From Rathayibacter sp. VKM Ac-2857 (GTDB lineage: Bacteria; Actinomycetota; Actinomycetes; Actinomycetales; Microbacteriaceae), in assembly GCF_013205025.1 (NCBI RefSeq), contig NZ_JABMLE010000001.1:930001-994000 (forward strand): DNA of 64,000 bases, read 5' to 3'. The position numbers and the translations under genes are program-made. This document shows, in pieces, positions 1 through 64,000 of this stretch (the first letter of the stretch is position 1; the number at the start of each line of letters is the position of its first letter). The notes beneath the pieces were generated by a model. The model worked only from the letters and a program-made list of their open reading frames with translations. It did no database searches and was not told where the DNA came from.

Positions 1-1177
1 TGGGGAGGACGAGTGCAGTGGCGGTCGCCGCGACCCCCTCGCCGCGGCCGGTGAAGCCGAGCGCGTCGGAGGTGGTGGCCGCGACGCTGACCGGGGCGCC
101 GAGGAGGGCGGAGAGCAGCTGCTGCGCCTCCTCCCGCCGCGGGGAGAACTTCGGGCGGTTGCCGATCAGCTGGACCGAGACGTTGCCGATGGTGAAGCCG
201 GCCGCCTCGACGAGCTCGCGGGTCGCCCGGAGGAAGACCTCGCCGTGCGCGTCCTGGAAGCGAGGGTCGTCGGTGCCGAAGCGGGAGCCGATGTCGCCGA
301 GGTTCGCCGCGGCGAGCAGGGCGTCGCAGATCGCGTGCGCGACCGGGTCGCCGTCGCTGTGCCCGGACAGCCCGCGCTCCCCGGGCCAGTGCAGACCGGC
401 GACCCAGAGCGGCGAGGCGTCGTCGAAGGCGTGCACGTCGGTGCCGATGCCGACCCGCGGCACCGCGGCCGACGGCGCCGGCGCGAGCAGCTGCTCCGCC
501 CGGGCGAGGTCCCAGGGCGTGGTGATCTTGAAGGCGAGCGGGTCGCCGGGGACGACGACGGAGCCGCGGCCGTGCGCGGCGAGCAGGGCCGCATCGTCGG
601 TGAACTCCCGGCCGGCGGCGGCGTAGGCCTCGTCGAGAAGGTGCCGGGGGAAGCCCTGCGGCGTCTGCACGGCGGCGAGCTGCGAGCGGTCGACGGTGTC
701 GAGGATCGCCGCGTCGGCGTCGATGAGCTTGATGGTGTCGGTGACTGGCAGGCCGGGGATGGCGCCGCCGCCGGTGGAGCGGACGGCGGCGAGCACGCGC
801 TCGAACTGCGCGACGGGCGTGAGGGCCCGCGCGGCGTCGTGCACGAGGACGGTCTCGACGCCGGGGAGCAGGAGCGCCAGGCCGCGGGCGACGGAGTCCT
901 GCCGGGTGGCTCCGCCGGCGGTGACGAGGACTTCGACGGCGGGCCCTGAGGCGCGGCGGCAGAGCTCGACGGTCGCGTCGACGAGCGGCTCCGGTGCGAC
1001 GACGACGACCTGCACCGGCTCGGCGAGAGTGAGGACGGTGCGGAGGCTGCGCTCGAGGATGGTGACACCCGCGCACTCGACGTAGGCCTTCGGGAGCTCG
1101 CGCCCAAGGCGGGTGCCGCTGCCGGCGGCGACGATGACCACGGCCGCGCTCGGCGTCGATCCGGTGACGGTGTTCAA
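1..1177 (-). CDS. ispDF: IspDF bifunctional MEP-pathway enzyme (3' end outside the window)
   Basis: The IspD half joins CTP to methylerythritol phosphate and the IspF half cyclises the later CDP intermediate to MEcPP, two steps of isoprenoid synthesis in the cytoplasm. Reading inward from 1177, residues 17-25 are the nucleotide-binding signature AAGSGTRLG of IspD. From about residue 240 the IspF part shows [10 protein letters not shown] (metal Asp and His), GHSDGD and GDIGSRF. The last motif seen, FTGRGEG, lies near the end of normal IspF, so only a few residues and the stop are missing. The TTG start is preferred because AAAGGACG lies just before it; a GTG at codon 13 is the alternative. The gene is divergent from the lipoprotein gene at 1334. 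Both domains are certain; the start is less so. Confidence 0.93.
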
Positions 1178-1333
1178 CGGGACGTCCTTTCGCCGCCGGT
1201 CACAGTAGCAGCGGCGGGGCGGAGGGGGCAGCCCGGCCGGGACGCGAGCGCGGCTGCGCTATTCTGTGTGCGGCTCCTGCACCTCGAATCCGCCCTGCCC
1301 GGGGTGGGCGGAGCCGATGATCTGGAGGAACCC

Positions 1334-1897
1334 GTGAAGGCGCGTCTCGCTGCATCCGTCGTTCTCGCGGTCGGCGTCGCGTTCGCCACCGCAGGCTGCA
1401 ACCTCGTCGCCCCGCAGGCGACCCGGGCGATCTACGACCCGAGCGACGGCGTGGGTGCGACGGTCGGCGACGTGTCGATCCGCAACGCGATGATCATCTC
1501 CGAGGACGGCGAGGTCGGCACGCTCGTCGTCTCGCTGGTCAACGACACCGACGAGACGGTCAGCGTCGAGGTGCAGTACGAGGCGAGCACCGGCCGGACG
1601 AGCGACACGGTGGACGCGGTCCCCGGTCGCACGGAGGTCCGCCCGGACAGCACCGAGTCGGTGACGATGGAGGGTCTCGACACCCTTCCCGGCAGCCTGT
1701 TCCCCGTCTACTTCCAGTACGGCTCGGAGGAGGGCAAGGAGCTCCTCGTCCCGATCCTGACGAACGCCCTCGAGGCCTACGCGACGCTGACCCCGGTCCC
1801 GTCGGCCACCCCGACCCTCACGCCCACGCCGGACCCGGCGCAGACCGCGCTGCCGACCCCGACCGTGCAGCCCGGCGTCGACGCCCCGGCGGAGTAG
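1334..1897 (+). CDS. Secreted lipoprotein, LpqE-like
   Basis: The N-terminus is a lipoprotein signal peptide: basic start (KAR), hydrophobic stretch, and lipobox TAGC with the lipidated Cys at residue 22. The mature part has one small beta-rich domain (about residues 35-155) and ends in a Pro/Thr-rich tail, so it is probably exposed on the outer face of the membrane. The GTG start is chosen because GGAGG lies 6 bases upstream and it places the signal peptide correctly; an upstream in-frame ATG would add 22 residues that spoil it. In mycobacteria, lpqE also lies beside ispD, so LpqE-like is inferred from position and architecture. Its biochemical role is not known. A strong hairpin follows the stop. 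Confidence 0.85.
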   Translation: MKARLAASVVLAVGVAFATAGCNLVAPQATRAIYDPSDGVGATVGDVSIRNAMIISEDGEVGTLVVSLVNDTDETVSVEVQYEASTGRTSDTVDAVPGRTEVRPDSTESVTMEGLDTLPGSLFPVYFQYGSEEGKELLVPILTNALEAYATLTPVPSATPTLTPTPDPAQTALPTPTVQPGVDAPAE

Positions 1898-1910
1898 CAC
1901 CCGTTCCTCA

Positions 1911-1944
1911 CGAAGGGCCGTCCACCTCGGTGGGCGGCCCTTCG
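1911..1944. terminator. Hairpin terminator after the lipoprotein gene
   Basis: A 15-16 bp stem (CGAAGGGCCGTCCACC with its complement, one G:T wobble) closes on a very short loop 13 bases after the lipoprotein stop. It is followed by TCGTCGTTC rather than a clean T-run. Confidence 0.75.
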
Positions 1945-1958
1945 TCGTTCAGTCGGTC

Positions 1959-1998
1959 GGGTCTCGATACGCCCCTGCGGGGCTACTCGACCAGCATG
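1959..1998 (+). repeat. Dispersed palindromic repeat, forward copy
   Basis: This is a 40-bp copy of the family GGTCTCGATACGCCC, variable centre, GGGCTACTCGACCAGCATG. The inner arms (CGCCCC and GGGGC) can pair. It lies between the convergent lipoprotein and regX3 genes, in a 388-bp gene-free stretch. Confidence 0.9.
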
Positions 1999-2010
1999 TG
2001 CCGCCGAACC

Positions 2011-2125
2011 CGCTCGTCGCGCAGCGACGGCTCTGTCGCAGACCGCTCGTCGCGCAGCGACGGCCCCACCGACCGCTCGTCGCACAGCGACGGCCCCACC
2101 GACTGCTCGTCGCACAGCGAAAGCC
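2011..2125. repeat. Tandem repeat of about 30 bp, four copies
   Basis: Four units starting at 2011, 2044, 2074 and 2104 share GCTCGTCGCGCAGCGACGG. The first interval is 33 bases and the next two are 30. Each unit holds a small hairpin (CGTCGC, loop, GCGACG). The last unit has diverged after the hairpin. No protein is supported across this array. Confidence 0.85.
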
Positions 2126-2181
2126 CGACCAGCACCTGCACGTCTGCAGACGGCGGCTCGCTGCCCCCTCCTTCAGAAGTG

Positions 2182-2287
2182 GATCGCGGGGCCTGGTGGG
2201 GGTGGCTGCAAGGCGGAGGAGGGCGCGATACCGGCGGTATCGCAACCGACGACAACGCCGCAGACGCCCCCGCCAGGCCCCGCGATC
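2182..2287 (-). terminator. Long nested inverted repeat ending on the regX3 stop codon
   Basis: The outer arms GATCGCGGGGCCTGG (2182-2196) and CCAGGCCCCGCGATC (2273-2287) are perfect complements, and pairing extends inward through GGGGG and CCCCC. The loop of about 60 bases holds a second perfect hairpin, GCGATACCG and CGGTATCGC (2225-2243). The outer arm overlaps the regX3 stop. A role in ending regX3 transcription is inferred. Confidence 0.6.
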
Positions 2288-2963
2288 AGGCGTCGAAGCG
2301 GTAGCCGAGGCCGCGGACGGTCACCAGGAGCACCGGCTCCTTCGGCGTCTTCTCGATCTTGGAGCGGATGCGCTTGACGTGGACGTCGAGGGTCTTGGTG
2401 TCGCCGAAGTAGTCGCTGCCCCAGACGCGGTCGATCAGCTGGCCGCGGGTGAGGACGCGGCCGGCGTTGCGGAGGAGCATCTCGAGCAGCTCGAATTCCT
2501 TGAGCGGCATCGGGGTCTCGACGCCGTCGACCTCGACGGTGTGGCGCTCGATGTCCATGCGGACGGGGCCGGCGACGACGATGCGCTCCTCCCCCGGGTC
2601 CTCGGTGCGGCGGCGGAGGACGGCGCGGATGCGTGCGAGCAGCTCGCGGGTCGAGTACGGCTTGGTGACGTAGTCGTCGGCGCCGAGCTCGAGCCCGACG
2701 ACGATGTCCACCTCGGAGTCCTTCGCGGTGACCATGATGATGGGGATCGCGGAGCGGGTGCGGATCTCGCGGCACACCTCGGTGCCGGGCATGCCGGGGA
2801 GCATCAGGTCGAGCAGGATCAGGTCGTACTCGCCGTCGTCGAAGGCGGAGACGGCGCGCAGGCCGTCCTCGGCGACGGTGACGTCGTAGCCCTCTCGTTC
2901 GAGCAGGTAGCTGAGCGGCTCGCTGAGGGCGCTCTCGTCCTCGACGAGCAGGATGCTGGTCAC
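2286..2963 (-). CDS. regX3: Response regulator, RegX3/PhoP type
   Basis: This is an OmpR-family phosphate-starvation regulator of 225 residues, the usual length. The receiver domain (about 1-115) has the acidic pair in LLVEDE, the phosphorylatable Asp in LILLDLMLPG, the Thr in MVTAKD and the Lys in VTKPYS. The winged-helix domain (about 125-225) has EFELLEML and the recognition segment TLDVHVKRIRSKIE. The GTG start overlaps the senX3 stop in a GTGA, so the two genes are translationally coupled. Beside senX3 and divergent phoU, and with PHO boxes elsewhere in the window, this is almost certainly the phosphate regulator that binds those boxes. The binding itself is inferred. Confidence 0.93.
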   Translation of the reverse strand: MTSILLVEDESALSEPLSYLLEREGYDVTVAEDGLRAVSAFDDGEYDLILLDLMLPGMPGTEVCREIRTRSAIPIIMVTAKDSEVDIVVGLELGADDYVTKPYSTRELLARIRAVLRRRTEDPGEERIVVAGPVRMDIERHTVEVDGVETPMPLKEFELLEMLLRNAGRVLTRGQLIDRVWGSDYFGDTKTLDVHVKRIRSKIEKTPKEPVLLVTVRGLGYRFDA

Positions 2964-4129
2964 GCGGTGTCTCCTATCGGGGCGGCGGACGCGAAGGGCG
3001 TCCTGGCCGGGTCTACTTCGGGGAGTCGGATGGTGAAGGTGCTGCCGCGGCCGGGCTTGGACCAGACGCGGACGTCGCCGCCGTGGTTCTGCACGGCGTG
3101 CTTGACGATGCTGAGGCCGAGCCCGGTGCCGCCGGTGTGGCGGGAGCGGGCCTGGTCGACGCGGTAGAAGCGCTCGAACACGCGGTCGAGGTCCTCCTCC
3201 GGGATGCCGATGCCCTGGTCGGTGACGGCGATCTCGACGACGCCGCCGGTGGAGCGGACGCCGATGCCGACGCGGGAGCCGGGCGGCGAGTACTGGATGG
3301 CGTTGGCGAGCAGGTTGTGCAGCGCCGAGACCAGCATCTTCTCCTGGCCGGCGACGTACGCCTTCTTCATCCCGCCCTTGACGAGGGTCACGTCGTGCGA
3401 CTCCGCCATCACGTGGGTGGTCTCGAGCGCCGCGACCACGATGTCGTCGACGCGGACGACCTCGGCGGAGCCGGCGACGTCGGCCGACTGCAGGCGGGAG
3501 AGCTCGATGATCTCGCGGGTGATCTTCGCGAGGCGGTGCGACTCCTGGGTGAGGCGGTGCGCGAAGCGGCGCACCTGCTTCGGGTCGTCGGCGGCGGAGT
3601 CGAGGGCCTCGGCGAGGAGGCCGACCGCGCCGATCGGGGTCTTCAGCTCGTGCGAGATGTTGGCGACGAAGTCGCGGCGGACGGCCTCGAGGCGGCGAGC
3701 CTCGGTGTGATCCTCGGCGAGGACGAGCACGAAGCGGGAGCCCAGGCGCGTGGCGTGCACGACCAGGGTGACCGCCGCATCCGAGAGCGGACTCGTCGCG
3801 AGCTCCAGGTCCTGCTCGATGTCGTCGCCGAAGCGGCGCACCCGGTCGACGATCGCGACCAGGTCGGGGTGGAGCAGGGTGTCCTGCGAGACGAGGCCGA
3901 GCGAGATCGCGCGGGCGGAGGCCTTGAGCACGTTGTGGGAGGGGTCCGTCACGAAGGCGGGCGCTCCGACGGCGTCGATGATCGCGCCGATCCCCTCGGG
4001 CAGGCCGACGGCGACGACCTCGGCGGCGATCCGCCCCTGGCGTGCGGCGAGCGTCACGACGCTCGTCAGGACGACGCCGATGGAGATGCCGAGAACGAGC
4101 GACAGCACGACGATCAGGCCCGTTTCCAC
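2960..4129 (-). CDS. senX3: Sensor histidine kinase, SenX3 type
   Basis: Membrane histidine kinase of 389 residues and partner of RegX3. One hydrophobic segment (about residues 4-30) anchors it, with almost nothing outside the membrane, as in SenX3/PhoR, which sense phosphate through the Pst-PhoU system rather than directly. A PAS-like region (about 45-145) follows. The H-box SHELKTPIGAVG carries the phosphorylated His. The ATPase domain shows the N-box NAIQYSP, DQGIGIPEED and GGTGLGLSIVKHAV. The start is a GTG; no strong ribosome site is seen, but an earlier start would break the membrane segment. It is divergent from phoU and overlaps regX3 by 4 bases. Confidence 0.93.
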   Translation of the reverse strand: METGLIVVLSLVLGISIGVVLTSVVTLAARQGRIAAEVVAVGLPEGIGAIIDAVGAPAFVTDPSHNVLKASARAISLGLVSQDTLLHPDLVAIVDRVRRFGDDIEQDLELATSPLSDAAVTLVVHATRLGSRFVLVLAEDHTEARRLEAVRRDFVANISHELKTPIGAVGLLAEALDSAADDPKQVRRFAHRLTQESHRLAKITREIIELSRLQSADVAGSAEVVRVDDIVVAALETTHVMAESHDVTLVKGGMKKAYVAGQEKMLVSALHNLLANAIQYSPPGSRVGIGVRSTGGVVEIAVTDQGIGIPEEDLDRVFERFYRVDQARSRHTGGTGLGLSIVKHAVQNHGGDVRVWSKPGRGSTFTIRLPEVDPARTPFASAAPIGDTA

Positions 4130-4199
4130 GCTCCCAGGCTATCCATCCACCGCCCGTCTCCCTACCGGATGCCCGGCGACGGGGTGCGGGTCGAGTACT

Positions 4200-4232
4200 G
4201 TTCAAACGCTCGGCACCGTTCGTTAACCTGCC
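4200..4232. promoter_or_regulatory. Possible weak PHO box between senX3 and phoU
   Basis: GTTCAAACGCT (4200-4210) and GTTAACCTGCC (4222-4232) begin 22 bases apart, two 11-bp PHO-box units, with a poor unit (CGGCACCGTTC) between. It resembles the clear boxes at 14731 and 18038 but is far less perfect. Autoregulation by RegX3 would be expected here; the match alone is weak. Confidence 0.3.
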
Positions 4233-4339
4233 GTGGTCATCATGGCTGCGCCTGCGCCGACCTGGTGCAGTCGCAGCGTCGTGCGCGGCGTGGAACGGCA
4301 CCGTCCTCCGTGCGTGCCGCAGAGAGGGACGAGAAGAAG

Positions 4340-4981
4340 ATGCGCGAAGTTTTCCAGCAGGAGCTGGCCGAAGTCCAGGACCGGCTCGTCGAGATCTCCG
4401 GACTCGTCGAGATCGCGATCGAGAAGGCGACCCAGGCGTTCAACCACTCCGACGTCTCCCTCGCCGAGGAGGTCATCGCCAGCGACGCCCGCATCGACGA
4501 GCTGGCCATCAGCCTCGACGAGCTGGCGATCGACATCCTCGCCCGCCAGGGCCCCGTCGCCCGCGACCTACGGACCGTCGTGTCCGCACTGCGGATCAGC
4601 GCCTCGCTCGAGCGGATGGGCGACATCGCCGAGCACATCGCCCAGCTCTCCCGCTACCGCTTCCCTGACAAGGTCGTGCCGAAGACGCTCCGCCCGACGT
4701 TCGTCGAGATGGGCCGCCTCGACGTGGTCGTCGCGCACAAGCTCACCGAGCTGCTGCGCACGCAGGACCCCCGCCTCGCCGAGGAGATCCGCGACGAGGA
4801 CGACAAGATCGACGAGCTGCACGTCAGCGTCTTCGACAAGGTCCTCAGCGAGGCGTGGAAGGGCCAGGCCGCCGACACCGTCGACGCCACCCTCGCCAGC
4901 CGCTACCACGAGCGGTTCGCCGACCACGCGGTGTCCATCGCGAAGAAGGTCCAGTACCTCATCTCAGGCGACTGGGGCTGA
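4340..4981 (+). CDS. phoU: Phosphate signalling protein PhoU
   Basis: A 213-residue all-helical protein made of two three-helix PhoU repeats (about 5-105 and 115-210). Each carries the family acidic/hydrophobic pattern, for example LRISASLERMGDIAEHIAQ and the related segment YHERFADHAVSIAKK near the C-terminus. PhoU links the Pst transporter to the sensor kinase and damps signalling when phosphate is ample. The ATG at 4340 is supported by GAGAGGGACGAG upstream, and the first residues (MREVFQQEL) match the family. It is divergent from senX3-regX3 with about 210 bases between, and not in the pst operon, a common actinobacterial arrangement. Confidence 0.95.
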   Translation: MREVFQQELAEVQDRLVEISGLVEIAIEKATQAFNHSDVSLAEEVIASDARIDELAISLDELAIDILARQGPVARDLRTVVSALRISASLERMGDIAEHIAQLSRYRFPDKVVPKTLRPTFVEMGRLDVVVAHKLTELLRTQDPRLAEEIRDEDDKIDELHVSVFDKVLSEAWKGQAADTVDATLASRYHERFADHAVSIAKKVQYLISGDWG

Positions 4982-4989
4982 GCTTGTTT

Positions 4990-5018
4990 GTCGATGTCGC
5001 GCGGAGCGCGATATCGAC
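4990..5018. terminator. Hairpin just after phoU
   Basis: A 13-bp stem (GTCGATGTCGCGC with its complement, one G:T pair) closes on GGA, 8 bases after the phoU stop. Its core resembles the dispersed repeat family, so it may be a degenerate copy serving as a terminator. No T-run follows. Confidence 0.55.
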
Positions 5019-5071
5019 CGCGGTCGGCAGACCGCGTGGGCGCGTTCCGCGGAGCGGGGTGCGAACGGTCA

Positions 5072-5099
5072 GGGCGAATCGCTGGCACGCGATTCGCCC
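5072..5099. terminator. Second hairpin downstream of phoU
   Basis: GGGCGAATCGC and GCGATTCGCCC form a perfect 11-bp stem with a TGGCAC loop. The flanks CGAAC and GTTCG could extend pairing after an internal bulge. Confidence 0.5.
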
Positions 5100-5169
5100 G
5101 TTCGCCTTGCGAGGGGCGGGTGGTCTCGACTCTCAGCGCCCGGGCGTCGGTGAGCGAGTGCCTCCGTTC

Positions 5170-5503
5170 ATGCTGATCGAGTCGCGCCGGCGTGCGAGGG
5201 GCGCGTTCCGCGACCTGGCTCGTCCATGCTTATCGAGTAGCGCGCGCAGCGTGCGTATCGAGATCCGCCGTCGTACGGACGCGGGGTCTCGATACGCCGC
5301 GTGCCGCGGCTACTCGACCAGCAGGGAAGGGGCGCGGTCCGCGGCCTTGTTCTGCACAACATGGGGGGCGCGTTACGCGACCTCGCTCTCGCGTCCACGC
5401 TGATCGAGTCGTGCCGCCATGCAACGGGCGCGTTCCGCGACCTGGCTCATTCATGGTGATCGAGTAGCGCGCGCAGCGTGCGTATCGAGATCCGCCGTCG
5501 TAG
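5170..5503. repeat. Duplicated block of about 106 bp in the phoU-gpmA gap
   Basis: The block at about 5170-5275 recurs at about 5398-5503, 228 bases downstream. Both hold TGATCGAGTCG, GGCGCGTTCCGCGACCTGGCT, then a reverse dispersed repeat ending CGAGATCCGCCGTCGTA. The second reverse repeat spans 5452-5493. A degenerate reverse half-copy opens each block. Confidence 0.85.
5225..5323. repeat. Inverted pair of dispersed repeats (short composite)
   Basis: A reverse copy (5225-5266, CATGCTTATCGAGTAG ... TATCGAGATCC) and a forward copy (5285-5323, GGTCTCGATACG ... CTACTCGACCAGCA) face each other with only 18 bases between. The three complete composites at 34.1, 42.4 and 59.5 kb have about 48. It lies in the 597-bp gene-free stretch between convergent phoU and gpmA. 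Confidence 0.85.
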
Positions 5504-5524
5504 GGGGGGCGGGTGCGGACGCGG

Positions 5525-5558
5525 ACGGCCCGCGGGAGTGGGGACTCCGGCGGGCCGT
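5525..5558 (-). terminator. Terminator of gpmA
   Basis: ACGGCCCGC and GCGGGCCGT pair, with an inner GGAGT/ACTCC helix and a G-rich loop, about 20 bases beyond the gpmA stop on the minus strand. Confidence 0.65.
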
Positions 5559-5578
5559 GCGGGGGTGCGCGGGGCGGG

Positions 5579-6331
5579 CTACTTCTTGGCGCCCTGGGCG
5601 GCGACGGCGGCGGCGCCGGCGGCGGCGGCCTCGGGGTCGAGGTAGCGGGCCTCGCCGATCGGCTCGAAGTTCTCGTCGAGGGTGTAGACGAGGGGGATGC
5701 CGGTCGGGATGTTGAGCTCGGCGATGTCGGAGTCCGAGATGCCGTCGAGGGTCTTCACCAGCGCCCGCAGCGAGTTGCCGTGCGCGGTGATCATGACGGT
5801 CTTGCCCGAGGCGAGATCCGGCTTGATGTCCGACTCCCAGTACGGGAGCATCCGCTCGATGACCAGCTTGAGCGACTCGGTGCGGGGCAGGTCGTCGCCG
5901 AGGTCGGCGTAGCGCTCGTCGTGCGCCTGCGAGTACTGGTCCTCGTCGTCGATGGGGGGCGGCGGCACGTCGAACGAGCGGCGCCAGGTCATGAACTGCT
6001 CGGGACCGTACTCGGCGAGGGTCTGCGCCTTGTCCTTGCCCTGCAGCGCGCCGTAGTGGCGCTCGTTCAGGCGCCAGGAGCGCTTCACGTCGATCCACAG
6101 GCGGTCGGCCTTCTCGAGCGCGATGTTCGCGGTCTGGATCGCGCGGGTCTGGCGCGAGGTGTAGACGACGTCGGGGTGCAGCCCCGCCTCGGTCAGCAGC
6201 TCGCCGGCGCGGGTCGCCTCCGCGACGCCCTGCTCGGTGAGCCGCACGTCGACCCAGCCGGTGAACAGATTCTTCTGGTTCCACTCGCTGTTGCCGTGGC
6301 GCACGAGGATGAGGGTGTAGGTCTCGGACAT
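5579..6331 (-). CDS. gpmA: 2,3-bisphosphoglycerate-dependent phosphoglycerate mutase
   Basis: Glycolytic enzyme interconverting 3- and 2-phosphoglycerate. The 250 residues match the family length. The phosphorylated His is in [10 protein letters not shown] (residues 9-18), followed by [14 protein letters not shown]. The second catalytic His is in [12 protein letters not shown]. Substrate-binding segments [14 protein letters not shown] and [10 protein letters not shown] are present. The C-terminal tail is rich in alanine and ends KK. It starts with ATG at 6331 and is divergent from the methyltransferase gene only 48 bases away, so the promoters overlap. Confidence 0.97.
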
Positions 6332-6379
6332 GCGTCCAGTTTAGAGGCGGCCCCTCCGCCCCCGGATACGCTGGAGACC

Positions 6380-7204
6380 ATGCCGATCGGAGCCGTCACC
6401 CGCGGCACGACGGGCACGAACCGCCTCCGCCGGGTCGACCGCCGGCTGGCCGAGCTGCCGGTGCTGCGCACGACCGCGGAGCCGATCGTGGTCGACCTCG
6501 GCTTCGGTGCGAGCGCCGTCACGACCCTCGAGCTGCACCGCCGCCTGGTCCGCACGGTACCCGGCGTCGACGTGGTCGGCTTCGAGATCGAGCCGGCCCG
6601 CGTCGAGACGGCGCAACGGCAGCTCGATCGCGTCCGCGAGGGCGGGACCGCCTTCCCCGCCGACGCCCGGGTGCGCTTCGAGCGCGGCGGCTTCGAGGTC
6701 CCCCTGCCCGGGCGGCAGCGGGCGAGCGTGATCCGCGCCTTCAACGTCCTCCGGCAGTACGACGAGTCGGCGGTCGCGGAGGCGTGGCGGACGATGACCG
6801 ACCGGCTGACCCCGGGCGGCGTCCTGGTGGAGGGGACCTGCGACGAGATCGGCCGGATCTGCACCTGGATCGAGATCGGACGCGAGGGTCCCCGCTCCCT
6901 CACCCTGTCGCTCCGGCTCGGCGCCGTGCCCTCGCCGATGATCGCGGCCGAGCGGCTGCCGAAGGCGCTGATCCACCGCAACGTCGCGGGCGAGCCGGTG
7001 CACGCGTTCCTGCTGGCGCTCGAGCGCGCCTGGCTGCACGCCGCCCCGCTCGCCGTCTACGGGCCGACGCAGCGCTGGATCGCCGCCGCCGAGTCGCTGC
7101 GGGGCGAGTGGCCGATCCTCGGCGGACCGCGACGGTGGCGGCTGGGCGAGGTGACCGTCGCCTGGGACGCGGTGGCCCCGCTCGACGCGACCCCGTCACT
7201 GTGA
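6380..7204 (+). CDS. Class I SAM-dependent methyltransferase-like protein
   Basis: A 274-residue protein with a Rossmann methyltransferase core. Motif I is VVDLGFGASAVTTLEL (about residues 37-52), and the acidic end of the second strand is VVGFEIEPARVETA, the usual ribose-binding position. The segment LTPGGVLVEGTCDEIGR fits the later strands of the fold. The C-terminal part (about 170-270) is family-specific. The substrate cannot be told from sequence. The ATG at 6380 is preferred, with GGAGACC 4-10 bases upstream. It is divergent from gpmA and is followed by the CNNM pair after about 120 bases. The fold is confident, the function unknown. Confidence 0.75.
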   Translation: MPIGAVTRGTTGTNRLRRVDRRLAELPVLRTTAEPIVVDLGFGASAVTTLELHRRLVRTVPGVDVVGFEIEPARVETAQRQLDRVREGGTAFPADARVRFERGGFEVPLPGRQRASVIRAFNVLRQYDESAVAEAWRTMTDRLTPGGVLVEGTCDEIGRICTWIEIGREGPRSLTLSLRLGAVPSPMIAAERLPKALIHRNVAGEPVHAFLLALERAWLHAAPLAVYGPTQRWIAAAESLRGEWPILGGPRRWRLGEVTVAWDAVAPLDATPSL

Positions 7205-7328
7205 GCATTCTCATATTCAGGACCGCTACCCTCGTGCCCCATGGACGACCCTCCCCCTGAACCCTCGGGCACTGCACCCTCGGGCACTGACCCTTCGCCC
7301 GCCGCACCGACCTCGACCCTGATCGGCG

Positions 7329-8702
7329 GTGCTGCGGGTGCCTGAATGGCTCGGCATCGTCATCGGCCTCCTCCTCACCGTCGGCACCGGTCTCTTCGTC
7401 GCCTCCGAGTTCGCGCTGGTCAACCTCGACCGCAACGAGCTCGAGGAGCGCCGCGCCCGCGGTGAGAAGCGCCTCGATCCGACGATCTCCGCCCTGCGGA
7501 TCACCTCCACCCACCTCTCCGGCGCGCAGCTGGGCATCACGCTCACCACGCTGCTCACCGGCTACACCTTCGAGCCCGCGATCAGCTCGCTGCTGGACGG
7601 CCCGCTGCGCTCCGTCGGCGTCCCGGCCGAGATCGTGCCGGGCATCGGCACGGTCGTCGGCGTCGTGCTGGCGACCGTCTTCTCGATGGTGATCGGCGAG
7701 CTGGTCCCCAAGAACTTCGCGCTGGCGCTGCCGCTGAAGACCGCGCAGGTCGTCGTGCCGTTCCAGATCCTCTTCACCACGGTCTTCAAGCCGGTGATCC
7801 TGCTCTTCAACAACACGGCCAACGCCCTGATCCGCGCGATGGGCATCGAGCCCAAGGAGGAGCTCTCGGGCGCCCGCAGCGCCGACGAGCTCGGCTCGCT
7901 CGTGCGCCGCTCGGTGCTCGAGGGCACCCTCGACCGCGACCACGCCGACCTGCTGCACCGCACGCTCCGCTTCTCGAGCCGCAGCGTCGCCGACGTGATG
8001 ACGCCGCGGGTCCGGATGGCCTCCGTCACGCTGCAGAGCACCGCGGAGGACGTCGTCCGGCTGGCGAACCGCACCGGCTTCTCGCGCTTCCCCGTGCTCG
8101 GCCGCGACTCCGACGACGTCCGCGGCGTCCTGCACGTGAAGCACGCCTTCGCGCTCGAACCGGAGCGCCGTGCATCCGTGACCGCCGAGTCGCTGATGAT
8201 CGCGCCGATGCGCGTCCCCGAGACCGCCCGCGCCGACGCCCTGCTCGCTCCCCTGCGCGGCAGCGGCCTCGCGATCGCGGTCGTCGTCGACGAGTACGGC
8301 GGGACCGCGGGCGTCGTCACGCTCGAGGACCTGGTCGAGGAGATCGTCGGCGAGCTGGAGGACGAGCACGACCGCACCCGCGCGGGCGTCATCCGCTCGG
8401 GTCGCTCGGCGACCTTCGGCGGCGAGCTGCGCCCGGACGAGGTCGCGGAGCGCCTCGGTGCCGTCGTGCCCGAGGGCGAGGACTACGACACGGTCGCGGG
8501 GTTCCTCGCCTCGACCCTGGGACGGGTGCCCGAGCTCGGCGACGAGGTCGCCGTGGCCGGCGGCGTGCTGCGGGTCGACCGCGTCGCCGCCCACCGCGTC
8601 GACCGCGTCCGCTTCACCCCGGCCGCCGGCGCAGACGCTGCTGACGGGGGCGATGCCCCCGGCGTCGCCGCACTCCGAGCCGAGGGAGCCGTCCATGAGT
8701 GA
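7329..8702 (+). CDS. CNNM/CorC-type membrane protein with DUF21, CBS pair and HlyC domain
   Basis: A 457-residue protein of the hemolysin-C/CNNM family, linked to divalent-cation (Mg/Co) handling. The N-terminal DUF21 domain (about 1-190) has four hydrophobic segments and the motif GELVPKNFAL. A CBS pair follows (about 200-330; DVMTPRVRM opens it and VVDEYGGTAGVVTLEDLVEEIVG closes it). The CorC/HlyC transporter-associated domain (about 345-430) ends the protein. The GTG start has no clear ribosome site; hydrophobic residues begin at once, so the true start should be close. Its 3' end overlaps the second family member by 8 bases, so the two are co-translated and may form a heteromer. Confidence 0.88.
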   Translation: MLRVPEWLGIVIGLLLTVGTGLFVASEFALVNLDRNELEERRARGEKRLDPTISALRITSTHLSGAQLGITLTTLLTGYTFEPAISSLLDGPLRSVGVPAEIVPGIGTVVGVVLATVFSMVIGELVPKNFALALPLKTAQVVVPFQILFTTVFKPVILLFNNTANALIRAMGIEPKEELSGARSADELGSLVRRSVLEGTLDRDHADLLHRTLRFSSRSVADVMTPRVRMASVTLQSTAEDVVRLANRTGFSRFPVLGRDSDDVRGVLHVKHAFALEPERRASVTAESLMIAPMRVPETARADALLAPLRGSGLAIAVVVDEYGGTAGVVTLEDLVEEIVGELEDEHDRTRAGVIRSGRSATFGGELRPDEVAERLGAVVPEGEDYDTVAGFLASTLGRVPELGDEVAVAGGVLRVDRVAAHRVDRVRFTPAAGADAADGGDAPGVAALRAEGAVHE

Positions 8703-9726
8703 GTACCTGCCCGGGATCGCCTGGCTGGTGGTCCTGCTGGTGGTCAATGCCTTCTTCGTCGGCGCCGAGTTCGCCGTGATCTCGGCCCGCCGCTCGCAGA
8801 TCGAGCCGAGAGCCGACGCGGGCAGCCGCGCGGCGAAGACCACGCTCTGGGCGATGGAGCACGCCACGCTGATGCTCGCGACGAGCCAGCTGGGCATCAC
8901 CGTCTGCTCGCTGGTGATCCTCAACGTCTCCGAACCGGCGATCCACCACCTGCTCGAGATCCCGCTGGGCTTCACGGCGCTGTCCGCGGAGGCGATCGGC
9001 GTGATCGCGTTCGTCGCCGCGCTGCTCCTGGTGACCTTCCTGCACGTCGTGTTCGGCGAGATGGTGCCGAAGAACCTCGCGTTCTCGGTGCCGACGCGCG
9101 CCGCGCTGCTGCTCGCTCCGCCGCTCGTGCTCGTCTCGCGCCTGGTGAAGCCGCTGATCTGGTCGCTGAACGCGGTCGCGAACGGCATCCTCCGCCTGGT
9201 GCGGGTGGAGCCGAAGGACGAGGCGACGAGCGCCTTCACGCTCGACGAGGTCGCGGCGATCGTCCGCCAGTCGACCCGCGAGGGCGTGCTGGTCGACGCC
9301 TCCGGCACCGTCACCGCGGCCTTCGAGTTCACGACCAAGCGGGTCGTCGACGTCGCGGTCCCGCTCGAGCGGATCGTGCTTCTGCCCGCGGCGGCGACAC
9401 CCGCGGACGTGCGCCGCGCGGTCGCCGAGCACGGCTACTCCCGCTACCTGCTGGCGGACGCCGAGGGCCTGCCCGGCGGCTACCTGCACCTCAAGGACGT
9501 CTCCGACCTCGACGCGACGGACGCTCCGGTGCCCGCCAAGCGGATCCGCCGCCTCGCCGCGGTCTCGGCCGGCGACGAGCTGGAGGACGCGCTCGCCGCG
9601 CTCCGCCGCACCGGCGCGCACCTCGCGCGCGTAGTCGACCCGGAGGGCGCCACCACCGGCGTCCTCTTCCTCGAGGACATCATCGAGGAGCTCGTCGGCG
9701 AGGTGCAGGACGCGACCAACGCGTGA
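8695..9726 (+). CDS. CNNM-family membrane protein without the HlyC domain
   Basis: A 343-residue paralogue of the preceding protein. The DUF21 domain has four membrane segments and the matching motif GEMVPKNLAFSVP. The CBS pair ends in TTGVLFLEDIIEELVGEV, and the protein stops there, so the CorC/HlyC domain is absent. Paired long and short members are common in actinobacteria, so this is not a truncation. The ATG at 8695 lies inside the end of the upstream gene (8-bp overlap), with GAGGGAGCC upstream. A role in cation efflux or homeostasis is inferred from family only. It is convergent with the FUSC gene, with 19 bases between stops. Confidence 0.87.
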   Translation: MSEYLPGIAWLVVLLVVNAFFVGAEFAVISARRSQIEPRADAGSRAAKTTLWAMEHATLMLATSQLGITVCSLVILNVSEPAIHHLLEIPLGFTALSAEAIGVIAFVAALLLVTFLHVVFGEMVPKNLAFSVPTRAALLLAPPLVLVSRLVKPLIWSLNAVANGILRLVRVEPKDEATSAFTLDEVAAIVRQSTREGVLVDASGTVTAAFEFTTKRVVDVAVPLERIVLLPAAATPADVRRAVAEHGYSRYLLADAEGLPGGYLHLKDVSDLDATDAPVPAKRIRRLAAVSAGDELEDALAALRRTGAHLARVVDPEGATTGVLFLEDIIEELVGEVQDATNA

Positions 9727-9745
9727 CCGTCGGCGGAGTGGCCGG

Positions 9746-10876
9746 TCAGGCGAGCTCGGGCAGCGCGGCTCTCGCCTCGGCCGAGCTCGCCCCGGTCGCC
9801 GTCAGCAGGTCGACGACCAGCGGCCGGAGGATGACCAGGAGCGTCTTCTCGGCCAGCCGCGCCTCGGGGAGAAGCATCTGCGGGTCGAGGGTCGTCGCGA
9901 GCAGCACGAGGTCCTGACGGGCGAGCGCGAGCACCGCGGGCTCGGTGACGGCCCGGCCGAGCAGGGCGACGCCCGTCCCGAAGCGCAGCACGACATCGGC
10001 GAGGTCGGGCCGCGGGACGGCGTCGCCGACCAGGAAGTCGGTGCGGCGCGCGACGATCCGGAGGTTGCGGGTCGCGAGGTCGAGCGCGGCGAGCATGGTG
10101 CGCTGCCGCTCCAGCTCGGCGCGGTGACGCCGGACGAACGGCGAGATCCGCGCGACGCCGATCGCCGAGTCGAGCGCGGCCGTCCAGCCGTCGATCACGG
10201 GCTGCGTTCCGCGGACGCGCTCGAGCGCCCTCGCGGAGGCGGTGGGGTCGCCCCGGCGGAGCGCGTCGGCGAGCGCGTCGATCGTCTCGGCGAGCGCCGC
10301 CACCAGCCGCCGCGCCTCGGCCCGCGCCGCCCGCAGCGGGTTGCGCGGCACGATCGCCGTGCAGAGCAGCGCGGCGAGACCGCCGACGAGACCGTCGAGG
10401 CTCCGCGTGAAGACGCCGCCGTCGGGCGCGGGCAGGATCATCACCAGCATCGCCTGGGTGCCGGCCGCGACCGCGAAGCCGGGCGACGGCGAGAGCGCCC
10501 GCCCCAGCGTGAAGACGATCGCGAGCACCACGGCGAGCTGCCAGACGCCGGTGCCCCAGAGCAGCAGCAGCAGCTCGCTCGCGGTGATGCCGATCAGCAT
10601 GCCGATCGCGGTCTCGGCGACCTGCTTCGGCCGGGTGTCGCGCGCGATGCCGAGGCTCGAGATGGTCGCCGTCAGCGACAGCACCGGGGCCGGGTGGCCG
10701 AAGGCGAAGCGCGAGACGGAGTACGCGAGGATCGCCGCGAGGACGATCTGCAGCACCGCGGGCAGCGACGCCGCCGCGCGCGCGACGCCCCGGCCGGGCC
10801 GGAGGTCGTCGAGGCGGACGAGAGCGCGGATCCGCTCGGCCGCCCGATCCCGCCGAGCGGGTCCTGCGGCCACCAC
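9746..10876 (-). CDS. FUSC-family membrane protein (aromatic-acid exporter type)
   Basis: A 376-residue membrane protein. The N-terminal half (about 25-150) is a run of hydrophobic helices typical of FUSC/ArAE exporters, including AILAYSVSRFAFGHPAPVLS and a run ending PSPGFAVAAGTQAMLVMIL. The C-terminal half is a soluble helical domain. Such proteins export small aromatic or other weak acids; the substrate is unknown. Two adjacent GTG codons (10876, 10873) are possible starts. The gene begins 9 bases after the ygfZ stop, so the two are probably co-transcribed. Confidence 0.8.
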   Translation of the reverse strand: MVAAGPARRDRAAERIRALVRLDDLRPGRGVARAAASLPAVLQIVLAAILAYSVSRFAFGHPAPVLSLTATISSLGIARDTRPKQVAETAIGMLIGITASELLLLLWGTGVWQLAVVLAIVFTLGRALSPSPGFAVAAGTQAMLVMILPAPDGGVFTRSLDGLVGGLAALLCTAIVPRNPLRAARAEARRLVAALAETIDALADALRRGDPTASARALERVRGTQPVIDGWTAALDSAIGVARISPFVRRHRAELERQRTMLAALDLATRNLRIVARRTDFLVGDAVPRPDLADVVLRFGTGVALLGRAVTEPAVLALARQDLVLLATTLDPQMLLPEARLAEKTLLVILRPLVVDLLTATGASSAEARAALPELA

Positions 10877-10884
10877 GGCGTGGC

Positions 10885-12048
10885 CTACCTGGTCGCTGCC
10901 CCGAGCCGGGGCAGGCGGGGCACGCCCGCCTCCGCACCGGCACCGGGCGGGACGACGACCTCCTGCGCGGCCGAGACGAGGATCTCGCCGGCGAGCACGG
11001 TGAGCTCGAGGTCGACCGGGACCGAGCGCTTCACCACGGCGAGGGCGATGGGGCCCTCCTCGTAGTGCCAGGCGCTCGCGGTGACGGTGCCGACCTCGAC
11101 CGGCTCGCCGCCCTTGAGCGCGGTGACGACGTCGCCGTGCCCGGGCAGGGCGGAGTCCGAGCCGTCGAGCTGCAGCAGCACGAGGCGGCGCGGCGGGTGG
11201 CCGAGGTTGTGCACCTTCGCGACCGTCTCCTGCCCGCGGTAGCAGCCCTTGGCCAGGTGCACGGAGGAGCGGAGCAGGTCGAGCTCGTGCGGGATCGACC
11301 GGTCGTCGACCTCGGTCGCGTGCCGCGGGCGCCAGGCGGCGATGCGGAGCGCCTCGAGGGCGTCGGAGCCGGCCAGGGTGACGCCGGCGACGCGCGCCCG
11401 GGCGGCGAGCTGCTCGAGCGCCGCGCGCGGGACCAGGGTCTCGCGGGCGGTCCAGCCGGCCGCCGGGTGGACCGGGGCGAGGGCGTACTGCCAGCCGCCG
11501 GGCTGCACCTGCGCCCACGGGTCGAGCCAGCTGATGCCGGACTCCCCCGCGAGCTCGAGGGCCAGCGCGGTGGCGGGGCCGTCGCCGAGGGTCGCGAGCG
11601 TCGCGAACTCGACGGTGCGGTCGGCGATCTCGACGCGGAGCATGAAGCGCATCCGGTCGAGCCAGGCCGCGAGCCCCGGCGTCTCGTCGCGGTCGAGGAG
11701 GAGCCAGGCGGTCTCGCCGTCGTCGACGACGCGGATGAGGTGCTCGATCCGGCCGGACGGATCCAGCAGCAGGGTCTCGGCCGAGTCGCCGGGGGCGAGG
11801 CGGGCGAGCGCCTGGCTGGTCAGCGAGTCGAGCCAGGTGAGGCGGTCGGGGCCGGTGACGGTGACGACGCCGCGACCCGAGAGGTCGACGATCGCGGTGC
11901 CCGCGGCGAGCGCCCGCTGCTCGCGGAACGGCTCGCCGTAGTGCGCGGCGACGCCGGGCTCGGCCGCACTCGTGCCGACGACGGCGCCGGAGACCGAGAG
12001 GAGCGGGGAGATCGGAACGGGCACGGAGGACGCGGCCTCAGTCGACAC
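10885..12048 (-). CDS. ygfZ: YgfZ/GcvT-like folate-binding protein
   Basis: A 387-residue member of the tetrahydrofolate-binding family that aids repair or assembly of iron-sulfur proteins. The diagnostic YgfZ signature KGCYRGQETVAK is present at about residues 260-271. The N-terminal part resembles the GcvT folate domain (IVDLSGRGVVTVTGPDRLTW), and the end is a small beta-barrel region. It starts with GTG inside the end of the nitrobindin-like gene (11-base overlap), which implies co-translation. This pairing of a heme-binding lipocalin-like protein with YgfZ is frequent in actinobacteria. Confidence 0.92.
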   Translation of the reverse strand: MSTEAASSVPVPISPLLSVSGAVVGTSAAEPGVAAHYGEPFREQRALAAGTAIVDLSGRGVVTVTGPDRLTWLDSLTSQALARLAPGDSAETLLLDPSGRIEHLIRVVDDGETAWLLLDRDETPGLAAWLDRMRFMLRVEIADRTVEFATLATLGDGPATALALELAGESGISWLDPWAQVQPGGWQYALAPVHPAAGWTARETLVPRAALEQLAARARVAGVTLAGSDALEALRIAAWRPRHATEVDDRSIPHELDLLRSSVHLAKGCYRGQETVAKVHNLGHPPRRLVLLQLDGSDSALPGHGDVVTALKGGEPVEVGTVTASAWHYEEGPIALAVVKRSVPVDLELTVLAGEILVSAAQEVVVPPGAGAEAGVPRLPRLGAATR

Positions 12049-12646
12049 GGGCGAGCCTTCCGGAGGAGTGGGTGCGGAGCCCCTGGCCGAGCGCGGCGAT
12101 GTCCCACGCCCAGAGCAGGTGGTCGTCGACGAGGCCGTAGAGGCGGGTGGCGGCCGCGTAGTCCTTCGCGGCGGCGGTGCGCATGACCGCGTCGGTCGCG
12201 AGGTCGATCCGCGGGCCCTTGACCTGGCCGAGGTAGAGCTCGCTGACGCCGTCGGGGTGCACGAGAGCGACCTCGATGTCGAAGCCGCCCGCGCCGTTGC
12301 GCAGCGTCTCGACCGACTCGGCGTCGGGGAAGGCGGGGGCACCGCGACCCGGCAGCATCGCGGGGCCCGCGTCGGCGTCGGTGAGCGGGCGGCTGAGCCG
12401 CCAGTAGCCCATCTCGCTCACGAGGGGCCGGTGGCCGACCTCGCTGTCGTCCTCGAGCAGCCAGGTGTACGAGCTGTAGTTGAGGTAGGGCAGGCCGTCG
12501 TAGCTGAAGCTCACGCGGTGGCCGAACTCGGCCTGCACGGAGTCGTCGCCGACGGCGTAGTCGATGACACCCGATCCCTCCCAGACGCCGAGCAGCCAGG
12601 AGAGCGGGACGAGTTCGGGAGGGAGGCCCGAGGGGAGGGAGATCAA
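12038..12646 (-). CDS. Nitrobindin-like (FABP/DUF1794) heme-binding beta-barrel protein
   Basis: A 202-residue protein of the bacterial/plant nitrobindin family. The signature [16 protein letters not shown] (GxWxGxG type) opens the barrel, followed by alternating strands such as [19 protein letters not shown] and [10 protein letters not shown]. The family binds heme with a C-terminal His and reacts with nitric oxide or peroxynitrite; which His does so here cannot be fixed by eye. The TTG start at 12646 is chosen because GGAGCAGG lies just upstream and the barrel begins soon after. A longer reading would run into the small gene upstream. It is followed by overlapping ygfZ. Confidence 0.85.
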
Positions 12647-12663
12647 ACCTGCTCCGGCGGCGG

Positions 12664-12774
12664 CTAGCGCTGGCCGCGGTAGAGCTTGTAGACGACCACG
12701 CCGGAGACCCACGCGATCGCGAGGGAGGCGAGCCCGAGCAGTCCGAGGTAGAAGAGTTCGAGGGCGAGAAGCAT
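12664..12774 (-). CDS. 36-residue single-span membrane protein
   Basis: A tiny gene on the minus strand: ATG at 12774 with GGATGGAGCC just before it, and TAG at 12664-12666. The product is almost all one hydrophobic helix ([18 protein letters not shown]) followed by a basic tail [10 protein letters not shown], a typical inner-membrane miniprotein with the tail inside. It lies 17 bases upstream of the nitrobindin-like gene on the same strand, so the two are likely in one transcript. No function is known. Good start signal, clean topology and operon position are why it is called. Confidence 0.65.
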
Positions 12775-12815
12775 GGCTCCATCCTATCCGGCGGCACCGA
12801 CGCGGAGGAGGGCTG

Positions 12816-13076
12816 TCAGAGCGAGGTGAGGGCGGCGATCCCGCTGGCGACGGCGACGACGACCATCGCGCCGACCACGCTCGTCATCGTCCGCACCAGG
12901 TAGCCGCTCGCCTTCGCGACGGCGAGCTGCACGGCGAAGGTCGCGAGGACGCAGCCGCCGAAGGTCAGCGCCAGCCAGAGCTGCTGCGAGGCGGACGGGG
13001 CGAGCACGAGGGTGACGACGGAGCCGGCCAGCGCGAGCGCCCAGACCACTCCCACTCCCGCGCGATCCCTGCCCAT
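12816..13076 (-). CDS. Small three-span membrane protein
   Basis: An 86-residue hydrophobic protein with three predicted membrane helices (about 8-27, 33-52 and 62-84) and a short basic N-terminus (MGRDRAG). No catalytic motif is visible. It is divergent from glnR, about 75 bases away, and lies upstream of the 36-residue gene on the same strand. It is probably a conserved hypothetical of Microbacteriaceae; the function is not recognised. Confidence 0.7.
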
Positions 13077-13151
13077 CCCCCAATTGTGCCCCAGGGAATC
13101 GGGCTTCCCGACCCGCCGCTAGTATTGCCGGAGACCATTACTGGAGGATCC

Positions 13152-13841
13152 GTGGCGCAGTTGTTGATACTGACCTCAGCCGGTGGCTCCGAGGTCCTCC
13201 CCGCGCTGGGTCTGCTCAGCCACAAGACCCGGCAGATCCCTGCGGAGCCGGCGCACCTCGTGAACGCACCGAGCTGCGATCTCATCTTCGTCGACGCCCG
13301 GCAGGACCTGGCGAGTGCGAAGTCGCTCTGCAAGATCCTGACCACCACCGGCATCAACGTCCCGCTGATCCTGATCCTCACCGAGGGCGGGCTCACCGCC
13401 GTCTCGGCCGACTGGGGCGTGAACGACGTCATCCTCGACTCCGCCGGCCCCGCCGAGGTCGACGCGCGCATCCGCCTGGTGATCGGCCGGCTCGCGCAGG
13501 AGCAGTCGACGTCGCGGATCCAGGCGTCCGGCGTCGTGATCGACGAGGCGAGCTACTCGGCGAAGGTGCACGGGCGTCCGCTCGACCTCACCTTCAAGGA
13601 GTTCGAGCTGCTGCGCTTCTTCGCGACCCACCCGTCGCGCGTCTTCACCCGCGAGCAGCTGCTCAGCGAGGTCTGGGGCTACGACTACTTCGGCGGCACC
13701 CGCACGGTCGACGTGCACGTGCGGCGCCTGCGCGCCAAGCTCGGCGATCTCGAATCGCTCATCGGCACGGTGCGCAACGTCGGCTACCGCTTCAACGTGT
13801 ACGAAGAGGACAATGAACGAGTCGCTCAATCTCTCGGTTGA
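13152..13841 (+). CDS. glnR: GlnR-type orphan response regulator
   Basis: A 229-residue OmpR-family regulator closely resembling actinobacterial GlnR, the global nitrogen regulator. The atypical receiver (about 1-115) keeps the Asp in [17 protein letters not shown] and the stretch [12 protein letters not shown], but the acidic pair near the N-terminus is missing (LLILTSAGG), as in GlnR, which works without a partner kinase. The winged helix has [12 protein letters not shown] and [18 protein letters not shown]. The GTG start has GGAGG 5 bases upstream. It overlaps mshD by 29 bases. The order glnR-mshD matches mycobacteria, which supports the name. Confidence 0.88.
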
Positions 13842-14694
13842 GAACCTGGCCGATCCCGCCGTCGCCGCGGGGCTCGAGCACCTGATCGGCCGGGCCGCCT
13901 GGTTCGACGGCCGGCCCCCGTTCAGCGATCAGACCCTGATCGACGCGCGGGCCGGCTCGCGCACACTCCTCGTCGGCCTGCGCGCCGACGTCGTGGTCGC
14001 GGCCGCGGTGCTCGGTCAGGGCGAGCTCGAGTTCGTCGTCGATCCGGAGTGGCGCGGCGTCGGCTTCGGCCGCGCCGTCCTCGACCAGGTGCTCGCCAGC
14101 GGGCGCACCGGACTGCTCGCCTGGGCGCACGGCGACCACCCGGCGGCCCGGGCCCTCGCCGCGTCCCACGACTTCGCGCCGGTGCGCACGCTGCTGCACC
14201 TCGCGCTGGATCCGCTCGTCGCCCCGCCCGTGCGCGTCGCCGACGGCTTCTCGCTGTCGGACGCGCGCGACCTCGATCCGGCCGAGTGGGTCGCCCTCAA
14301 CGCCCGCGTCTTCGCCGCGCATCCCGAGCAGGGGCGGATCACCGAGGACGACCTGGCCGCGCGCCGGGCCGAGCCCTGGTACCAGGACGAGGACTTCCTG
14401 CTGCTCCGCGACGCCCAGGGCGCGCTGGTCGGCTACGACTGGCTGAAGATCGAGCCGGAGTCGACCACGGGCGAGATCTACGTGCTCGGCGTGGCCCCCG
14501 AGACGGCCGGCCACGGCCTCGGCCGCACGCTCCTCGGCGCGGGACTCGCCCGGATGCTCGAGCGCGGCTGCACCGTCGCCGATCTCTACGTCGAGGCCGA
14601 GAACCGCTCCGCCGTGGCGCTGTACCGCTCGCTCGGTTTCACCGACGCCGCCGTCGACGTGCAGTACCTGCACCGCCGCCCCGCGGTGCGCTGA
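13813..14694 (+). CDS. mshD: Mycothiol synthase
   Basis: Acetyl-CoA-dependent enzyme that acetylates Cys-GlcN-Ins in the last step of making mycothiol, the actinobacterial redox thiol. The 293 residues hold two GNAT domains. The N-terminal one has [17 protein letters not shown]; the C-terminal, active one has [22 protein letters not shown], with the acetyl-CoA loop GHGLGR, and ends with [14 protein letters not shown]. The ATG lies 29 bases inside the end of glnR with GAGGACA before it, so synthesis is coupled. It confirms an actinobacterial source. Confidence 0.93.
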
Positions 14695-14730
14695 GCGGCG
14701 CGCCGACTCCGAGGCTCCTCCCCAGGCCGG

Positions 14731-14752
14731 CTTCACCCGGCATTCACCACGG
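14731..14752 (+). promoter_or_regulatory. PHO box upstream of ppk
   Basis: Two head-to-tail 11-bp units, CTTCACCCGGC and ATTCACCACGG, match the actinobacterial PHO-box pattern (GTTCACC-type direct repeats). A possible -10 hexamer CAGGAT starts at 14780, 49 bases from the box start. The clear box before pstS has the same geometry. RegX3/PhoP binding is inferred. Confidence 0.7.
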
Positions 14753-14791
14753 GCGGCGCGGGCGCGTCCGGCGCGGTGCCAGGATGGTCGC

Positions 14792-16999
14792 ATGGACGGC
14801 GACAACCTGATTCTCGAAGACGGCCTGAGCGACGAGCTCGACGACGACTTCGACGAGGAGGAGGAGGGTCACTCCGACCCCCTGCTCCCGGACGACCGCT
14901 ATCTCGACCGCGAGCTGAGCTGGCTGGCGTTCAACCAGCGCGTGCTCGAGCTGGCCGAGGACCCGCTGGTGCCCGCCCTCGAGCGGGCCAACTTCCTCGC
15001 GATCTTCTCGTCCAACCTCGACGAGTTCTTCATGGTCCGCGTCGCCGGGCTGAAGCGCCGCATCCTCACCGGTCTCGCGCTGCCCACCAACATCGGCCGC
15101 GTGCCGGTCGACGTGCTGACCGACATCTCCGAGAAGGCGCACCTGCTGCAGCAGCGGCACTCGCGCGCCTTCAAGGAGCTCGTCGAGCCGGCCCTGCGGG
15201 ACGCCGGCATCGACATCGTCCGCTGGAGCGAGCTCAGCGACGCCGAGCGCGAGGTGCTCGACGACTACTTCTCGGCGCAGGTCTTCCCCGTGCTGATGCC
15301 GCTCGCCGTCGACCCGGCGCACCCCTTCCCCTACATCTCCGGGCTCTCGCTCAACCTGTCCGTCCGGGTGCGGAACCCGAAGACCCAGAAGACCGAGTTC
15401 GCCCGACTCAAGGTGCCGCAGATGCTGCCGCGGTTCGTGCGGATCGCCGGTGTCGCCGCTCCGGGCGAGCCGATGCGCTTCATCTCGCTCGAGGACCTGA
15501 TCGCGAACCAACTCGACGACCTCTTCCCGGGCATGGAGATCCTCGACCACCACGTCTTCCGGGTCACCCGCAACGAGGACGTCGAGGTCGACGAGGACGA
15601 GACCGAGAACCTGATCAAGGCGCTCGAGAAGGAGCTGCTCCGCCGTCGGTTCGGCCCGCCCATCCGCCTCGAGGTGACCGACGACATGGACGACGAGACC
15701 CTCGGGCTCCTCGTCCGCGAGCTCGACATCACCACGCAGGAGGTCTACAAGCTCCCCGCTCCGCTCGACCTCGGCGGCCTGTTCAGCCTGCAGAAGATCG
15801 ACCGGCCGGACCTCAAGTACCCCAACCACGTCCCGACGACGGCCGTGCAGCTCTCGCCGAGCGAGCCGAACCAGCGCCAGGACATCTTCAAGGCGGTCTC
15901 CCGCGGCGACGTGCTGCTGCACCACCCCTACGAGTCCTTCGCGACGAGCGTCCAGGCGTTCCTCGAGCAGGCGGCGGCCGACCCGGACGTGCTGGCGATC
16001 AAGCAGACGCTGTACCGCACCTCGGGCGACTCCCCCATCGTCGAGGCCCTCATCGACGCGGCGGAGTCCGGCAAGCAGGTCCTCGCGCTCGTCGAGATCA
16101 AGGCGCGCTTCGACGAGAAGGCCAACATCTCCTGGGCCCGCAAGCTCGAGAAGGCCGGCGTGCACGTGGTCTACGGCCTGGTCGGGCTGAAGACCCACTG
16201 CAAGCTCGCGCTGGTCATCCGCCAGGAGAAGGGCGGGGTGCTGCGGCACTACTCCCACATCGGCACCGGCAACTACAACCCGAAGACCTCGCGCATCTAC
16301 GAGGACCTCGGCCTGCTGACCGCCGACCCCGAGGTCGGCAAGGACCTGACCCGCCTCTTCAACGAGCTCTCGGGCTACGCGATCGAGAAGAAGTTCAAGC
16401 GCCTGCTGGTCGCGCCGCGCCACCTCCGCAAGGGCCTGCTCAAGCGCATCGCCGCCGAGACCGAGAACGCCCGCGCCGGCCGCCCCTCGGGCATCCGCAT
16501 CAAGATGAACTCGATCGTGGACGAGTCCGTGATCGACGCGCTCTACCGCGCGAGCCAGGCCGGCGTGCCCGTCGACGTCTGGGTCCGCGGCATCTGCGGG
16601 CTGAAGCCCGGGCAGGAGGGACTCTCGGAGAACATCCGCGTCCGCTCCGTCCTCGGCCGCTACCTCGAGCACTCGCGCATCTTCAGCTTCGTCAACGGCG
16701 GCGAGCCCGAGGTCTTCATCGGCAGCGCGGACATGATGCACCGCAACCTCGACCGCCGCGTCGAGGCCCTCGTGCGCATCGTCGAGCCGGCGCACCTCAG
16801 CGAGATCGCCGACATGTTCGACCGCGCGATGGACGAGAAGACCGCGTCCTGGTGGCTCGGCCCGGACGGGATCTGGACGCGGCACCACATCGACGAGGAC
16901 GGCGCTCCCCTCTCCGATCTGCAGAACCGGCTGATGGCGCACATCACGCATCGCAAGCGCACGGCGACGCGGACCGGCTCCCGAGCCTCCACCCGCTGA
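14792..16999 (+). CDS. ppk: Polyphosphate kinase 1
   Basis: Makes inorganic polyphosphate from ATP in the cytoplasm. The 735 residues include an acidic extension (about 1-30, rich in Asp and Glu), then the N-terminal domain beginning [19 protein letters not shown], the head domain, and two phospholipase D-like C-terminal domains. The catalytic His is in [29 protein letters not shown] and [13 protein letters not shown] also match the family. ATG at 14792. The MutT1-type gene follows 4 bases after the stop, as in mycobacteria, and the PHO box upstream suggests induction by phosphate starvation. Confidence 0.96.
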
Positions 17000-17003
17000 C
17001 GCC

Positions 17004-17939
17004 GTGACGGGGACCGTCTACGCCGCCGGCGCCGTCTGCTGGCGGATCATCGAGGGGCGACTGCACGTCCTGGTGATCCACCGGCCGCACCGCAAGGACG
17101 TCAGCCTGCCCAAGGGCAAGGTCGATCCCGGCGAGTCGCTGCCCGAGACCGCGGTGCGCGAGATCCGAGAGGAGACCGGCTTCGCGGTCGCCCTCGGGGT
17201 GCCGCTCGGCACGGTGCAGTACGCGCTCCCGAACGGCCGCCCGAAGACCGTGCACTACTGGGCGGCCCGGGTGACCGAGAAGGCGGTGCTCGCCTCCGAC
17301 TTCGTGCCGAACCGCGAGGTCGAGGCGCTCGAGTGGGTCACGATCAAGCGCGCCCGCAGCTACCTGACCTACCCGCACGACATCGAGATCGTCGACGAGT
17401 TCGCCCGGATCGTCGCGCGCGGCACCCACGACACCTTCGCCGTCGTGGTGCTGCGGCACGCCAAGGCGGTGCCCGCGTCCTCCTGGGACGGGCGCGACTC
17501 CACCCGGCGTCTCAACCGCCGCGGCGACGAGGAGGCGGCCGCCGCGAGCCGCGCCGTCGCCGCCTGGCGGCCCCGTCGGCTCGTGACGAGCACGGCGAAG
17601 CGCTGCCGTGCCACGATCGCTCCGCTCTCCACGCTGCTGAAGCGGCCCGTCCGCCTTTCGGAGGACCTCAGCCAGGACGCGCACGAGCACGGCAGCGCCG
17701 ATGTCCGCGCCGTCGTCGGCAAGCGGGTCCGCGCGCGCAAGAGCGCGGTGCTCTGCAGCCACGGTCCGGTGATCCCCGAGATCCTGCGCGAGCTGGCTCT
17801 GGCCACCGCGACCCCGATCGGCCCGTACCTCGACGAGGCCTCGGACCTTCCGACGGGCGGCTTCGCCGTGGTGCACCTCTCGGTCGAGCACCCGGGCTCC
17901 GGGATCGTCGCCATCGAGACGCACGCACCGCTCGAGTGA
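17004..17939 (+). CDS. mutT1: MutT1-type NUDIX hydrolase fused to a histidine phosphatase
   Basis: A 311-residue two-domain protein. The NUDIX domain (about 1-135) has a full Nudix box, GKVDPGE followed by REIREETGF. The C-terminal domain (about 145-310) is a SixA-type histidine phosphatase with VVLRHAKA and the second His in VLCSHGPV. The mycobacterial homologue MutT1 hydrolyses 8-oxo-dGTP and diadenosine polyphosphates and is also encoded beside ppk, so the name rests on architecture and position. GTG start 4 bases after the ppk stop, so it shares that transcript. Substrate here is inferred. Confidence 0.9.
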   Translation: MTGTVYAAGAVCWRIIEGRLHVLVIHRPHRKDVSLPKGKVDPGESLPETAVREIREETGFAVALGVPLGTVQYALPNGRPKTVHYWAARVTEKAVLASDFVPNREVEALEWVTIKRARSYLTYPHDIEIVDEFARIVARGTHDTFAVVVLRHAKAVPASSWDGRDSTRRLNRRGDEEAAAASRAVAAWRPRRLVTSTAKRCRATIAPLSTLLKRPVRLSEDLSQDAHEHGSADVRAVVGKRVRARKSAVLCSHGPVIPEILRELALATATPIGPYLDEASDLPTGGFAVVHLSVEHPGSGIVAIETHAPLE

Positions 17940-18037
17940 GACCTCGCGCGAGACTCGACTGACCCCGCGCGCGGGACGCGGACCTGCCGCGCGAATACTG
18001 CTCCTCCGCGCTCCGCGGCGCCCGGGGCCGGCCCGTC

Positions 18038-18059
18038 GTTCACCGCGCGTTCACCGAGC
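18038..18059 (+). promoter_or_regulatory. PHO box upstream of pstS
   Basis: Two near-perfect 11-bp direct repeats, GTTCACCGCGC and GTTCACCGAGC, lie side by side. They match the classic actinobacterial PHO box bound by PhoP/RegX3-type regulators. A possible -10 hexamer TACTCT starts at 18087, 49 bases from the box start. The pst operon begins at 18154. Confidence 0.85.
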
Positions 18060-18153
18060 GGACGGGGCCAGGACACGACCCCTCCGTACTCTCGCTGGCG
18101 GGCCGCACCAAGCCCGTCCATCCCCCCTGCTTTCCTACCCGAAAGGGATACTT

Positions 18154-19251
18154 GTGCGTTTCTCGCGTCTCGGCCAGGCGGCCGTCATCGCCGCCGTCGC
18201 AGCCATCACGCTGACCTCCTGTGCTGCCAACGAAGGAGGCGCCGCCGCGGGCGAGTCCTCCGGCTCGGCCAGCACCCTCGAGGGCACCCTCAACGGCATC
18301 GGCGCCTCCTCGCAGGGCTCCGCCCAGGAGGCCTGGGTCTCCGCCTTCCAGCAGGCGAACACCGGCGTCACCGTGAACTACTCCCCCGACGGCTCCGGCG
18401 CGGGCCGTGAGGCCTTCATCGCCGGCGGCGCCGACTTCGCCGGCTCCGACCGCGCGCTCAAGCTCGAGGAGCTCGACGGCTCCTTCGGCAAGTGCGTCGA
18501 GGGCACCTCCGCCATCGACGTGCCGGCCTACATCTCGCCGATCGCGATCGTCTTCAACGTGGAGGGTGTCGACGAGCTCAACCTCGACGCCGCCACCATC
18601 GCGGGCATCTTCAAGGGCACCATCACCACCTGGAACGCCCCCGAGATCGCCGCGCTGAACCCCGACGCGACGCTCCCGTCCTCGAACATCACCGCCGTGC
18701 ACCGCTCGGACGACTCGGGCACCACCGAGAACTTCGCCGCGTACCTCAACGCGACCGCGCCCACCGTGTGGGACGCCGAGCCCGACGGAGTCTGGCCCTA
18801 CCAGGGCGGCGAGGCGGCCCAGGGCACCTCGGGCGTCATCGACACCGTCACCAACGGCCAGAACACCATCGGCTACGCCGACGCCTCGCGCGCCGGTGAC
18901 CTCGGCACCGCCAAGGTCAAGGTCGGCGACGACTTCGTCGAGTACTCGCCCGAGGCCGCTGCCGCGATCGTCGACGCGTCGCCCGAGGCGACCGACCGTC
19001 CCGAGAACGACATCGTCTACGAGATCGACTACGCCTCCGAGGAGGCCGGCGTCTACCCGGTCGTCCTGGTGAGCTACCTCATCGCCTGCCAGGAGTACCA
19101 GGACGCGGCGACGGGCGAGCTCGTCAAGGCGTACCTCGGCTACGTGACCAGCGAGGCCGGACAGGAGGAGGCCGCCACCTCCGCCGGCGCCGCACCGCTC
19201 TCGTCCGAGCTGTCGGCCCAGGTCGCCACCGCGATCGAGTCGATCAAGTAA
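18154..19251 (+). CDS. pstS: Phosphate-binding lipoprotein PstS
   Basis: Extracytoplasmic phosphate receptor of the PstSCAB ABC importer. The signal peptide ends in the lipobox LTSC, lipidating Cys at about residue 23, and a Gly/Ser linker follows. Phosphate-binding segments are present: GIGASSQGSAQEAWVSAFQ, DGSGAGREAF, the DFAGSDRAL loop and HRSDDSGTTENFAAYL. The 365 residues are normal length. The start is a GTG with AAAGGGATACTT upstream. It leads the pst operon behind the PHO box. A strong hairpin separates it from pstC and probably lets PstS be made in excess. Confidence 0.96.
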   Translation: MRFSRLGQAAVIAAVAAITLTSCAANEGGAAAGESSGSASTLEGTLNGIGASSQGSAQEAWVSAFQQANTGVTVNYSPDGSGAGREAFIAGGADFAGSDRALKLEELDGSFGKCVEGTSAIDVPAYISPIAIVFNVEGVDELNLDAATIAGIFKGTITTWNAPEIAALNPDATLPSSNITAVHRSDDSGTTENFAAYLNATAPTVWDAEPDGVWPYQGGEAAQGTSGVIDTVTNGQNTIGYADASRAGDLGTAKVKVGDDFVEYSPEAAAAIVDASPEATDRPENDIVYEIDYASEEAGVYPVVLVSYLIACQEYQDAATGELVKAYLGYVTSEAGQEEAATSAGAAPLSSELSAQVATAIESIK

Positions 19252-19260
19252 TCTCCCCCT

Positions 19261-19304
19261 CGTGACGCGGCCCCGGACCTCCACCGGTCCGGGGCCGCGT
19301 CACG
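19261..19304 (+). terminator. Strong hairpin between pstS and pstC
   Basis: A perfect 19-bp stem (5' arm 19261-19279, 3' arm 19286-19304) with loop TCCACC starts 9 bases after the pstS stop. No long T-run follows. In other bacteria such structures give partial termination and protect the pstS message; that role is inferred here. Confidence 0.8.
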
Positions 19305-19344
19305 GCTCGGCCTCCTCCCCCACACCGAACGCAGGGACACCCAC

Positions 19345-20289
19345 ATGACCACCGCAGAGCGGCCCGTCGGCGCCATCAAGGCGAAGCAGCGGCCCGCAGA
19401 CCGGATCTTCTCCGGAACGGCAGTCGCCTCCGGCGCGCTGATCCTCGTCATCCTCGCCGCCGTCGCCCTCTTCCTGGTCGTCCAGTCGATCCCGGCCCTC
19501 ACGGCCTCCCCGGACACGATCTCCGGCGGCGCGGGCTTCTGGTCCTACGTCGGCCCGCTGGTGTTCGGCACCGTCTACGCCGCCGGACTCGCGATGGTGA
19601 TCGCCGTCCCCATCGCGATCGGGATCGCCCTCTTCATCTCGCACTACGCCCCGCGCAAGCTCGCGCAGGGCCTCGGCTACGTGATCGACCTGCTGGCCGC
19701 CGTGCCGTCGGTCGTCTTCGGCCTCTGGGGCATCACCGTCCTGGCCCCCTTCGTCCAGCCGTTCTACGCGTTCCTCACGGACGCCTTCGGCTGGTTCCCG
19801 CTCTTCAACGGCCCCGTCTCCGGCACCGGCCGCACGATCCTCACCGTCGCCCTCGTGCTCGCGGTCATGATCCTGCCGATCGTCACCGCCATCTCGCGCG
19901 AGGTCTTCCTGCAGACGCCGACGCTGCACGAGGAGGCGGCGCTCGCCCTGGGTGCGACCCGCTGGGAGATGGTCCGCGTCGCGGTCCTGCCCTTCGGCCG
20001 CCCCGGCATCATCTCCGCGTCGATGCTCGGCCTCGGCCGCGCGCTCGGCGAGACGATGGCGGTCGCCATCGTGCTCTCGCCCTCGTTCGTCGTGAACTTC
20101 GCGCTGCTGCAGTCGACGAACTCGAACACCGTCGCCGCGAACATCGCGCTGAGCTTCCCCGAGGCCTACGGCCTCAAGATCAACGAGCTCGTCGCCTCCG
20201 GCCTGATGCTCTTCGTCATCACGCTGCTGGTCAACATGCTCGCCCGCTACATCATCAACCGCCGCAAGGCCTTCTCGGGAGCGAACTGA
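19345..20289 (+). CDS. pstC: Phosphate ABC transporter permease PstC
   Basis: Inner-membrane subunit of the phosphate importer, 314 residues with six predicted membrane helices after a short cytoplasmic N-terminus. The ABC-coupling EAA loop reads EEAALALGATRWEMVRVAVLP. The transport-related segment GIALFISHYAPRKLAQG is typical of PstC. It starts with ATG at 19345, preceded by GCAGGGACAC, and its stop overlaps the pstA start by one base (TGATG), so the two permeases are coupled. Confidence 0.95.
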   Translation: MTTAERPVGAIKAKQRPADRIFSGTAVASGALILVILAAVALFLVVQSIPALTASPDTISGGAGFWSYVGPLVFGTVYAAGLAMVIAVPIAIGIALFISHYAPRKLAQGLGYVIDLLAAVPSVVFGLWGITVLAPFVQPFYAFLTDAFGWFPLFNGPVSGTGRTILTVALVLAVMILPIVTAISREVFLQTPTLHEEAALALGATRWEMVRVAVLPFGRPGIISASMLGLGRALGETMAVAIVLSPSFVVNFALLQSTNSNTVAANIALSFPEAYGLKINELVASGLMLFVITLLVNMLARYIINRRKAFSGAN

Positions 20290-21398
20290 TGGTCACGATG
20301 ACTCCGCCCCGCCAGCGCCGCGTCGAGGACGCGGTCCCTGCGCCGGTCAACACGCTCACCAGCGGCCAGCTGCCCAAGTGGGCGCCCGTCGCCCTCCTGG
20401 TCGGCAGCCTCGCCGTGATGGCGCTCGTCTACGCCCTCCTCGCCGTCACCGGCACCACCCAGGGCTTCGACGTCGTCGGCACCGTCTTCTTCGGCGCCGT
20501 GCTCTACACGGTCGCCGTCTTCGTCCTCGCCCGCCTCGTCGAGGGCCCCCGCCGTGCCACGGACCGGGTCGTCACCACCCTGGTCACCGCCGCGTTCGTC
20601 GTGGCGCTGATCCCGCTGATCTCGCTGATGTACACGGCGGTCACCGCCGGCGCCGCACGCTTCGATCTCACCTTCTTCACCTCGTCGATGCGCAACGTCG
20701 TCGGCGAGGGCGGCGGCGCCCTGCACGCCATCATGGGCACGCTGATCATCACGGCACTGGCCGCGGTCATCTCGATCCCGATCGGTCTGATGACGGCGAT
20801 CTACCTGGTCGAGTACGGCCGGGGCGCTCTCGCCCGCGGCATCACCTTCTTCGTCGACGTGATGACCGGCATCCCCTCGATCGTCGCCGGCCTCTTCGCC
20901 TACGCCCTGCTGGTGCTGCTCTTCGGCGACGGCATCCGGATGGGCTTCGGCGGCGCGATCGCGCTGTCGGTGCTGATGATCCCGGTCGTCGTGCGCTCCA
21001 CCGAGGAGATGCTGCGCCTGGTCCCGAACGAGCTGCGCGAGGCGTCCTTCGCCCTCGGCGTGCCCAAGTGGCTCACCGTCGTGAAGATCGTCCTGCCGAC
21101 CTCGATCGCCGGCATCGTCACGGGCGTCATGCTCTCGATCGCCCGCGTCATCGGCGAGACCGCTCCGCTGCTCATCGTCGCCGGGTTCACCCAGTCGATG
21201 AACTACAACCCCTTCGACGACCGGATGATGACCCTCCCGGTCTACGTGTTCCGCCAGTACGCCGACCAGGGTGCGGACGCCGCCGCCTACATCGATCGGG
21301 CCTGGACCGGCGCGCTGGTCCTCATCCTGATCGTCATGCTCCTCAATCTGCTCGCTCGCCTGGTCGCGCGCATCTTCGCCCCCAAGCTCGGCCGCTAA
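20289..21398 (+). CDS. pstA: Phosphate ABC transporter permease PstA
   Basis: Second permease, 369 residues. A long N-terminal part holds two extra hydrophobic segments (about 35-57 and 62-80), followed by the six-helix core. The EAA-type loop is ELREASFALGVPKWLTVVKIVLP. GLMTAIYLVEYGRG and GIPSIVAGLFAYAL are family motifs. The ATG overlaps the pstC stop by one base. The extended N-terminus is common in actinobacterial PstA. It acts with PstC and PstB in phosphate uptake. Confidence 0.95.
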   Translation: MVTMTPPRQRRVEDAVPAPVNTLTSGQLPKWAPVALLVGSLAVMALVYALLAVTGTTQGFDVVGTVFFGAVLYTVAVFVLARLVEGPRRATDRVVTTLVTAAFVVALIPLISLMYTAVTAGAARFDLTFFTSSMRNVVGEGGGALHAIMGTLIITALAAVISIPIGLMTAIYLVEYGRGALARGITFFVDVMTGIPSIVAGLFAYALLVLLFGDGIRMGFGGAIALSVLMIPVVVRSTEEMLRLVPNELREASFALGVPKWLTVVKIVLPTSIAGIVTGVMLSIARVIGETAPLLIVAGFTQSMNYNPFDDRMMTLPVYVFRQYADQGADAAAYIDRAWTGALVLILIVMLLNLLARLVARIFAPKLGR

Positions 21399-21413
21399 CC
21401 CTAAGGATCTCCG

Positions 21414-22193
21414 TTGTCCAAGCGCATCGAAGTCAACGACCTCAACGTCTACTACAGCAAGTTCCTCGCGGTCGAGGGAGTCGGTCTCACCATCGAGCCC
21501 CGCACGGTCACGGCGTTCATCGGGCCCTCCGGCTGCGGCAAGTCGACCTTCCTCCGCACGCTCAACCGCATGCACGAGGTCATCCCCGGCGCGTACGTGG
21601 ACGGCGAGGTGCTGATCGACGGCAACAACCTCTACGGCCCGGGTGTCGACCCGGTGCTCGTCCGCCGCCAGGTGGGCATGGTCTTCCAGCGCCCCAACCC
21701 GTTCCCGACGATGTCCATCCGCGACAACGTCCTGGCCGGGGTGAAGCTCAACAACCGCCGCATCTCGAAGTCCGACGCGGACGACCTCGTCGAGAAGTCG
21801 CTCCAGGGCGCGAACCTCTGGAACGAGGTCAAGGACCGGCTCGAGAAGCCCGGCTCCGGCCTCTCCGGCGGCCAGCAGCAGCGCCTGTGCATCGCCCGCG
21901 CCATCGCCGTCTCCCCCGACGTGCTGCTGATGGACGAGCCCTGCTCGGCCCTCGACCCGATCTCGACCCTCGCGATCGAGGACCTGATCGAGGAGCTCAA
22001 GAACGAGTACACGATCGTGATCGTGACCCACAACATGCAGCAGGCCTCGCGCGTGTCGGACCGCACCGCGTTCTTCAACATCGCGGGCACCGGCAAGCCC
22101 GGCAAGCTCATCGAGTACGACGACACCGCCACGATCTTCTCGCGGCCGTCCGTCCAGGCGACCGAGGACTACGTCTCGGGCCGCTTCGGTTGA
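21414..22193 (+). CDS. pstB: Phosphate ABC transporter ATPase PstB
   Basis: Energises phosphate uptake. The 259 residues have Walker [11 protein letters not shown]-loop region [15 protein letters not shown], signature LSGGQQQRL, Walker [12 protein letters not shown] and the switch His in VTHNM. The TTG start at 21414 is supported by AAGGATC upstream, and the second residue begins the usual [16 protein letters not shown]. It is the last gene of the operon; two hairpins follow. Confidence 0.97.
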
Positions 22194-22208
22194 GCCGCCG
22201 GCCGCACA

Positions 22209-22246
22209 CGGAAGAGCCGCACTCCCTCGGGGGTGCGGCTCTTCCG
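22209..22246 (+). terminator. Terminator of the pst operon
   Basis: CGGAAGAGCCGCAC and GTGCGGCTCTTCCG pair perfectly across a TCCCTCGGGG centre, 15 bases after the pstB stop. Confidence 0.8.
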
Positions 22247-22303
22247 CTGTCCGGGGCCAGTGCGGTCCGCCGGCAGCGGCCGACTCCGTGCCGGGAATGC
22301 AGA

Positions 22304-22334
22304 AGAGCCGCACCCCTTCGCGGGGTGCGGCTCT
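22304..22334 (-). terminator. Terminator of the sigK-rskA operon
   Basis: AGAGCCGCACCCC and GGGGTGCGGCTCT form a 13-bp stem around TTCGC. It serves the minus-strand rskA gene, ending 25 bases away, and perhaps pstB too. It shares AGAGCCGCAC with the pst terminator nearby, so one may be a copy of the other. Confidence 0.75.
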
Positions 22335-22358
22335 CGTGCGCTCGGTGCTGTCGCGGCG

Positions 22359-23222
22359 TCAGGCGGTCGCGATGGCGAGGATCGGGTCCGTGGTCGGCGC
22401 CTCGGAGCCGCCCGCGTCCTCGACGGTCACGGCGACGACGGCGCCCTCGGCGAGCGTCCCCTCGAGCGGAGCGACCGTGCGGCCGTCACCGCCGTCGAAG
22501 GTGCCGGCCGAGACCGGTCCGGACGAGCCGATGTACCAGAGCTCGTAGGTCTTGTCGTCGGGCAGGGGGGCGAGGTCGTCGACGACGAGCGCCGAGCGGC
22601 CGAGCGAGGCCGACCAGACGAGCGTCGCGGTCTCGCCGGTGGCGACGGCGCCGGCCGTCTCCTGCACGTCGGGAGCGCTGCGGATCTGCTCGAGGGCGGT
22701 CAGCTGCTGGCTCTGGCTCGTGTCGGGGGTGAGCAGGGGCGGGAGGGCCACTCCCCCGACGACGATGACGGCCGCAGCGGCGGCCGCGGAGAGATACACG
22801 GCGGGGCGGGTGAACCAGCGGCCGCGGGCCCGGGCCTCGGCGCCGTGGCGGCCGGAGGACGTCGTGGCGGCGGACGGTCCGGCGGCGGTCGGCGATGGCT
22901 CGACGGCGTGCAGGGTCGGCGCGGCCGCACGGTCGTCGGCGGCCTCCTCGGCCGGAGCATCGGCGGCGTCATCCCGCGGGAGCTGAGGGGTGCTGGCGAT
23001 CAGCGCCATCAGGTCGGCCTTCAGGGCCGGCGAGGGCGCGACCTGCGGCGCCTCGGCGGCGAGCGCCTCGGCCACGGCGGAGAAGGCGTCGGCCTCGCCG
23101 CGTGCCTCCGGATTCTCGTCCAGGAATCTCTCGTACCGGGCGCTCTCGTCCGGGGTGAGGATGCCGAGTGCGTGTCCTGCTGCGAGTTCGCGCGGGTCTT
23201 CGGGGAGTTGCACGTCGTTCAC
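22359..23222 (-). CDS. rskA: Anti-sigma factor, RskA type
   Basis: Membrane anti-sigma factor of 287 residues. The cytoplasmic N-terminus (about 1-75, ELAAGHALGILTPDESARYERFL) is the anti-sigma domain. A Pro/Ala-rich linker leads to one membrane helix (about 141-160, VYLSAAAAAAVIVVGGVALP), then an extracytoplasmic RskA domain with TYELWYIGSSGPVSAGTF. It should hold SigK inactive until proteolysis releases it. GTG start overlapping the sigK stop by 4 bases. Confidence 0.9.
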   Translation of the reverse strand: MNDVQLPEDPRELAAGHALGILTPDESARYERFLDENPEARGEADAFSAVAEALAAEAPQVAPSPALKADLMALIASTPQLPRDDAADAPAEEAADDRAAAPTLHAVEPSPTAAGPSAATTSSGRHGAEARARGRWFTRPAVYLSAAAAAAVIVVGGVALPPLLTPDTSQSQQLTALEQIRSAPDVQETAGAVATGETATLVWSASLGRSALVVDDLAPLPDDKTYELWYIGSSGPVSAGTFDGGDGRTVAPLEGTLAEGAVVAVTVEDAGGSEAPTTDPILAIATA

Positions 23223-23794
23223 AGGGCCACCCCCATCTCTTCTCTCAGTCGTATCATCCCGTCGCGCAGGCGCGTTTTTATGGTACCGACGGGGCAGTTC
23301 AGGATCCCGGCGATCTCGCTGTGCGAGTAGCCGCCGTAGTACGCGAGCTGCAGCGCTTGCCGCTGGAGCTCGGTCAGGCGCCCCAGTGCGGCGGTGACCT
23401 TCTCGTGCTCGAGGGACACCTCCGCCTGCTCGGCGACCTGGTCGTAGTCGCGACCGAGGTCGCGGATTCCTATGCGGACGTCCCGATCACGGCCCGCTTG
23501 GGCCGCGCGAACCCGATCGATGGCCCTGCGGTGTGCCATCGTGAGGATCCAGGTCGTCGCACTTCCCTTATTCGGAGCGAACCGTCCAGCGGTTTGCCAG
23601 ATCTCGAGGAAGACCTCCTGGGCCACCTCCTCGGACTGCGCCCGGTCGACGAGCACCCGCGTGATCAGGCCGAGGACGCGCGAGGCGACGAGGTCGTAGA
23701 GCTGCGAGAACGCGGCCTGCTCACCCGCGGCGATGCGCTCGAGGAGTGCGCCGAGGTCGGGTGCGGTGCCCTCGGCGGTGGTGTCGTCGCTCAT
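23219..23794 (-). CDS. sigK: ECF RNA polymerase sigma factor, SigK type
   Basis: A 191-residue ECF sigma factor. Region 2 includes LYDLVASRVLGLITRVL and the -10 recognition part SATTWILTMAHRRAIDRVR. Region 4 includes LQRQALQLAYYGGYSHSEIA with NCPVGTIKTRLRDGMIRLR. It is coupled by 4-base overlaps both to the upstream membrane-protein gene and to downstream rskA. Pairing with an RskA protein supports the SigK name; the regulon is unknown. Confidence 0.92.
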   Translation of the reverse strand: MSDDTTAEGTAPDLGALLERIAAGEQAAFSQLYDLVASRVLGLITRVLVDRAQSEEVAQEVFLEIWQTAGRFAPNKGSATTWILTMAHRRAIDRVRAAQAGRDRDVRIGIRDLGRDYDQVAEQAEVSLEHEKVTAALGRLTELQRQALQLAYYGGYSHSEIAGILNCPVGTIKTRLRDGMIRLREEMGVAL

Positions 23795-24228
23795 GCGCCC
23801 TGCCCTGCTCGCGCCCGGGACTTCAGATTCCGGGTCATCCAGAAGGCTGTCACGGCGAGTCCCGCGATCAGGACCGACACTTCGAGCGGAAGCGTGAGGA
23901 ATCGGACGTCGATCGCGAGTCCGCCGACCTCGATCAGCGCCGGCGCGGCCATCCGCGGGGCCAGCCAGAGGGCGATGACCGCCATCAGCGCGGCGGTCAG
24001 GCCGGCATAGCTGCGCGGGCGGATCAGGACCCAGAGGCCGGCGGCGATGTCGAGGACGGCGAGCGTGCGCATCAGCGCCCCCTGCGAGAAGACGACGCCG
24101 TTGCCGAGGAGGGCCCCGACCTCGTCGTCGACGCTCGCGGCGGAGAGGAGGAGGAGAGCGGCGATGACGAGGAGGGCGAGACCGGCCCACCACCGCGCGC
24201 CGATCCGGAGCGCCCTGCGGTTCTTCAT
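23791..24228 (-). CDS. Four-span membrane protein leading the sigK-rskA operon
   Basis: A 145-residue protein with a basic N-terminus (MKNRRALRIGARWW) and about four membrane helices. Its stop overlaps the sigK start in ATGA, so it is the first gene of a three-gene unit. The family is not recognised; the pattern of helices is loosely DoxX-like. In mycobacteria a membrane protein encoded near sigK takes part in the same stress response, which is only a hint. The ATG at 24228 is chosen because it opens the basic N-terminus. Upstream in-frame codons add an unlikely charged extension. Confidence 0.7.
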   Translation of the reverse strand: MKNRRALRIGARWWAGLALLVIAALLLLSAASVDDEVGALLGNGVVFSQGALMRTLAVLDIAAGLWVLIRPRSYAGLTAALMAVIALWLAPRMAAPALIEVGGLAIDVRFLTLPLEVSVLIAGLAVTAFWMTRNLKSRARAGQGA

Positions 24229-24536
24229 TCCGGATGTCGCCTGTCTGTCGGGGACTCTGCCGGGAGGGGAGGACTGGAGCCTCCGACCGCCCGCCACTGG
24301 GCCCTCGCCCGACCCTTCGGGATCCGCTGCCGGATGCTGTCGAGTGGAGAAGGGGCCGGACCGCAGAAACGCCTCTCGGCGCGAGGCCGCTCGAAGCGGC
24401 TATAAGTGGAGCCCGGGGTTACTGCGATCCGGCCACGACCAGTGTACCGGCTGTCCCCCGGGGGCCCGCGAGGGCCGTTCGCGGAGCGAGAACGCGGGGT
24501 GCCGCTGCGCGGAGGGATCGGGTAGCGGTCCCGGTC

Positions 24537-25166
24537 CTACTCCAGCGAGTCGCTCCGCCAGAGGCGCGCGCAGCTCACCAGTTCGGCCGCGGTGGTCGAG
24601 AGCCGCAGGGCGCGGGTGGTCAGCTGGCTCGCGCGCGGTCCGTCGATGAGCTCGACGTCGTCGGCCACCGAGGCGGCACCGGAGGCGCTCACGCGGCAGA
24701 AGGCGGCGGCCCGGTCGAGGGCGACGGCGAAGTCGCCGTCGAACACGCCGCGGAGGATGCGGTCGGCCAGCTCGGTGATCTCGGCCGGTCCGGTCGGCGT
24801 GACCGCGCCGGCGACGACCGGGTCGATGGTCGCCGAGAGCTCGACGCCGCGCTGGTAGAGGTAGCTCGTGCTCTCCGGGTCCTGCCGGATCACGAGCCGC
24901 AGCAGGTAGATGCGCCAGAGGGCGCCGGGCAGGCTGGACGGGCTCGATCGGGCCCAGAGCTCGGCGAGCGCGTCGATGCCGTTGTGGTCGGTGTACTCGA
25001 CCAGCCGGTCGATGACCACCGGGTCCGGGTCCTCGCGCACGCGGCTGAGCAGCGCGATCGCCGTCTCGTGCGCGACCCGGCTGATCTGCGCCGGGTCCTC
25101 CCCGCCCTGGAACGCCTCGAAGACGCGGGAGGGGAACTTGGTCGGCTTGTGGAAGCCGTCTGTCAT
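24537..25166 (-). CDS. Conserved hypothetical helical protein
   Basis: A 209-residue, mainly helical and soluble protein without signal peptide or membrane segment. It opens MTDGFHKPTKFPSRVFEAF and contains DRLVEYTDHNGIDALAELWA and GALWRIYLLRLVIRQDPE. No enzyme motif is seen. A good ATG and normal codon use show that it is real. It stands alone between the sigK operon (reading away from it) and tRNA-Lys. I do not recognise the family. Confidence 0.75.
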   Translation of the reverse strand: MTDGFHKPTKFPSRVFEAFQGGEDPAQISRVAHETAIALLSRVREDPDPVVIDRLVEYTDHNGIDALAELWARSSPSSLPGALWRIYLLRLVIRQDPESTSYLYQRGVELSATIDPVVAGAVTPTGPAEITELADRILRGVFDGDFAVALDRAAAFCRVSASGAASVADDVELIDGPRASQLTTRALRLSTTAAELVSCARLWRSDSLE

Positions 25167-25302
25167 GGGGCCGCCTTCCGCGGTCGGGCGGGGCGCGCGG
25201 ACGCGTCCTGCTTCGTGGGGGTTCGAGGAGGGTAACGCCTGCGCCTGTGCGGGTATGCCCGACGCCGGTCCGGGCGCGCGGGAGCGCTACCCTGGATGCC
25301 GC

Positions 25303-25375
25303 GGGCCTCTAGCTCAGTTGGCAGAGCAGCGGACTTTTAATCCGCGGGTCGTCGGTTCGAGCCCGACGGGGCCCA
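25303..25375 (+). tRNA. tRNA-Lys (anticodon TTT)
   Basis: A 73-base cloverleaf without encoded CCA. The acceptor stem is GGGCCTC with GGGGCCC (one T:G pair) and discriminator A. The D arm is AGCTCAGTTGGCAGAGC. The anticodon loop CTTTTAA in the stem GCGGA/TCCGC reads TTT. The T arm is GTCGGTTCGAGCCCGAC. Genes just beyond its 3' end look accessory, as is common at tRNA genes. Confidence 0.97.
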
Positions 25376-25555
25376 CTTCTCCGCTTCCTCCCTACGTCGT
25401 CCACGCCGCGCAGCCGTTCGCCGGACAGCACTCGGTGGCGATGGTCGGGGTCGGATCCGCGGTGGGGATCCGCGTGGCGGTCACGACGGCCGGCCGAGTT
25501 CCCGTCGTCCTGCGTCAGAGCTTCGTCATGAGAACCGACAGAAGTGCCGATCCGA

Positions 25556-26011
25556 TCAGCCGTGAACGAGCGCGCCACCGCGATATGCCGCGGCGACGAC
25601 CTTGTAGTCGCTTCGCACTGAAGCGGCGGTGACAGCGCCGAGGCCCGTCAGGTAGCGGACATGGACACTCGCCATGTGCAGGCGGCGATACTGAGCCGCG
25701 ACGCCGGGGTACAGCAGGGCGACGATGTCGTTCACGCCCAACGCGCGATCACCGCCGCCGATGTAGCCCTTGTGCCGGATCGCGAAGCGGTCCTCCATGA
25801 CGAGGCGAGGGCTCACCGCCGCCACCTTCGAAGCGGAGTCGAAGACCGGATCGGCGATCAGCGCCCCCTTCACGAGGTGGTAAGCGGAGTAGAAGTAAGC
25901 GACCGCGAATCACTCATCGTGCAGTGCGTCGAAAGTCTCGGCCGAATTCTTGAAGTCGGCAGCCCGGGCGGCGCACGCACTGACGTCCTTCAGCGCCGGA
26001 GTTCCACTCAC
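25556..26011 (-). pseudogene. HEPN-like nuclease-type gene interrupted by an in-frame TGA
   Basis: Read from a GTG at 26011, this 152-codon frame stays open except for a TGA at codon 34 (25910-25912). Both sides are in the same frame and read as one protein: DFKNSAETFDALHDE before the stop and FAVAYFYSAYHLVKGALI after it. A single G-to-A change in a TGG Trp codon explains the break. The middle part has the helix pattern of HEPN proteins and an R-x4-H motif (RFAIRH, residues 75-80), the catalytic motif of HEPN RNases. The end, VAAQYRRLHMASVHVRY, also fits. The GTG overlaps the stop of the gene before it, so the pair looks like a toxin-antitoxin or defence module. A shorter product from the GTG at 25873 is possible. 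The HEPN call is by pattern only. Confidence 0.6.
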
Positions 26012-26304
26012 GCGTAGCTGAACTGTCGTTGAAGACCGTGCGCAACGCTCGCATCGTCGATGTCGACGAACGAGAAGGACATGACCACGTCGTCCAGGAA
26101 CACCTGCTCGACCTCCAGCATCGAGCGGATGATCTCGAGCTGGGACTCGCCGGAGTCGTCGACCAGCGTGATGCTCACTTCACAGGTCTGGTCGACCGGA
26201 TTGACGACGACACTGAGACGACGGAGGTTCTCCTTGCCCAGAGAACTGAGCGTGAACTGGCCGATCGACTCGGTGAGAGTCTCCAGATCGTCGATGCTCG
26301 CCAC
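26008..26304 (-). CDS. Small partner gene upstream of the HEPN-like gene
   Basis: A protein of about 98 residues, acidic, with alternating strands (LRRLSVVVNPVDQTCEVSIT, then VFLDDVVMSFSFVDIDD). No family is recognised. The GTG at 26304 is preferred because GAAAGG lies 5 bases upstream; a GTG two codons earlier is the alternative. Its stop overlaps the next start in GTGA. As the first gene of a two-gene unit with a HEPN-like second gene, an antitoxin or regulatory role is inferred from arrangement alone. Confidence 0.6.
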   Translation of the reverse strand: MASIDDLETLTESIGQFTLSSLGKENLRRLSVVVNPVDQTCEVSITLVDDSGESQLEIIRSMLEVEQVFLDDVVMSFSFVDIDDASVAHGLQRQFSYA

Positions 26305-26655
26305 GATCACCTTTCGGATACGGCAGGACCCTGGGGCCGGTGGCCTCCGAGGCGGTGCCGGGGTGGTGAGGATCGATTATCCCCAGGCCCCGTTCGGAGT
26401 GCAATCGCGGGGCTGTCGTTGGCGGGGGACGCGGCAGCCTCGACTCGGCGCGTCGCCGGCGGATCGGCCCGTCGGTTATCCACCGTCGGCGCGTTCGACA
26501 GCGTGATGCCTCGTACACCGAGGTGCAGGAAGAGAGGTCTGCGCGTCCCCTCCGACCGGGACGGTCCCGGGGCGTCACTCATGCCGACTCGAGCTGCGCG
26601 ATGAAGGCGGCGTGGTGGTGCGCGGAGCCTGCGTCCACCTCGGCTCGTCCATCGC
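26305..26655. other. Gene-free stretch upstream of the HEPN module
   Basis: About 350 bases in which no convincing gene was found. Short frames exist on both strands but lack start signals and protein-like composition. The promoter of the two-gene module presumably lies at its left end. No copy of the tRNA-Lys 3' end was seen here. Confidence 0.5.
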
Positions 26656-26853
26656 TCACTCGTGGCAGAGGGACCAGGCGGAATCGGGGTACTCGCGCTC
26701 CTCGCCGTCCTCGAAGGAGACCAGGCGCCAGACGCCGTCGTGGTGCTCGAGGAGGCGGCCGCGGACGATCTCGGACTGCCAGCCGTCCACGGTGCGGAAC
26801 CAGCGGACCAGGCGGACGGTGGTGCTCTGGTGGGGCTGGAGGCGGTGGGTCAT
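26656..26853 (-). CDS. Small basic/acidic protein of 65 residues
   Basis: A soluble small protein, MTHRLQPHQSTTVRLVRWF ... GVWRLVSFEDGEEREYPDS, with a strand-rich pattern resembling a small SH3-like barrel. AGGACAC precedes the ATG. No family name can be given. It lies alone in the accessory stretch after tRNA-Lys and upstream of two dispersed repeats. Confidence 0.55.
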   Translation of the reverse strand: MTHRLQPHQSTTVRLVRWFRTVDGWQSEIVRGRLLEHHDGVWRLVSFEDGEEREYPDSAWSLCHE

Positions 26854-26915
26854 CGGGTGTGTCCTGTCGGGGCGGGGTGGTGGGATGCGTCGGGTGGCGC
26901 TGCTCGGGCGGTGGG

Positions 26916-27033
26916 GGTCTCGATACGCCGCCGCGGGCGGCTACTCGACCAGCATGCAGAGGGCGGTGGATGCAGCTGCTCGGCGGGCGGTGGGTCTCGA
27001 TACGCCGCCGGAGGCGGCTACTCGACCAGCATG
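26916..27033 (+). repeat. Two forward copies of the dispersed repeat in tandem
   Basis: Copies at 26916-26956 and 26993-27033 both read GGTCTCGATACGCCGCC, centre, GGCGGCTACTCGACCAGCATG. Unlike the composites elsewhere they point the same way, 77 bases apart, and their inner arms are CGCCGCC/GGCGGC rather than CGCCC/GGGC, so the arms covary. Confidence 0.88.
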
Positions 27034-27114
27034 GAGAGGGAGCCGGCGCCGAGTGCTCAGGCCGCAGGGGCGGGGCGACCGGCGGAAGGGGACACCGCCG
27101 GCCGCCCCTGCGGG

Positions 27115-27603
27115 TCAGCGGGTCGGGTCGTCGGCCCAGAAGCAGACCATCGTCATGGTCGAACGGTAGAACAGCGTCTTCGCGTCGACCTTGTCGACCG
27201 CGCGACCGGGATCGTCGAGGTACTCCTCTCCGGCCGAATCGACGCCCGGCGGCAGACAGGCGTCCTGGGCCACATAGCGGGTCGGCTTCTTCGGGGCGTA
27301 CCAGTCCCCGCCGTCGCCCTGCTCGGTGCCGGGGATGAACGACGGGATCCTCGTGTAGGAGCAGACCAGCGTCAGCGAGGCGCCGGTGCGGACGAAGCGG
27401 TAGCTGGTCGTCGAGAGGCTGATGTCGGGCGAGCCCGCGAGGAGGGCGCCGTAGTAGCAGGAGCCGTTCGACGAGACGTCGGTCGAGGCGTAGCCGTCGA
27501 GGTTGGCCCCGGCGTTGTGGTCGGCGAGGGCGGGGGTGGCGGCGGCGCCCACGAGGGCGACGGAGGCGGCGAGCGCGAGCAGAGTGGAGCGGAAGGACGG
27601 CAT
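27115..27603 (-). CDS. Secreted protein with four cysteines
   Basis: A 162-residue protein with a clear Sec signal peptide (MPSFRSTLLALAASVALVG ... ATPALA, cleavage near ADHN, about residue 28). The mature part has four Cys (GSCYYG, LVCSYT, DACLPP, MVCFWA), likely two disulfides, and ends in DDPTR. No homologous family is recognised. It is probably exported and free. It is transcribed alone; two dispersed repeats lie downstream. Confidence 0.75.
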   Translation of the reverse strand: MPSFRSTLLALAASVALVGAAATPALADHNAGANLDGYASTDVSSNGSCYYGALLAGSPDISLSTTSYRFVRTGASLTLVCSYTRIPSFIPGTEQGDGGDWYAPKKPTRYVAQDACLPPGVDSAGEEYLDDPGRAVDKVDAKTLFYRSTMTMVCFWADDPTR

Positions 27604-27819
27604 GACGGTCTCCTCATCGAGACGGCGTCGGCGCTGAGCGTCGGCAGGGAACGGTCGCTCGTCGTGCGAGCGGACGGCGGGGCCTGGTCGGCGGGGCGAC
27701 GATGCTGTCGCGCGCGCGGCTCCGCGGGCGTCCGGCGGACCGGATGACCCGAACTCTAGACCGCTGCGAGCGCGCTGTCTGCCCCCTGCGAGGTCACGCA
27801 GAGCGCGGAGCCGACTCCG
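27604..27819. other. Gene-free region upstream of the secreted-protein gene
   Basis: No supported gene, repeat or RNA was found. It presumably holds the promoter of the minus-strand secreted-protein gene. Confidence 0.4.
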
Positions 27820-28014
27820 TCAGCAGAGACGCCCGGCGCGGAGCCTGCGGGACCGGCGGCGCAGCGTGCGATCACTCGGCCCGAAGCTGTCGGATTCGAG
27901 CAGGAGCCTCAGCGAGAGCGAGACCTGGCGGGCGAGACGCGGGTCGATCCCCTCGGGGATGCGCACCGCGTCGATGAGATCGAGAGCCGTCTGCGTGGTC
28001 CGGGAGATCGCCAT
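27820..28014 (-). CDS. Possible 64-residue protein
   Basis: The first 45 residues (MAISRTTQTALDLIDAVRI ... ARQVSLSLRLLLES) look like a plausible helical protein, but the tail is very Arg-rich (RRRSRRLRAGR), as expected of chance translation in GC-rich DNA. The ribosome site is poor. It is kept only as a weak candidate. Confidence 0.3.
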   Translation of the reverse strand: MAISRTTQTALDLIDAVRIPEGIDPRLARQVSLSLRLLLESDSFGPSDRTLRRRSRRLRAGRLC

Positions 28015-28122
28015 GCCCGCGACCCTAGAGACAGTGCCCGGTGCGGCACGGCCCCGACACGGGGGCGCCCGACGAAAGAGTTGCTCAGCCGTCGTGCGCC
28101 CGGGTGCCGGTGGTGCGGGAGG

Positions 28123-28401
28123 CTACTTGCTGCCGTCGCCGCGGCCGGTCGCGGACTGCAGGCGGTCGATGTGCTCGGACGCCTCCGCCTTCGTGATGTC
28201 GGCCGGGAGGGTCTCGCCCGCCTCGCGGGCGAGGGTGTCGAGGTAGCTGCGCTGCGGGCCGGTCATCGGCTCGTCGCCGGTGACCCAGTCGGACGGGTCC
28301 TTGCTGGCGCTGGTGTCGCTGCCGTCATCGGCACGGGCGCCGAGGACGTCGCCCTCGGTCTTGACGTCGGGATCGGTGGTGTTGGGGATGTCGTCGCTCA
28401 T
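28123..28401 (-). CDS. DUF3072-family small protein
   Basis: A 92-residue acidic protein. The N-terminal 45 residues are Asp/Ser/Thr-rich and probably disordered. The C-terminus carries the DUF3072 pattern MTGPQRSYLDTLAREAGE ... ITKAEASEHIDRL, a short two-helix region resembling SAP-like or Lsr2-type helices. The function is unknown; it is typical of actinobacteria. ATG at 28401. Confidence 0.8.
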   Translation of the reverse strand: MSDDIPNTTDPDVKTEGDVLGARADDGSDTSASKDPSDWVTGDEPMTGPQRSYLDTLAREAGETLPADITKAEASEHIDRLQSATGRGDGSK

Positions 28402-28498
28402 GCTGCGACCGTACGCCCGACCACCGACACCGGCGAGGGCTTGCGGAGCGGGCCGGAGCGACCCGTTCCGTCCGCGCCGCGCCGGCCGGGCCCGGGCG

Positions 28499-29800
28499 TC
28501 AGGAGCCGAGGAGCGCGTGCGCGACCGTGAAGATGACGAGTCCGGCGAGCGAGCCGACGACGGTGCCGTTGATCCGGATGAACTGCAGGTCCTTGCCGAC
28601 CTGCAGCTCGAGCTTCTCGGAGGTCTCCTGCGGGTCCCAGCGGCCGATCGTCTCGCCGATGATGCTGGCGATGTCGCCCCGGTAGCGGTCGACGAGGTTC
28701 GCCGCGACGGTGCCGATCCAGGTGTCGACGGTCGAGGCGAGCGCCTGATCGGTCGAGAGCCGGCGGCCGAGGTCGACGACGATCGACTCGATGCTCGCGC
28801 GGAGCGGGCTCGCCGGGTCGTCCATCGCGCCGAGCAGGGAGGCCTTCGTGGTCTCCCAGGCGTCGCCGGCCAGCTCGCGCACCCGCGGGCTGTCGAAGGC
28901 GCGGTTCTTGATCTCCTCGACCCGCGCGATGAGGTCCGGGTCGCTGCCGAGGTCCTTCGCGAGCGTGGCCAGGTAGCCGTCCACCGCGATCCGGAACGGG
29001 TGGCCCTGGTCGTCGCGGACGGTCTGCACGAGGACGAGCGCCTCGCGGTAGAGCCGCTCGTCGACCGCACGGCTGACCGCTGAGGGCAGCCAGCTGGGGA
29101 GCCGGCCGCTGACCATCCGGGTGAAGCTCTCGGGGTTCGCGATCAGCCAGGCCTCGGCCTGCTCGACCAGCGTGTCGACGAGCCGGCGGTGGTGCCCCGC
29201 CTCGACGACGCTGCCGACGAGCGAGCCGAGCGGCGGGCCCCACTGCGGGTCGAGCAGGTGGCGCCGGGCGAGCGCCTCGATCACGCGCTGCACGTCGGAG
29301 TCGTCGAGCAGTGCGATCGCGGAGCGGACCGCCGCGGCGCTCTCGCCGCCGACCCGGTGCGCGTTCTCGGGCTCGGCGAGCCAGAGCCCGGCGCGGCGGG
29401 CGATGCCGAAGGAGTCGAGCTTCTCGCGGACGATCGCGCCCCGGAGGAAGTTCTCCTCGACGAACTGGGCGAGGCTCGCGCCGATCTCGTCCTTCTTGGT
29501 CGGGATGATCGCCGTGTGCGGGATCGGCAGCCCCAGCGGTCGCCGGAACAGCGCCGTCACCGCGAACCAGTCGGCGAGGGCGCCGACCATGCCGCCCTCG
29601 CTCGCGGCGCGCACCCACTGCAGCCACGGGTAGCGGTCCTGGAGCGCGAACGAGACGGCGAACACGATCGCCATCAGCACCAGCAGACCGGTGGCGAGCC
29701 GCTTCATCGCGACGAGTGCCGCGCGCTTCGCCTCGTCGTCGCGGCCCGCGGAGGTTCCGGCCATGGCGGCGCTGACGGCGCTCGTGCTGCTCGTCGTCAT
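28499..29800 (-). CDS. DUF445-family membrane protein
   Basis: A 433-residue protein. The first hydrophobic helix is at about residues 34-51. EGGMVGALADWFAVTALFRRPLGLPIPHTAIIP, split here as EGGMVGALADWFAVTALF and RRPLGLPIPHTAIIP, is the family hallmark. A long helical middle part follows, with a second hydrophobic helix at the C-terminus (SLAGLVIFTVAHALLG). Related to B. subtilis YheB/YtxH-region proteins of unknown function. Its ATG overlaps the stop of the aldose epimerase gene in ATGA, so they are co-transcribed. Confidence 0.85.
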   Translation of the reverse strand: MTTSSTSAVSAAMAGTSAGRDDEAKRAALVAMKRLATGLLVLMAIVFAVSFALQDRYPWLQWVRAASEGGMVGALADWFAVTALFRRPLGLPIPHTAIIPTKKDEIGASLAQFVEENFLRGAIVREKLDSFGIARRAGLWLAEPENAHRVGGESAAAVRSAIALLDDSDVQRVIEALARRHLLDPQWGPPLGSLVGSVVEAGHHRRLVDTLVEQAEAWLIANPESFTRMVSGRLPSWLPSAVSRAVDERLYREALVLVQTVRDDQGHPFRIAVDGYLATLAKDLGSDPDLIARVEEIKNRAFDSPRVRELAGDAWETTKASLLGAMDDPASPLRASIESIVVDLGRRLSTDQALASTVDTWIGTVAANLVDRYRGDIASIIGETIGRWDPQETSEKLELQVGKDLQFIRINGTVVGSLAGLVIFTVAHALLGS

Positions 29801-30750
29801 GACGAGGCGGGGAATCCCTCGTGGCGGATGCCCCAGGCGACGCTCCACTCCTCGCCCGGCTCGAGCCAGCGCAGGCCCTGACCGGAGTTGAGCGCCTCGG
29901 CGGGCGCGGTCATCGGCTCGACCGCGATGGCGGTCTTGACGTCGTCGCCGTCCGGGAAGATCCGCGTGATGAAGACCTGGATGAAGTTGTGCGAGGCGTC
30001 GGCCCAGAGGAGCACACGGCGGCCGTCGGCGGCGCGGAGGCCGTGGACGCTCTCGCCGTCGACGATCGTGACGTCGGCCCAGGCGTCGTCGAGCTCGAGC
30101 TCGCCGATCCGGCGGCCGCGGCGGAGGTCCCAGTCGGTGCCGTCGACCGGGCTCTGACCGGTGGGGTTCAGCCGCTCGTCGACCTCGATGTGCACGGCCG
30201 CGTCGACCGTGATCTCGAGCTCGTCGGTCGGGACGTCGCCGATGGCGAGGAAGGGGTGCGTGCCGATCGCGACCGGCGCCTCGTCGGCGCCGACGTTGAC
30301 GACGCGGTGCACGACCTTCAGGCCGTCGGCCTGCAGCTCGTAGCGGACCGTGGTCTCGAGGTGGAACGGCCAGCCGCTCTGCGGGACGACGGGGGCGGCG
30401 AGCTCCACGAAGGACGGGCCCTGCTCGACGACGCGGTAGGAGGCGCTGCGCAGCAGGCCGTGGATCGCGTTGTGGTACTTGGGCTCGGTGATGTCGAGCT
30501 GCTGGGTCCGGCCGGCGTGGTGCCAGCGGCCGTCCTTGACCCGGTTGGGCCAGGGCATCAGGACGATGCCCGAGCCGAACGGCGGGACGACGGTCTCGGG
30601 GTATCCGGCGGTGATCTCGACGCCGTCGACGGAGAGGTGTCGCAGCCCTGCGGCCACCTCCGTGACGACGGCGTGCAGGGTGCGTCCCTCGGCGGTGAGG
30701 TCGAGGGCGAACTGGCGCCCGGTTGCGGGGGCGGGAGTGAAGTCGGCCAT
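29797..30750 (-). CDS. Aldose 1-epimerase (galactose mutarotase type)
   Basis: A 317-residue beta-sandwich protein of the mutarotase family. Landmarks are VLMPWPNRVKDGRW, the catalytic-region His in NAIHGLL, GTHPFLAIG with the second His, and a C-terminal acidic residue in AIAVEPMTAP. It would convert beta- to alpha-galactose ahead of GalK. It is encoded beside the DeoR regulator and galTK, which supports a role in galactose use. The ATG is at 30750 and the end overlaps the DUF445 gene. Confidence 0.9.
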   Translation of the reverse strand: MADFTPAPATGRQFALDLTAEGRTLHAVVTEVAAGLRHLSVDGVEITAGYPETVVPPFGSGIVLMPWPNRVKDGRWHHAGRTQQLDITEPKYHNAIHGLLRSASYRVVEQGPSFVELAAPVVPQSGWPFHLETTVRYELQADGLKVVHRVVNVGADEAPVAIGTHPFLAIGDVPTDELEITVDAAVHIEVDERLNPTGQSPVDGTDWDLRRGRRIGELELDDAWADVTIVDGESVHGLRAADGRRVLLWADASHNFIQVFITRIFPDGDDVKTAIAVEPMTAPAEALNSGQGLRWLEPGEEWSVAWGIRHEGFPASS

Positions 30751-30759
30751 TCCTGAATC

Positions 30760-31605
30760 CTACGGACCGGCACCGTCGCCGGCGCGCGGACCGGGCTGCG
30801 CCGGGCCGCAGCGGGTCACGGCGAGGCCGGCCGTCTCCAACCGCTCGACGGCGGCGCCGCCCGCGGCGGCGCCCGTGAGCAGGCGATCGAACTCCTCGGT
30901 GCCGGCGACCCGGCCCAGATCGACGACGCCGAGCTTGCTCGAGTCGGCGACCACCACGCGGCGGGCGGCGGCGTGCAGCATCCGTCGCTTGAGCGTCGCC
31001 TCGGGGAGGTTGACGTTGGTCACGCCCGCCTCGGGATGCACTCCGGTGCAGCCGATGAAGACGACGTCGGCGCGGAGCCGCTCGAGCACCTCGGAGGCCA
31101 GCGGCTCGACGAGCGAGTGCTGCAGCGGGCGCAGGGTGCCGCCGGTGACGACGACGGTGAAGCGCGGGATGGCGGGCTCGAGCGCGAGGGCGAGGGTGAG
31201 GCCGTTGGTGATGACGGTGACGTCGCGGAGGTCGTCCCGCGCGACGAGCGCGTGGGCGATCGCGAGCGTCGTGGTGCCGACGTCGAGGATCACGCTCTCC
31301 CCCGAGGCGACGGAGGCGGCGGCCTCGCGGCCGATCGCGGCCTTCTCGTCGGAGGCGGACGCCAGGCCCTCCTCGAAGGAGCGCTCCCCCGAGCGCTCGC
31401 CGGTCGGCACGGCTCCCCCTCTGACGCGCTGCACGGCGCCCTCGCCGGCGAGACGGTCGAGGTCCGAGCGGACGGTGACGACGGAGACGCCGAGGCGGCC
31501 TGAGAGGTCGGCGACCGAGACGAAGCCGAGCCGGTCGGCGAGCAGCCGCATCTCGAGGCGGCGCTCGAGCGCCGAGCGGCTCTCCTGCTCCCCGTCCGCT
31601 CTCAT
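30760..31605 (-). CDS. DeoR-family transcriptional regulator of the gal genes
   Basis: A 281-residue repressor. The N-terminal helix-turn-helix is ADLSGRLGVSVVTVRSDLDRLA, a typical DeoR pattern (residues about 30-55), followed by the sugar-phosphate-binding domain with ILDVGTTTLAIA, TVITNGLTLA and VFIGCTGVHPEAG. It is divergent from galT, 88 bases away, and followed by the mutarotase gene after 9 bases. Control of both directions by a phosphorylated sugar is inferred. An ATG start at 31605 is used. Confidence 0.9.
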   Translation of the reverse strand: MRADGEQESRSALERRLEMRLLADRLGFVSVADLSGRLGVSVVTVRSDLDRLAGEGAVQRVRGGAVPTGERSGERSFEEGLASASDEKAAIGREAAASVASGESVILDVGTTTLAIAHALVARDDLRDVTVITNGLTLALALEPAIPRFTVVVTGGTLRPLQHSLVEPLASEVLERLRADVVFIGCTGVHPEAGVTNVNLPEATLKRRMLHAAARRVVVADSSKLGVVDLGRVAGTEEFDRLLTGAAAGGAAVERLETAGLAVTRCGPAQPGPRAGDGAGP

Positions 31606-31624
31606 CGCCCCATCGTGTCTCGCG

Positions 31625-31690
31625 CGCCAGGGACTTGTCAAAGAGAAACCGATCTTTCCTTTCCGAAGGCCGCGGTCTATCGTGGACGCT
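31625..31690. promoter_or_regulatory. galT/DeoR divergent promoter region
   Basis: This 66-base stretch is markedly richer in A and T than its surroundings (TTGTCAAAGAGAAACCGATC, then TTTCCTTTCCGAAGG). TTGTCA is a possible -35, and TCTATC near 31677 a possible -10 for galT. AAAGAGAAA and its partial complement TTTCCTTT may form the DeoR operator. Exact sites are guesses. Confidence 0.45.
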
Positions 31691-31693
31691 GCC

Positions 31694-32901
<1,208 letters not shown>

Positions 32902-32905
<4 letters not shown>

Positions 32906-34080
32906 CCACCTCCGCCTCCCTCGCCGCCGTCGCCGAGCGCGCCGCGCAGGACTTCGAGCGGGCCTACGGCCACCCGGCCGCCGGCGTCTGGGCCGGACCC
33001 GGCCGGGTCAACCTGATCGGCGAGCACACCGACTACAACGACGGCTTCGTGTTCCCGTTCGCGATCGACCGCGCCACCGCGATGGCGGTCGCGCCGCGGC
33101 AGGACCGGATCGTCCGGATCTCGAGCGCCTTCTCGCCCGAGCACGTCGAGATCTCGCTGGACGACCTCGGGCCGGACGCGCTCGACGGCTGGTCCGCCTA
33201 TCCGCTCGGCGTCGTCTGGGCGCTCACCGAGTACGGCGTCGACCTCGACACGCGCTCGGGCTTCGACGCCTTCGTCGACTCCGACGTGCCGGTGGGCGCC
33301 GGGCTCTCCAGCTCGGCCGCGCTGATGTGCGCGATGGCCGTCGCGCTGAACGAGCTCTGGGAGCTCGGCCTCGACCGGGCGACGCTCGCCCGCGTGGGCC
33401 GCCGCGCCGAGAACGTGGCCGTCGGCGCTCCGACCGGGATCATGGACGAGTCCGCCTCGCTGTTCGGCGAGCGCGACGCGGCCGTCTTCCTCGACTGCCG
33501 GAGCCTGGACACCGAGGTCGTGCCCCTCGGCTTCGAGGAGGCCGGGCTGGTGCTCCTCGTCATCGACACCCGGGTCGAGCACGCGCACGCCACCGGCGGC
33601 TACGCCGAGCGCCGCGCGTCCTGCGAGCTCGGCGCGTCGACGCTGGGCGTGGAGTCGCTGCGCGAGCTGTCGGTCGACGATCTGCCCCGCGCCCAGGAGC
33701 TCCTCGACGACGTGACCTACCGCCGCGTGAAGCACGTGGTGACGGAGGACGCCCGCGTCCTCACCACCGTCCGCACCCTCCGCGAGCAGGGGCCGCGCGC
33801 GATCGGCGAGCTCCTCGACGCCGGCCACGTCTCGCTCCGCGACGACTTCGAGATCTCGATCCCCGAGCTCGACACCGCGGTCGAGGCCTCCCGGGGCGCC
33901 GGCGCGATCGGCGCGCGGATGACGGGCGGCGGCTTCGGCGGCTCCGCCATCGCGCTCACCCCCGTCGAGAAGGAGGAGGAGGTCCGCGCGGCGGTCCTCG
34001 CCGCCTTCGCCGAGAAGGGCTTCCGCACGCCCGAGCTCTTCCTCGTGACGGCGGCCGACGGAGCGGGCCGCGCCCGCTGA
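32902..34080 (+). CDS. galK: Galactokinase
   Basis: GHMP-family kinase making Gal-1-P. The 392 residues carry the galactokinase signature GRVNLIGEHTDYNDGFV, the ATP loop PVGAGLSSSAALMCA and the third motif GARMTGGGFGGSAIAL. The catalytic Asp lies in GIMDESAS. The ATG overlaps the galT stop by 4 bases, so both are one operon. A composite repeat element follows in the gap towards convergent ybaK. Confidence 0.97.
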
Positions 34081-34113
34081 CCCTCGGATCGCCTTGGAAG
34101 AGACGCCCGCAGA

Positions 34114-34242
34114 CATGCTGATCGAGTAGCCCGCGCAGCGGGCGTATCGAGATCCACCACCCTCAGAACGCGAGTCTGCAGACCCGCCCTGCTGAGGACG
34201 GTGGGTCTCGATACGCCCCTGCGGGGCTACTCGACCAGCATG
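34114..34242. repeat. Composite repeat element, copy 1 (129 bp)
   Basis: A reverse arm (34114-34155, CATGCTGATCGAGTAGCCCG ... CGAGATCC) and a forward arm (34204-34242, GGTCTCGATACGCCCC ... GACCAGCATG) form 40-bp inverted ends. The core between holds CAGAACGCGAGTCTGCAGACC and CTGCTGAGGACGG. Nearly the same element lies at 42375 and 59526. It lies between convergent galK and ybaK. Confidence 0.92.
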
Positions 34243-34319
34243 AAAGGGGCGCGGCGCGTCCTTTCCCTCACCACCGAGACGCGAAGCGGCTTCGCCGCTC
34301 GATCCGCGGGGCCGGAGGG

Positions 34320-34802
34320 CTACGCGGGCGGGACGACCGGGCGCAGCGCGCCTCCGGTGACGCGGACGAGCTCGGCGGCGGTCGTCGGGTAGACGGTGTG
34401 CGCATGGCCGGCGGCCGCCCACACGGTGTCGTACTCGGCCAGGGCGGTGTCGACGACGGTGCGCAGCGAGGCGGGGTGACCGACCGGCGCGACTCCCCCG
34501 ATGGTCTGGCCCGTCGCCGCCTTGACGGCCGAGGCCGAGGCGCGGGTGATCGTCCCGCCGAGCTCGGCGCCCAGCCACTCGGTGTCGACGCGGTGCGCGC
34601 CGCTGGTGAGCACCAGCAGCGGCGACCCGTCGAGGAGGAAGATCAGCGAGTTCGCGATCTGTCCGACCTCGATGCCGAGGGCGGCCGCGGCGAGCGCCGC
34701 CGTCGACGCCGCCTCGTCGAGCCAGCGGACCGGCGGCCGCACTCCGTGCACCTCGAGATCGGCCAGGACGCGGTCGACCGCGGGGTGGCTGCGCTCGCTC
34801 AT
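34320..34802 (-). CDS. YbaK/EbsC-type aminoacyl-tRNA deacylase
   Basis: A 160-residue single-domain editing protein of the YbaK/ProX family, which removes wrongly attached amino acids from tRNA. Typical segments are GQIANSLIFLLDGSPLLVLTSG, quoted here as GQIANSLIFLLDG and PLLVLTSG, the Lys in SAVKAATGQTIGGVAPVGH, and YPTTAAELVRVTGG near the end. The substrate tRNA cannot be fixed. The ATG is at 34802. The gene shares its strand with the downstream-reading alcohol dehydrogenase gene, 38 bases upstream, and may be co-transcribed with it. Confidence 0.9.
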   Translation of the reverse strand: MSERSHPAVDRVLADLEVHGVRPPVRWLDEAASTAALAAAALGIEVGQIANSLIFLLDGSPLLVLTSGAHRVDTEWLGAELGGTITRASASAVKAATGQTIGGVAPVGHPASLRTVVDTALAEYDTVWAAAGHAHTVYPTTAAELVRVTGGALRPVVPPA

Positions 34803-34840
34803 GCGAACGACCGTAGCCGACCCCGCGGCCGGTGGAACCT

Positions 34841-35887
34841 CTACTTCGTGAGCGTCGCGATGTCGATGACGAAGCGGTAGCGCACGTCCGAGGCGAGCAC
34901 GCGCTCGTAGGCCTCGTTGATCTGCGACGCCGAGACGACCTCGACCTCGCTCGCGATGCCCTTCTCAGCGCAGAAGTCGAGCATCTCCTGGGTCTCGCGG
35001 ATGCCGCCGATACCCGAGCCCGCGAAGGAGCGGCGGGCGCCGAACAGCGTGAACACGTGCAGCGGCAGGGCCTCGGCCGGAGCGCCGACGTTCACCATCG
35101 TGCCGTTGCGGCGCAGGAGGCCGAGGTAGGCGTCCAGGTCGAGCGGTGCGCTGACCGTGTTGATGATGATGTCGAAGGTGTTCGCGAGCGTCGAGAACGT
35201 CTCCTCGTCCTTCGTCGCGTAGTAGTGGTCGGCGCCGAGACGCAGGCCGTCCTCCTTCTTGCTCAGCGACTGCGAGAGCACCGTGACCTCGGCGCCCATC
35301 GCGTGCGCGAACTTGACGGCCATGTGGCCGAGTCCGCCGAGGCCGACGACGGCGACCCGCTTGCCGGGGCCCGCCTCCCAGTGCGAGAGGGGCGAGTAGG
35401 TCGTGATGCCGGCGCAGAGCAGCGGCGCGGCGGCCTCGTAGGGGATCGACTCCGGGACGCGGAGCACGAAGTCCTCGACGACCACGACGTGGGTGGAGTA
35501 GCCGCCCTGGGTCACGGTGCCGTCGCGGTCGACGGAGGCGTAGGTGCCGGTGTTGCCCTTCAGGCAGTACTGCTCCTCGCCGGCGAGGCAGTTCTCGCAC
35601 TCGCGGCAGGAGTTGACCATGCAGCCGACGCCGACGCGGTCGCCGACCTTGTGCTTGGACACCTCGGAGCCGACCTCGGCGACGACGCCGACGATCTCGT
35701 GGCCGACGGTGAGCGGGTACTGGACGGGTCCCCACTCGCCGCGGACGGTGTGGATGTCGGAGTGGCAGATGCCCGAGTAGGCGATCTCGATGAGGACGTC
35801 GTGCGCTCCGACGTCGCGGCGCTCGATCGTGGTGGGGACGAGCGGCTCGGTGGCGGAGGGTGCGGCGTAGGCGTTGACGGTCAGCAT
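34841..35887 (-). CDS. Zinc-dependent NAD(P) alcohol dehydrogenase
   Basis: A 348-residue medium-chain dehydrogenase, closest in pattern to the cinnamyl-alcohol/YahK type. The catalytic zinc ligands are Cys41 (GICHSDIH) and His63 (VGHEIVG). The structural zinc is held by Cys94, Cys97, Cys100 and Cys108 ([16 protein letters not shown]). The cofactor loop is [17 protein letters not shown]. It reduces aldehydes or oxidises primary alcohols; the physiological substrate is unknown. ATG at 35887 with AGGAGAACCC before it. Confidence 0.92.
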
Positions 35888-35999
35888 GGGTTCTCCTTCG
35901 TGGGGGCGCGCTCGAGCGGTGGTCCGGAGGGGGTGGGAACGCGAGCGCGTCTGCCTACGCTAGCGAGCCCCGGCTGGACGCCGCCCGTAGGCTCGGAGG

Positions 36000-36764
36000 A
36001 TGCGGAGGACGATCGACCTGAACGCCGACCTCGGTGAGGGCTTCGGCGTGTGGTCGCTCGGCGACGACGACGCGATGCTCCGGATCGTCACGAGCGCCAA
36101 CGTCGCCTGCGGTTTCCACGCCGGTGACCCCTCGATCATGCTCGCCACCTGCCGCACCGCCGCCGAGCGCGGCGTGGCGATCGGCGCCCACGTCGCCTAC
36201 CGCGACCTCGCCGGCTTCGGCCGCCGCGACCTGCCCGTCGACCCGGCCGAGCTGCACGCCGACGTCGTCTACCAGCTCGGCGCCCTGCAGGCGGTCGCGC
36301 GGGCCGCCGGCACGGAGGTGCGCTACGTGAAGCCGCACGGCGCCCTCTACAACCGCATCGTCCACGACGAGCAGCAGGCGGAGGCGGTGGTCGGCGCGAT
36401 CCGAGATGCGGCCCCCGGACTCCCCCTCCTCGGGCTCGCCTCCTCCGCCGTCGAGCGCGCCGCGGCGAGCGCCGGCCTGCCGTTCCTGCGCGAGGCCTTC
36501 GTCGACCGCGGCTACCGCGCCGACGGCTCACTGGTGCCCCGCGGCGAACCGGGGGATCTCCTGACAGACCCGGCGGCCGTCGCCGCCCGCGCCGTCCGCA
36601 TGGTCCTCGAGGGGAGAGTGACCGCGGCCTCCGGCGAGGACCTGCGCCTCGCCGTCGACTCCCTCTGCGTGCACGGCGACACCCCGGGCGCCGTCGCGAT
36701 GGCGGAGGCCGTGCGCGCCGCACTCGCGGAGGCGGGCGTCGCCCTGGCGAGCGCCGCGCCGTGA
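36000..36764 (+). CDS. pxpA: 5-oxoprolinase subunit A (LamB/YcsF family)
   Basis: Part of the ATP-dependent PxpABC enzyme that opens 5-oxoproline (pyroglutamate) to glutamate. The 254 residues begin with the family signature DLNADLGEGFG, followed by NVACGFHAGDP, GAHVAYRDLAGFGRR and VKPHGALYNRI. The ATG has GGAGG directly upstream. It overlaps pxpB in GTGA and is the first of three tightly linked genes. Confidence 0.95.
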   Translation: MRRTIDLNADLGEGFGVWSLGDDDAMLRIVTSANVACGFHAGDPSIMLATCRTAAERGVAIGAHVAYRDLAGFGRRDLPVDPAELHADVVYQLGALQAVARAAGTEVRYVKPHGALYNRIVHDEQQAEAVVGAIRDAAPGLPLLGLASSAVERAAASAGLPFLREAFVDRGYRADGSLVPRGEPGDLLTDPAAVAARAVRMVLEGRVTAASGEDLRLAVDSLCVHGDTPGAVAMAEAVRAALAEAGVALASAAP

Positions 36765-37387
36765 TCCCGGTGCGCCTGCTGCCCTCGGGCGACCGTGCCG
36801 TCCTGGCCGAGGTCGACGGCCTCGACGAGGCGCTCGCGCTGGCAGCGGCGCTCGACCGATTCCGCCCCGCCGGCGTCCTCGACCTGGTCCCCGCCGCGCA
36901 GACCGTCCTCGTCGTGCTGGACAGCGCACTGCCGGTTGCCGAGGCGTCCCGCTGGATCACGCGGACGGCGTCCGCCACGGACCCCGCCGGCCCGGCCGCG
37001 ATCGGCCGACGGCACGAGATCACCGTCCGCTACGACGGCGCCGACCTCGCCGAGACGGCGAGCGCCCTCGGCTGGAGTACCGCCGAGCTGATCCACCGCC
37101 ACACGACGACCCCGTGGCGCGCGGCCTTCGGCGGCTTCGCCCCCGGCTTCGCCTATCTCGTCGCGCTCGCCCCCTGGCCGGAGGTGGCCCGCCGTGCCGA
37201 GCCGCGCACCGGCGTCCCCGCCGGAGCGGTCGCTCTCGCAGCCGGCTACTCCGGCGTCTACCCGCGCGCCTCCCCCGGCGGCTGGCAGCTGATCGGCTCG
37301 ACCGACACCGTCCTCTGGGACACCGAGCGCCTGCCGCCCGCCCTGCTCGCCCCCGGCGACGAAGTCCGCTTCCTGGCGCTGCCGTGA
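36761..37387 (+). CDS. pxpB: 5-oxoprolinase subunit B (KipI family)
   Basis: A 208-residue partner of PxpA and PxpC. The KipI-type domain includes LLPSGDRAVLAEV at the start, IHRHTTTPWRAAFGGFAPGF with the conserved Gly-Phe-Pro-like turn, and GSVAL-type C-terminal segments here reading GAVALAAGYSGVYPRASPG. The start is a GTG in a 4-base overlap with pxpA, and the end overlaps pxpC the same way. Older names call it an allophanate-hydrolase-like or KipI protein, but the full trio supports oxoprolinase. Confidence 0.92.
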   Translation: MIPVRLLPSGDRAVLAEVDGLDEALALAAALDRFRPAGVLDLVPAAQTVLVVLDSALPVAEASRWITRTASATDPAGPAAIGRRHEITVRYDGADLAETASALGWSTAELIHRHTTTPWRAAFGGFAPGFAYLVALAPWPEVARRAEPRTGVPAGAVALAAGYSGVYPRASPGGWQLIGSTDTVLWDTERLPPALLAPGDEVRFLALP

Positions 37388-38229
37388 GCCTACGCATCCT
37401 CGACCCCGGCCCGCTCGCCCTCGTCGAGGACGAAGGCCGCCCCGGCCACGCCGCCGTCGGCGTCGGCCCCTCCGGCGCGATGGACCGCGGCGCCCTCCGC
37501 CTCGCGAACCGCCTGCTCGGCAACGCCCGGGACGCGGCCGCCCTCGAACTGCTCGGCGCCGGCTTCACCGCCCGCTTCGAGACCGCCGCCTGGATCAGCC
37601 TCACCGGCGCCGCCGGAGCCGCGACCCTCGACGGCGCAGCCCTCGCCCGAGTCCTGCCGACACTCGCGCCCGCGGGTTCGATCCTGCGACTCGGCCCCCT
37701 GACGGCGGGCCTGCGCCGCACCCTCGGCATCCGCGGCGGCATCGACGCGCCACCCGTCCTCGGCTCCCGCTCCCGCGACACCCTCTCCGCCCTCGGTCCG
37801 GCCCCCCTCCGCCCCGGCGACCTGCTCGCCGTCGGCTCCCCCGCCGGCGAGGTCCTCCACCCCGACTGGTGGCCCTTCGACCCACCGCAGGACCCGGTCC
37901 TGCGCATCCACCCCGGCCCCCGCCTCGACCTCCTGCCCCCCGGCACGTGGCAGCGCCTCCTCACCGGCCCCTGGCACCTGAGCCCCTCCGCCGACCGCAT
38001 CGGCCTCCGCCTCGCCGGCACCCCCCTCCCCACAGGCGACACCCCCGAGCTCCCCAGCGAGGGCCTCGTCCACGGCTCGATCCAGCTCCCGCCCTCAGGC
38101 CTCCCCGTCCTCTTCGGCCCCGACCATCCCACAACGGGCGGCTACCCCGTCCTCGCCGTCGTCACTTCGCCCTCCCTCGACACCCTGGCCCACCTGACCC
38201 CCGGCGACGAGGTCCACTTCCACTCCTGA
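37384..38229 (+). CDS. pxpC: 5-oxoprolinase subunit C (KipA family)
   Basis: A 281-residue biotin-independent carboxyltransferase-like subunit. Typical features are VEDEGRPGHAAVGVGPSGAMD near the start (quoted as VEDEGRPGHAAVGVG and PSGAMD), ANRLLGNARDAAALEL, and the GYPVLAVV and PGDEVHFH end motifs. GTG start overlapping pxpB by 4 bases. The plus strand of this gene and of the adjoining 3' end of folD has an unusual number of C runs (CCC, CTC codons) compared with galTK. Confidence 0.92.
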   Translation: MSLRILDPGPLALVEDEGRPGHAAVGVGPSGAMDRGALRLANRLLGNARDAAALELLGAGFTARFETAAWISLTGAAGAATLDGAALARVLPTLAPAGSILRLGPLTAGLRRTLGIRGGIDAPPVLGSRSRDTLSALGPAPLRPGDLLAVGSPAGEVLHPDWWPFDPPQDPVLRIHPGPRLDLLPPGTWQRLLTGPWHLSPSADRIGLRLAGTPLPTGDTPELPSEGLVHGSIQLPPSGLPVLFGPDHPTTGGYPVLAVVTSPSLDTLAHLTPGDEVHFHS

Positions 38230-38361
38230 CCCCCGAGGTCCGCCCACACCTCTGGTCCCTTCAACCCGGACTCCGCACCGCGCCGCCCGCAGGGCGCGCC
38301 CCCTCTGCCGTCCGTCGCCCCTCCCACCGTCAGAACGCCAGCAGCAAGGAGCCCCGACGAC

Positions 38362-39246
38362 TCACGAGCGAAGAGCCCGCTCCGCCGCCCCCACCACGTT
38401 GTGGATCAGCATCGCCCGCGTCATCGGCCCGACTCCGCCCGGCACCGGCGACAGCCACCCCGCGACCTCGGCCACCCCGGGAGCGACGTCGCCCGTCAGC
38501 TTCGCCTTCCCCGTCTCCGGATTCTCGACCCGCGTGATCCCCACATCGAGCACCGCCGCCCCCGGCTTCACCCAGTCCGCCGCGATCAGCCCCGGAACGC
38601 CCACGGCCGCGACCACGATGTCCGCCCGCCGCACCTCCGCAGCGAGATCCGTGGTCCGCGAGTGCGTCAGCGTCACCGTCGCATCGAGCCCCTTGCGCGT
38701 CAGCAGCAGCCCGAGCGGCCGCCCGACCGTGAGACCGCGCCCGACGACGACGACGTGCTTCCCCGAGATCGGGATCTCGTAGCGCTTCAGCATCTCGACG
38801 ATGCCGTTCGGCGTGCAGGGCAGCGGGCTGTCGAGCTCGCCCTCGACCCCCAGCACCAGTCGGCCGAGATTCGTCGGGTGCAGCCCGTCGGCGTCCTTGT
38901 CCGGATCCATCAGCTCGAGCATCGCGTTCTCGTCGATGCCCTTCGGCAGCGGCAGCTGGATGATGTAGCCGGTCACCGAGTCCGACTCGTTGAGCTGCCG
39001 GATCGCCGCGCGGATGTCCTCGGCCGACGCCGTGGCCGGCAGATCGACGCGGATCGACTCGATCCCCACCTCCGCGCAGTCGCGGTGCTTGCCCGCGACG
39101 TAGGAGCGCGAGGCCGGGTCGTCGCCGACCAGCAGCGTGCCGAGCCCGGGCACGACGCCCTTCTCGCGCAGCACCGCCACGCGCTCGGCGATCTCCGCCT
39201 TGACCGTCGCGGCGGTCGCGACGCCGTCGAGTACCTGTGCCGTCAT
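38362..39246 (-). CDS. folD: Methylene-THF dehydrogenase/cyclohydrolase
   Basis: Bifunctional enzyme linking 5,10-methylene-THF and 10-formyl-THF. The 294 residues show the catalytic Lys region [17 protein letters not shown], the signature [27 protein letters not shown] and [14 protein letters not shown] at the end. ATG at 39246. It lies downstream of glyA on the same strand with 125 bases between, so it may be partly under the same riboswitch. Confidence 0.96.
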
Positions 39247-39371
39247 CGTGGAACTCCTCGTTCGTCGGCGCTCCCGCGCCTGTCGTGCAGTAGCGCTCGG
39301 CCGGGTCCGGAGGCGCGCTCGGCGCTCCCGACCCCGCCGAGCGCGGTGACGCCCGGAAGGGGCGGTGCGGC

Positions 39372-40673
39372 CTACAGCCCCGGGTAGAGCGGGAAGTCGT
39401 CCGTGAGCCCCTTGACCCGGGCGCGCAGCGCCTCGAGGTCGGCCGAGGGCTTGAGCGCCTCCGCGATCACGTCGGCCACGACAGTGAACTCGGCGTCGCC
39501 GAAGCCGCGGGTCGCGAGCGCCGGCGTGCCGATCCGCAGGCCCGAGGTGACCATCGGCGGGCGCGGGTCGAACGGCACCGCGTTGCGGTTGACCGTGATG
39601 CCGACCTCGTGCAGGCGGTCCTCCGCCTGCTTGCCGTCGAGCGGGGAGTTCCGGAGGTCGGCGAGCACGAGGTGCACGTCGGTGCCGCCGGTGAGCACGT
39701 CGATGCCCTCCGCCTTCGAGTCGGCGGCCGTCAGGCGCTCGGCGAGGATCTGCGCGCCGCGGATGGTCCGCGCCTGGCGGTCGGCGAACTCCTGCTCCCC
39801 AGCGAGCTTGAACGCGGTGGCCTTGGCGGCGATGACGTGCATGAGCGGCCCGCCCTGCTGGCCCGGGAAGACGGCGGAGTTGAGCTTCTTGGCGTACTCC
39901 TGCTTCGCGAGGATGAGACCGGAGCGCGGGCCCGCGAGAGTCTTGTGCACGGTCGTGGTCACCACGTCGGCGTGCGGGACGGGCGAGGGGTGCAGGCCCG
40001 CGGCGACGAGTCCGGCGAAGTGGGCCATGTCGACCCAGAGCTTGGCGCCGACCTCGTCGGCGATCGCGCGGAACGCCTCGAAGTCGAGGTGGCGCGGGTA
40101 GGCCGACCAGCCGGCGATGAGGACCTGCGGGCGGACCTCGAGGGCCTTCTCGCGGACCGCGTCCATGTCGATGCGGAAGGTCTGCGGGTCGACTCCGTAC
40201 GCCGTGGCGTTGTAGAGCTTGCCCGAGAAGTTGAGCTTCATCCCGTGGGTGAGGTGACCGCCGTGCGCGAGCTCGAGGCCGAGGATGGTGTCGCCGGGCT
40301 GGACGAGGGCGGCGAGCGCCGCCGCGTTGGCCGTTGCGCCGGAGTGCGGCTGCACGTTCGCGAACTCGGCGCCGAAGAGGGCCTTCGCGCGGTCGATCGC
40401 GAGCTGCTCGGCGACGTCGACGTACTCGCAGCCGCCGTAGTAGCGGCGGCCGGGGTAGCCCTCGGCGTACTTGTTGGTGAGGACCGAGCCCTGCGACTCG
40501 AGGATCGCGCGCGGCACGAAGTTCTCGCTCGCGATCATCTCGAGGTAGCCGCGCTGGCGGTCGAGCTCCTGCTGCAGGACGGCGGCGATCTCGGGATCGA
40601 CGACGGAGACGGGCTCGTTGAACGAGGCCGAGACACCGGTGCTGGCGGTGCTCGAGGCGGGAGAAGAGGACAC
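39372..40673 (-). CDS. glyA: Serine hydroxymethyltransferase
   Basis: PLP enzyme converting serine and THF to glycine and methylene-THF. The 433 residues include [19 protein letters not shown], the glycine-rich region [16 protein letters not shown], and the PLP Lys in [15 protein letters not shown]. An N-terminal Ser/Ala-rich extension of about 25 residues precedes the conserved part. The GTG start has AAGGAG 6 bases upstream. The long leader (about 200 bases) holds a ZTP riboswitch, so expression should rise when purine synthesis lacks formyl-folate. Confidence 0.97.
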
Positions 40674-40754
40674 GGGCGCTCCTTGGCTGCGAAACGGATG
40701 GCGTCCGCGAGGCGACGAGGCACGCTCGGGCACGCAGAACAACGGTATCCGTTC

Positions 40755-40851
40755 CGGCCCAGGCGAGCGGCAGGAAAAGTGTCCGGAAGAGGTCTCCGGA
40801 GAGGGTGCCGCTCCCTGATGGTCACCCATCCGAACGCCAGTCGCGACGCGG
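40755..40851 (-). ncRNA. ZTP (ZMP) riboswitch in the glyA leader
   Basis: On the minus strand the leader reads CGCGACTGGCG, then a hairpin GATGG GTGA CCATC, then AGGGAGCGGCA, a variable stretch, and TGCCGCTCGCCTGGGC. These are the conserved pieces of the pfl/ZTP riboswitch in the right order, including the CUGGGC-type end. A possible -10 (TACACT) sits about 15 bases before it. After the aptamer, AACGGAT can pair with ATCCGTT just ahead of the ribosome site, a plausible expression platform. Confidence 0.87.
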
Positions 40852-40886
40852 CCAGTGTAGCAACGGACGGCCGATATCCTGAGCGG

Positions 40887-41810
40887 ATGCAGACCGACTC
40901 CGCCGCGCCCGCTTCCGACCGCACCGCCGCCGCTGCGGCGATCGGCGGCTCCGACGGCGGTCCGGGCAACCACTGGACGCTCACCTTCGCCTGCCCCGAC
41001 CTGCCCGGCATCGTGCACGCGGTCTCGGGAGCGGTGGTCCAGGCCCGCGGCAACATCACCGAGAGCCAGCAGTTCTCCAGCGCCGACACCGGGCGGTTCT
41101 TCATGCGCCTGCAGGTGCAGTCGCCCGTCACCCGCGACGAGTTCGAGCGGGCGCTGCTCCCGGTCACCGAGCACTACGGCATGACCTGGCGGCTCGACGT
41201 CGTCGGCCGCCCGCTGCGCACGCTCCTGCTCGCCTCGACCGCGGGGCACTGCGTGAACGACCTGCTCTTCCGCCAGCGCGCCGGGCAGCTCGCCATCGAC
41301 GTCCCGCTGATCCTGTCCAACCACGGCACACTCGAGGACCTGGCCGGCTTCTACGGGGTGCCGTTCGAGTCGCGCGCCGTCACCTCGCCCGAGACCAAGC
41401 GCGCCTTCGAGGAGCGCGTCGTCGAGGTCGTCGAGGAGCACGACGTCGAGCTCGTCGTCCTCGCTCGCTACATGCAGATCCTCTCCCCCGAGCTCTGCGC
41501 GCGCCTGGCCGGCCGCGCGATCAACATCCACCACTCCTTCCTGCCCGGCTTCAAGGGCGCGAACCCCTACAAGCAGGCGCACGCCCGCGGGGTGAAGCTG
41601 ATCGGCGCGACCGCGCACTTCGTGACGAGCGACCTCGACGAGGGCCCGATCATCGAGCAGAACGTGGTGCGGGTGGATCACTCGCACTCCCCCGCGCAGC
41701 TGGTGGCGATCGGGCAGGACGAGGAGAGCCGAACGCTCACCCAGGCCGTGAAGTGGTTCGCGGAGGACCGCGTGCTCCTGGACGGCGCCCGCACCATCAT
41801 CTTCCACTGA
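40887..41810 (+). CDS. purU: Formyltetrahydrofolate deformylase
   Basis: Hydrolyses 10-formyl-THF to formate and THF, balancing one-carbon units. The 307 residues have an N-terminal ACT domain (about 28-105, [20 protein letters not shown]) and a formyltransferase-like domain with the active-site region [16 protein letters not shown] and the His/Asp motif [17 protein letters not shown]. The first 25 residues are Ala-rich. The ATG at 40887 follows a weak site. It is divergent from glyA, sharing the control region that holds the riboswitch. Confidence 0.95.
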
Positions 41811-41820
41811 CCCCGCGCCG

Positions 41821-41871
41821 CTCCCGCCCGCGGCGTCGAGTCGCCCGGAACGGCTGCTCGGCGGGCGGGAG
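41821..41871 (+). terminator. Possible terminator after purU
   Basis: CTCCCGCCCG (41821-41830) and CGGGCGGGAG (41862-41871) are perfect 10-bp complements with a 31-base loop, starting 11 bases after the purU stop. The large loop makes it a weak call. Confidence 0.4.
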
Positions 41872-41909
41872 AACGAGCCCTCTCGGGCGAGTCACCGCGG
41901 GCGGATACG

Positions 41910-42287
41910 ATGGTCCGCGTGAATCGAGCGACAGCGGGCAGAGCACGGACCGATCCGAAGGTCGGGCCGAACGACGTGCTGCGCCTCGTCCTCGAGCTGT
42001 TCGCGTTCGTCAGCCTCGGGCTGTGGGGCTTCCTGTCCTTCGACCTGCCGTGGAGCATCGTCTTCGGCGTCGGCGCCCCGGTGCTGGCGATCCTGCTCTG
42101 GGCGCTGTTCCTCTCGCCCCGCGCGGTGCTCGCGATCGACGTCTACGGCCGCTCGCTGATCGAGCTGCTGATCATGGGCGCCGCCGCCCTCGCCTGGCTC
42201 GACCTCGGCCAGCCGATCGTCGCGATCGTCTTCGGCGTCGTCGCCGTGGTGTCCGGCGTGATCTCCGGACGCCGCTCGCTGAGCTGA
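41910..42287 (+). CDS. YrdB-like (DUF2568) membrane protein
   Basis: A 125-residue protein with a basic N-terminus and four membrane helices (about 28-45, 47-67, 72-88 and 90-115). The pattern LRLVLELFAFVSLGLWGF near the start matches YrdB/DUF2568 proteins of unknown function. Either ATG at 41910 or GTG at 41919 may start it. It is followed by a repeat-rich gap. Confidence 0.75.
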   Translation: MVRVNRATAGRARTDPKVGPNDVLRLVLELFAFVSLGLWGFLSFDLPWSIVFGVGAPVLAILLWALFLSPRAVLAIDVYGRSLIELLIMGAAALAWLDLGQPIVAIVFGVVAVVSGVISGRRSLS

Positions 42288-42307
42288 CGGCGCGGAGCGA
42301 GCCGGCC

Positions 42308-42371
42308 CTGCTGATCGAGCGGCCCGCGCAGCGGGCGCCCCTTGCTGATCGCGGAGCCCGCGGAGCGGGCA
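42308..42371. repeat. Two degenerate reverse half-copies of the dispersed repeat
   Basis: CTGCTGATCGAGCGGCCCGC (from 42308) and TTGCTGATCGCGGAGCCCGC (from 42342) resemble the reverse copy at 42375 but lack the CGTATCGAGATCC end. They look like decayed or partial duplications. Confidence 0.7.
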
Positions 42372-42374
42372 CCT

Positions 42375-42502
42375 CATGCTGATCGAGTAGCCCGCGCAGC
42401 GGGCGTATCGAGATCCACCACCGTCAGAACCCGAGCCTGCAGACCACCCTGCTGGCAACGGAGGGTCTCGATACGCCCCTCCGGGGCTACTCGACCAGCA
42501 TG
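42375..42502. repeat. Composite repeat element, copy 2 (128 bp)
   Basis: Reverse arm 42375-42416 and forward arm 42464-42502 enclose a core with CGTCAGAACCCGAGCCTGCA and CTGCTGGCAACGG. It closely matches copy 1 at 34114 in arms, length and core. It lies in the 369-bp gap between the DUF2568 gene and the convergent subtilase gene. Confidence 0.92.
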
Positions 42503-42539
42503 CAGGGGCGCTGCGGCTCAGCAGACGACGGCGTCCCAC

Positions 42540-42581
42540 CCTGCTGATCGAGTAGCCCGCGCAGCGGGCGTATCGAGATCC
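42540..42581 (-). repeat. Dispersed palindromic repeat, reverse copy
   Basis: TGCTGATCGAGTAGCCCGCG, then CAGCGGGCGTATCGAGATCC, is a full reverse copy 38 bases beyond the composite element. The subtilase stop codon is about 75 bases further on. Confidence 0.9.
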
Positions 42582-42656
42582 CGGTGCGACGAGCGACGGC
42601 CGCCCCGCCGCCCCCGGAGGGGCGAGCGGGACGGCCGTGGCGACGGGTGGCGGAGG

Positions 42657-45600
42657 CTACTCCGCCGCGCCCGCCTCACGCTGCGCGAGCGCGCGGCGAC
42701 GCAGACCCGTCAGCACGGCTCCGGCGCCGATCAGCGCCAGGGCGCCGGCTCCCAGCAGTCCGCCGCCGAAACCGGTGGACGGCAGGCCGCCCGAGCCGTG
42801 GCCGGGCGCGCCCGGTCCGGCGGTGGGCGTCGAGGTCGGCGCGGGAGGCGCGGTCGGTCCGGCAGTCGGCGTTCCGGTCGGAGCCGGCGTCGCCGTCGGT
42901 CCCGCCGTCGGCGTCGCGGTCGGCTCGGCCGTCGGTCCGGCGGTCGGCGTCCCGGTCGGAGCCGGCGTCGCCGCCTCCGTCACGTCCACGCTGACCAGGG
43001 TCGCGAGACCCGAGTCGGCGTAGGCGATGCTGCCGAGGTACTGCGCCGGGCCGGCGAGGCCGGTCCACGAGACGGAGTAGCTCGTCGGCTGGCCCAGGAC
43101 GGCGTCGACGGTCTCGGGCGCGGTGCTCAGCGAGCCCACGCCACCCTCCGCCGCGATGAGGAAGGTCCGGAGGTCGAAGGTCGCCTCCGGCTCCGCGCCC
43201 ACCGCGTAGATGTCCGCCGAGAGCAGGTAGCTGCCGGCCTCGGGGGCGGCCAGGTCGACCCGCTCGTCGGCCGAGCCCGTCGCGCTGGCCGCCACGGCGA
43301 CCGGCTTCCCGTCGACGATCCGCGAGACCGTCAGGTCGAGGTCGGCGGTGTCGTCGAGCGAGTCGAGGTCGAACCGGGCGAACTCGGTGCCCTCGGGGAC
43401 GGTGACGGTCGTCTCGAACGTCTCGCCCTCGGGCAACGTGCCGGTGTGGCCGTCGGCCGCGGTCGCGTCCTCGGCGAGCACGCCCACCGCGAGACCGCTC
43501 GGCGTCAGCGGCAGGGCGCCGTCGATGCCGGGGACGATCTCGACGCTCGTCGAGCCGGTCGAACCGGAGCCCGACACCTCGTACGGCGCGTCGAGCAGGA
43601 CGGGGCGCACGGCCACGGGGCTGCGCACCTCGTGCTCGGCGCTCGACCAGGTGAGGTAGCCGGTCGCGAACTCGGCGAGCTCGGCGTCCGTCCTCGTGAA
43701 GGTCACCGTGTACTCGGCGGTCTGGCCCGCCCCCGTGAAGGAGAGCGTCGACGGCGAGACGACGGCGTCGACTCCCGGGATGTCGAGGGCGGCGGTGTAG
43801 CTGCCGGCCTCGGTCGAGGTCACCGTGCGGGTGACCGTCTGGGTCCCGGCCAGGGCGCCGATCGCGATCGAGGCCTGGTTGAGGTCGGACGGGTCGATCG
43901 CCTCGACCGCCTCGAGCTCGGGGTCGGCGAAGACGTAGCCGGCGCCCTTGAGGAACGCGATCCAGTCGCTCGTGCCGCTCTCGTAGAGCAGTCCGGGGTC
44001 GAGGAACGCGGTCGGGTCGACGTGCCCGGCGCCCTGCGCGAAGACGTCCTCGGACGCGGCGCCCGACTGGTCGACGCTGTCGTAGGAGGTCGTCATCATC
44101 GCCGACTTGACCGCGGACGGCGAGGCGTTCGGGGTCGTGCCGAGGATGAGGGCGGCGAGGCCCGCGATGTGCGGGGAGGACATCGACGTGCCGGACTCGA
44201 ACGCGAAGGCGGGGTCGTCGCCCTCGGCGTTGAAGCTGTCGGCGAGGATCGCGACGCCGGGCGCCGTGAGGTCGGGCTTGAGCACGTCCGTGCCGTCCGC
44301 CTCGGCGGGACCGCGCGAGGAGAAGCCCGCGACCTGCGGCACCGGGATGTCGGTGCCGGTCGAGTTGCCCTCGGTCAGCGTGGCCGTCGCACCGGCGGTG
44401 CCGGCGTACGCGGTGATCGCGTCGTAGGCCTGCGAGTCGATCTGGATGCTCGGGACCGAGTGGTCGTCCACGTGCAGCGCGTTCGGGAACGGGTTCAGCA
44501 GCAGCATGCCGATGCCCCCGGCCCGCTCGACCTCGGCCGACTTGGAGACGCGCGCGGTGACGCCCGCGGTGCAGGCGACGATCGTCCCGGCGACCTTCGC
44601 CGCGTCGAGCGAGCCCGGCGCGCAGATGTCGGGGTCCTCGGTCCCGGCGACGACCACGTCGGCGCTGTTCACGAGCGGACCGGTGACGTCGTCGTGCACG
44701 CTGATCGATCCGCCCACGAAGGCCTGGCCGTCACCGAGGGTGGCGGTGGCGGTGTAGGTCGGGATCGAGGAGGCGGCGACCGTGGTGTACCAGGGCGAGG
44801 CGTGGTCGAGGGTCGAGACGCCGGGGCCGGAGTTGCCGGCCGAGGCGGCCACGAAGACACCCGCGGCCGCGGCGTTCAGGAACGCCTCGTCGTAGGGGGT
44901 CAGCGTCGAGACGGCGGAACCGCCGCCGATCGAGAAGTTGATCACGTCGACGCCGTCGGCGACCGCCGCGTTGATCGCGGCCAGAATGCCGCTGCCGGAG
45001 CAGTAGTCGTCGTCGTCGGTGCCGTTCACGTCGCCGTTCCAGCAGACCTTGTAGGCGGCGACCTTCGCGGCGGGCGCGACACCCGAGATGGTGCCGTAGT
45101 CGTAGCCGTCCACCGACGCCTCGACGCCGGCGTTGCCGGCCGCCGTGCTCGCGGTGTGCGAGCCGTGGCCGTCCGCGTCGCGCGGGGAGCGGTACTCGGG
45201 GTTGTCCGTCGAGCCGGCCTTCTCGTTCGCGCCGAGGAACCAGCGCGCGCCGATCAGCTTCTGGTTGCACTCGCCGCCGTCCCACTGCTCGGACGCGGCG
45301 AGGCCGGGCGAGCAGGAGCCGACGAAGGTGGTGCCGTCGGACTTGGCGTAGCTGACGGTCGTGCCGTCGGTGTAGGGAGCGGCACCCGCGGAGGTCGCGA
45401 GCGGAGCACCCGCGAACGACGGGTTCTCGGGCGCGATGCCGGAGTCGATGACTCCGACGACGATGCCCTCGCCCGCCTTCTCGACACCGCCGACGGTGTC
45501 CCAGACTCCGCCGTCGCCGTCCAGGCCGAGGAAGCTCGTGGACGACTCCTGACCGGTGTCGGGGACGGGGATGCCCGCGGCGGGGGCAGCGGCAGTGGGG

Positions 45601-46118
45601 GCCGGAGCGGTCGATGCGGCGGCCCGGTCGAGCTTCAGATCCTCGACCTCGCGCACCTGCGCGACGTCCTTGCGGCCGGCGAGCGTGCTCGCCTGCGCGC
45701 CCGTGAGCGAGGCGGAGAAGCCGTTCAGGGCGACCGTGTAGTGGTAGCCGATTGCGGCGTCGACGGCGGCGGCGACATCGTCCTGCCGCTGCTCGAGGTG
45801 CGCGGAGTAGTCCTCGACCGGAGCCGAGCGGGCCTGCAGCTGAGCGCCGGCGTCCGGAGCGGTCCGGGCGAAGCGGGCGTCGGTGCCCTCGTAGGTCGCG
45901 GCGGACGGCTCGACGAGCGTGACGACGTACTCGCCGTCGTCGAAGGTCTGGAGCGAGGAGAGTCCGCCGACGAGGGCGGCCCCGCCGACGAGAGGGGCGG
46001 CCGAGGCACCCGAGACGGCGAAGGCGCCGGAGGCGGCGATGCCGAGGGCGGCGAGGCCGGCGAGGATGCGCTTCTCAGCGCGGCGGACGGGTGGACGGTG
46101 GGACAAGTGGAGCGGCAA
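42657..46118 (-). CDS. Cell-wall-anchored subtilisin-like serine protease (S8)
   Basis: A large exported protease of 1153 residues. It opens with a signal peptide (about 1-40), then an inhibitor-I9-like propeptide (about 45-165). The catalytic triad lies in GVIDSGIAPENPSF (Asp near 225), DADGHGSHTAS (His near 318) and SGTSMSSPHIAGLAAL (Ser near 645). A PA domain is inserted between His and Ser (region around VPSIQIDSQAYDAI). Fn3-like domains follow. A Pro/Thr-rich linker leads to LPSTG (about 1111), a membrane helix and RRR, the sortase signal. So it is probably wall-linked. The TTG start is chosen because AAAGGA lies 5 bases before it; a GTG six codons earlier is possible. Confidence 0.92.
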   Translation of the reverse strand: MPLHLSHRPPVRRAEKRILAGLAALGIAASGAFAVSGASAAPLVGGAALVGGLSSLQTFDDGEYVVTLVEPSAATYEGTDARFARTAPDAGAQLQARSAPVEDYSAHLEQRQDDVAAAVDAAIGYHYTVALNGFSASLTGAQASTLAGRKDVAQVREVEDLKLDRAAASTAPAPTAAAPAAGIPVPDTGQESSTSFLGLDGDGGVWDTVGGVEKAGEGIVVGVIDSGIAPENPSFAGAPLATSAGAAPYTDGTTVSYAKSDGTTFVGSCSPGLAASEQWDGGECNQKLIGARWFLGANEKAGSTDNPEYRSPRDADGHGSHTASTAAGNAGVEASVDGYDYGTISGVAPAAKVAAYKVCWNGDVNGTDDDDYCSGSGILAAINAAVADGVDVINFSIGGGSAVSTLTPYDEAFLNAAAAGVFVAASAGNSGPGVSTLDHASPWYTTVAASSIPTYTATATLGDGQAFVGGSISVHDDVTGPLVNSADVVVAGTEDPDICAPGSLDAAKVAGTIVACTAGVTARVSKSAEVERAGGIGMLLLNPFPNALHVDDHSVPSIQIDSQAYDAITAYAGTAGATATLTEGNSTGTDIPVPQVAGFSSRGPAEADGTDVLKPDLTAPGVAILADSFNAEGDDPAFAFESGTSMSSPHIAGLAALILGTTPNASPSAVKSAMMTTSYDSVDQSGAASEDVFAQGAGHVDPTAFLDPGLLYESGTSDWIAFLKGAGYVFADPELEAVEAIDPSDLNQASIAIGALAGTQTVTRTVTSTEAGSYTAALDIPGVDAVVSPSTLSFTGAGQTAEYTVTFTRTDAELAEFATGYLTWSSAEHEVRSPVAVRPVLLDAPYEVSGSGSTGSTSVEIVPGIDGALPLTPSGLAVGVLAEDATAADGHTGTLPEGETFETTVTVPEGTEFARFDLDSLDDTADLDLTVSRIVDGKPVAVAASATGSADERVDLAAPEAGSYLLSADIYAVGAEPEATFDLRTFLIAAEGGVGSLSTAPETVDAVLGQPTSYSVSWTGLAGPAQYLGSIAYADSGLATLVSVDVTEAATPAPTGTPTAGPTAEPTATPTAGPTATPAPTGTPTAGPTAPPAPTSTPTAGPGAPGHGSGGLPSTGFGGGLLGAGALALIGAGAVLTGLRRRALAQREAGAAE

Positions 46119-46310
46119 ACGATGTCCTTTACTCACAGTTGCTGAGAACCGGATCGGTTCTCGCACAGAGTCGACCCTACGAACTGGATCGCCCGGCTCT
46201 GTTACGAACAGGTAACGAAGTCCTCTTTCGGGGGACAGCGGCGTCCGATTCGCGGGGATCCGCCTGCCCCCATTTCGGGGACGCGAGCCCAGCGGTCCTA
46301 CGCTGGCGGG

Positions 46311-47267
46311 ATGCGCACTCCGAACCCCGACGCCGCCGTCGGCGTCCTGCTCCCCCGCGATCTCCCCGCCGCCCAGGTCCTGCCCTACGCCCGGCGCGCC
46401 GAGGAGCTCGGCTTCGACGAGCTGTGGGTCGTGGAGGACCTCGGCTTCCGCGGCGGGATCGCCCAGGCCGCGGCCGTGCTCGCCGCGACCGAGCGGATCG
46501 TCGTCGGCATCGGCATCCTGCCGGCCGCCGTCCGCACCGCCGCCTTCACCGCGATGGAGCTCGGCACCCTCGCCGAGCTCTTCCCCGACCGTGTCCACGC
46601 GGGCATCGGTCACGGCATGCCGGTCTGGATGCGCGGACTCGGGGTCTGGCCGAAGAGCCCGCTGACCCTCCTCTCCGAGCAGTTCGACGCGATCCGCGCA
46701 CTGCTCGCCGGCGAGGAGGTGACCCGCGACGGGCGCTACGTGCACGTCGACGGCCTGCGGCTCGAATCGCCGCCGCAGAGCGTGCCGCCGCTGCTGGCCG
46801 GGGTGCGCGGGCCGCGCTCGCTCGAGCTGGCCGGGCGCATCGCCGACGGCGCGATCCTCGCCGAGCCGGTCGCTCCGGAGTACCTCGCCCGCGCCCGCGA
46901 GCAGATGGGCACACCCGGTCGCGTCGTGGCGTACAACGTGGCCGCCGTCTCGGACGACGCCGCAGAGGTCCGCGCCGCCGTGCGCCCCGGACTGGAGTGG
47001 ATCGGCGAGCCGGACTGGGCGCCGCACATCGAGCCGCTGCCCTTCGCCGAGGAGTTCGCGCAGCTGCGCGCCCGGAGCGCCGACCGCGCCGCCTTCGTCC
47101 GCGATCTGCCGGACGGGTGGGTCGACCGCCTCGCCGTGGTGGGGACGCCGGAGACCGCCCGCGCCCGGATCGACGAGCTGCACGCGGCCGGAGCGGCCAG
47201 CACGGTGCTCATGCCGGTCGGCGACGACCCCCGGGCGGCGATGGAGCAGCTGGCGCGAATGCTCTGA
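46311..47267 (+). CDS. LLM-class flavin-dependent oxidoreductase
   Basis: A 318-residue luciferase-like TIM-barrel protein. Landmarks are GVLLPRDLPAAQVLPYARRA (N-terminal strand and helix), GFDELWVVEDLG, IVVGIGILPAAVRT and VHAGIGHGMPVWMRGLG. The F420- or FMN-using members cannot be separated by eye. The C-terminal part has GDDPRAAMEQLARML. The ATG is at 46311. It is divergent from the subtilase, 192 bases away, and convergent with icd across a shared terminator. Confidence 0.87.
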   Translation: MRTPNPDAAVGVLLPRDLPAAQVLPYARRAEELGFDELWVVEDLGFRGGIAQAAAVLAATERIVVGIGILPAAVRTAAFTAMELGTLAELFPDRVHAGIGHGMPVWMRGLGVWPKSPLTLLSEQFDAIRALLAGEEVTRDGRYVHVDGLRLESPPQSVPPLLAGVRGPRSLELAGRIADGAILAEPVAPEYLARAREQMGTPGRVVAYNVAAVSDDAAEVRAAVRPGLEWIGEPDWAPHIEPLPFAEEFAQLRARSADRAAFVRDLPDGWVDRLAVVGTPETARARIDELHAAGAASTVLMPVGDDPRAAMEQLARML

Positions 47268-47305
47268 CGGCGGTACCGACCGCCACCGCGGCTCCGGCAC
47301 GCGGA

Positions 47306-47354
47306 AACGGCTCCGGCTCGCGGAATCCGAGGATTCCCGCGAGCCGGAGCCGTT
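47306..47354. terminator. Bidirectional terminator between the LLM gene and icd
   Basis: AACGGCTCCGGCTCGCGG and CCGCGAGCCGGAGCCGTT pair, extended by AATCC/GGATT, making a stem of over 20 bp with a tiny loop. It sits between convergent stops at 47267 and 47389. One arm lies in GGAAACGG, so an A/T-rich flank is present for either direction. Confidence 0.85.
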
Positions 47355-47388
47355 CGTGCGAGCCCGAGGTCGGGCCGAAGGGCGGAGG

Positions 47389-48606
47389 TCAGCCCGCCAT
47401 GCGCGCCTTGAGGTTCTCGTCGAGCGTCGCGAGGAACTCCTCGGTCGTCTGCCAGGCCTGGTCGGGGCCGACGAGGAGCGCGAGGTCCTTCGTCATGCTG
47501 CCGGACTCGACCGTCTTGATGACGACGTCCTCGAGGGTCAGCGAGAAGTCGATGAGCTCCTGGTTGCCGTCGAGCTTGCCGCGGTGCGCGAGGCCGCGCG
47601 TCCAGGCGTAGATCGAGGCGATCGGGTTCGTCGAGGTGGGCTTGCCGGCCTGGTGCTGGCGGTAGTGGCGCGTGACGGTGCCGTGCGCCGCCTCCGCCTC
47701 GACGACGCTGCCGTCGGGGGTGGAGAGGACCGAGGTCATCAGGCCGAGCGAGCCGAAGCCCTGCGCGACGGTGTCGGACTGGACGTCGCCGTCGTAGTTC
47801 TTGCAGGCCCAGACGTAGCCGCCCTCCCACTTCATGGCCGAGGCGACCATGTCGTCGATGAGGCGGTGCTCGTAGGTGAGGCCGGCGGCCTCGAAGCGCT
47901 CCTTGAACTCGGTCTCGAAGATCTCCTCGAAGATGTCCTTGAACCGGCCGTCGTAGGCCTTGAGGATCGTGTTCTTCGTGGAGAGGTAGACCGGGTAGTT
48001 GCGGGTCAGGCCGTAGTTGAGCGAGGAGCGCGCGAAGTCGCGGATCGACGAGTCCTGGTTGTACTGGACCTGCGCGATGCCGTCGTCGGGGGCCTTGTAG
48101 ACCTCGAACTTCATCGGCTCGGAGCCGTCGTCGGGCGTGAACTCGACGGTGAGCGTGCCCTTGCCCTTGAAGACGAAGTCGGTGGCGCGGTACTGGTCGC
48201 CGAAGGCGTGGCGGCCGATGATGATCGGCTTGTTCCAGCCGGGCACCAGGCGCGGGATGTTCGAGATGATGATCGGCTCGCGGAAGATGACGCCGCCGAG
48301 GATGTTGCGGATGGTGCCGTTGGGCGACTTCCACATCTTCTTCAGGCCGAACTCCTCGACGCGCGCCTCGTCGGGCGTGATGGTCGCGCACTTGACGCCG
48401 ACGCCGTGCTTCTGGATGGCGTGGGCGGCGTCGATCGTGACCTGGTCGTCGGTCTGGTCGCGGTACTCCATGCCGAGGTCGTAGTACTCGAGGTTCACGT
48501 CGAGGTACGGGTGGATCAGGGTGTTTTTGATCTTCTGCCAGATGATCCGCGTCATCTCGTCGCCGTCGAGCTCGACGACCGTTCCTTCAACCTTGATCTT
48601 CGACAT
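47389..48606 (-). CDS. icd: NADP-dependent isocitrate dehydrogenase (dimeric type)
   Basis: TCA-cycle enzyme making 2-oxoglutarate. The 405 residues match the short dimeric family (like eukaryotic and mycobacterial Icd1). Motifs: [14 protein letters not shown] at the start, substrate Ser/Asn in [33 protein letters not shown] and the NADP region [23 protein letters not shown] at 48606. A palindrome about 100 bases upstream may be its operator. Confidence 0.97.
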
Positions 48607-48706
48607 TGCACTCCCAGGGTCTCGTTGCACCGCCCCGCTGCTGCGAGGGACGGGTGGCTCCGCGGCCGCTCCAGACGGCCTCGACCAGCCTACCCGAGGC
48701 CCGAAG

Positions 48707-48724
48707 TATCTCGATGTCGAGACA
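48707..48724. promoter_or_regulatory. Palindromic operator candidate upstream of icd
   Basis: TATCTCGATGTCGAGACA contains the perfect inverted repeat TCTCGA/TCGAGA with a 2-base centre, in the 213-bp gap between divergent icd and the GNAT gene. Its form is that of a dimeric regulator's binding site. The regulator is unknown. Confidence 0.45.
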
Positions 48725-48819
48725 GTTCTGCGCAGGGCCGACTCTCGCACCCTGCGGAACGCGTCGGTCGTCCGAGAGGAGGATGACCGCCGTCCGGCCG
48801 GGCCGCTAGATTGGGCGGC

Positions 48820-49269
48820 ATGAGTGACCTCCGCCTGGAAGAGCTGTCGGCCGCGAACATCTCCGCCGTGAACGGGCTGAGCCTCAAACCGGGTCAGGAG
48901 CAGTTCGTCGCTCCCGAGTCCTACTCCGCGGCCGCCGCCGTGATCGACCCCGGCGCCGCCTGGCAGCGGGCGATCCTCGACGGCGACGAGCTGGTCGGCT
49001 TCATCCACGCGCACTTCGACCCGCAGGCGCCCGAGGAGTTCCGCAGCTGCATCTGGCGGATCAACATCGACGCGGCCAAGCAGGGCCGCGGCGTCGGCAC
49101 CTTCGCCGTTCGCGCCGCCGCCGAGGAGGCGCGTGCCCGCGGCTTCGACACCCTCACCGTGATCTGGGAGTCGGGCGCCGACGGTCCCGAGCAGTTCTTC
49201 CGCTGGATCGGCTTCGAGGTCATCGGCGAGACGCCGTACGGCGAGAACATCGGGGCGCTGAAGCTCTGA
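48820..49269 (+). CDS. GNAT-family acetyltransferase
   Basis: A 149-residue single-domain N-acetyltransferase. The acetyl-CoA loop is in [22 protein letters not shown] (QGRGVG), and the last strand pair reads [17 protein letters not shown]. The ATG at 48820 is preferred over a TTG three codons earlier. The acceptor is unknown. Its stop is overlapped by the start of the ATL gene. Confidence 0.85.
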
Positions 49270-49595
49270 GCGCACGTCCCGAGGACGGACCGGCGGACCC
49301 CGCCGACTTCGTCTCCGCGGTCCTCGCCGTCGTCGACGCGATCCCGCCGGGCCGCGTGATGGCCTACGGCGAGATCGCCGCGGTGCTCGGCACCCGCGCC
49401 GCGCGCGCCGTCGGCACCGTGCTCGCGCGCTACGGCTCCGACGTCGCCTGGTGGCGGGTCGTCCGCTCCGGCGGCGCTCCCGCTGCGGGACACGAGGAGC
49501 GCGCCCGCGAGCACTACGCGCGCGAGGGCACCCCGCTCGTCACGACGCCGAGCGGCTACCGGGTGGACGTCGGCGCCGCGCGCTGGACGCCCTGA
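49266..49595 (+). CDS. Alkyltransferase-like (ATL) DNA repair protein
   Basis: A protein of about 109 residues from the MGMT/ATL family. Conserved parts are [28 protein letters not shown] and the recognition region, quoted in short as [14 protein letters not shown]. Where MGMT has the reactive Cys in PCHR, this protein reads WWRVVRSGG, so it cannot transfer alkyl groups and probably flags O6-alkylguanine for excision repair. Oddly, no ATG, GTG or TTG precedes the conserved start. A CTG at 49266 overlapping the GNAT stop (CTGA) is the best candidate. The internal GTG/ATG at 49353-49356 would delete a conserved helix. Confidence 0.8.
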
Positions 49596-49617
49596 CCGCG
49601 GCGGCGGGCCCTCCGGC

Positions 49618-51420
49618 TCAGACCAGGGAGTCCCGCCAGGCCGCGTGCAGCGTCGCGAAGCGGCCGTCGCCCGCGATCAGCGCCTCCGGCGTCCCGTCCT
49701 CGACGATGCGGCCGTGCTCCATCACGAGCACCCGGTCGGCGATCGCGACCGTCGACAGCCGGTGCGCGATGATCACCGCGGTCCGGTCGGCGAGCAGCGT
49801 CTGCAGACCGAGCTGCACCAACCGCTCGCTCGGGATGTCGAGCGAGGAGGTCGCCTCGTCGAGGATCAGCACCGCCGGGTCCGCCAGGAAGGCGCGCGCG
49901 AACGAGATCAGCTGGCGCTGCCCCGCCGAGACGCGCCCGCCGCGCTTGTTCACGTCCGTGTCGTAGCCGTCCGGCAGCGCCTGGATGAACGCGTGCGCGC
50001 CGACCGCCTTCGCCGCGTCGACGATCTCGTCGTAGGAGGCCGAGGGCCGGCCGATCGCGATGTTGTCGGCGACCGAGCCGGAGAAGAGGTACGCCTCCTG
50101 GGTCACCATCACGATCGCGCGGCGCAGGTCCTTCGGGTGCAGCTGCCGGAGGTCGACGCCGTCCAGCGTCACCACGCCGTCGGTCGGGTCGTAGAACCGC
50201 GAGATGAGCTTCGCCAGCGTCGACTTGCCCGCGCCGGTCGAGCCGACCAGCGCGATGGTCTGACCGGCGGGGATCCGCAGGTCGAAGCGCGGCAGGACCT
50301 CGCGGTCGGTCGTGTAGGCGAAGCGGACGCCCTCGAAGCCGAGGGCTCCGCGCGCCTCGCGCAGATCGACGGGGTGCGCCGGGTCGGGCACGCTCTGCTC
50401 CTCCGCCAGGACGCCCGAGATCTTCTCGAGCGCGGCCGCGGCGGACTGGTAGGAGTTGTAGAACATCGCCATCTCCTGCACCGGCGCGAAGAACCGCCGG
50501 GTGTAGAGCAGCACGCCGAGCAGGGCGCCGATCTCGAGACCGCCGTCGAGCACCCGCATCCCGCCGAAGAAGAGCACGGCCGCCATCGTGACGTTGCCGA
50601 TCAGCACCAGGCCGGGGTCGAAGGTGCCGAAGACGCCGAAGACCTTCTTGTAGGCGACGCGGTAGCGCTCGACGACGACGCCGAACGCCGACTCGTTGCG
50701 CTCCTGGGTGCGGAACGTCTGCACGGCGCGGATGCCCGTCATCGTCTCGACGAACTGCACGATCAGGCGGGACGACGCGACTCGGGTGCCGCGGAAGAGC
50801 GACTGCGAGCGCTTCTGGAACCAGCGGGTCAGGATCGCGAGCGGCACGAGGGCGCAGGCGAGCACGAGGCCGCTGACGCCGTCGAGCGAGACCAGCGCGA
50901 TGGCGACGAAGCCCATGTAGAGGGCGCCCTGCACCAGCTGGTTGATGCCGGAGTCGAGCAGCTCGCGGATCGAGTCGAGGTCGCTGGTCTGCCGCGAGAT
51001 GATCCGGCCGGAGGTGTAGTTCTCGTGGAACTCGAGGCTCAGCTTCTGGGTGTGCAGGAAGACGCGCTTGCGCAGGTCGATCAGGATCGCCTGGCTCACC
51101 CGCGCCGAGAGCACGGTGTACCAGGCGACCAGCACGGCGCCGACAACGCCCGTCAGGACGTAGGCGATGACGGTGAGGACGAGCGGGGTCCCGTCGCCGT
51201 CGAGGATCGCCGGCAGTCCGTTGTCGATGCCCAGCGCGATCAGCGCCGGCCCGGCGACCTGCGCGGCGGTCGAGATCACCACGACGACGGCCGTCAGCAC
51301 CAGCCGCAGCCGCAGCGGGCGCAGCAGCGACCCCAGCAGTGCGAGCGAGCGCCGACGCAGGGCGGCGGACTCCGCGCGGGTGAGGTCGTCGCGCTCCTCG
51401 GTGGATCCGAGAGTGCTCAT
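49618..51420 (-). CDS. ABC exporter half-transporter B (catalytic Walker B)
   Basis: A 600-residue half-transporter: six membrane helices (about 30-330), then an ATPase. Walker A is GSTGAGKST and Walker [12 protein letters not shown] with the catalytic Glu. The signature is VSAGQ instead of LSGGQ. The ATG overlaps the stop of the partner gene in ATGA. Together they look like a heterodimeric multidrug or lipid exporter. Substrate unknown. Confidence 0.92.
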
Positions 51421-53312
51421 GATCGGGTCTCCAGCTCGGTGGTGTCGGTGTCGATGCCGGTGTCGGTGCGCGGGCGGGAGCCGACGCGCTCGGTGCCGCG
51501 CGGGCGGGCGAGCTCGTCCTCCTCGAGGCTCGAGATGACGAAGCGGTAGTGCGGGCTGCGGGCGAGCAGCTCGGTGTGGGTGCCGACCGCTGTGACGCGG
51601 CCCTCCTCGAGGAGGGCGACGCGGTCGGCGAGCGCGACCGTCGACGGGCGGTGGGCGACGATGAGCGCGGTGGTGTCGCCGAGCACGCGGCGCAGGCCCT
51701 TCTCGACCCGGGCCTCGGTGTCGACGTCGAGGGCCGACAGCGGGTCGTCGAGGACGAGGACGGCGGGCCGTGCGGCGATCGCGCGGGCGAGCGCGAGCCG
51801 CTGGCGCTGGCCGCCGGAGAGGCTCATCCCCTCCTCGCCGACGGTGGTGTCGAGGCCGTTGGGCAGGGAATGCACGAAGTCGGCCTGCGCGATCTCGAGC
51901 GCCTCGAGCAGCTCCGCCTCGGAGGCGTCCGGGCGGCCGAGGAGCACGTTCTCGCGCACCGAGGTGGAGAAGAGCGTCGCGTCCTCGAAGGCCATGCCGA
52001 CGTGCGAGCGCAGCTCGTCGCGGCGGAGGTGCCGCACGTCGACGCCGTCGATCTCGATCGCGCCGCCGGTCACGTCGTAGAGGCGCGGCAGCAGCGCGGT
52101 GAGCGTCGTCTTGCCGGAGCCGGTCAGGCCGACGAGCGCCATCGTCTCGCCGGGCTCGACCTCGAGGTCGACGCCGTCGAGGAGGTCGGCGAAGCGCTCG
52201 GGCGCGTCCTGGTAGCGGAAGTGCACGTCGCGGAACCGCACGCGGCCGAGCGGCCGGGCGATCGTCTCGGGCGACTCCGGATCGGTGATCGTGTTGCGGC
52301 TGTCCATCACCTCGAAGTAGCGGTCGACGGCGGTGCGGGCGTCGAACGTCATCGAGAGCAGGAAGCCGATCGACTCCACCGGCCAGCGCAGCACGGTCGC
52401 GGTGGCGAAGAAGGCGAACAGCTCGCCGACGCTGAGCTGCCCGTCGGCGGCCAGCCAGACGCCGGCGAGGAGGCAGAGCGCGAAGGCGATATCGGGGATG
52501 AGCAGCAGGACCACCCAGATTCCCGCGATGGCCTTCGCCTTCTCCACCTCGGTGCCGCGCAGCTTCTCCGCCTGATCGGCGAAGCCCGCGAGCGCGTGCT
52601 GGTGGCGGCCGAAGGCCTTGAGGACGCGGATGCCGTGCACCGACTGCTCGACCGTGGTGGCGAGGTCGCCCGCCTGGTCCTGGCTGCGGCGCGCGATGCT
52701 GGAGTAGCGCTTCTCGAAGGCGAAGCCGTAGATCCAGACCGGGATCGAGCAGGCCACGAACAGCGCGCCGAGGATCGGGTTCCAGTAGACGAGCACGCCG
52801 AAGCCGACGACGATCGTCAGCGCGTTGACCACCAGCAGCACGAAGCCGAAGGCGATCCAGCGGCGGATGAGGCTGAGGTCGCTCATGGCGCGCGAGAGCA
52901 GCTGCCCGCTCTGCCAGCGGTCGTGGAACGAGACGGGCAGGTCCTGGAGCTGGCGGTAGAGCGCGGTGCGCATCCGCGCCTCGACCCGCGTGCTCGGGGT
53001 GAGCACCATCCGGCGGCGCAGGGCGATCGCGGCGGCCTCGAGCACGCCGAGCAGGAGCACGACGACGACCGGGCCGATCAGCGGGCCGAGGTCGCCGGAG
53101 CCGGCGGCGGTCGCCCCGTCGCCGAGCGGACCGTCGACCAGCTGCTGCAGCACGATCGGGATCGCGAGCGAGACGAGGCTCGCCACGAGCGCGATCGCGA
53201 TGCCGCCGACCAGGCGCGGGAGCGCGTCGCCGACGAACGGGACCAGGCGCAGCAGGGTCCGGAGCGTGTTCGGGCGCTTCGGAGCGGCAGGCGGAGTGGG
53301 GTGTGCGAGCAC
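51417..53312 (-). CDS. ABC exporter half-transporter A (degenerate Walker B)
   Basis: A 631-residue half-transporter with six membrane helices (about 35-320) and an ATPase. Walker A is GLTGSGKTT and the signature is a canonical [11 protein letters not shown]. Walker B ends [11 protein letters not shown], so the catalytic Glu is Asp. With the VSAGQ of the partner this gives one canonical and one degenerate ATP site, as in TM287/288-type heterodimers. The GTG start at 53312 gives an N-terminus [20 protein letters not shown]; no strong ribosome site is seen. Confidence 0.92.
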
Positions 53313-53535
53313 GGTGCGGAGCTTTCGCGACGGAGGACGGAGCCCTCCGGGTGCGGGAGCACTCGTGGGGCGGGGACGCCGTCGGCCCGGTGCGGGCTCT
53401 GGGCAGCCTTGAAGGCTATACCCGGTCGGGCGACGGCGTCCACCGCTCGGAGCTCGCGGTGGCGGATCGTCGGGATAGCCCTGTTCTCCGCGCGGACCCG
53501 TACGGGAAGTCTCCGGCGAGCGGCCCCCGCGCGGC

Positions 53536-54804
53536 TCAGCGCACCCGCACCGACAGGCAGGTGACGCAGCCCTCGAGCTTCTCGAACTCCGAGATGTCGA
53601 CGGTGACGACGCGGTAGCCGAGGTCGCGGAGCAGGGCCGCACTCCGGGGCGCCGAGGCCGCCATCAGCAGCGTGTCCGGGGCGAGCACGACCACGTGCGC
53701 GCCGCCCTCCTCCGGCATCGGCAGGAAGGAGGGGAAGAGCCGCGGCTCGTCGACGACGCTCTCCCAGCCGATCACGGTGCCGTCGGGCAGGGCGGTGACG
53801 GCGCTCTTCAGGTGCAGCGCACGGGTGAGCGGGACCGCGACGACCGACAGGCCGAGCGGGCGGAGCAGGGCCCGCAGCTGCGCGACGCCCTCGGCGTTGG
53901 TGCGGCCGCCGCGGCCGACGTAGACCGTGGAGCCGACGCGGAGCACGTCGCCGCCCTCCAGGGTGCCGGGCGCCTCGATCCGGTGCACGACCAGGTCGAG
54001 GGCGCGGGCCGCCTCCTCCGCCCCGTCGACCTCGCCGCGGCGCGACTCGGCGCCCGGGCGGGTGAGGACGGCGTGCCCGTCGACGACGAGCAGCGCGTCC
54101 TCGAGGAAGACCGAGTCGGGCAGCTCGGGCGCCGTCGCGACCTGGACGGTCTCCCAGCCGGCCTCCTCGAGTGCGTCGACGTACTCCTCCCACTGCTGCA
54201 GCGCCTTCACCCGGTCGACGGGGACGCGCTCGAGGTGGGTGAGCTCGCCGGCGTCGAGGTCGTCCGCGGGCTGCCGGATGAGGGCGATGCGGCGCTCCGG
54301 GCGGGCGGTGGCGGCTGTCGTGGCGCGGGCGGCCGCCGAGGCGATGGCGATGCGGTGGCCGAGGGTCGCGGCGGCGGTCACGAAGGCGAGCAGGAAGACG
54401 AGGTTCAGCCCGCCGAAGGTCTGCACGATGGAGAACCAGACCGCGCCGGTGATCGGGTCGCCCGTCGCGCTGGCCTGCACGAGGGTGCCGAAGACGGCGC
54501 CGACGAGTCCTGCGACGAGTCCGGCGATCGCGGCCGTCCACGCGCGGGCGAGCAGCCCGGCCGCGGCGAGCACGAGCACCACCACGAAGGCGAGCACGCT
54601 CGAGAGCAGGAAGTAGGCGTTGACCTGCGGGATCGACGTCGGCGCCAACTGGTTGCCGATGAAGAAGGCGAGGAGGTTGGCGAGGTGGGCCGCGATCGCC
54701 GTGGCCGCCGCGGCGGCGAGCGCCGTCAGCAGGCGCCGCCCCACGGTCGGGGCGTTCGCGGTGGTCGGGGCGGTGGGCGCGCGGAGCGTCGAGTCGGAGG
54801 GCAC
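53536..54804 (-). CDS. Membrane-anchored DDAH/arginine-deiminase-like enzyme
   Basis: A 422-residue two-part protein. Residues about 20-155 form four or so membrane helices. From about residue 168 the rest is a full dimethylarginine dimethylaminohydrolase-type amidinotransferase domain: [34 protein letters not shown], the substrate region [14 protein letters not shown], the catalytic His in [13 protein letters not shown], and the nucleophile Cys416 in GCVTCLSVR. Soluble DDAH proteins are about 260 residues without helices, so this is a fusion. It may hydrolyse methylated arginine or a related guanidino compound at the membrane. An ATG at 54804 is used. A palindrome array lies upstream. Confidence 0.85.
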
Positions 54805-54945
54805 GCGCAGACCTTACGCGCCCGCACCCCTGCCGCCCCTGGCCGGACCCTCGCAGCCGTCTGAGAGCCGGGCCCCCGGCCGCGCCGCGCCCGCTCCCCC
54901 GCCACTCCCCCCGCCACTCCCCCACCACCGCCCGCCACTCCTCAA

Positions 54946-55490
54946 AAGTTGCGGTACTCGCGCGCCACTACCGCAACTTCCCGCGAGTGGAGCACCCGGC
55001 CCGCGCTCGCCGCCCGCCGACTCCGCACAAGTTGCGGTACTCGCGCCCCACTACCGCAACTTCTGAAGAATGGCGGCGCGGCGCCGGGCTCGCTCCACGA
55101 GTACGCAGAAGTCGAGAGCGGAGCGGGCCCACCACACCCGGAGCCCACCGACTCCGCAAATGTTGCGGTAGTCGCGCGCCACTACCGCAACTTTTGGAGA
55201 GCGAAGCGGGCCCACCGCACCCGGAGCCCACCGACTCCTCAGATGTTGCGGTAGTCGCGTGCCACTACCGCAACTTTTGAAGCGTGGCGGCGCGCCGCCG
55301 GGCTCGCTCCACGAGTACGCAGAAGTCGAGAGCGGAGCGGGCCCACCACACCCGGAGCCCACCGACTCCGCAAATGTTGCGGTAGTCGCGCGCCACTACC
55401 GCAACTCTTGGAGAGCGAAGCGGGCCCACCGCACCCGGAGCCCACCGACTCCGCGAATGTTGCGGTAGTCGCGTGCCACTACCGCAACTT
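54946..55490. repeat. Array of six 34-bp palindromes with alternating spacing
   Basis: Copies at 54946-54979, 55029-55062, 55160-55193, 55243-55276, 55374-55407 and 55457-55490. The consensus is GTTGCGGTAGT, CGCGCGCC, ACTACCGCAAC, with 11-bp arms; the first two copies read GTACT on the left arm. Start-to-start distances are exactly 83, 131, 83, 131 and 83. The sequences between are themselves repeated (AGCGGGCCCACC, CCCGGAGCCCACCGACTCC), so the real unit is about 214 bp. No cas or transposase gene is near. It lies in a 1-kb gene-free gap between the DDAH and purH genes. Confidence 0.93.
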
Positions 55491-55526
55491 CTGAGGAGTG
55501 GAGTGAGCAGACCCCGACTCCCGAAA

Positions 55527-55786
55527 GGGAGAGGCCGCGTGCGGGGATCGCGTGCCAAGCGATTCCCGCGGCGGCCGACGCGACCCGCTCTGCGGAACGC
55601 ACCACCCCAGGAGGCCGACCGCGCCACGCCGCGCGAGGAGCGGCGTGGAAGACAGCGCCGGGAGAGGCCGCGTGCGGGGATCGCGTGCCAAGCGATTCCC
55701 GCGGCGGCCGACGCGACCCGCCCTGCGGAACGCACCACCCCGAGAAGCCGACCGCGCCACGCCGCGCAGGGAGCGGCGTGGAAAAG
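55527..55786. repeat. 133-bp tandem duplication downstream of purH
   Basis: Unit 1 (55527-55659) and unit 2 (from 55660) share GGGAGAGGCCGCGTGCGGGG, ATCGCGTGCCAAGCGATTCC and CGCGCCACGCCGCGC, with only scattered differences. Inside each, CGCGTGCCAAGCG and GGCGTGG-type stretches can fold. No supported protein crosses it. Confidence 0.88.
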
Positions 55787-55818
55787 AGCGCCCACTGAGC
55801 GCCTGCGGCGCTCAGTGG
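55787..55818 (-). terminator. purH terminator containing the stop codon
   Basis: On the minus strand CCACTGAGCGCC, loop GCA, GGCGCTCAGTGG form a perfect 12-bp stem followed by GCGCTCTTTTCC. The TGA in the 5' arm is the purH stop codon (55812-55814), so translation runs into the hairpin. Confidence 0.88.
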
Positions 55819-57419
55819 AAGAAGTGCCGCTCCCCCGTCGTGTACATGGTGACGCCGGCGCGCTTCGCGGCCTCGATGACCTCGGGGTCGCGGACCGAGC
55901 CGCCGGGCTGGACGACGGCCTTCACGCCGGCGGTGAGGAGCACCTCCAGGCCGTCGGCGAAGGGGAAGAACGCGTCGGAGGCGGCGACGGAGCCGGGGGC
56001 GCGGTCGCCGGCGCGGGAGACGGCGAGGTGGCAGGAGTCGACGCGGTTGACCTGGCCCATGCCGACGCCGACGGAGGCGCCACCCTTGGCGAGCAGGATC
56101 GCGTTCGACTTGACGGCGCGGCAGGCCTTCCAGGCGAACTCGAGGTCGAGCAGGGTGTCGGCGTCGGCGGGCTCGCCGGCGACCAGCTCCCAGCCGGAGC
56201 TGACCTCGCCGGGGCCGCCGATGAAGCGGTCGGGCTGCTGCAGGAGGATGCCGCCGGAGATCTGCTTGAACTCGGTCTCGACGGGGGCGTAGAAGTCGGG
56301 CAGCTGCAGCAGGCGCAGGTTCTTCTTGGTCTTCAGCACCTCGAGCGCCTCCGGCTCGAAGCCGGGGGCGACGAGGACCTCGGTGAAGATCTCCTTCACC
56401 GTCTCGGCCATCGCGAGGGTGACGGTCCGGTTCGCCGCGATGACGCCGCCGAAGGCCGACACCGGGTCGCACTCGTGGGCGCGGCGGTGCGCGGACGCGA
56501 TCGGGTCGATCGCCTTCGCGCCGGCGATGGCGATGCCGCACGGGTTGGCGTGCTTGATGATCGCGACGGCCGGGAGGACGAAGTCGTACGCCGCGCGGAC
56601 GGCCGCGTCGGCGTCGACGAAGTTGTTGTACGACATCTCCTTGCCGTGCAGCTGGCGCGCCTGGGCGATGCCGGTGCCGTCGGGCGAGACGTAGAGCGCG
56701 GCCTTCTGGTGCGAGTTCTCGCCGTAGCGGAGCACCTGCTGCCGGGTGCCGCGGATCTCGACCGAGCCGGGGAACTCGGACTCGCCGCCCGCCTCCTGCC
56801 CGGCGAACCAGGCGGCGACGGCGGAGTCGTACGAGGCGGTGTGCGCGAAGGCGCGCGCGGCGAGCGTGCGGCGGGCGGCGAGGGTCGTGCCGCCGGTGCC
56901 GAGCGCGGCGACGATGCCGGAGTAGTCGGCCGGGTCGACGACGATCGCCACGTTCGCGTGGTTCTTCGCCGAGGCGCGGACGAGGGCGGGACCGCCGATG
57001 TCGATGTTCTCGACCACGGTCGCCGCGTCGGCGCCGCCGGCGACGGTCTCGCGGAACGGGTAGAGGTTCACCACGACGAGCTCGAACGGCGCGATCTCGA
57101 GCTGCTCGAGCTGCTCGCGGTGCGAGGCGAGGCGGACGTCGGCGAGGATGCCCGCGTGCACGCCGGGGTGCAGGGTCTTCACCCGGCCGTCGAGCGACTC
57201 CGGAAAGCCGGTCACCGCCGAGACGTCGGTCACGGCGTGGCCCGCGTCGCGGATGGTCGCGGCGGTCGAGCCGGTGGAGACCAGCTCGACGCCGGCGCCG
57301 GCCAGCGCTGCGGCGAGCTCGAGCAGCCCGGTCTTGTCGCTGACCGAGATCAGCGCCCGGCGGACGGGGACGACGTCGCGGTCGTCGTAGCTGCTGGGGT
57401 CGTGTGCGGTGATGCTCAT
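55812..57419 (-). CDS. purH: Bifunctional AICAR transformylase/IMP cyclohydrolase
   Basis: Does the last two steps of IMP synthesis, using 10-formyl-THF. The 535 residues have the N-terminal cyclohydrolase domain ([20 protein letters not shown] ... [13 protein letters not shown]) and the transformylase domain ([13 protein letters not shown], the Lys-His pair in [12 protein letters not shown], and [15 protein letters not shown]). ATG at 57419 overlapping the purN stop by 4 bases. Its substrate ZMP is the ligand of the riboswitch at glyA. Confidence 0.97.
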
Positions 57420-58009
57420 GCGCGGGCGAGCTCCTCGAGATCGACGGTTCCGTTTGCGATGTCGAGCACCGTCTGCACCAGCAGGCGACGCTCGATGGTC
57501 TTGATGCGCTCGTGCAGCGCGTGCTCGCTCTCGCCGGGGAGCACAGCGAGGCTCTCCTGGGCGATGACCGGGCCGGTGTCGACGCCGGTATCGATGACGT
57601 GCACCGTCACTCCCGTCTCGGTGGCGCCGGCGGCGAGGGCGTCGCGGACGGCGTGCGCGCCGGGGAAGAGCGGCAGCAGCGCGGGATGCGTGTTGATCAT
57701 CCGCGGGCTGAGCGCGTCCACGACGACGGGCGGGAGGATCCGCATGAAGCCGGCGCAGACGACGAGGTCGGGCTGCCAGCCCTGGATCTGCTCGAGCAGC
57801 TCCGCGCCCCAGGCGTCGCGGGAGGCGAAGGCGCCCGGCGTGACGGTGAAGGAGGGGACGTCGTGCGCCTCGGCGTGCCGGAGGCCGTCGGCGTCGGTGT
57901 CGCTGCCGACCGCCACGACGCGGGCGGGGAAGCGGTCGTCGCGCGTCGCCTCGAGCAGCGCGCGGAGATTGGAGCCACCGCCGGAGATGAGGACGACCAA
58001 CTTCAGCAC
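57416..58009 (-). CDS. purN: Phosphoribosylglycinamide formyltransferase
   Basis: Folate-dependent third step of purine synthesis. The 197 residues begin [17 protein letters not shown] and carry the catalytic Asn/His region [20 protein letters not shown] and the Asp in [14 protein letters not shown]. The GTG start at 58009 fits the normal N-terminus. It is the first gene of a purN-purH unit and lies 55 bases downstream of the DUF6350 gene. Confidence 0.96.
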
Positions 58010-58064
58010 TGCGCAAGTCTAGGGGGACGCCTCCGCGGCGACCACCGGCGATCGGGCCCGGCGC

Positions 58065-59279
58065 TCAGCCGCGGCGGATGCGGCCGGCCGCCAGCCCGAG
58101 CCCCGCGGCGAGCGCCAGCTCCAGCGCCGCGAACGCGCCGACGAGCAGCGGGTCCGGACCGACCTGCACGAGGCGACCCGGCCCGGCCGCCCCCGCCGAG
58201 AACCAGGCGAGCAGCCCGAGCAGCAGACCGCCGACCACGCCGATGCCGCCCGCCGCGGCCGCACCCCACCGCAACAGCGACCGGCCGTCGAGACCGTCGA
58301 CCACCTCCGCGCGCAGCCGCCAGCCGGCGAGGAAGCCCGCCAGGAGCGGCACGAGCAGACCGAGGAAGGCGAAGGCGAGCTCGCCCTGCGGCAGCGCGGC
58401 GAGCACCGGGATCGAGGGGATCGGGCCGAGGAGGGTCCCGGCCGGTGCGACGGACGAGCCGGCGCCGAGGGCGAAGCCCGGCCCGATCAGCCAGCTCGCC
58501 GCCCAGATCACCAGGTTCGGGAGGATCGCCAGCTGCCCGAGCGTCAGGGCGAGGCCGCCGAGCGCCTCGCCGCCGAGTCCCTCGTAGAGCGCGACGACGG
58601 CGGCGTAGTCGGCGACCAGCAGCACCGCGACGAGCACGCCGGCGACGCCGATCACGCCGGCCGCCGCGAGGGTCCCGCCGCGCAGCGAAGCGAGGACGAG
58701 CGGCGCGGCCGGCTCGGGGAGGCGGTGCAGCGTCCGGTCGGCGAAGTCGCCGATCGGGTCGCGCTCCCCGCTCCTGGCCGAGTGGGTCGCCGCTCCGATC
58801 ACCACGCCGAGCGCGAAGACGAGCGGCGGGAGCAGCGTGCCCTGCACGACGTCGATCCGTGCGACGTCGGTGGTCGCGCCGAGGGTCACCAGCAGCGCGA
58901 CGAGGAGGTAGGTGGCGATCGCCGAGCCGATCCCGAGCAGCCGGTAGGGCGACTCCTGCGCGCGGCGGCCCGTGCGGGCGCCGAGCAGGATCGCGAGGAG
59001 CGCGAACGCGAGCGGGGCGAGGGTGATCGCGAACGGCTGCCCGCCGTCCGGCAGCCCGAGCGCCAGCGGGGAGTCCGGGGCGAAGGCGGCCTGCAGATCC
59101 GCGCCGTGTCCGAGCAGCCAGGCGTCGGCGGCGACGCGCCAGAAGACGCTCCAGTCGACCGCCGTGTCGTACTGGACGGCCCAGAGGATCGTCAGCGGCA
59201 CGAGCGGGATCGCGAGGCCGATCAGCGCCGAGAGCGCGGCGTCGAAGGCGGCGAGGAGTGCGACGGTGATCCGGTTCAT
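58065..59279 (-). CDS. DUF6350 multi-span membrane protein
   Basis: A 404-residue, very hydrophobic protein with about nine to ten predicted membrane helices and no catalytic motif. Its place directly upstream of purN-purH is typical of actinobacterial DUF6350 proteins, sometimes annotated PerM-like and linked to cell division. That name rests on position. The ATG at 59279 (MNRITVALLAAFDAAL) is preferred over an upstream GTG because the first helix starts at once. The sucCD genes, often its next neighbours, are here separated by about 2.9 kb of other DNA. Confidence 0.82.
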   Translation of the reverse strand: MNRITVALLAAFDAALSALIGLAIPLVPLTILWAVQYDTAVDWSVFWRVAADAWLLGHGADLQAAFAPDSPLALGLPDGGQPFAITLAPLAFALLAILLGARTGRRAQESPYRLLGIGSAIATYLLVALLVTLGATTDVARIDVVQGTLLPPLVFALGVVIGAATHSARSGERDPIGDFADRTLHRLPEPAAPLVLASLRGGTLAAAGVIGVAGVLVAVLLVADYAAVVALYEGLGGEALGGLALTLGQLAILPNLVIWAASWLIGPGFALGAGSSVAPAGTLLGPIPSIPVLAALPQGELAFAFLGLLVPLLAGFLAGWRLRAEVVDGLDGRSLLRWGAAAAGGIGVVGGLLLGLLAWFSAGAAGPGRLVQVGPDPLLVGAFAALELALAAGLGLAAGRIRRG

Positions 59280-59378
59280 GAGCCTGTCGAGCCTATCGGC
59301 GGCCCGGCCCGCGACCACTCAGCGACGCCCCGGACGAGCGGCGCCCGACCCCGGTCGGAAGCACTGCGGATGACGTCG

Positions 59379-59417
59379 GGTCTCGATACGCCCCGTTGGG
59401 GCTACTCGACCAGCATG
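59379..59417 (+). repeat. Dispersed palindromic repeat, forward copy
   Basis: GGTCTCGATACGCCCCGTTG, then GGGCTACTCGACCAGCATG. It opens a 538-bp gene-free stretch between the divergent DUF6350 and TMEM175-like genes. Shorter fragments such as CATGCTGATCGGCGAG (59431) and ATCATGCTCATCGACCG (59460) follow. Confidence 0.9.
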
Positions 59418-59525
59418 CACACCGCCGGACCATGCTGATCGGCGAGCACGAGGGGGCCGATCATGCTCATCGACCGACGCGAGGCGGCTCGGTCGAGCTG
59501 ATCGATCAGCATGGGACGGGCCGAT

Positions 59526-59653
59526 CATGCTGATCGAGTAGCCCGCGAGCGGGCGTATCGAGATCCACCAGCGTCAGACGAGAAGTCTGCAGACCCGCCG
59601 TGCCGAGGACGGCGGGTCTCGATACGCCCCTCCGGGGCTACTCGACCAGCATG
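59526..59653. repeat. Composite repeat element, copy 3 (128 bp)
   Basis: Reverse arm 59526-59566 and forward arm 59615-59653 enclose the core CGTCAGACGAGAAGTCTGCA, GACCCGCCGTGCCGAGGACGG. It matches copies 1 and 2. Unlike them it lies between divergent genes. Confidence 0.92.
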
Positions 59654-59736
59654 GGAAGAGCCCCGTCGCGTAGATCGATCAGCACGGGCAGGGCCCGATC
59701 ATGCCGAACGACCGGCATGCATGCACGCCGCCGGAT

Positions 59737-59778
59737 CATGCTGATCGAGTAGCCCGCGCAGCGGGCGTATCGAGATCC
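59737..59778 (-). repeat. Dispersed palindromic repeat, reverse copy
   Basis: CATGCTGATCGAGTAGCCCG, then CGCAGCGGGCGTATCGAGATCC, ends 39 bases before the GTG of the TMEM175-like gene, so it lies in that gene's leader or promoter. Confidence 0.9.
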
Positions 59779-59817
59779 ACTGGCGTGACAAGCGGAGCCG
59801 TCCCCTAGGGTCGAGCC

Positions 59818-61044
59818 GTGACGACGACCGGCCCCCGCAGCGAGCGCGGACTCGACCGACTGGTGAACTTCACCGACGCGACGGTCGCCATCGCGATCAC
59901 GTTCCTCGTGCTCCCCCTCGTCGACGTCGTCGAGGAGGGCGGCGCGACCGATCTCGGCGCGCTGCTCGCCGGCCACTACGGCACGCTGTCGGCGTTCTTC
60001 ATCACCTTCGCCGTGATCGGGCGGCTGTGGCTGGTGCACCACGCGGTCTTCGAGGGCGTGGCCCGCAACTCCCCCGCCCTGGTCGCCGTGAACTTCGTCT
60101 GGCTCGCGGCGATCGTGCTGCTGCCGTTCGCGGCGAATCTGCTGTCCAACGTCTTCACCACCGACCCGACCGTGTTCGCGCTCTACATCGGCACCATGAT
60201 CGTCGCGAGCACCACGACCCTGGCGATGCAGCTGATCCTGCGCCGCGACCCCACCCTCCTCGTACCCGGCACGGACCCGCTCCGCTCGCTCTCCCGCTCG
60301 CTGATCGTGATCGCCCTGCTGGCCGTCGCGCTCGTGCTCGCCGTCACCGTCCCGAGCGTCAACATGTTCGCGCTCCTGCTGCTGCTGCTCTCCGGCCCGA
60401 TCGAGCGCCTGGCGCACCGCGGTCACCCGCCGGAGCGGCACCGCCCCACCCGCACGGAGCGGGGCCTCGACCGCCTGGTGAACTTCTCCGATGCGACCGT
60501 GGCCATCGCGATCACGATCCTGGTGCTGCCACTGGTCGAGCTCGCCCCCGAGATCGGTCGAGACGGCGGCGGCGTGGGCGAGGTCCTCGGCCGGCACCTC
60601 GACTCGGTGCTCGCCTTCGCGCTCTCCTTCACGCTGATCGCGGTGTTCTGGATGCCGCACCACCGGGTCTTCGAGCTGGCCGGCGACTACGACGCGGGGC
60701 TGGTCTGGCTCGATCTGCTCTGGCTGGTCGCGATCGCGTTCTTCCCGTTCTCGACGAGTGCCATCGCCCTGCTGCCCGACTCCCGCGCGACGATCGGCCT
60801 CTACATCGGCACCATGGTCGTGGTCAGCGGCGCGCTGCTGCTGATCGAGCTGCGGCTGCGGCGCCGGCCGCACCTGCTGAGAGAGGGCGCCGGGCCGGTG
60901 CGGCTGGCCCCCGCCGTCATCCCGTTCGCGCTGCTCGTCCTGGCCCTCGCGCTCGCGCTGCTCGTGCCCTCCGTCGGGCTCTGGTGGCTGCTGCTGCTGA
61001 TCGCGCAGCGCCCGCTCTCGCTGCTCCTGCTCCGTCGGGCCTAG
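59818..61044 (+). CDS. Tandem TMEM175-like (DUF1211) potassium channel protein
   Basis: A 408-residue protein made of two homologous six-helix repeats. Repeat 1 opens RGLDRLVNFTDATVAIAITF (from about residue 9) and repeat 2 RGLDRLVNFSDATVAIAIT (from about residue 216). Each carries the F-(S/T)-D motif that lines the TMEM175 pore, and each ends with PFALLVLALAL-type helices. Bacterial TMEM175 proteins usually have one repeat of about 200 residues and form tetramers; two fused repeats resemble the animal lysosomal protein. A weak potassium-conducting role is inferred. GTG start. Confidence 0.85.
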   Translation: MTTTGPRSERGLDRLVNFTDATVAIAITFLVLPLVDVVEEGGATDLGALLAGHYGTLSAFFITFAVIGRLWLVHHAVFEGVARNSPALVAVNFVWLAAIVLLPFAANLLSNVFTTDPTVFALYIGTMIVASTTTLAMQLILRRDPTLLVPGTDPLRSLSRSLIVIALLAVALVLAVTVPSVNMFALLLLLLSGPIERLAHRGHPPERHRPTRTERGLDRLVNFSDATVAIAITILVLPLVELAPEIGRDGGGVGEVLGRHLDSVLAFALSFTLIAVFWMPHHRVFELAGDYDAGLVWLDLLWLVAIAFFPFSTSAIALLPDSRATIGLYIGTMVVVSGALLLIELRLRRRPHLLREGAGPVRLAPAVIPFALLVLALALALLVPSVGLWWLLLLIAQRPLSLLLLRRA

Positions 61045-62099
61045 GCGGCGGGCGTCCAGCCCAGCCGCGGCGCGATCTCCGCGGCGACCGTCTGCAGGAT
61101 CCGCCGGTGAGACGCGACCCCGCCGACCGCGGGCAGCGTGATCGTGAGCGAGTCCGCCTCCGCCAGCGCGGGATCGGCCGCGAGCGACGCGACGATCTCG
61201 TCGACCGTGCCGAGGTGCAGCGGGCTGAACCGCATGGGTGCCGCGATGATCGAGCGGTCGGCGGTGCGCGGCCGGCCGTCGTCGTCCATCCGCGCGAGGT
61301 AGCCCTCGACGAAGGGGCGGTGCGCCTCCTCGTCGGCGGGGCCGGTGAGCGGCACCACGATGCGCCCGGCCGTGACCCGCGAGGTGCGTCCGGGGTGGGC
61401 CGCGGCGAAGGCCTCGCGGTAGGCGCGGATCTGCGCGGCCTGCTGCTCGGCGAACGGCAGCCCGGTCTCCTCCGTGTTCAGCGTCGAGACCTGGAGGTGC
61501 ATGCCCTGCTCGCCGGCGCGCACGGCGGAGGACGTCGTACCGGCGCCGTACCAGAGCCGGTCGGCGAGCCCGGGCGCGTGCGGCTGCTGCACGAGCGGAT
61601 CGCCGACCGGCACCGACATCAGCGCGGACTCCGCGATGCCGAGCACCGAGCCCGAGAGCGCGTCGCGCAGGCGCTCGATCCGCTCCTGCGCCTCGGCGCG
61701 GAACTCGCGGTCGGCCTGGCCGAAGACGCCGTCGAAGACCGAGGCGAGGTGCGCGAAGCCGCTGCTCACGCCGAGGTCGAGCCGGCCGCCGGAGAGCAGG
61801 TCGACGGTCGCCGCGTCCTCCGCGAGCCGGACGGGCGACTCGTAGCGCGCGCCGATCACGGCGCTGCCCAGGCGCAGGCGCCGGGTGCGCTGCGAGGCGG
61901 CGGCGAAGAAGGTCATCGGCGAGGCGAGGAAGCGCTCGAAGTGCCGCACGCGTACCCAGCCGGTGTCGTAGCCGAGCTCCTCCGCGAGCTCGAACAGGGC
62001 GAGGCCGTCCTCGAGGCTGCGCGCCGCGTCGCCCGCCTGCTCGGGACCCTCCGGGTACGGCACGAAGGTGAGGAAGTCGAGTCCGAGGCGGCGGGTCAC
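61041..62099 (-). CDS. LLM-class flavin-dependent oxidoreductase
   Basis: A 352-residue bacterial-luciferase-like monooxygenase. It shows RLGLDFLTFVPYPEGPEQAG at the start, the barrel segments LRLGSAVIGARYESPVRLAE and DLLSGGRLDLGVSSGF, and FSPLHLGTVDEIVASLA near the end. The cofactor is probably FMN; the substrate is unknown. It is unrelated in detail to the LLM gene at 46311. Its stop overlaps the stop of the convergent TMEM175-like gene by 3 bases in the palindrome CTAG. Confidence 0.87.
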   Translation of the reverse strand: MTRRLGLDFLTFVPYPEGPEQAGDAARSLEDGLALFELAEELGYDTGWVRVRHFERFLASPMTFFAAASQRTRRLRLGSAVIGARYESPVRLAEDAATVDLLSGGRLDLGVSSGFAHLASVFDGVFGQADREFRAEAQERIERLRDALSGSVLGIAESALMSVPVGDPLVQQPHAPGLADRLWYGAGTTSSAVRAGEQGMHLQVSTLNTEETGLPFAEQQAAQIRAYREAFAAAHPGRTSRVTAGRIVVPLTGPADEEAHRPFVEGYLARMDDDGRPRTADRSIIAAPMRFSPLHLGTVDEIVASLAADPALAEADSLTITLPAVGGVASHRRILQTVAAEIAPRLGWTPAA

Positions 62100-62130
62100 G
62101 GCACGACGCTACCGCGCCGGAGACGGCGGA

Positions 62131-62171
62131 ACGGACGGGGCCGACCGCGCGAGGCGGCCGATCCCGTCCGT
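62131..62171 (-). terminator. Terminator of sucCD
   Basis: ACGGACGGG (62131-62139) and CCCGTCCGT (62163-62171) pair, with inner G/C pairing possible, 18 bases beyond the sucD stop. Confidence 0.7.
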
Positions 62172-62188
62172 CCAGGACGTGCGGTGCG

Positions 62189-63076
62189 CTACAGCGCCGC
62201 GTAGACCTCGCGGAGCAGGTCGGCCGTCTCGGAGGGCGTCTTGCCCACGCGGACACCGGCGGCCTCGAGTGCCTCCTTCTTCGCCTGCGCGGTGCCCGCG
62301 GAGCCGGAGACGATGGCGCCGGCGTGGCCCATGGTCTTGCCCTCGGGAGCCGTGAAGCCCGCGACGTAGCCGACGACCGGCTTCGTGACGTTCGCCTTGA
62401 TGAAGTCGGCCGCGCGCTCCTCGGCGTCGCCGCCGATCTCGCCGATCATCACGATCGCCTTGGTCTCGGGGTCGGCCTCGAACGCCGCGAGGGCGTCGAT
62501 GTGCGTGGTGCCGATGATCGGGTCGCCGCCGATGCCGATGGCGGTCGAGAAGCCCAGATCGCGCAGCTCGTACATCATCTGGTAGGTCAGCGTGCCCGAC
62601 TTCGAGACGAGGCCGATCGGGCCCTTGCCGGTGATCGTCGCGGGGGTGATGCCCACGAGCGACTCGCCCGGCGTGATGATGCCGGGGCAGTTCGGTCCGA
62701 TGATCCGGGTCTTGTTGCCCTTCTCCTGCGCGTAGGCCCAGAACTCGGCCGAGTCCTGCACCGGGATGCCCTCGGTGATGACGACGAGGAGGCCGATCTC
62801 GGCGTCGATCGCCTCGATGACGGCGTCCTTCGAGAAGGCGGGCGGGACGAACGCGATCGAGACGTCGGCGCCGGTGGCCTCGATGGCCTCCTTGACGGTG
62901 CCGAAGACGGGCAGCTCGACGTCGCCGTGGGTGACGGTCGTGCCGGCCTTGCGGGCGTTGACACCGCCGACGACGTTCGTGCCGGCCTTGAGCATCAGCG
63001 CGGTGTGCTTGGTGCCCTCGCCGCCGGTGATGCCCTGGACGATGACCTTGGAGTCCTTGTTGAGGAAGATCGACAT
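62189..63076 (-). CDS. sucD: Succinyl-CoA ligase alpha subunit
   Basis: TCA-cycle enzyme forming succinate with ATP or GTP synthesis. The 295 residues have the CoA-binding region [35 protein letters not shown], and the phosphorylated His in [19 protein letters not shown] at 63076. It follows sucC after 34 bases on the same strand and works only with it. Confidence 0.97.
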
Positions 63077-63110
63077 GCTTGTTCTCTGATTCCTTGAGTC
63101 GAGGGGGTCG

Positions 63111-64000
63111 TTACGCGGCGGCGAGTGCGGCGGCCTTGTCGGCGCCCTCGTCCATCGTCGCGGCCAGGGTGATGAGCGGGTTGGCGGCGGCCTCGAGGAT
63201 CGCGCGGCCCTCCTCCACCTTGTTGCCGTCGAGGCGCACGACGAGCGGCTTGGTCGCCGAGTCGCCGAGGATCTCGAGGGCCTGCAGGATGCCGTTCGCG
63301 ACCGCGTCGCAGGCGGTGATGCCGCCGAAGACGTTGACGAAGACGCTCTTGACCTGCTCGTCGCCGAGGATCACGTCGAGGCCGTTCGCCATCACCTGGG
63401 CGGAGGCTCCGCCGCCGATGTCGAGGAAGTTGGCCGGCTTCACGCCGTTGTGCTTCTCGCCGGCGTAGGCGACGACGTCGAGCGTGGACATGACCAGCCC
63501 CGCGCCGTTGCCGATGATGCCGACCTCGCCGTCGAGCTTCACGTAGTTGAGGTCGTTCTCCTTGGCCTTGGCCTCGAGCGGGTCGGCCGCGTCCTTGTCC
63601 TCGAGCGCGGCGTGCTCGGGGTGGCGGAAGCCGGCGTTCTCGTCGAGCGAGACCTTGCCGTCGAGCGCGACGATGTCGCCCTCCTCGGTGAGCACGAGCG
63701 GGTTGACCTCGACGAGCGTCGCGTCCTCGCCGGTGTAGACGTCGTAGAGCTTCACGAGCACGGGGGCGACCTTGGCGATCAGCTCCTCCGGGAACTTCGC
63801 CGCGCGGGCGATCTCCTCGGCCTTGGCCCGGTCGATGCCCTGGCCGGGGACGACCTCGACGCGCGCGAGCGCCTCGGGGCGCTCGACGGCGAGCTGCTCG
63901 ATCTCCATGCCGCCCTCGTAGGAGGTGAGCGAGAGGTAGGAGCGGTTGGCCCGGTCGAGCAGCACCGAGAAGTAGAACTCGCGGTCGATGCGGGCACCGC
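63111..64000 (-). CDS. sucC: Succinyl-CoA ligase beta subunit (5' end outside the window)
   Basis: The C-terminal 296 residues are present; the N-terminal ATP-grasp part lies beyond the window. Seen are [19 protein letters not shown], the metal-binding [21 protein letters not shown] (quoted as [13 protein letters not shown]), [36 protein letters not shown] and [12 protein letters not shown]. It ends AALAAA with TAA at 63111. It is upstream of sucD in the same operon. Confidence 0.96.

Follow-up and report, generated by a model that had tools for sequence, protein, structure and literature searches.

The six regularly spaced palindromes found downstream of purH in Rathayibacter sp. VKM Ac-2857 are one cluster of a dispersed family of extragenic palindromes and not a unique locus; what looks like a regular array in a single window (here, the whole stretch of 64,000 nucleotides that was analysed) can turn out to be one local cluster within a family spread across the genome. 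With modest confidence, we favor reading the array as a local REP/BIME-like cluster that is helically phased, is perhaps engaged by a protein, and arose from an array of two palindrome classes, C1 and C2, by loss of the C2 hairpins.

A first-pass annotation of the window had described six 34-bp palindromes separated by 83, 131, 83, 131, and 83 bp, the product of a tandemly duplicated 214-bp unit. The spacing and the unit were both borne out (Table 1), with one unit at 54937-55150, the next at 55151-55364, and a partial third beginning at 55365 (62% when scored over the full unit). The length needed correction, as the core is 30 bp (11-8-11) within a less strict palindrome some 52 bp long. The sequence given for the repeat occurs exactly in four of the six copies, the exceptions being copies 1 and 2, and the agreement of left and right arms said to hold within each copy applies to copies 3-6; it fails for copies 1 and 2 because their left arm reads GTTGCGGTACT and their right arm ACTACCGCAAC, the unmatched base lying in the left arm. 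The whole array sits between purH and the next minus-strand gene. Between purH and the array there is also a 133-bp repeat in two copies (94%; 55527-55792) with its own hairpins, and similar repeats occur downstream of purH in genome G009.

Table 1. Features of the palindrome array and its surroundings (positions in the window)
Feature	Position	Strand	Remark
Palindrome 1 (C1), extended	54937..54988		core 54948-54977, one arm mismatch
Palindrome 2 (C1)	55020..55071		core 55031-55060, one arm mismatch
Palindrome 3 (C1)	55151..55202		core 55162-55191
Palindrome 4 (C1)	55234..55285		core 55245-55274
Palindrome 5 (C1)	55365..55416		core 55376-55405
Palindrome 6 (C1)	55448..55499		core 55459-55488
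Tandem array of 214-bp unit, about 2.6 copies	54937..55501		86% between units 1 and 2
C2-like outer arms without inner hairpin	55100..55119		33 bp fewer than in G007 and G011; alignment
Second copy of the C2-like remnant, 214 bp further on	55314..55333		repeat analysis and alignment
purH (AICARFT/IMPCHase)	55812..57419	-	array lies downstream of the purH stop codon
Next gene downstream of the array, weak DDAH-like match	53536..54804	-	PF19420, 25.5 bits, cut-off 23
Terminator-like hairpin (T-rich tail) that overlaps the purH end and precedes the array	55791..55819	-	consensus match only

A genome-wide motif search, which had been suggested as a check, recovered the exact palindrome pattern 27 times in the 4.6-Mb genome, compared with no occurrence of the pattern read backwards, and the pattern is therefore not a chance one. 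With up to 3 mismatches allowed, class C1 numbers 43 copies spread over four contigs, while a second class, C2 (GTYGTCGTASTCG-N5-CGASTACGACRAC, likewise with up to 3 mismatches), has 15 copies in the same genome. Exact C1 was present in 5 of 15 Rathayibacter genomes, the window's own included; among 299 genomes sampled from the bacterial family it was present in 3, all of them Rathayibacter, and among named GTDB genomes, where records close to the window were possibly excluded, it was found in 28 stretches from Rathayibacter VKM Ac-2754 and VKM Ac-2856. C2 was found more widely, in 12 of the 15 Rathayibacter genomes. IMG/VR held no exact match to the palindrome class, and the array was without a match in plasmid and phage records.

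Related forms were sought with a covariance model built from 52 hand-picked copies. At E-values up to 0.01, the model matched all 15 Rathayibacter genomes, a count that includes the window's own genome and the sources of the model and that comes from a scan with rough E-values in which at most 150 candidates were scored per genome and both strands were counted. Under stricter filters (E up to 0.001), the model matched 6 of the 120 genomes sampled from the bacterial family, and three of these belong to other genera. The alignment of the 52 copies has 83.6% of its cells paired, only somewhat above the 78.8% of shuffled alignments (0 of 500 as high), and pairing falls to 28.7-46.4% when one arm is slid; the outer ends of the palindromes are ACTCC...GGAGT-like. 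The array had been proposed as a single special locus, such as a partition site or an origin; the occurrence of C1 on four contigs and of related forms in every Rathayibacter genome searched leaves that proposal unsupported.

Within the loci examined, the copies are extragenic and lie mostly just past stop codons. Gene positions came from a simple gene caller written for this analysis, and the sample comprised 160 palindromes in loci fetched from G000, G004, G006, G007, G008, G009, and G011; 98 of these palindromes fall in tandem gaps, 45 in convergent gaps, and 12 in divergent gaps, with 4 at an edge or unplaced and 1 inside a gene. Counted by gap (84 in total), 28 are convergent, 47 tandem, and 9 divergent, where gap length would predict convergent and divergent shares of 15.6% and 25.0%, respectively, although orthologous gaps of different species were counted separately, which overstates significance. 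In tandem gaps holding a single copy, the palindrome is closer to the stop than to the start in 23 of 24 cases. One cluster lies just past purH and another just past a purL-like gene (locus L018, 1679-3988), both of them purine genes, which may be coincidence, and a RecQ-like helicase gene (locus L013, 18-2108) lies about 1.2 kb from a cluster of nine palindromes.

Clusters of at least two palindromes numbered 55 in the examined loci, some places having been fetched twice, and fall into 22 locus groups. Neighboring palindromes tend to stand near whole helical turns from one another and hence on the same face of the DNA. Removal of similar spacers reduced the 125 neighboring pairs, drawn from loci some of which were again fetched twice, to 73, of which 68 lay at 60-145 bp; these 68 spacings peak near 71, 82, 93, and 102 bp and give a Rayleigh R of 0.62 at 10.3 bp, a value reached by none of 5000 jittered sets. 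Even without the two main peaks, the remaining 22 spacings give R 0.50 (p 0.0026). In a stricter set, in which loci were merged by flank similarity and only spacings differing by more than 2 bp were kept, 46 spacings within the same 60-145 bp, from 21 of the 22 locus groups, had a period of 10.2-10.4 bp with R 0.62-0.63, which none of 5000 trials reached under either of two nulls. The period is present in each pair type when orthologues are left unmerged (C1-C1, 32; mixed, 55; C2-C2, 6). Off-peak spacings do exist (e.g., 77, 86.5, 90, and 119.5 bp), as do spacings of 40 and 59 bp outside the range used. The spacers between phased neighbors are mostly unrelated in sequence; for the 83-bp C1-C1 spacers (n = 13, 7 groups), mean identity was 0.46, compared with 0.39 when shuffled. 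Some of the common spacings may nevertheless reflect ancient descent missed by the de-duplication.

The spacing bears on the proposal that the array is a multi-site protein-binding locus, which gains some support from the helical phasing and loses some to one of two controls. The distance from palindrome to next start was clean (R 0.06), but the distance from stop to palindrome was itself periodic at 10.4 bp, with R 0.30 (p 0.0002) in the raw data and R 0.39 (p 0.038) across 21 groups after merging, which makes it harder to infer protein bridging from the periodicity.

The purH gap itself differs between species. A scan with the C1/C2 motifs found palindromes there in 8 of 15 species, in varying number and class order, which excludes a chance duplication unique to this isolate; the same scan found none in the other 7, with one weak candidate in G014. 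The G007 gap alternates C2 and C1, and that of G011 mostly does so, with a palindrome every 80-83 bp, whereas G008 carries four C2 and G009 one C1. Aligned with the G007 and G011 arrays, the 131-bp intervals of the window show a 33-bp gap that removes most of a C2 hairpin, so that the window pattern looks like a C1/C2 array without its C2 hairpins; the coordinates of the C2-like remnants were read off the window sequence. Judging from this alignment, the 131 bp is probably not an independent spacing but a C1-C2-C1 interval missing 33 bp, and we infer that the direction was loss of the C2 hairpin in the window rather than gain elsewhere. In two species (loci L061 and L062) whose purH gap gave no C1/C2 palindrome, short gttctcgccctgcgggcgtcgag-like tandem repeats lie downstream of purH, which makes the gap look like a repeat hot spot.

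At some sites common to several species the stem differs, which suggests that copies can change in place. One aligned gene-side position carries C1 in G000, G009, and G011 and C2 in G007, and a second site near this position carries C1 in all four. The most distant Rathayibacter, G010 and G012, have stems that differ from both C1 and C2. In these two genomes, 37 of 40 loci fetched around model matches gave a hairpin bearing AAGTTGC or GCAACTT, a motif that the hairpin filter itself required, and the 42 hairpins obtained lie in 16 convergent, 24 tandem, and 2 divergent gaps. The stem GCAGCCC occurs in 23 of 24 G012 hairpins, while those of G010 are of a GGAGT type (14 of 18) or a GCTCTCG type (4 of 18). 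A comparison of 23 G012 loci with 21 G010 loci (two and one, respectively, fetched twice) yielded four locus pairs with a flank common on at least one side and a palindrome at the shared place. Two of these sites carry each species' majority stem; the other two carry the G010 minority stem, which is little different from that of G012, as plain divergence would give. In two other genera (G018 and G021), the palindrome lies in a convergent gap at all six loci inspected, according to our own gene calls.

Several other explanations may account for part of this picture. It is quite possible, if somewhat short of an even chance, that the palindromes are lineage-specific two-way intrinsic terminators, their identity owed to descent and to the spread of a good terminator. 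Their location immediately after stop codons and between genes that converge would suit this, as would flanks rich in A and in T (GAAAAGTTGC...GCAACTTTTC being one example) and the stable computed folds of two typed hairpins (-36.5 and -37.7 kcal/mol, the first being an idealized copy). Moreover, all 12 short convergent gaps with the family motif, in loci chosen for the family, hold exactly one strong hairpin. Yet 20 of 26 other short convergent gaps lack one, so such a hairpin is not generally needed there, and the T runs at the palindromes are short, mostly two to four with five in one printed copy. A terminator scan called none of the six array palindromes while calling one hairpin at purH, where 1 was found and 0.7 was expected in shuffles. 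The palindromes in divergent gaps also sit poorly with termination, which in addition has no need of six to ten copies clustered at a fixed spacing; terminators are not normally known to recur as one sequence genome-wide or in arrays. On the earlier suggestion that the array is a source of small RNAs, an Rfam search of 54000-56600 returned no match at E up to 1, and a promoter scan of 54700-55900, which covers the sigma-70-like type alone, returned none. Two other hairpins recur separately: a terminator-like frame, ACGAAGGGCC...GGCCCTTCGT (window 1910-1945; L012, 4908-4945; and L077), and GGGCGTATCGAGATCC...GGTCTCGATACGCCC (L019, 1929-1977; L021, 1424-1472 and 3861-3909).

The palindromes had further been suggested as hairpin substrates of an enzyme. 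This fits, but the obvious enzyme family, the Y1/RAYT transposases (PF01797), was not found in any of the 15 Rathayibacter genomes. The same search was positive in 5 of 14 controls; of ten proteins flanking clusters, none matches a transposase family, nine match other Pfam families, and one matches none. The lack of a RAYT match favors a less probable but still credible account, in which the palindromes are inert, old REP-like elements whose mobilizer was lost, their spacing and order being relics of duplication, with template switching inside each hairpin keeping the two arms alike. Passages of PMC3733652 describe loss of the RAYT in REP-bearing species, and the plain tandem duplication in the window, the interval missing most of a hairpin, and the small stem differences at two of the four sites shared by G010 and G012 all agree with such decay. 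What inert repeats explain poorly are the prevalence of one stem type in G012 and of another in G010, the class change at an orthologous site, and a spacing that is kept while the spacers diverge. A very improbable explanation is that the arms are DNA uptake signals set out in inverted pairs, like those of Neisseria or Haemophilus; in other bacteria, uptake signals paired in this way often give rise to terminator hairpins, as stated in PMC2267715, but arms without an exact partner within 35 bases were few here (C1, 14 of 68; G012, 5 of 49; G010, 2 of 26), in loci whose selection for palindromes biases these counts.

If the array is a phased REP/BIME-like cluster, as we favor, its behavior could be pictured as follows: (i) single copies would act as 3'-end hairpins in RNA, perhaps as two-way terminators; (ii) in clusters, a putative sequence-specific DNA-binding protein or enzyme would engage neighboring palindromes on one helix face; (iii) this same-face engagement, or the copying process itself, would explain both the spacing and the in-place stem changes; and (iv) in the window, an alternating C1/C2 array would have lost most of a C2 hairpin before the 214-bp unit duplicated in tandem, giving the 83/131 pattern. 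A bolder proposal, which we consider rather unlikely, is a RAYT-independent REP-like system of the Microbacteriaceae, in which a putative factor would recognize AAGTTGC-framed palindromes, hold neighbors on one face, add or keep copies only at whole-turn distances, and rewrite the inner stems at unchanged sites, so that lineages drift to their own version. RAYT transposases are the usual explanation for REP elements, and a gene-end family with phased clusters and in-place stem changes, in a genus where no RAYT was found, raises the question of what else could copy or rewrite repeats of this kind.

Compared with known systems, the family resembles REP, BIME, and REPIN elements as portrayed in PMC3733652 and PMC3116915, which are short extragenic palindromes dispersed downstream of coding regions and in gaps whose flanking genes converge or point the same way, and which come in pairs and clusters with several classes per genome. 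It departs from the GTAG class of REP/BIME in that no RAYT gene was found in the 15 Rathayibacter genomes and in that no unpaired GTAG foot was seen, GTAG instead lying inside the stem (in C1 and some C2 of the 52-copy alignment). The spacing also differs: in Rathayibacter it changes by increments of about 10 bp for a given class pair, while the SBW25 REPs of PMC3116915 have a single length for each class (71 and 110 bp). CGTC REPs, which PMC3733652 says are without a dedicated transposase, are likewise palindromic repeats, but they are defined by a CGTC tag at one end, and the outer ends here are ACTCC...GGAGT-like. Bidirectional intrinsic terminators, as covered in part of PMC5381666, share the hairpins between convergent genes and near stop codons, and compensatory stem changes are known in terminators from the same source; unlike them, one repeated sequence recurs genome-wide here and forms arrays of six to ten. 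Since the tests for a GTAG foot and for a RAYT both failed, we call the family REP-like instead of classing it with the REPs, and the best reading is a REP/BIME-like family that stands outside the RAYT-REP system as now defined.
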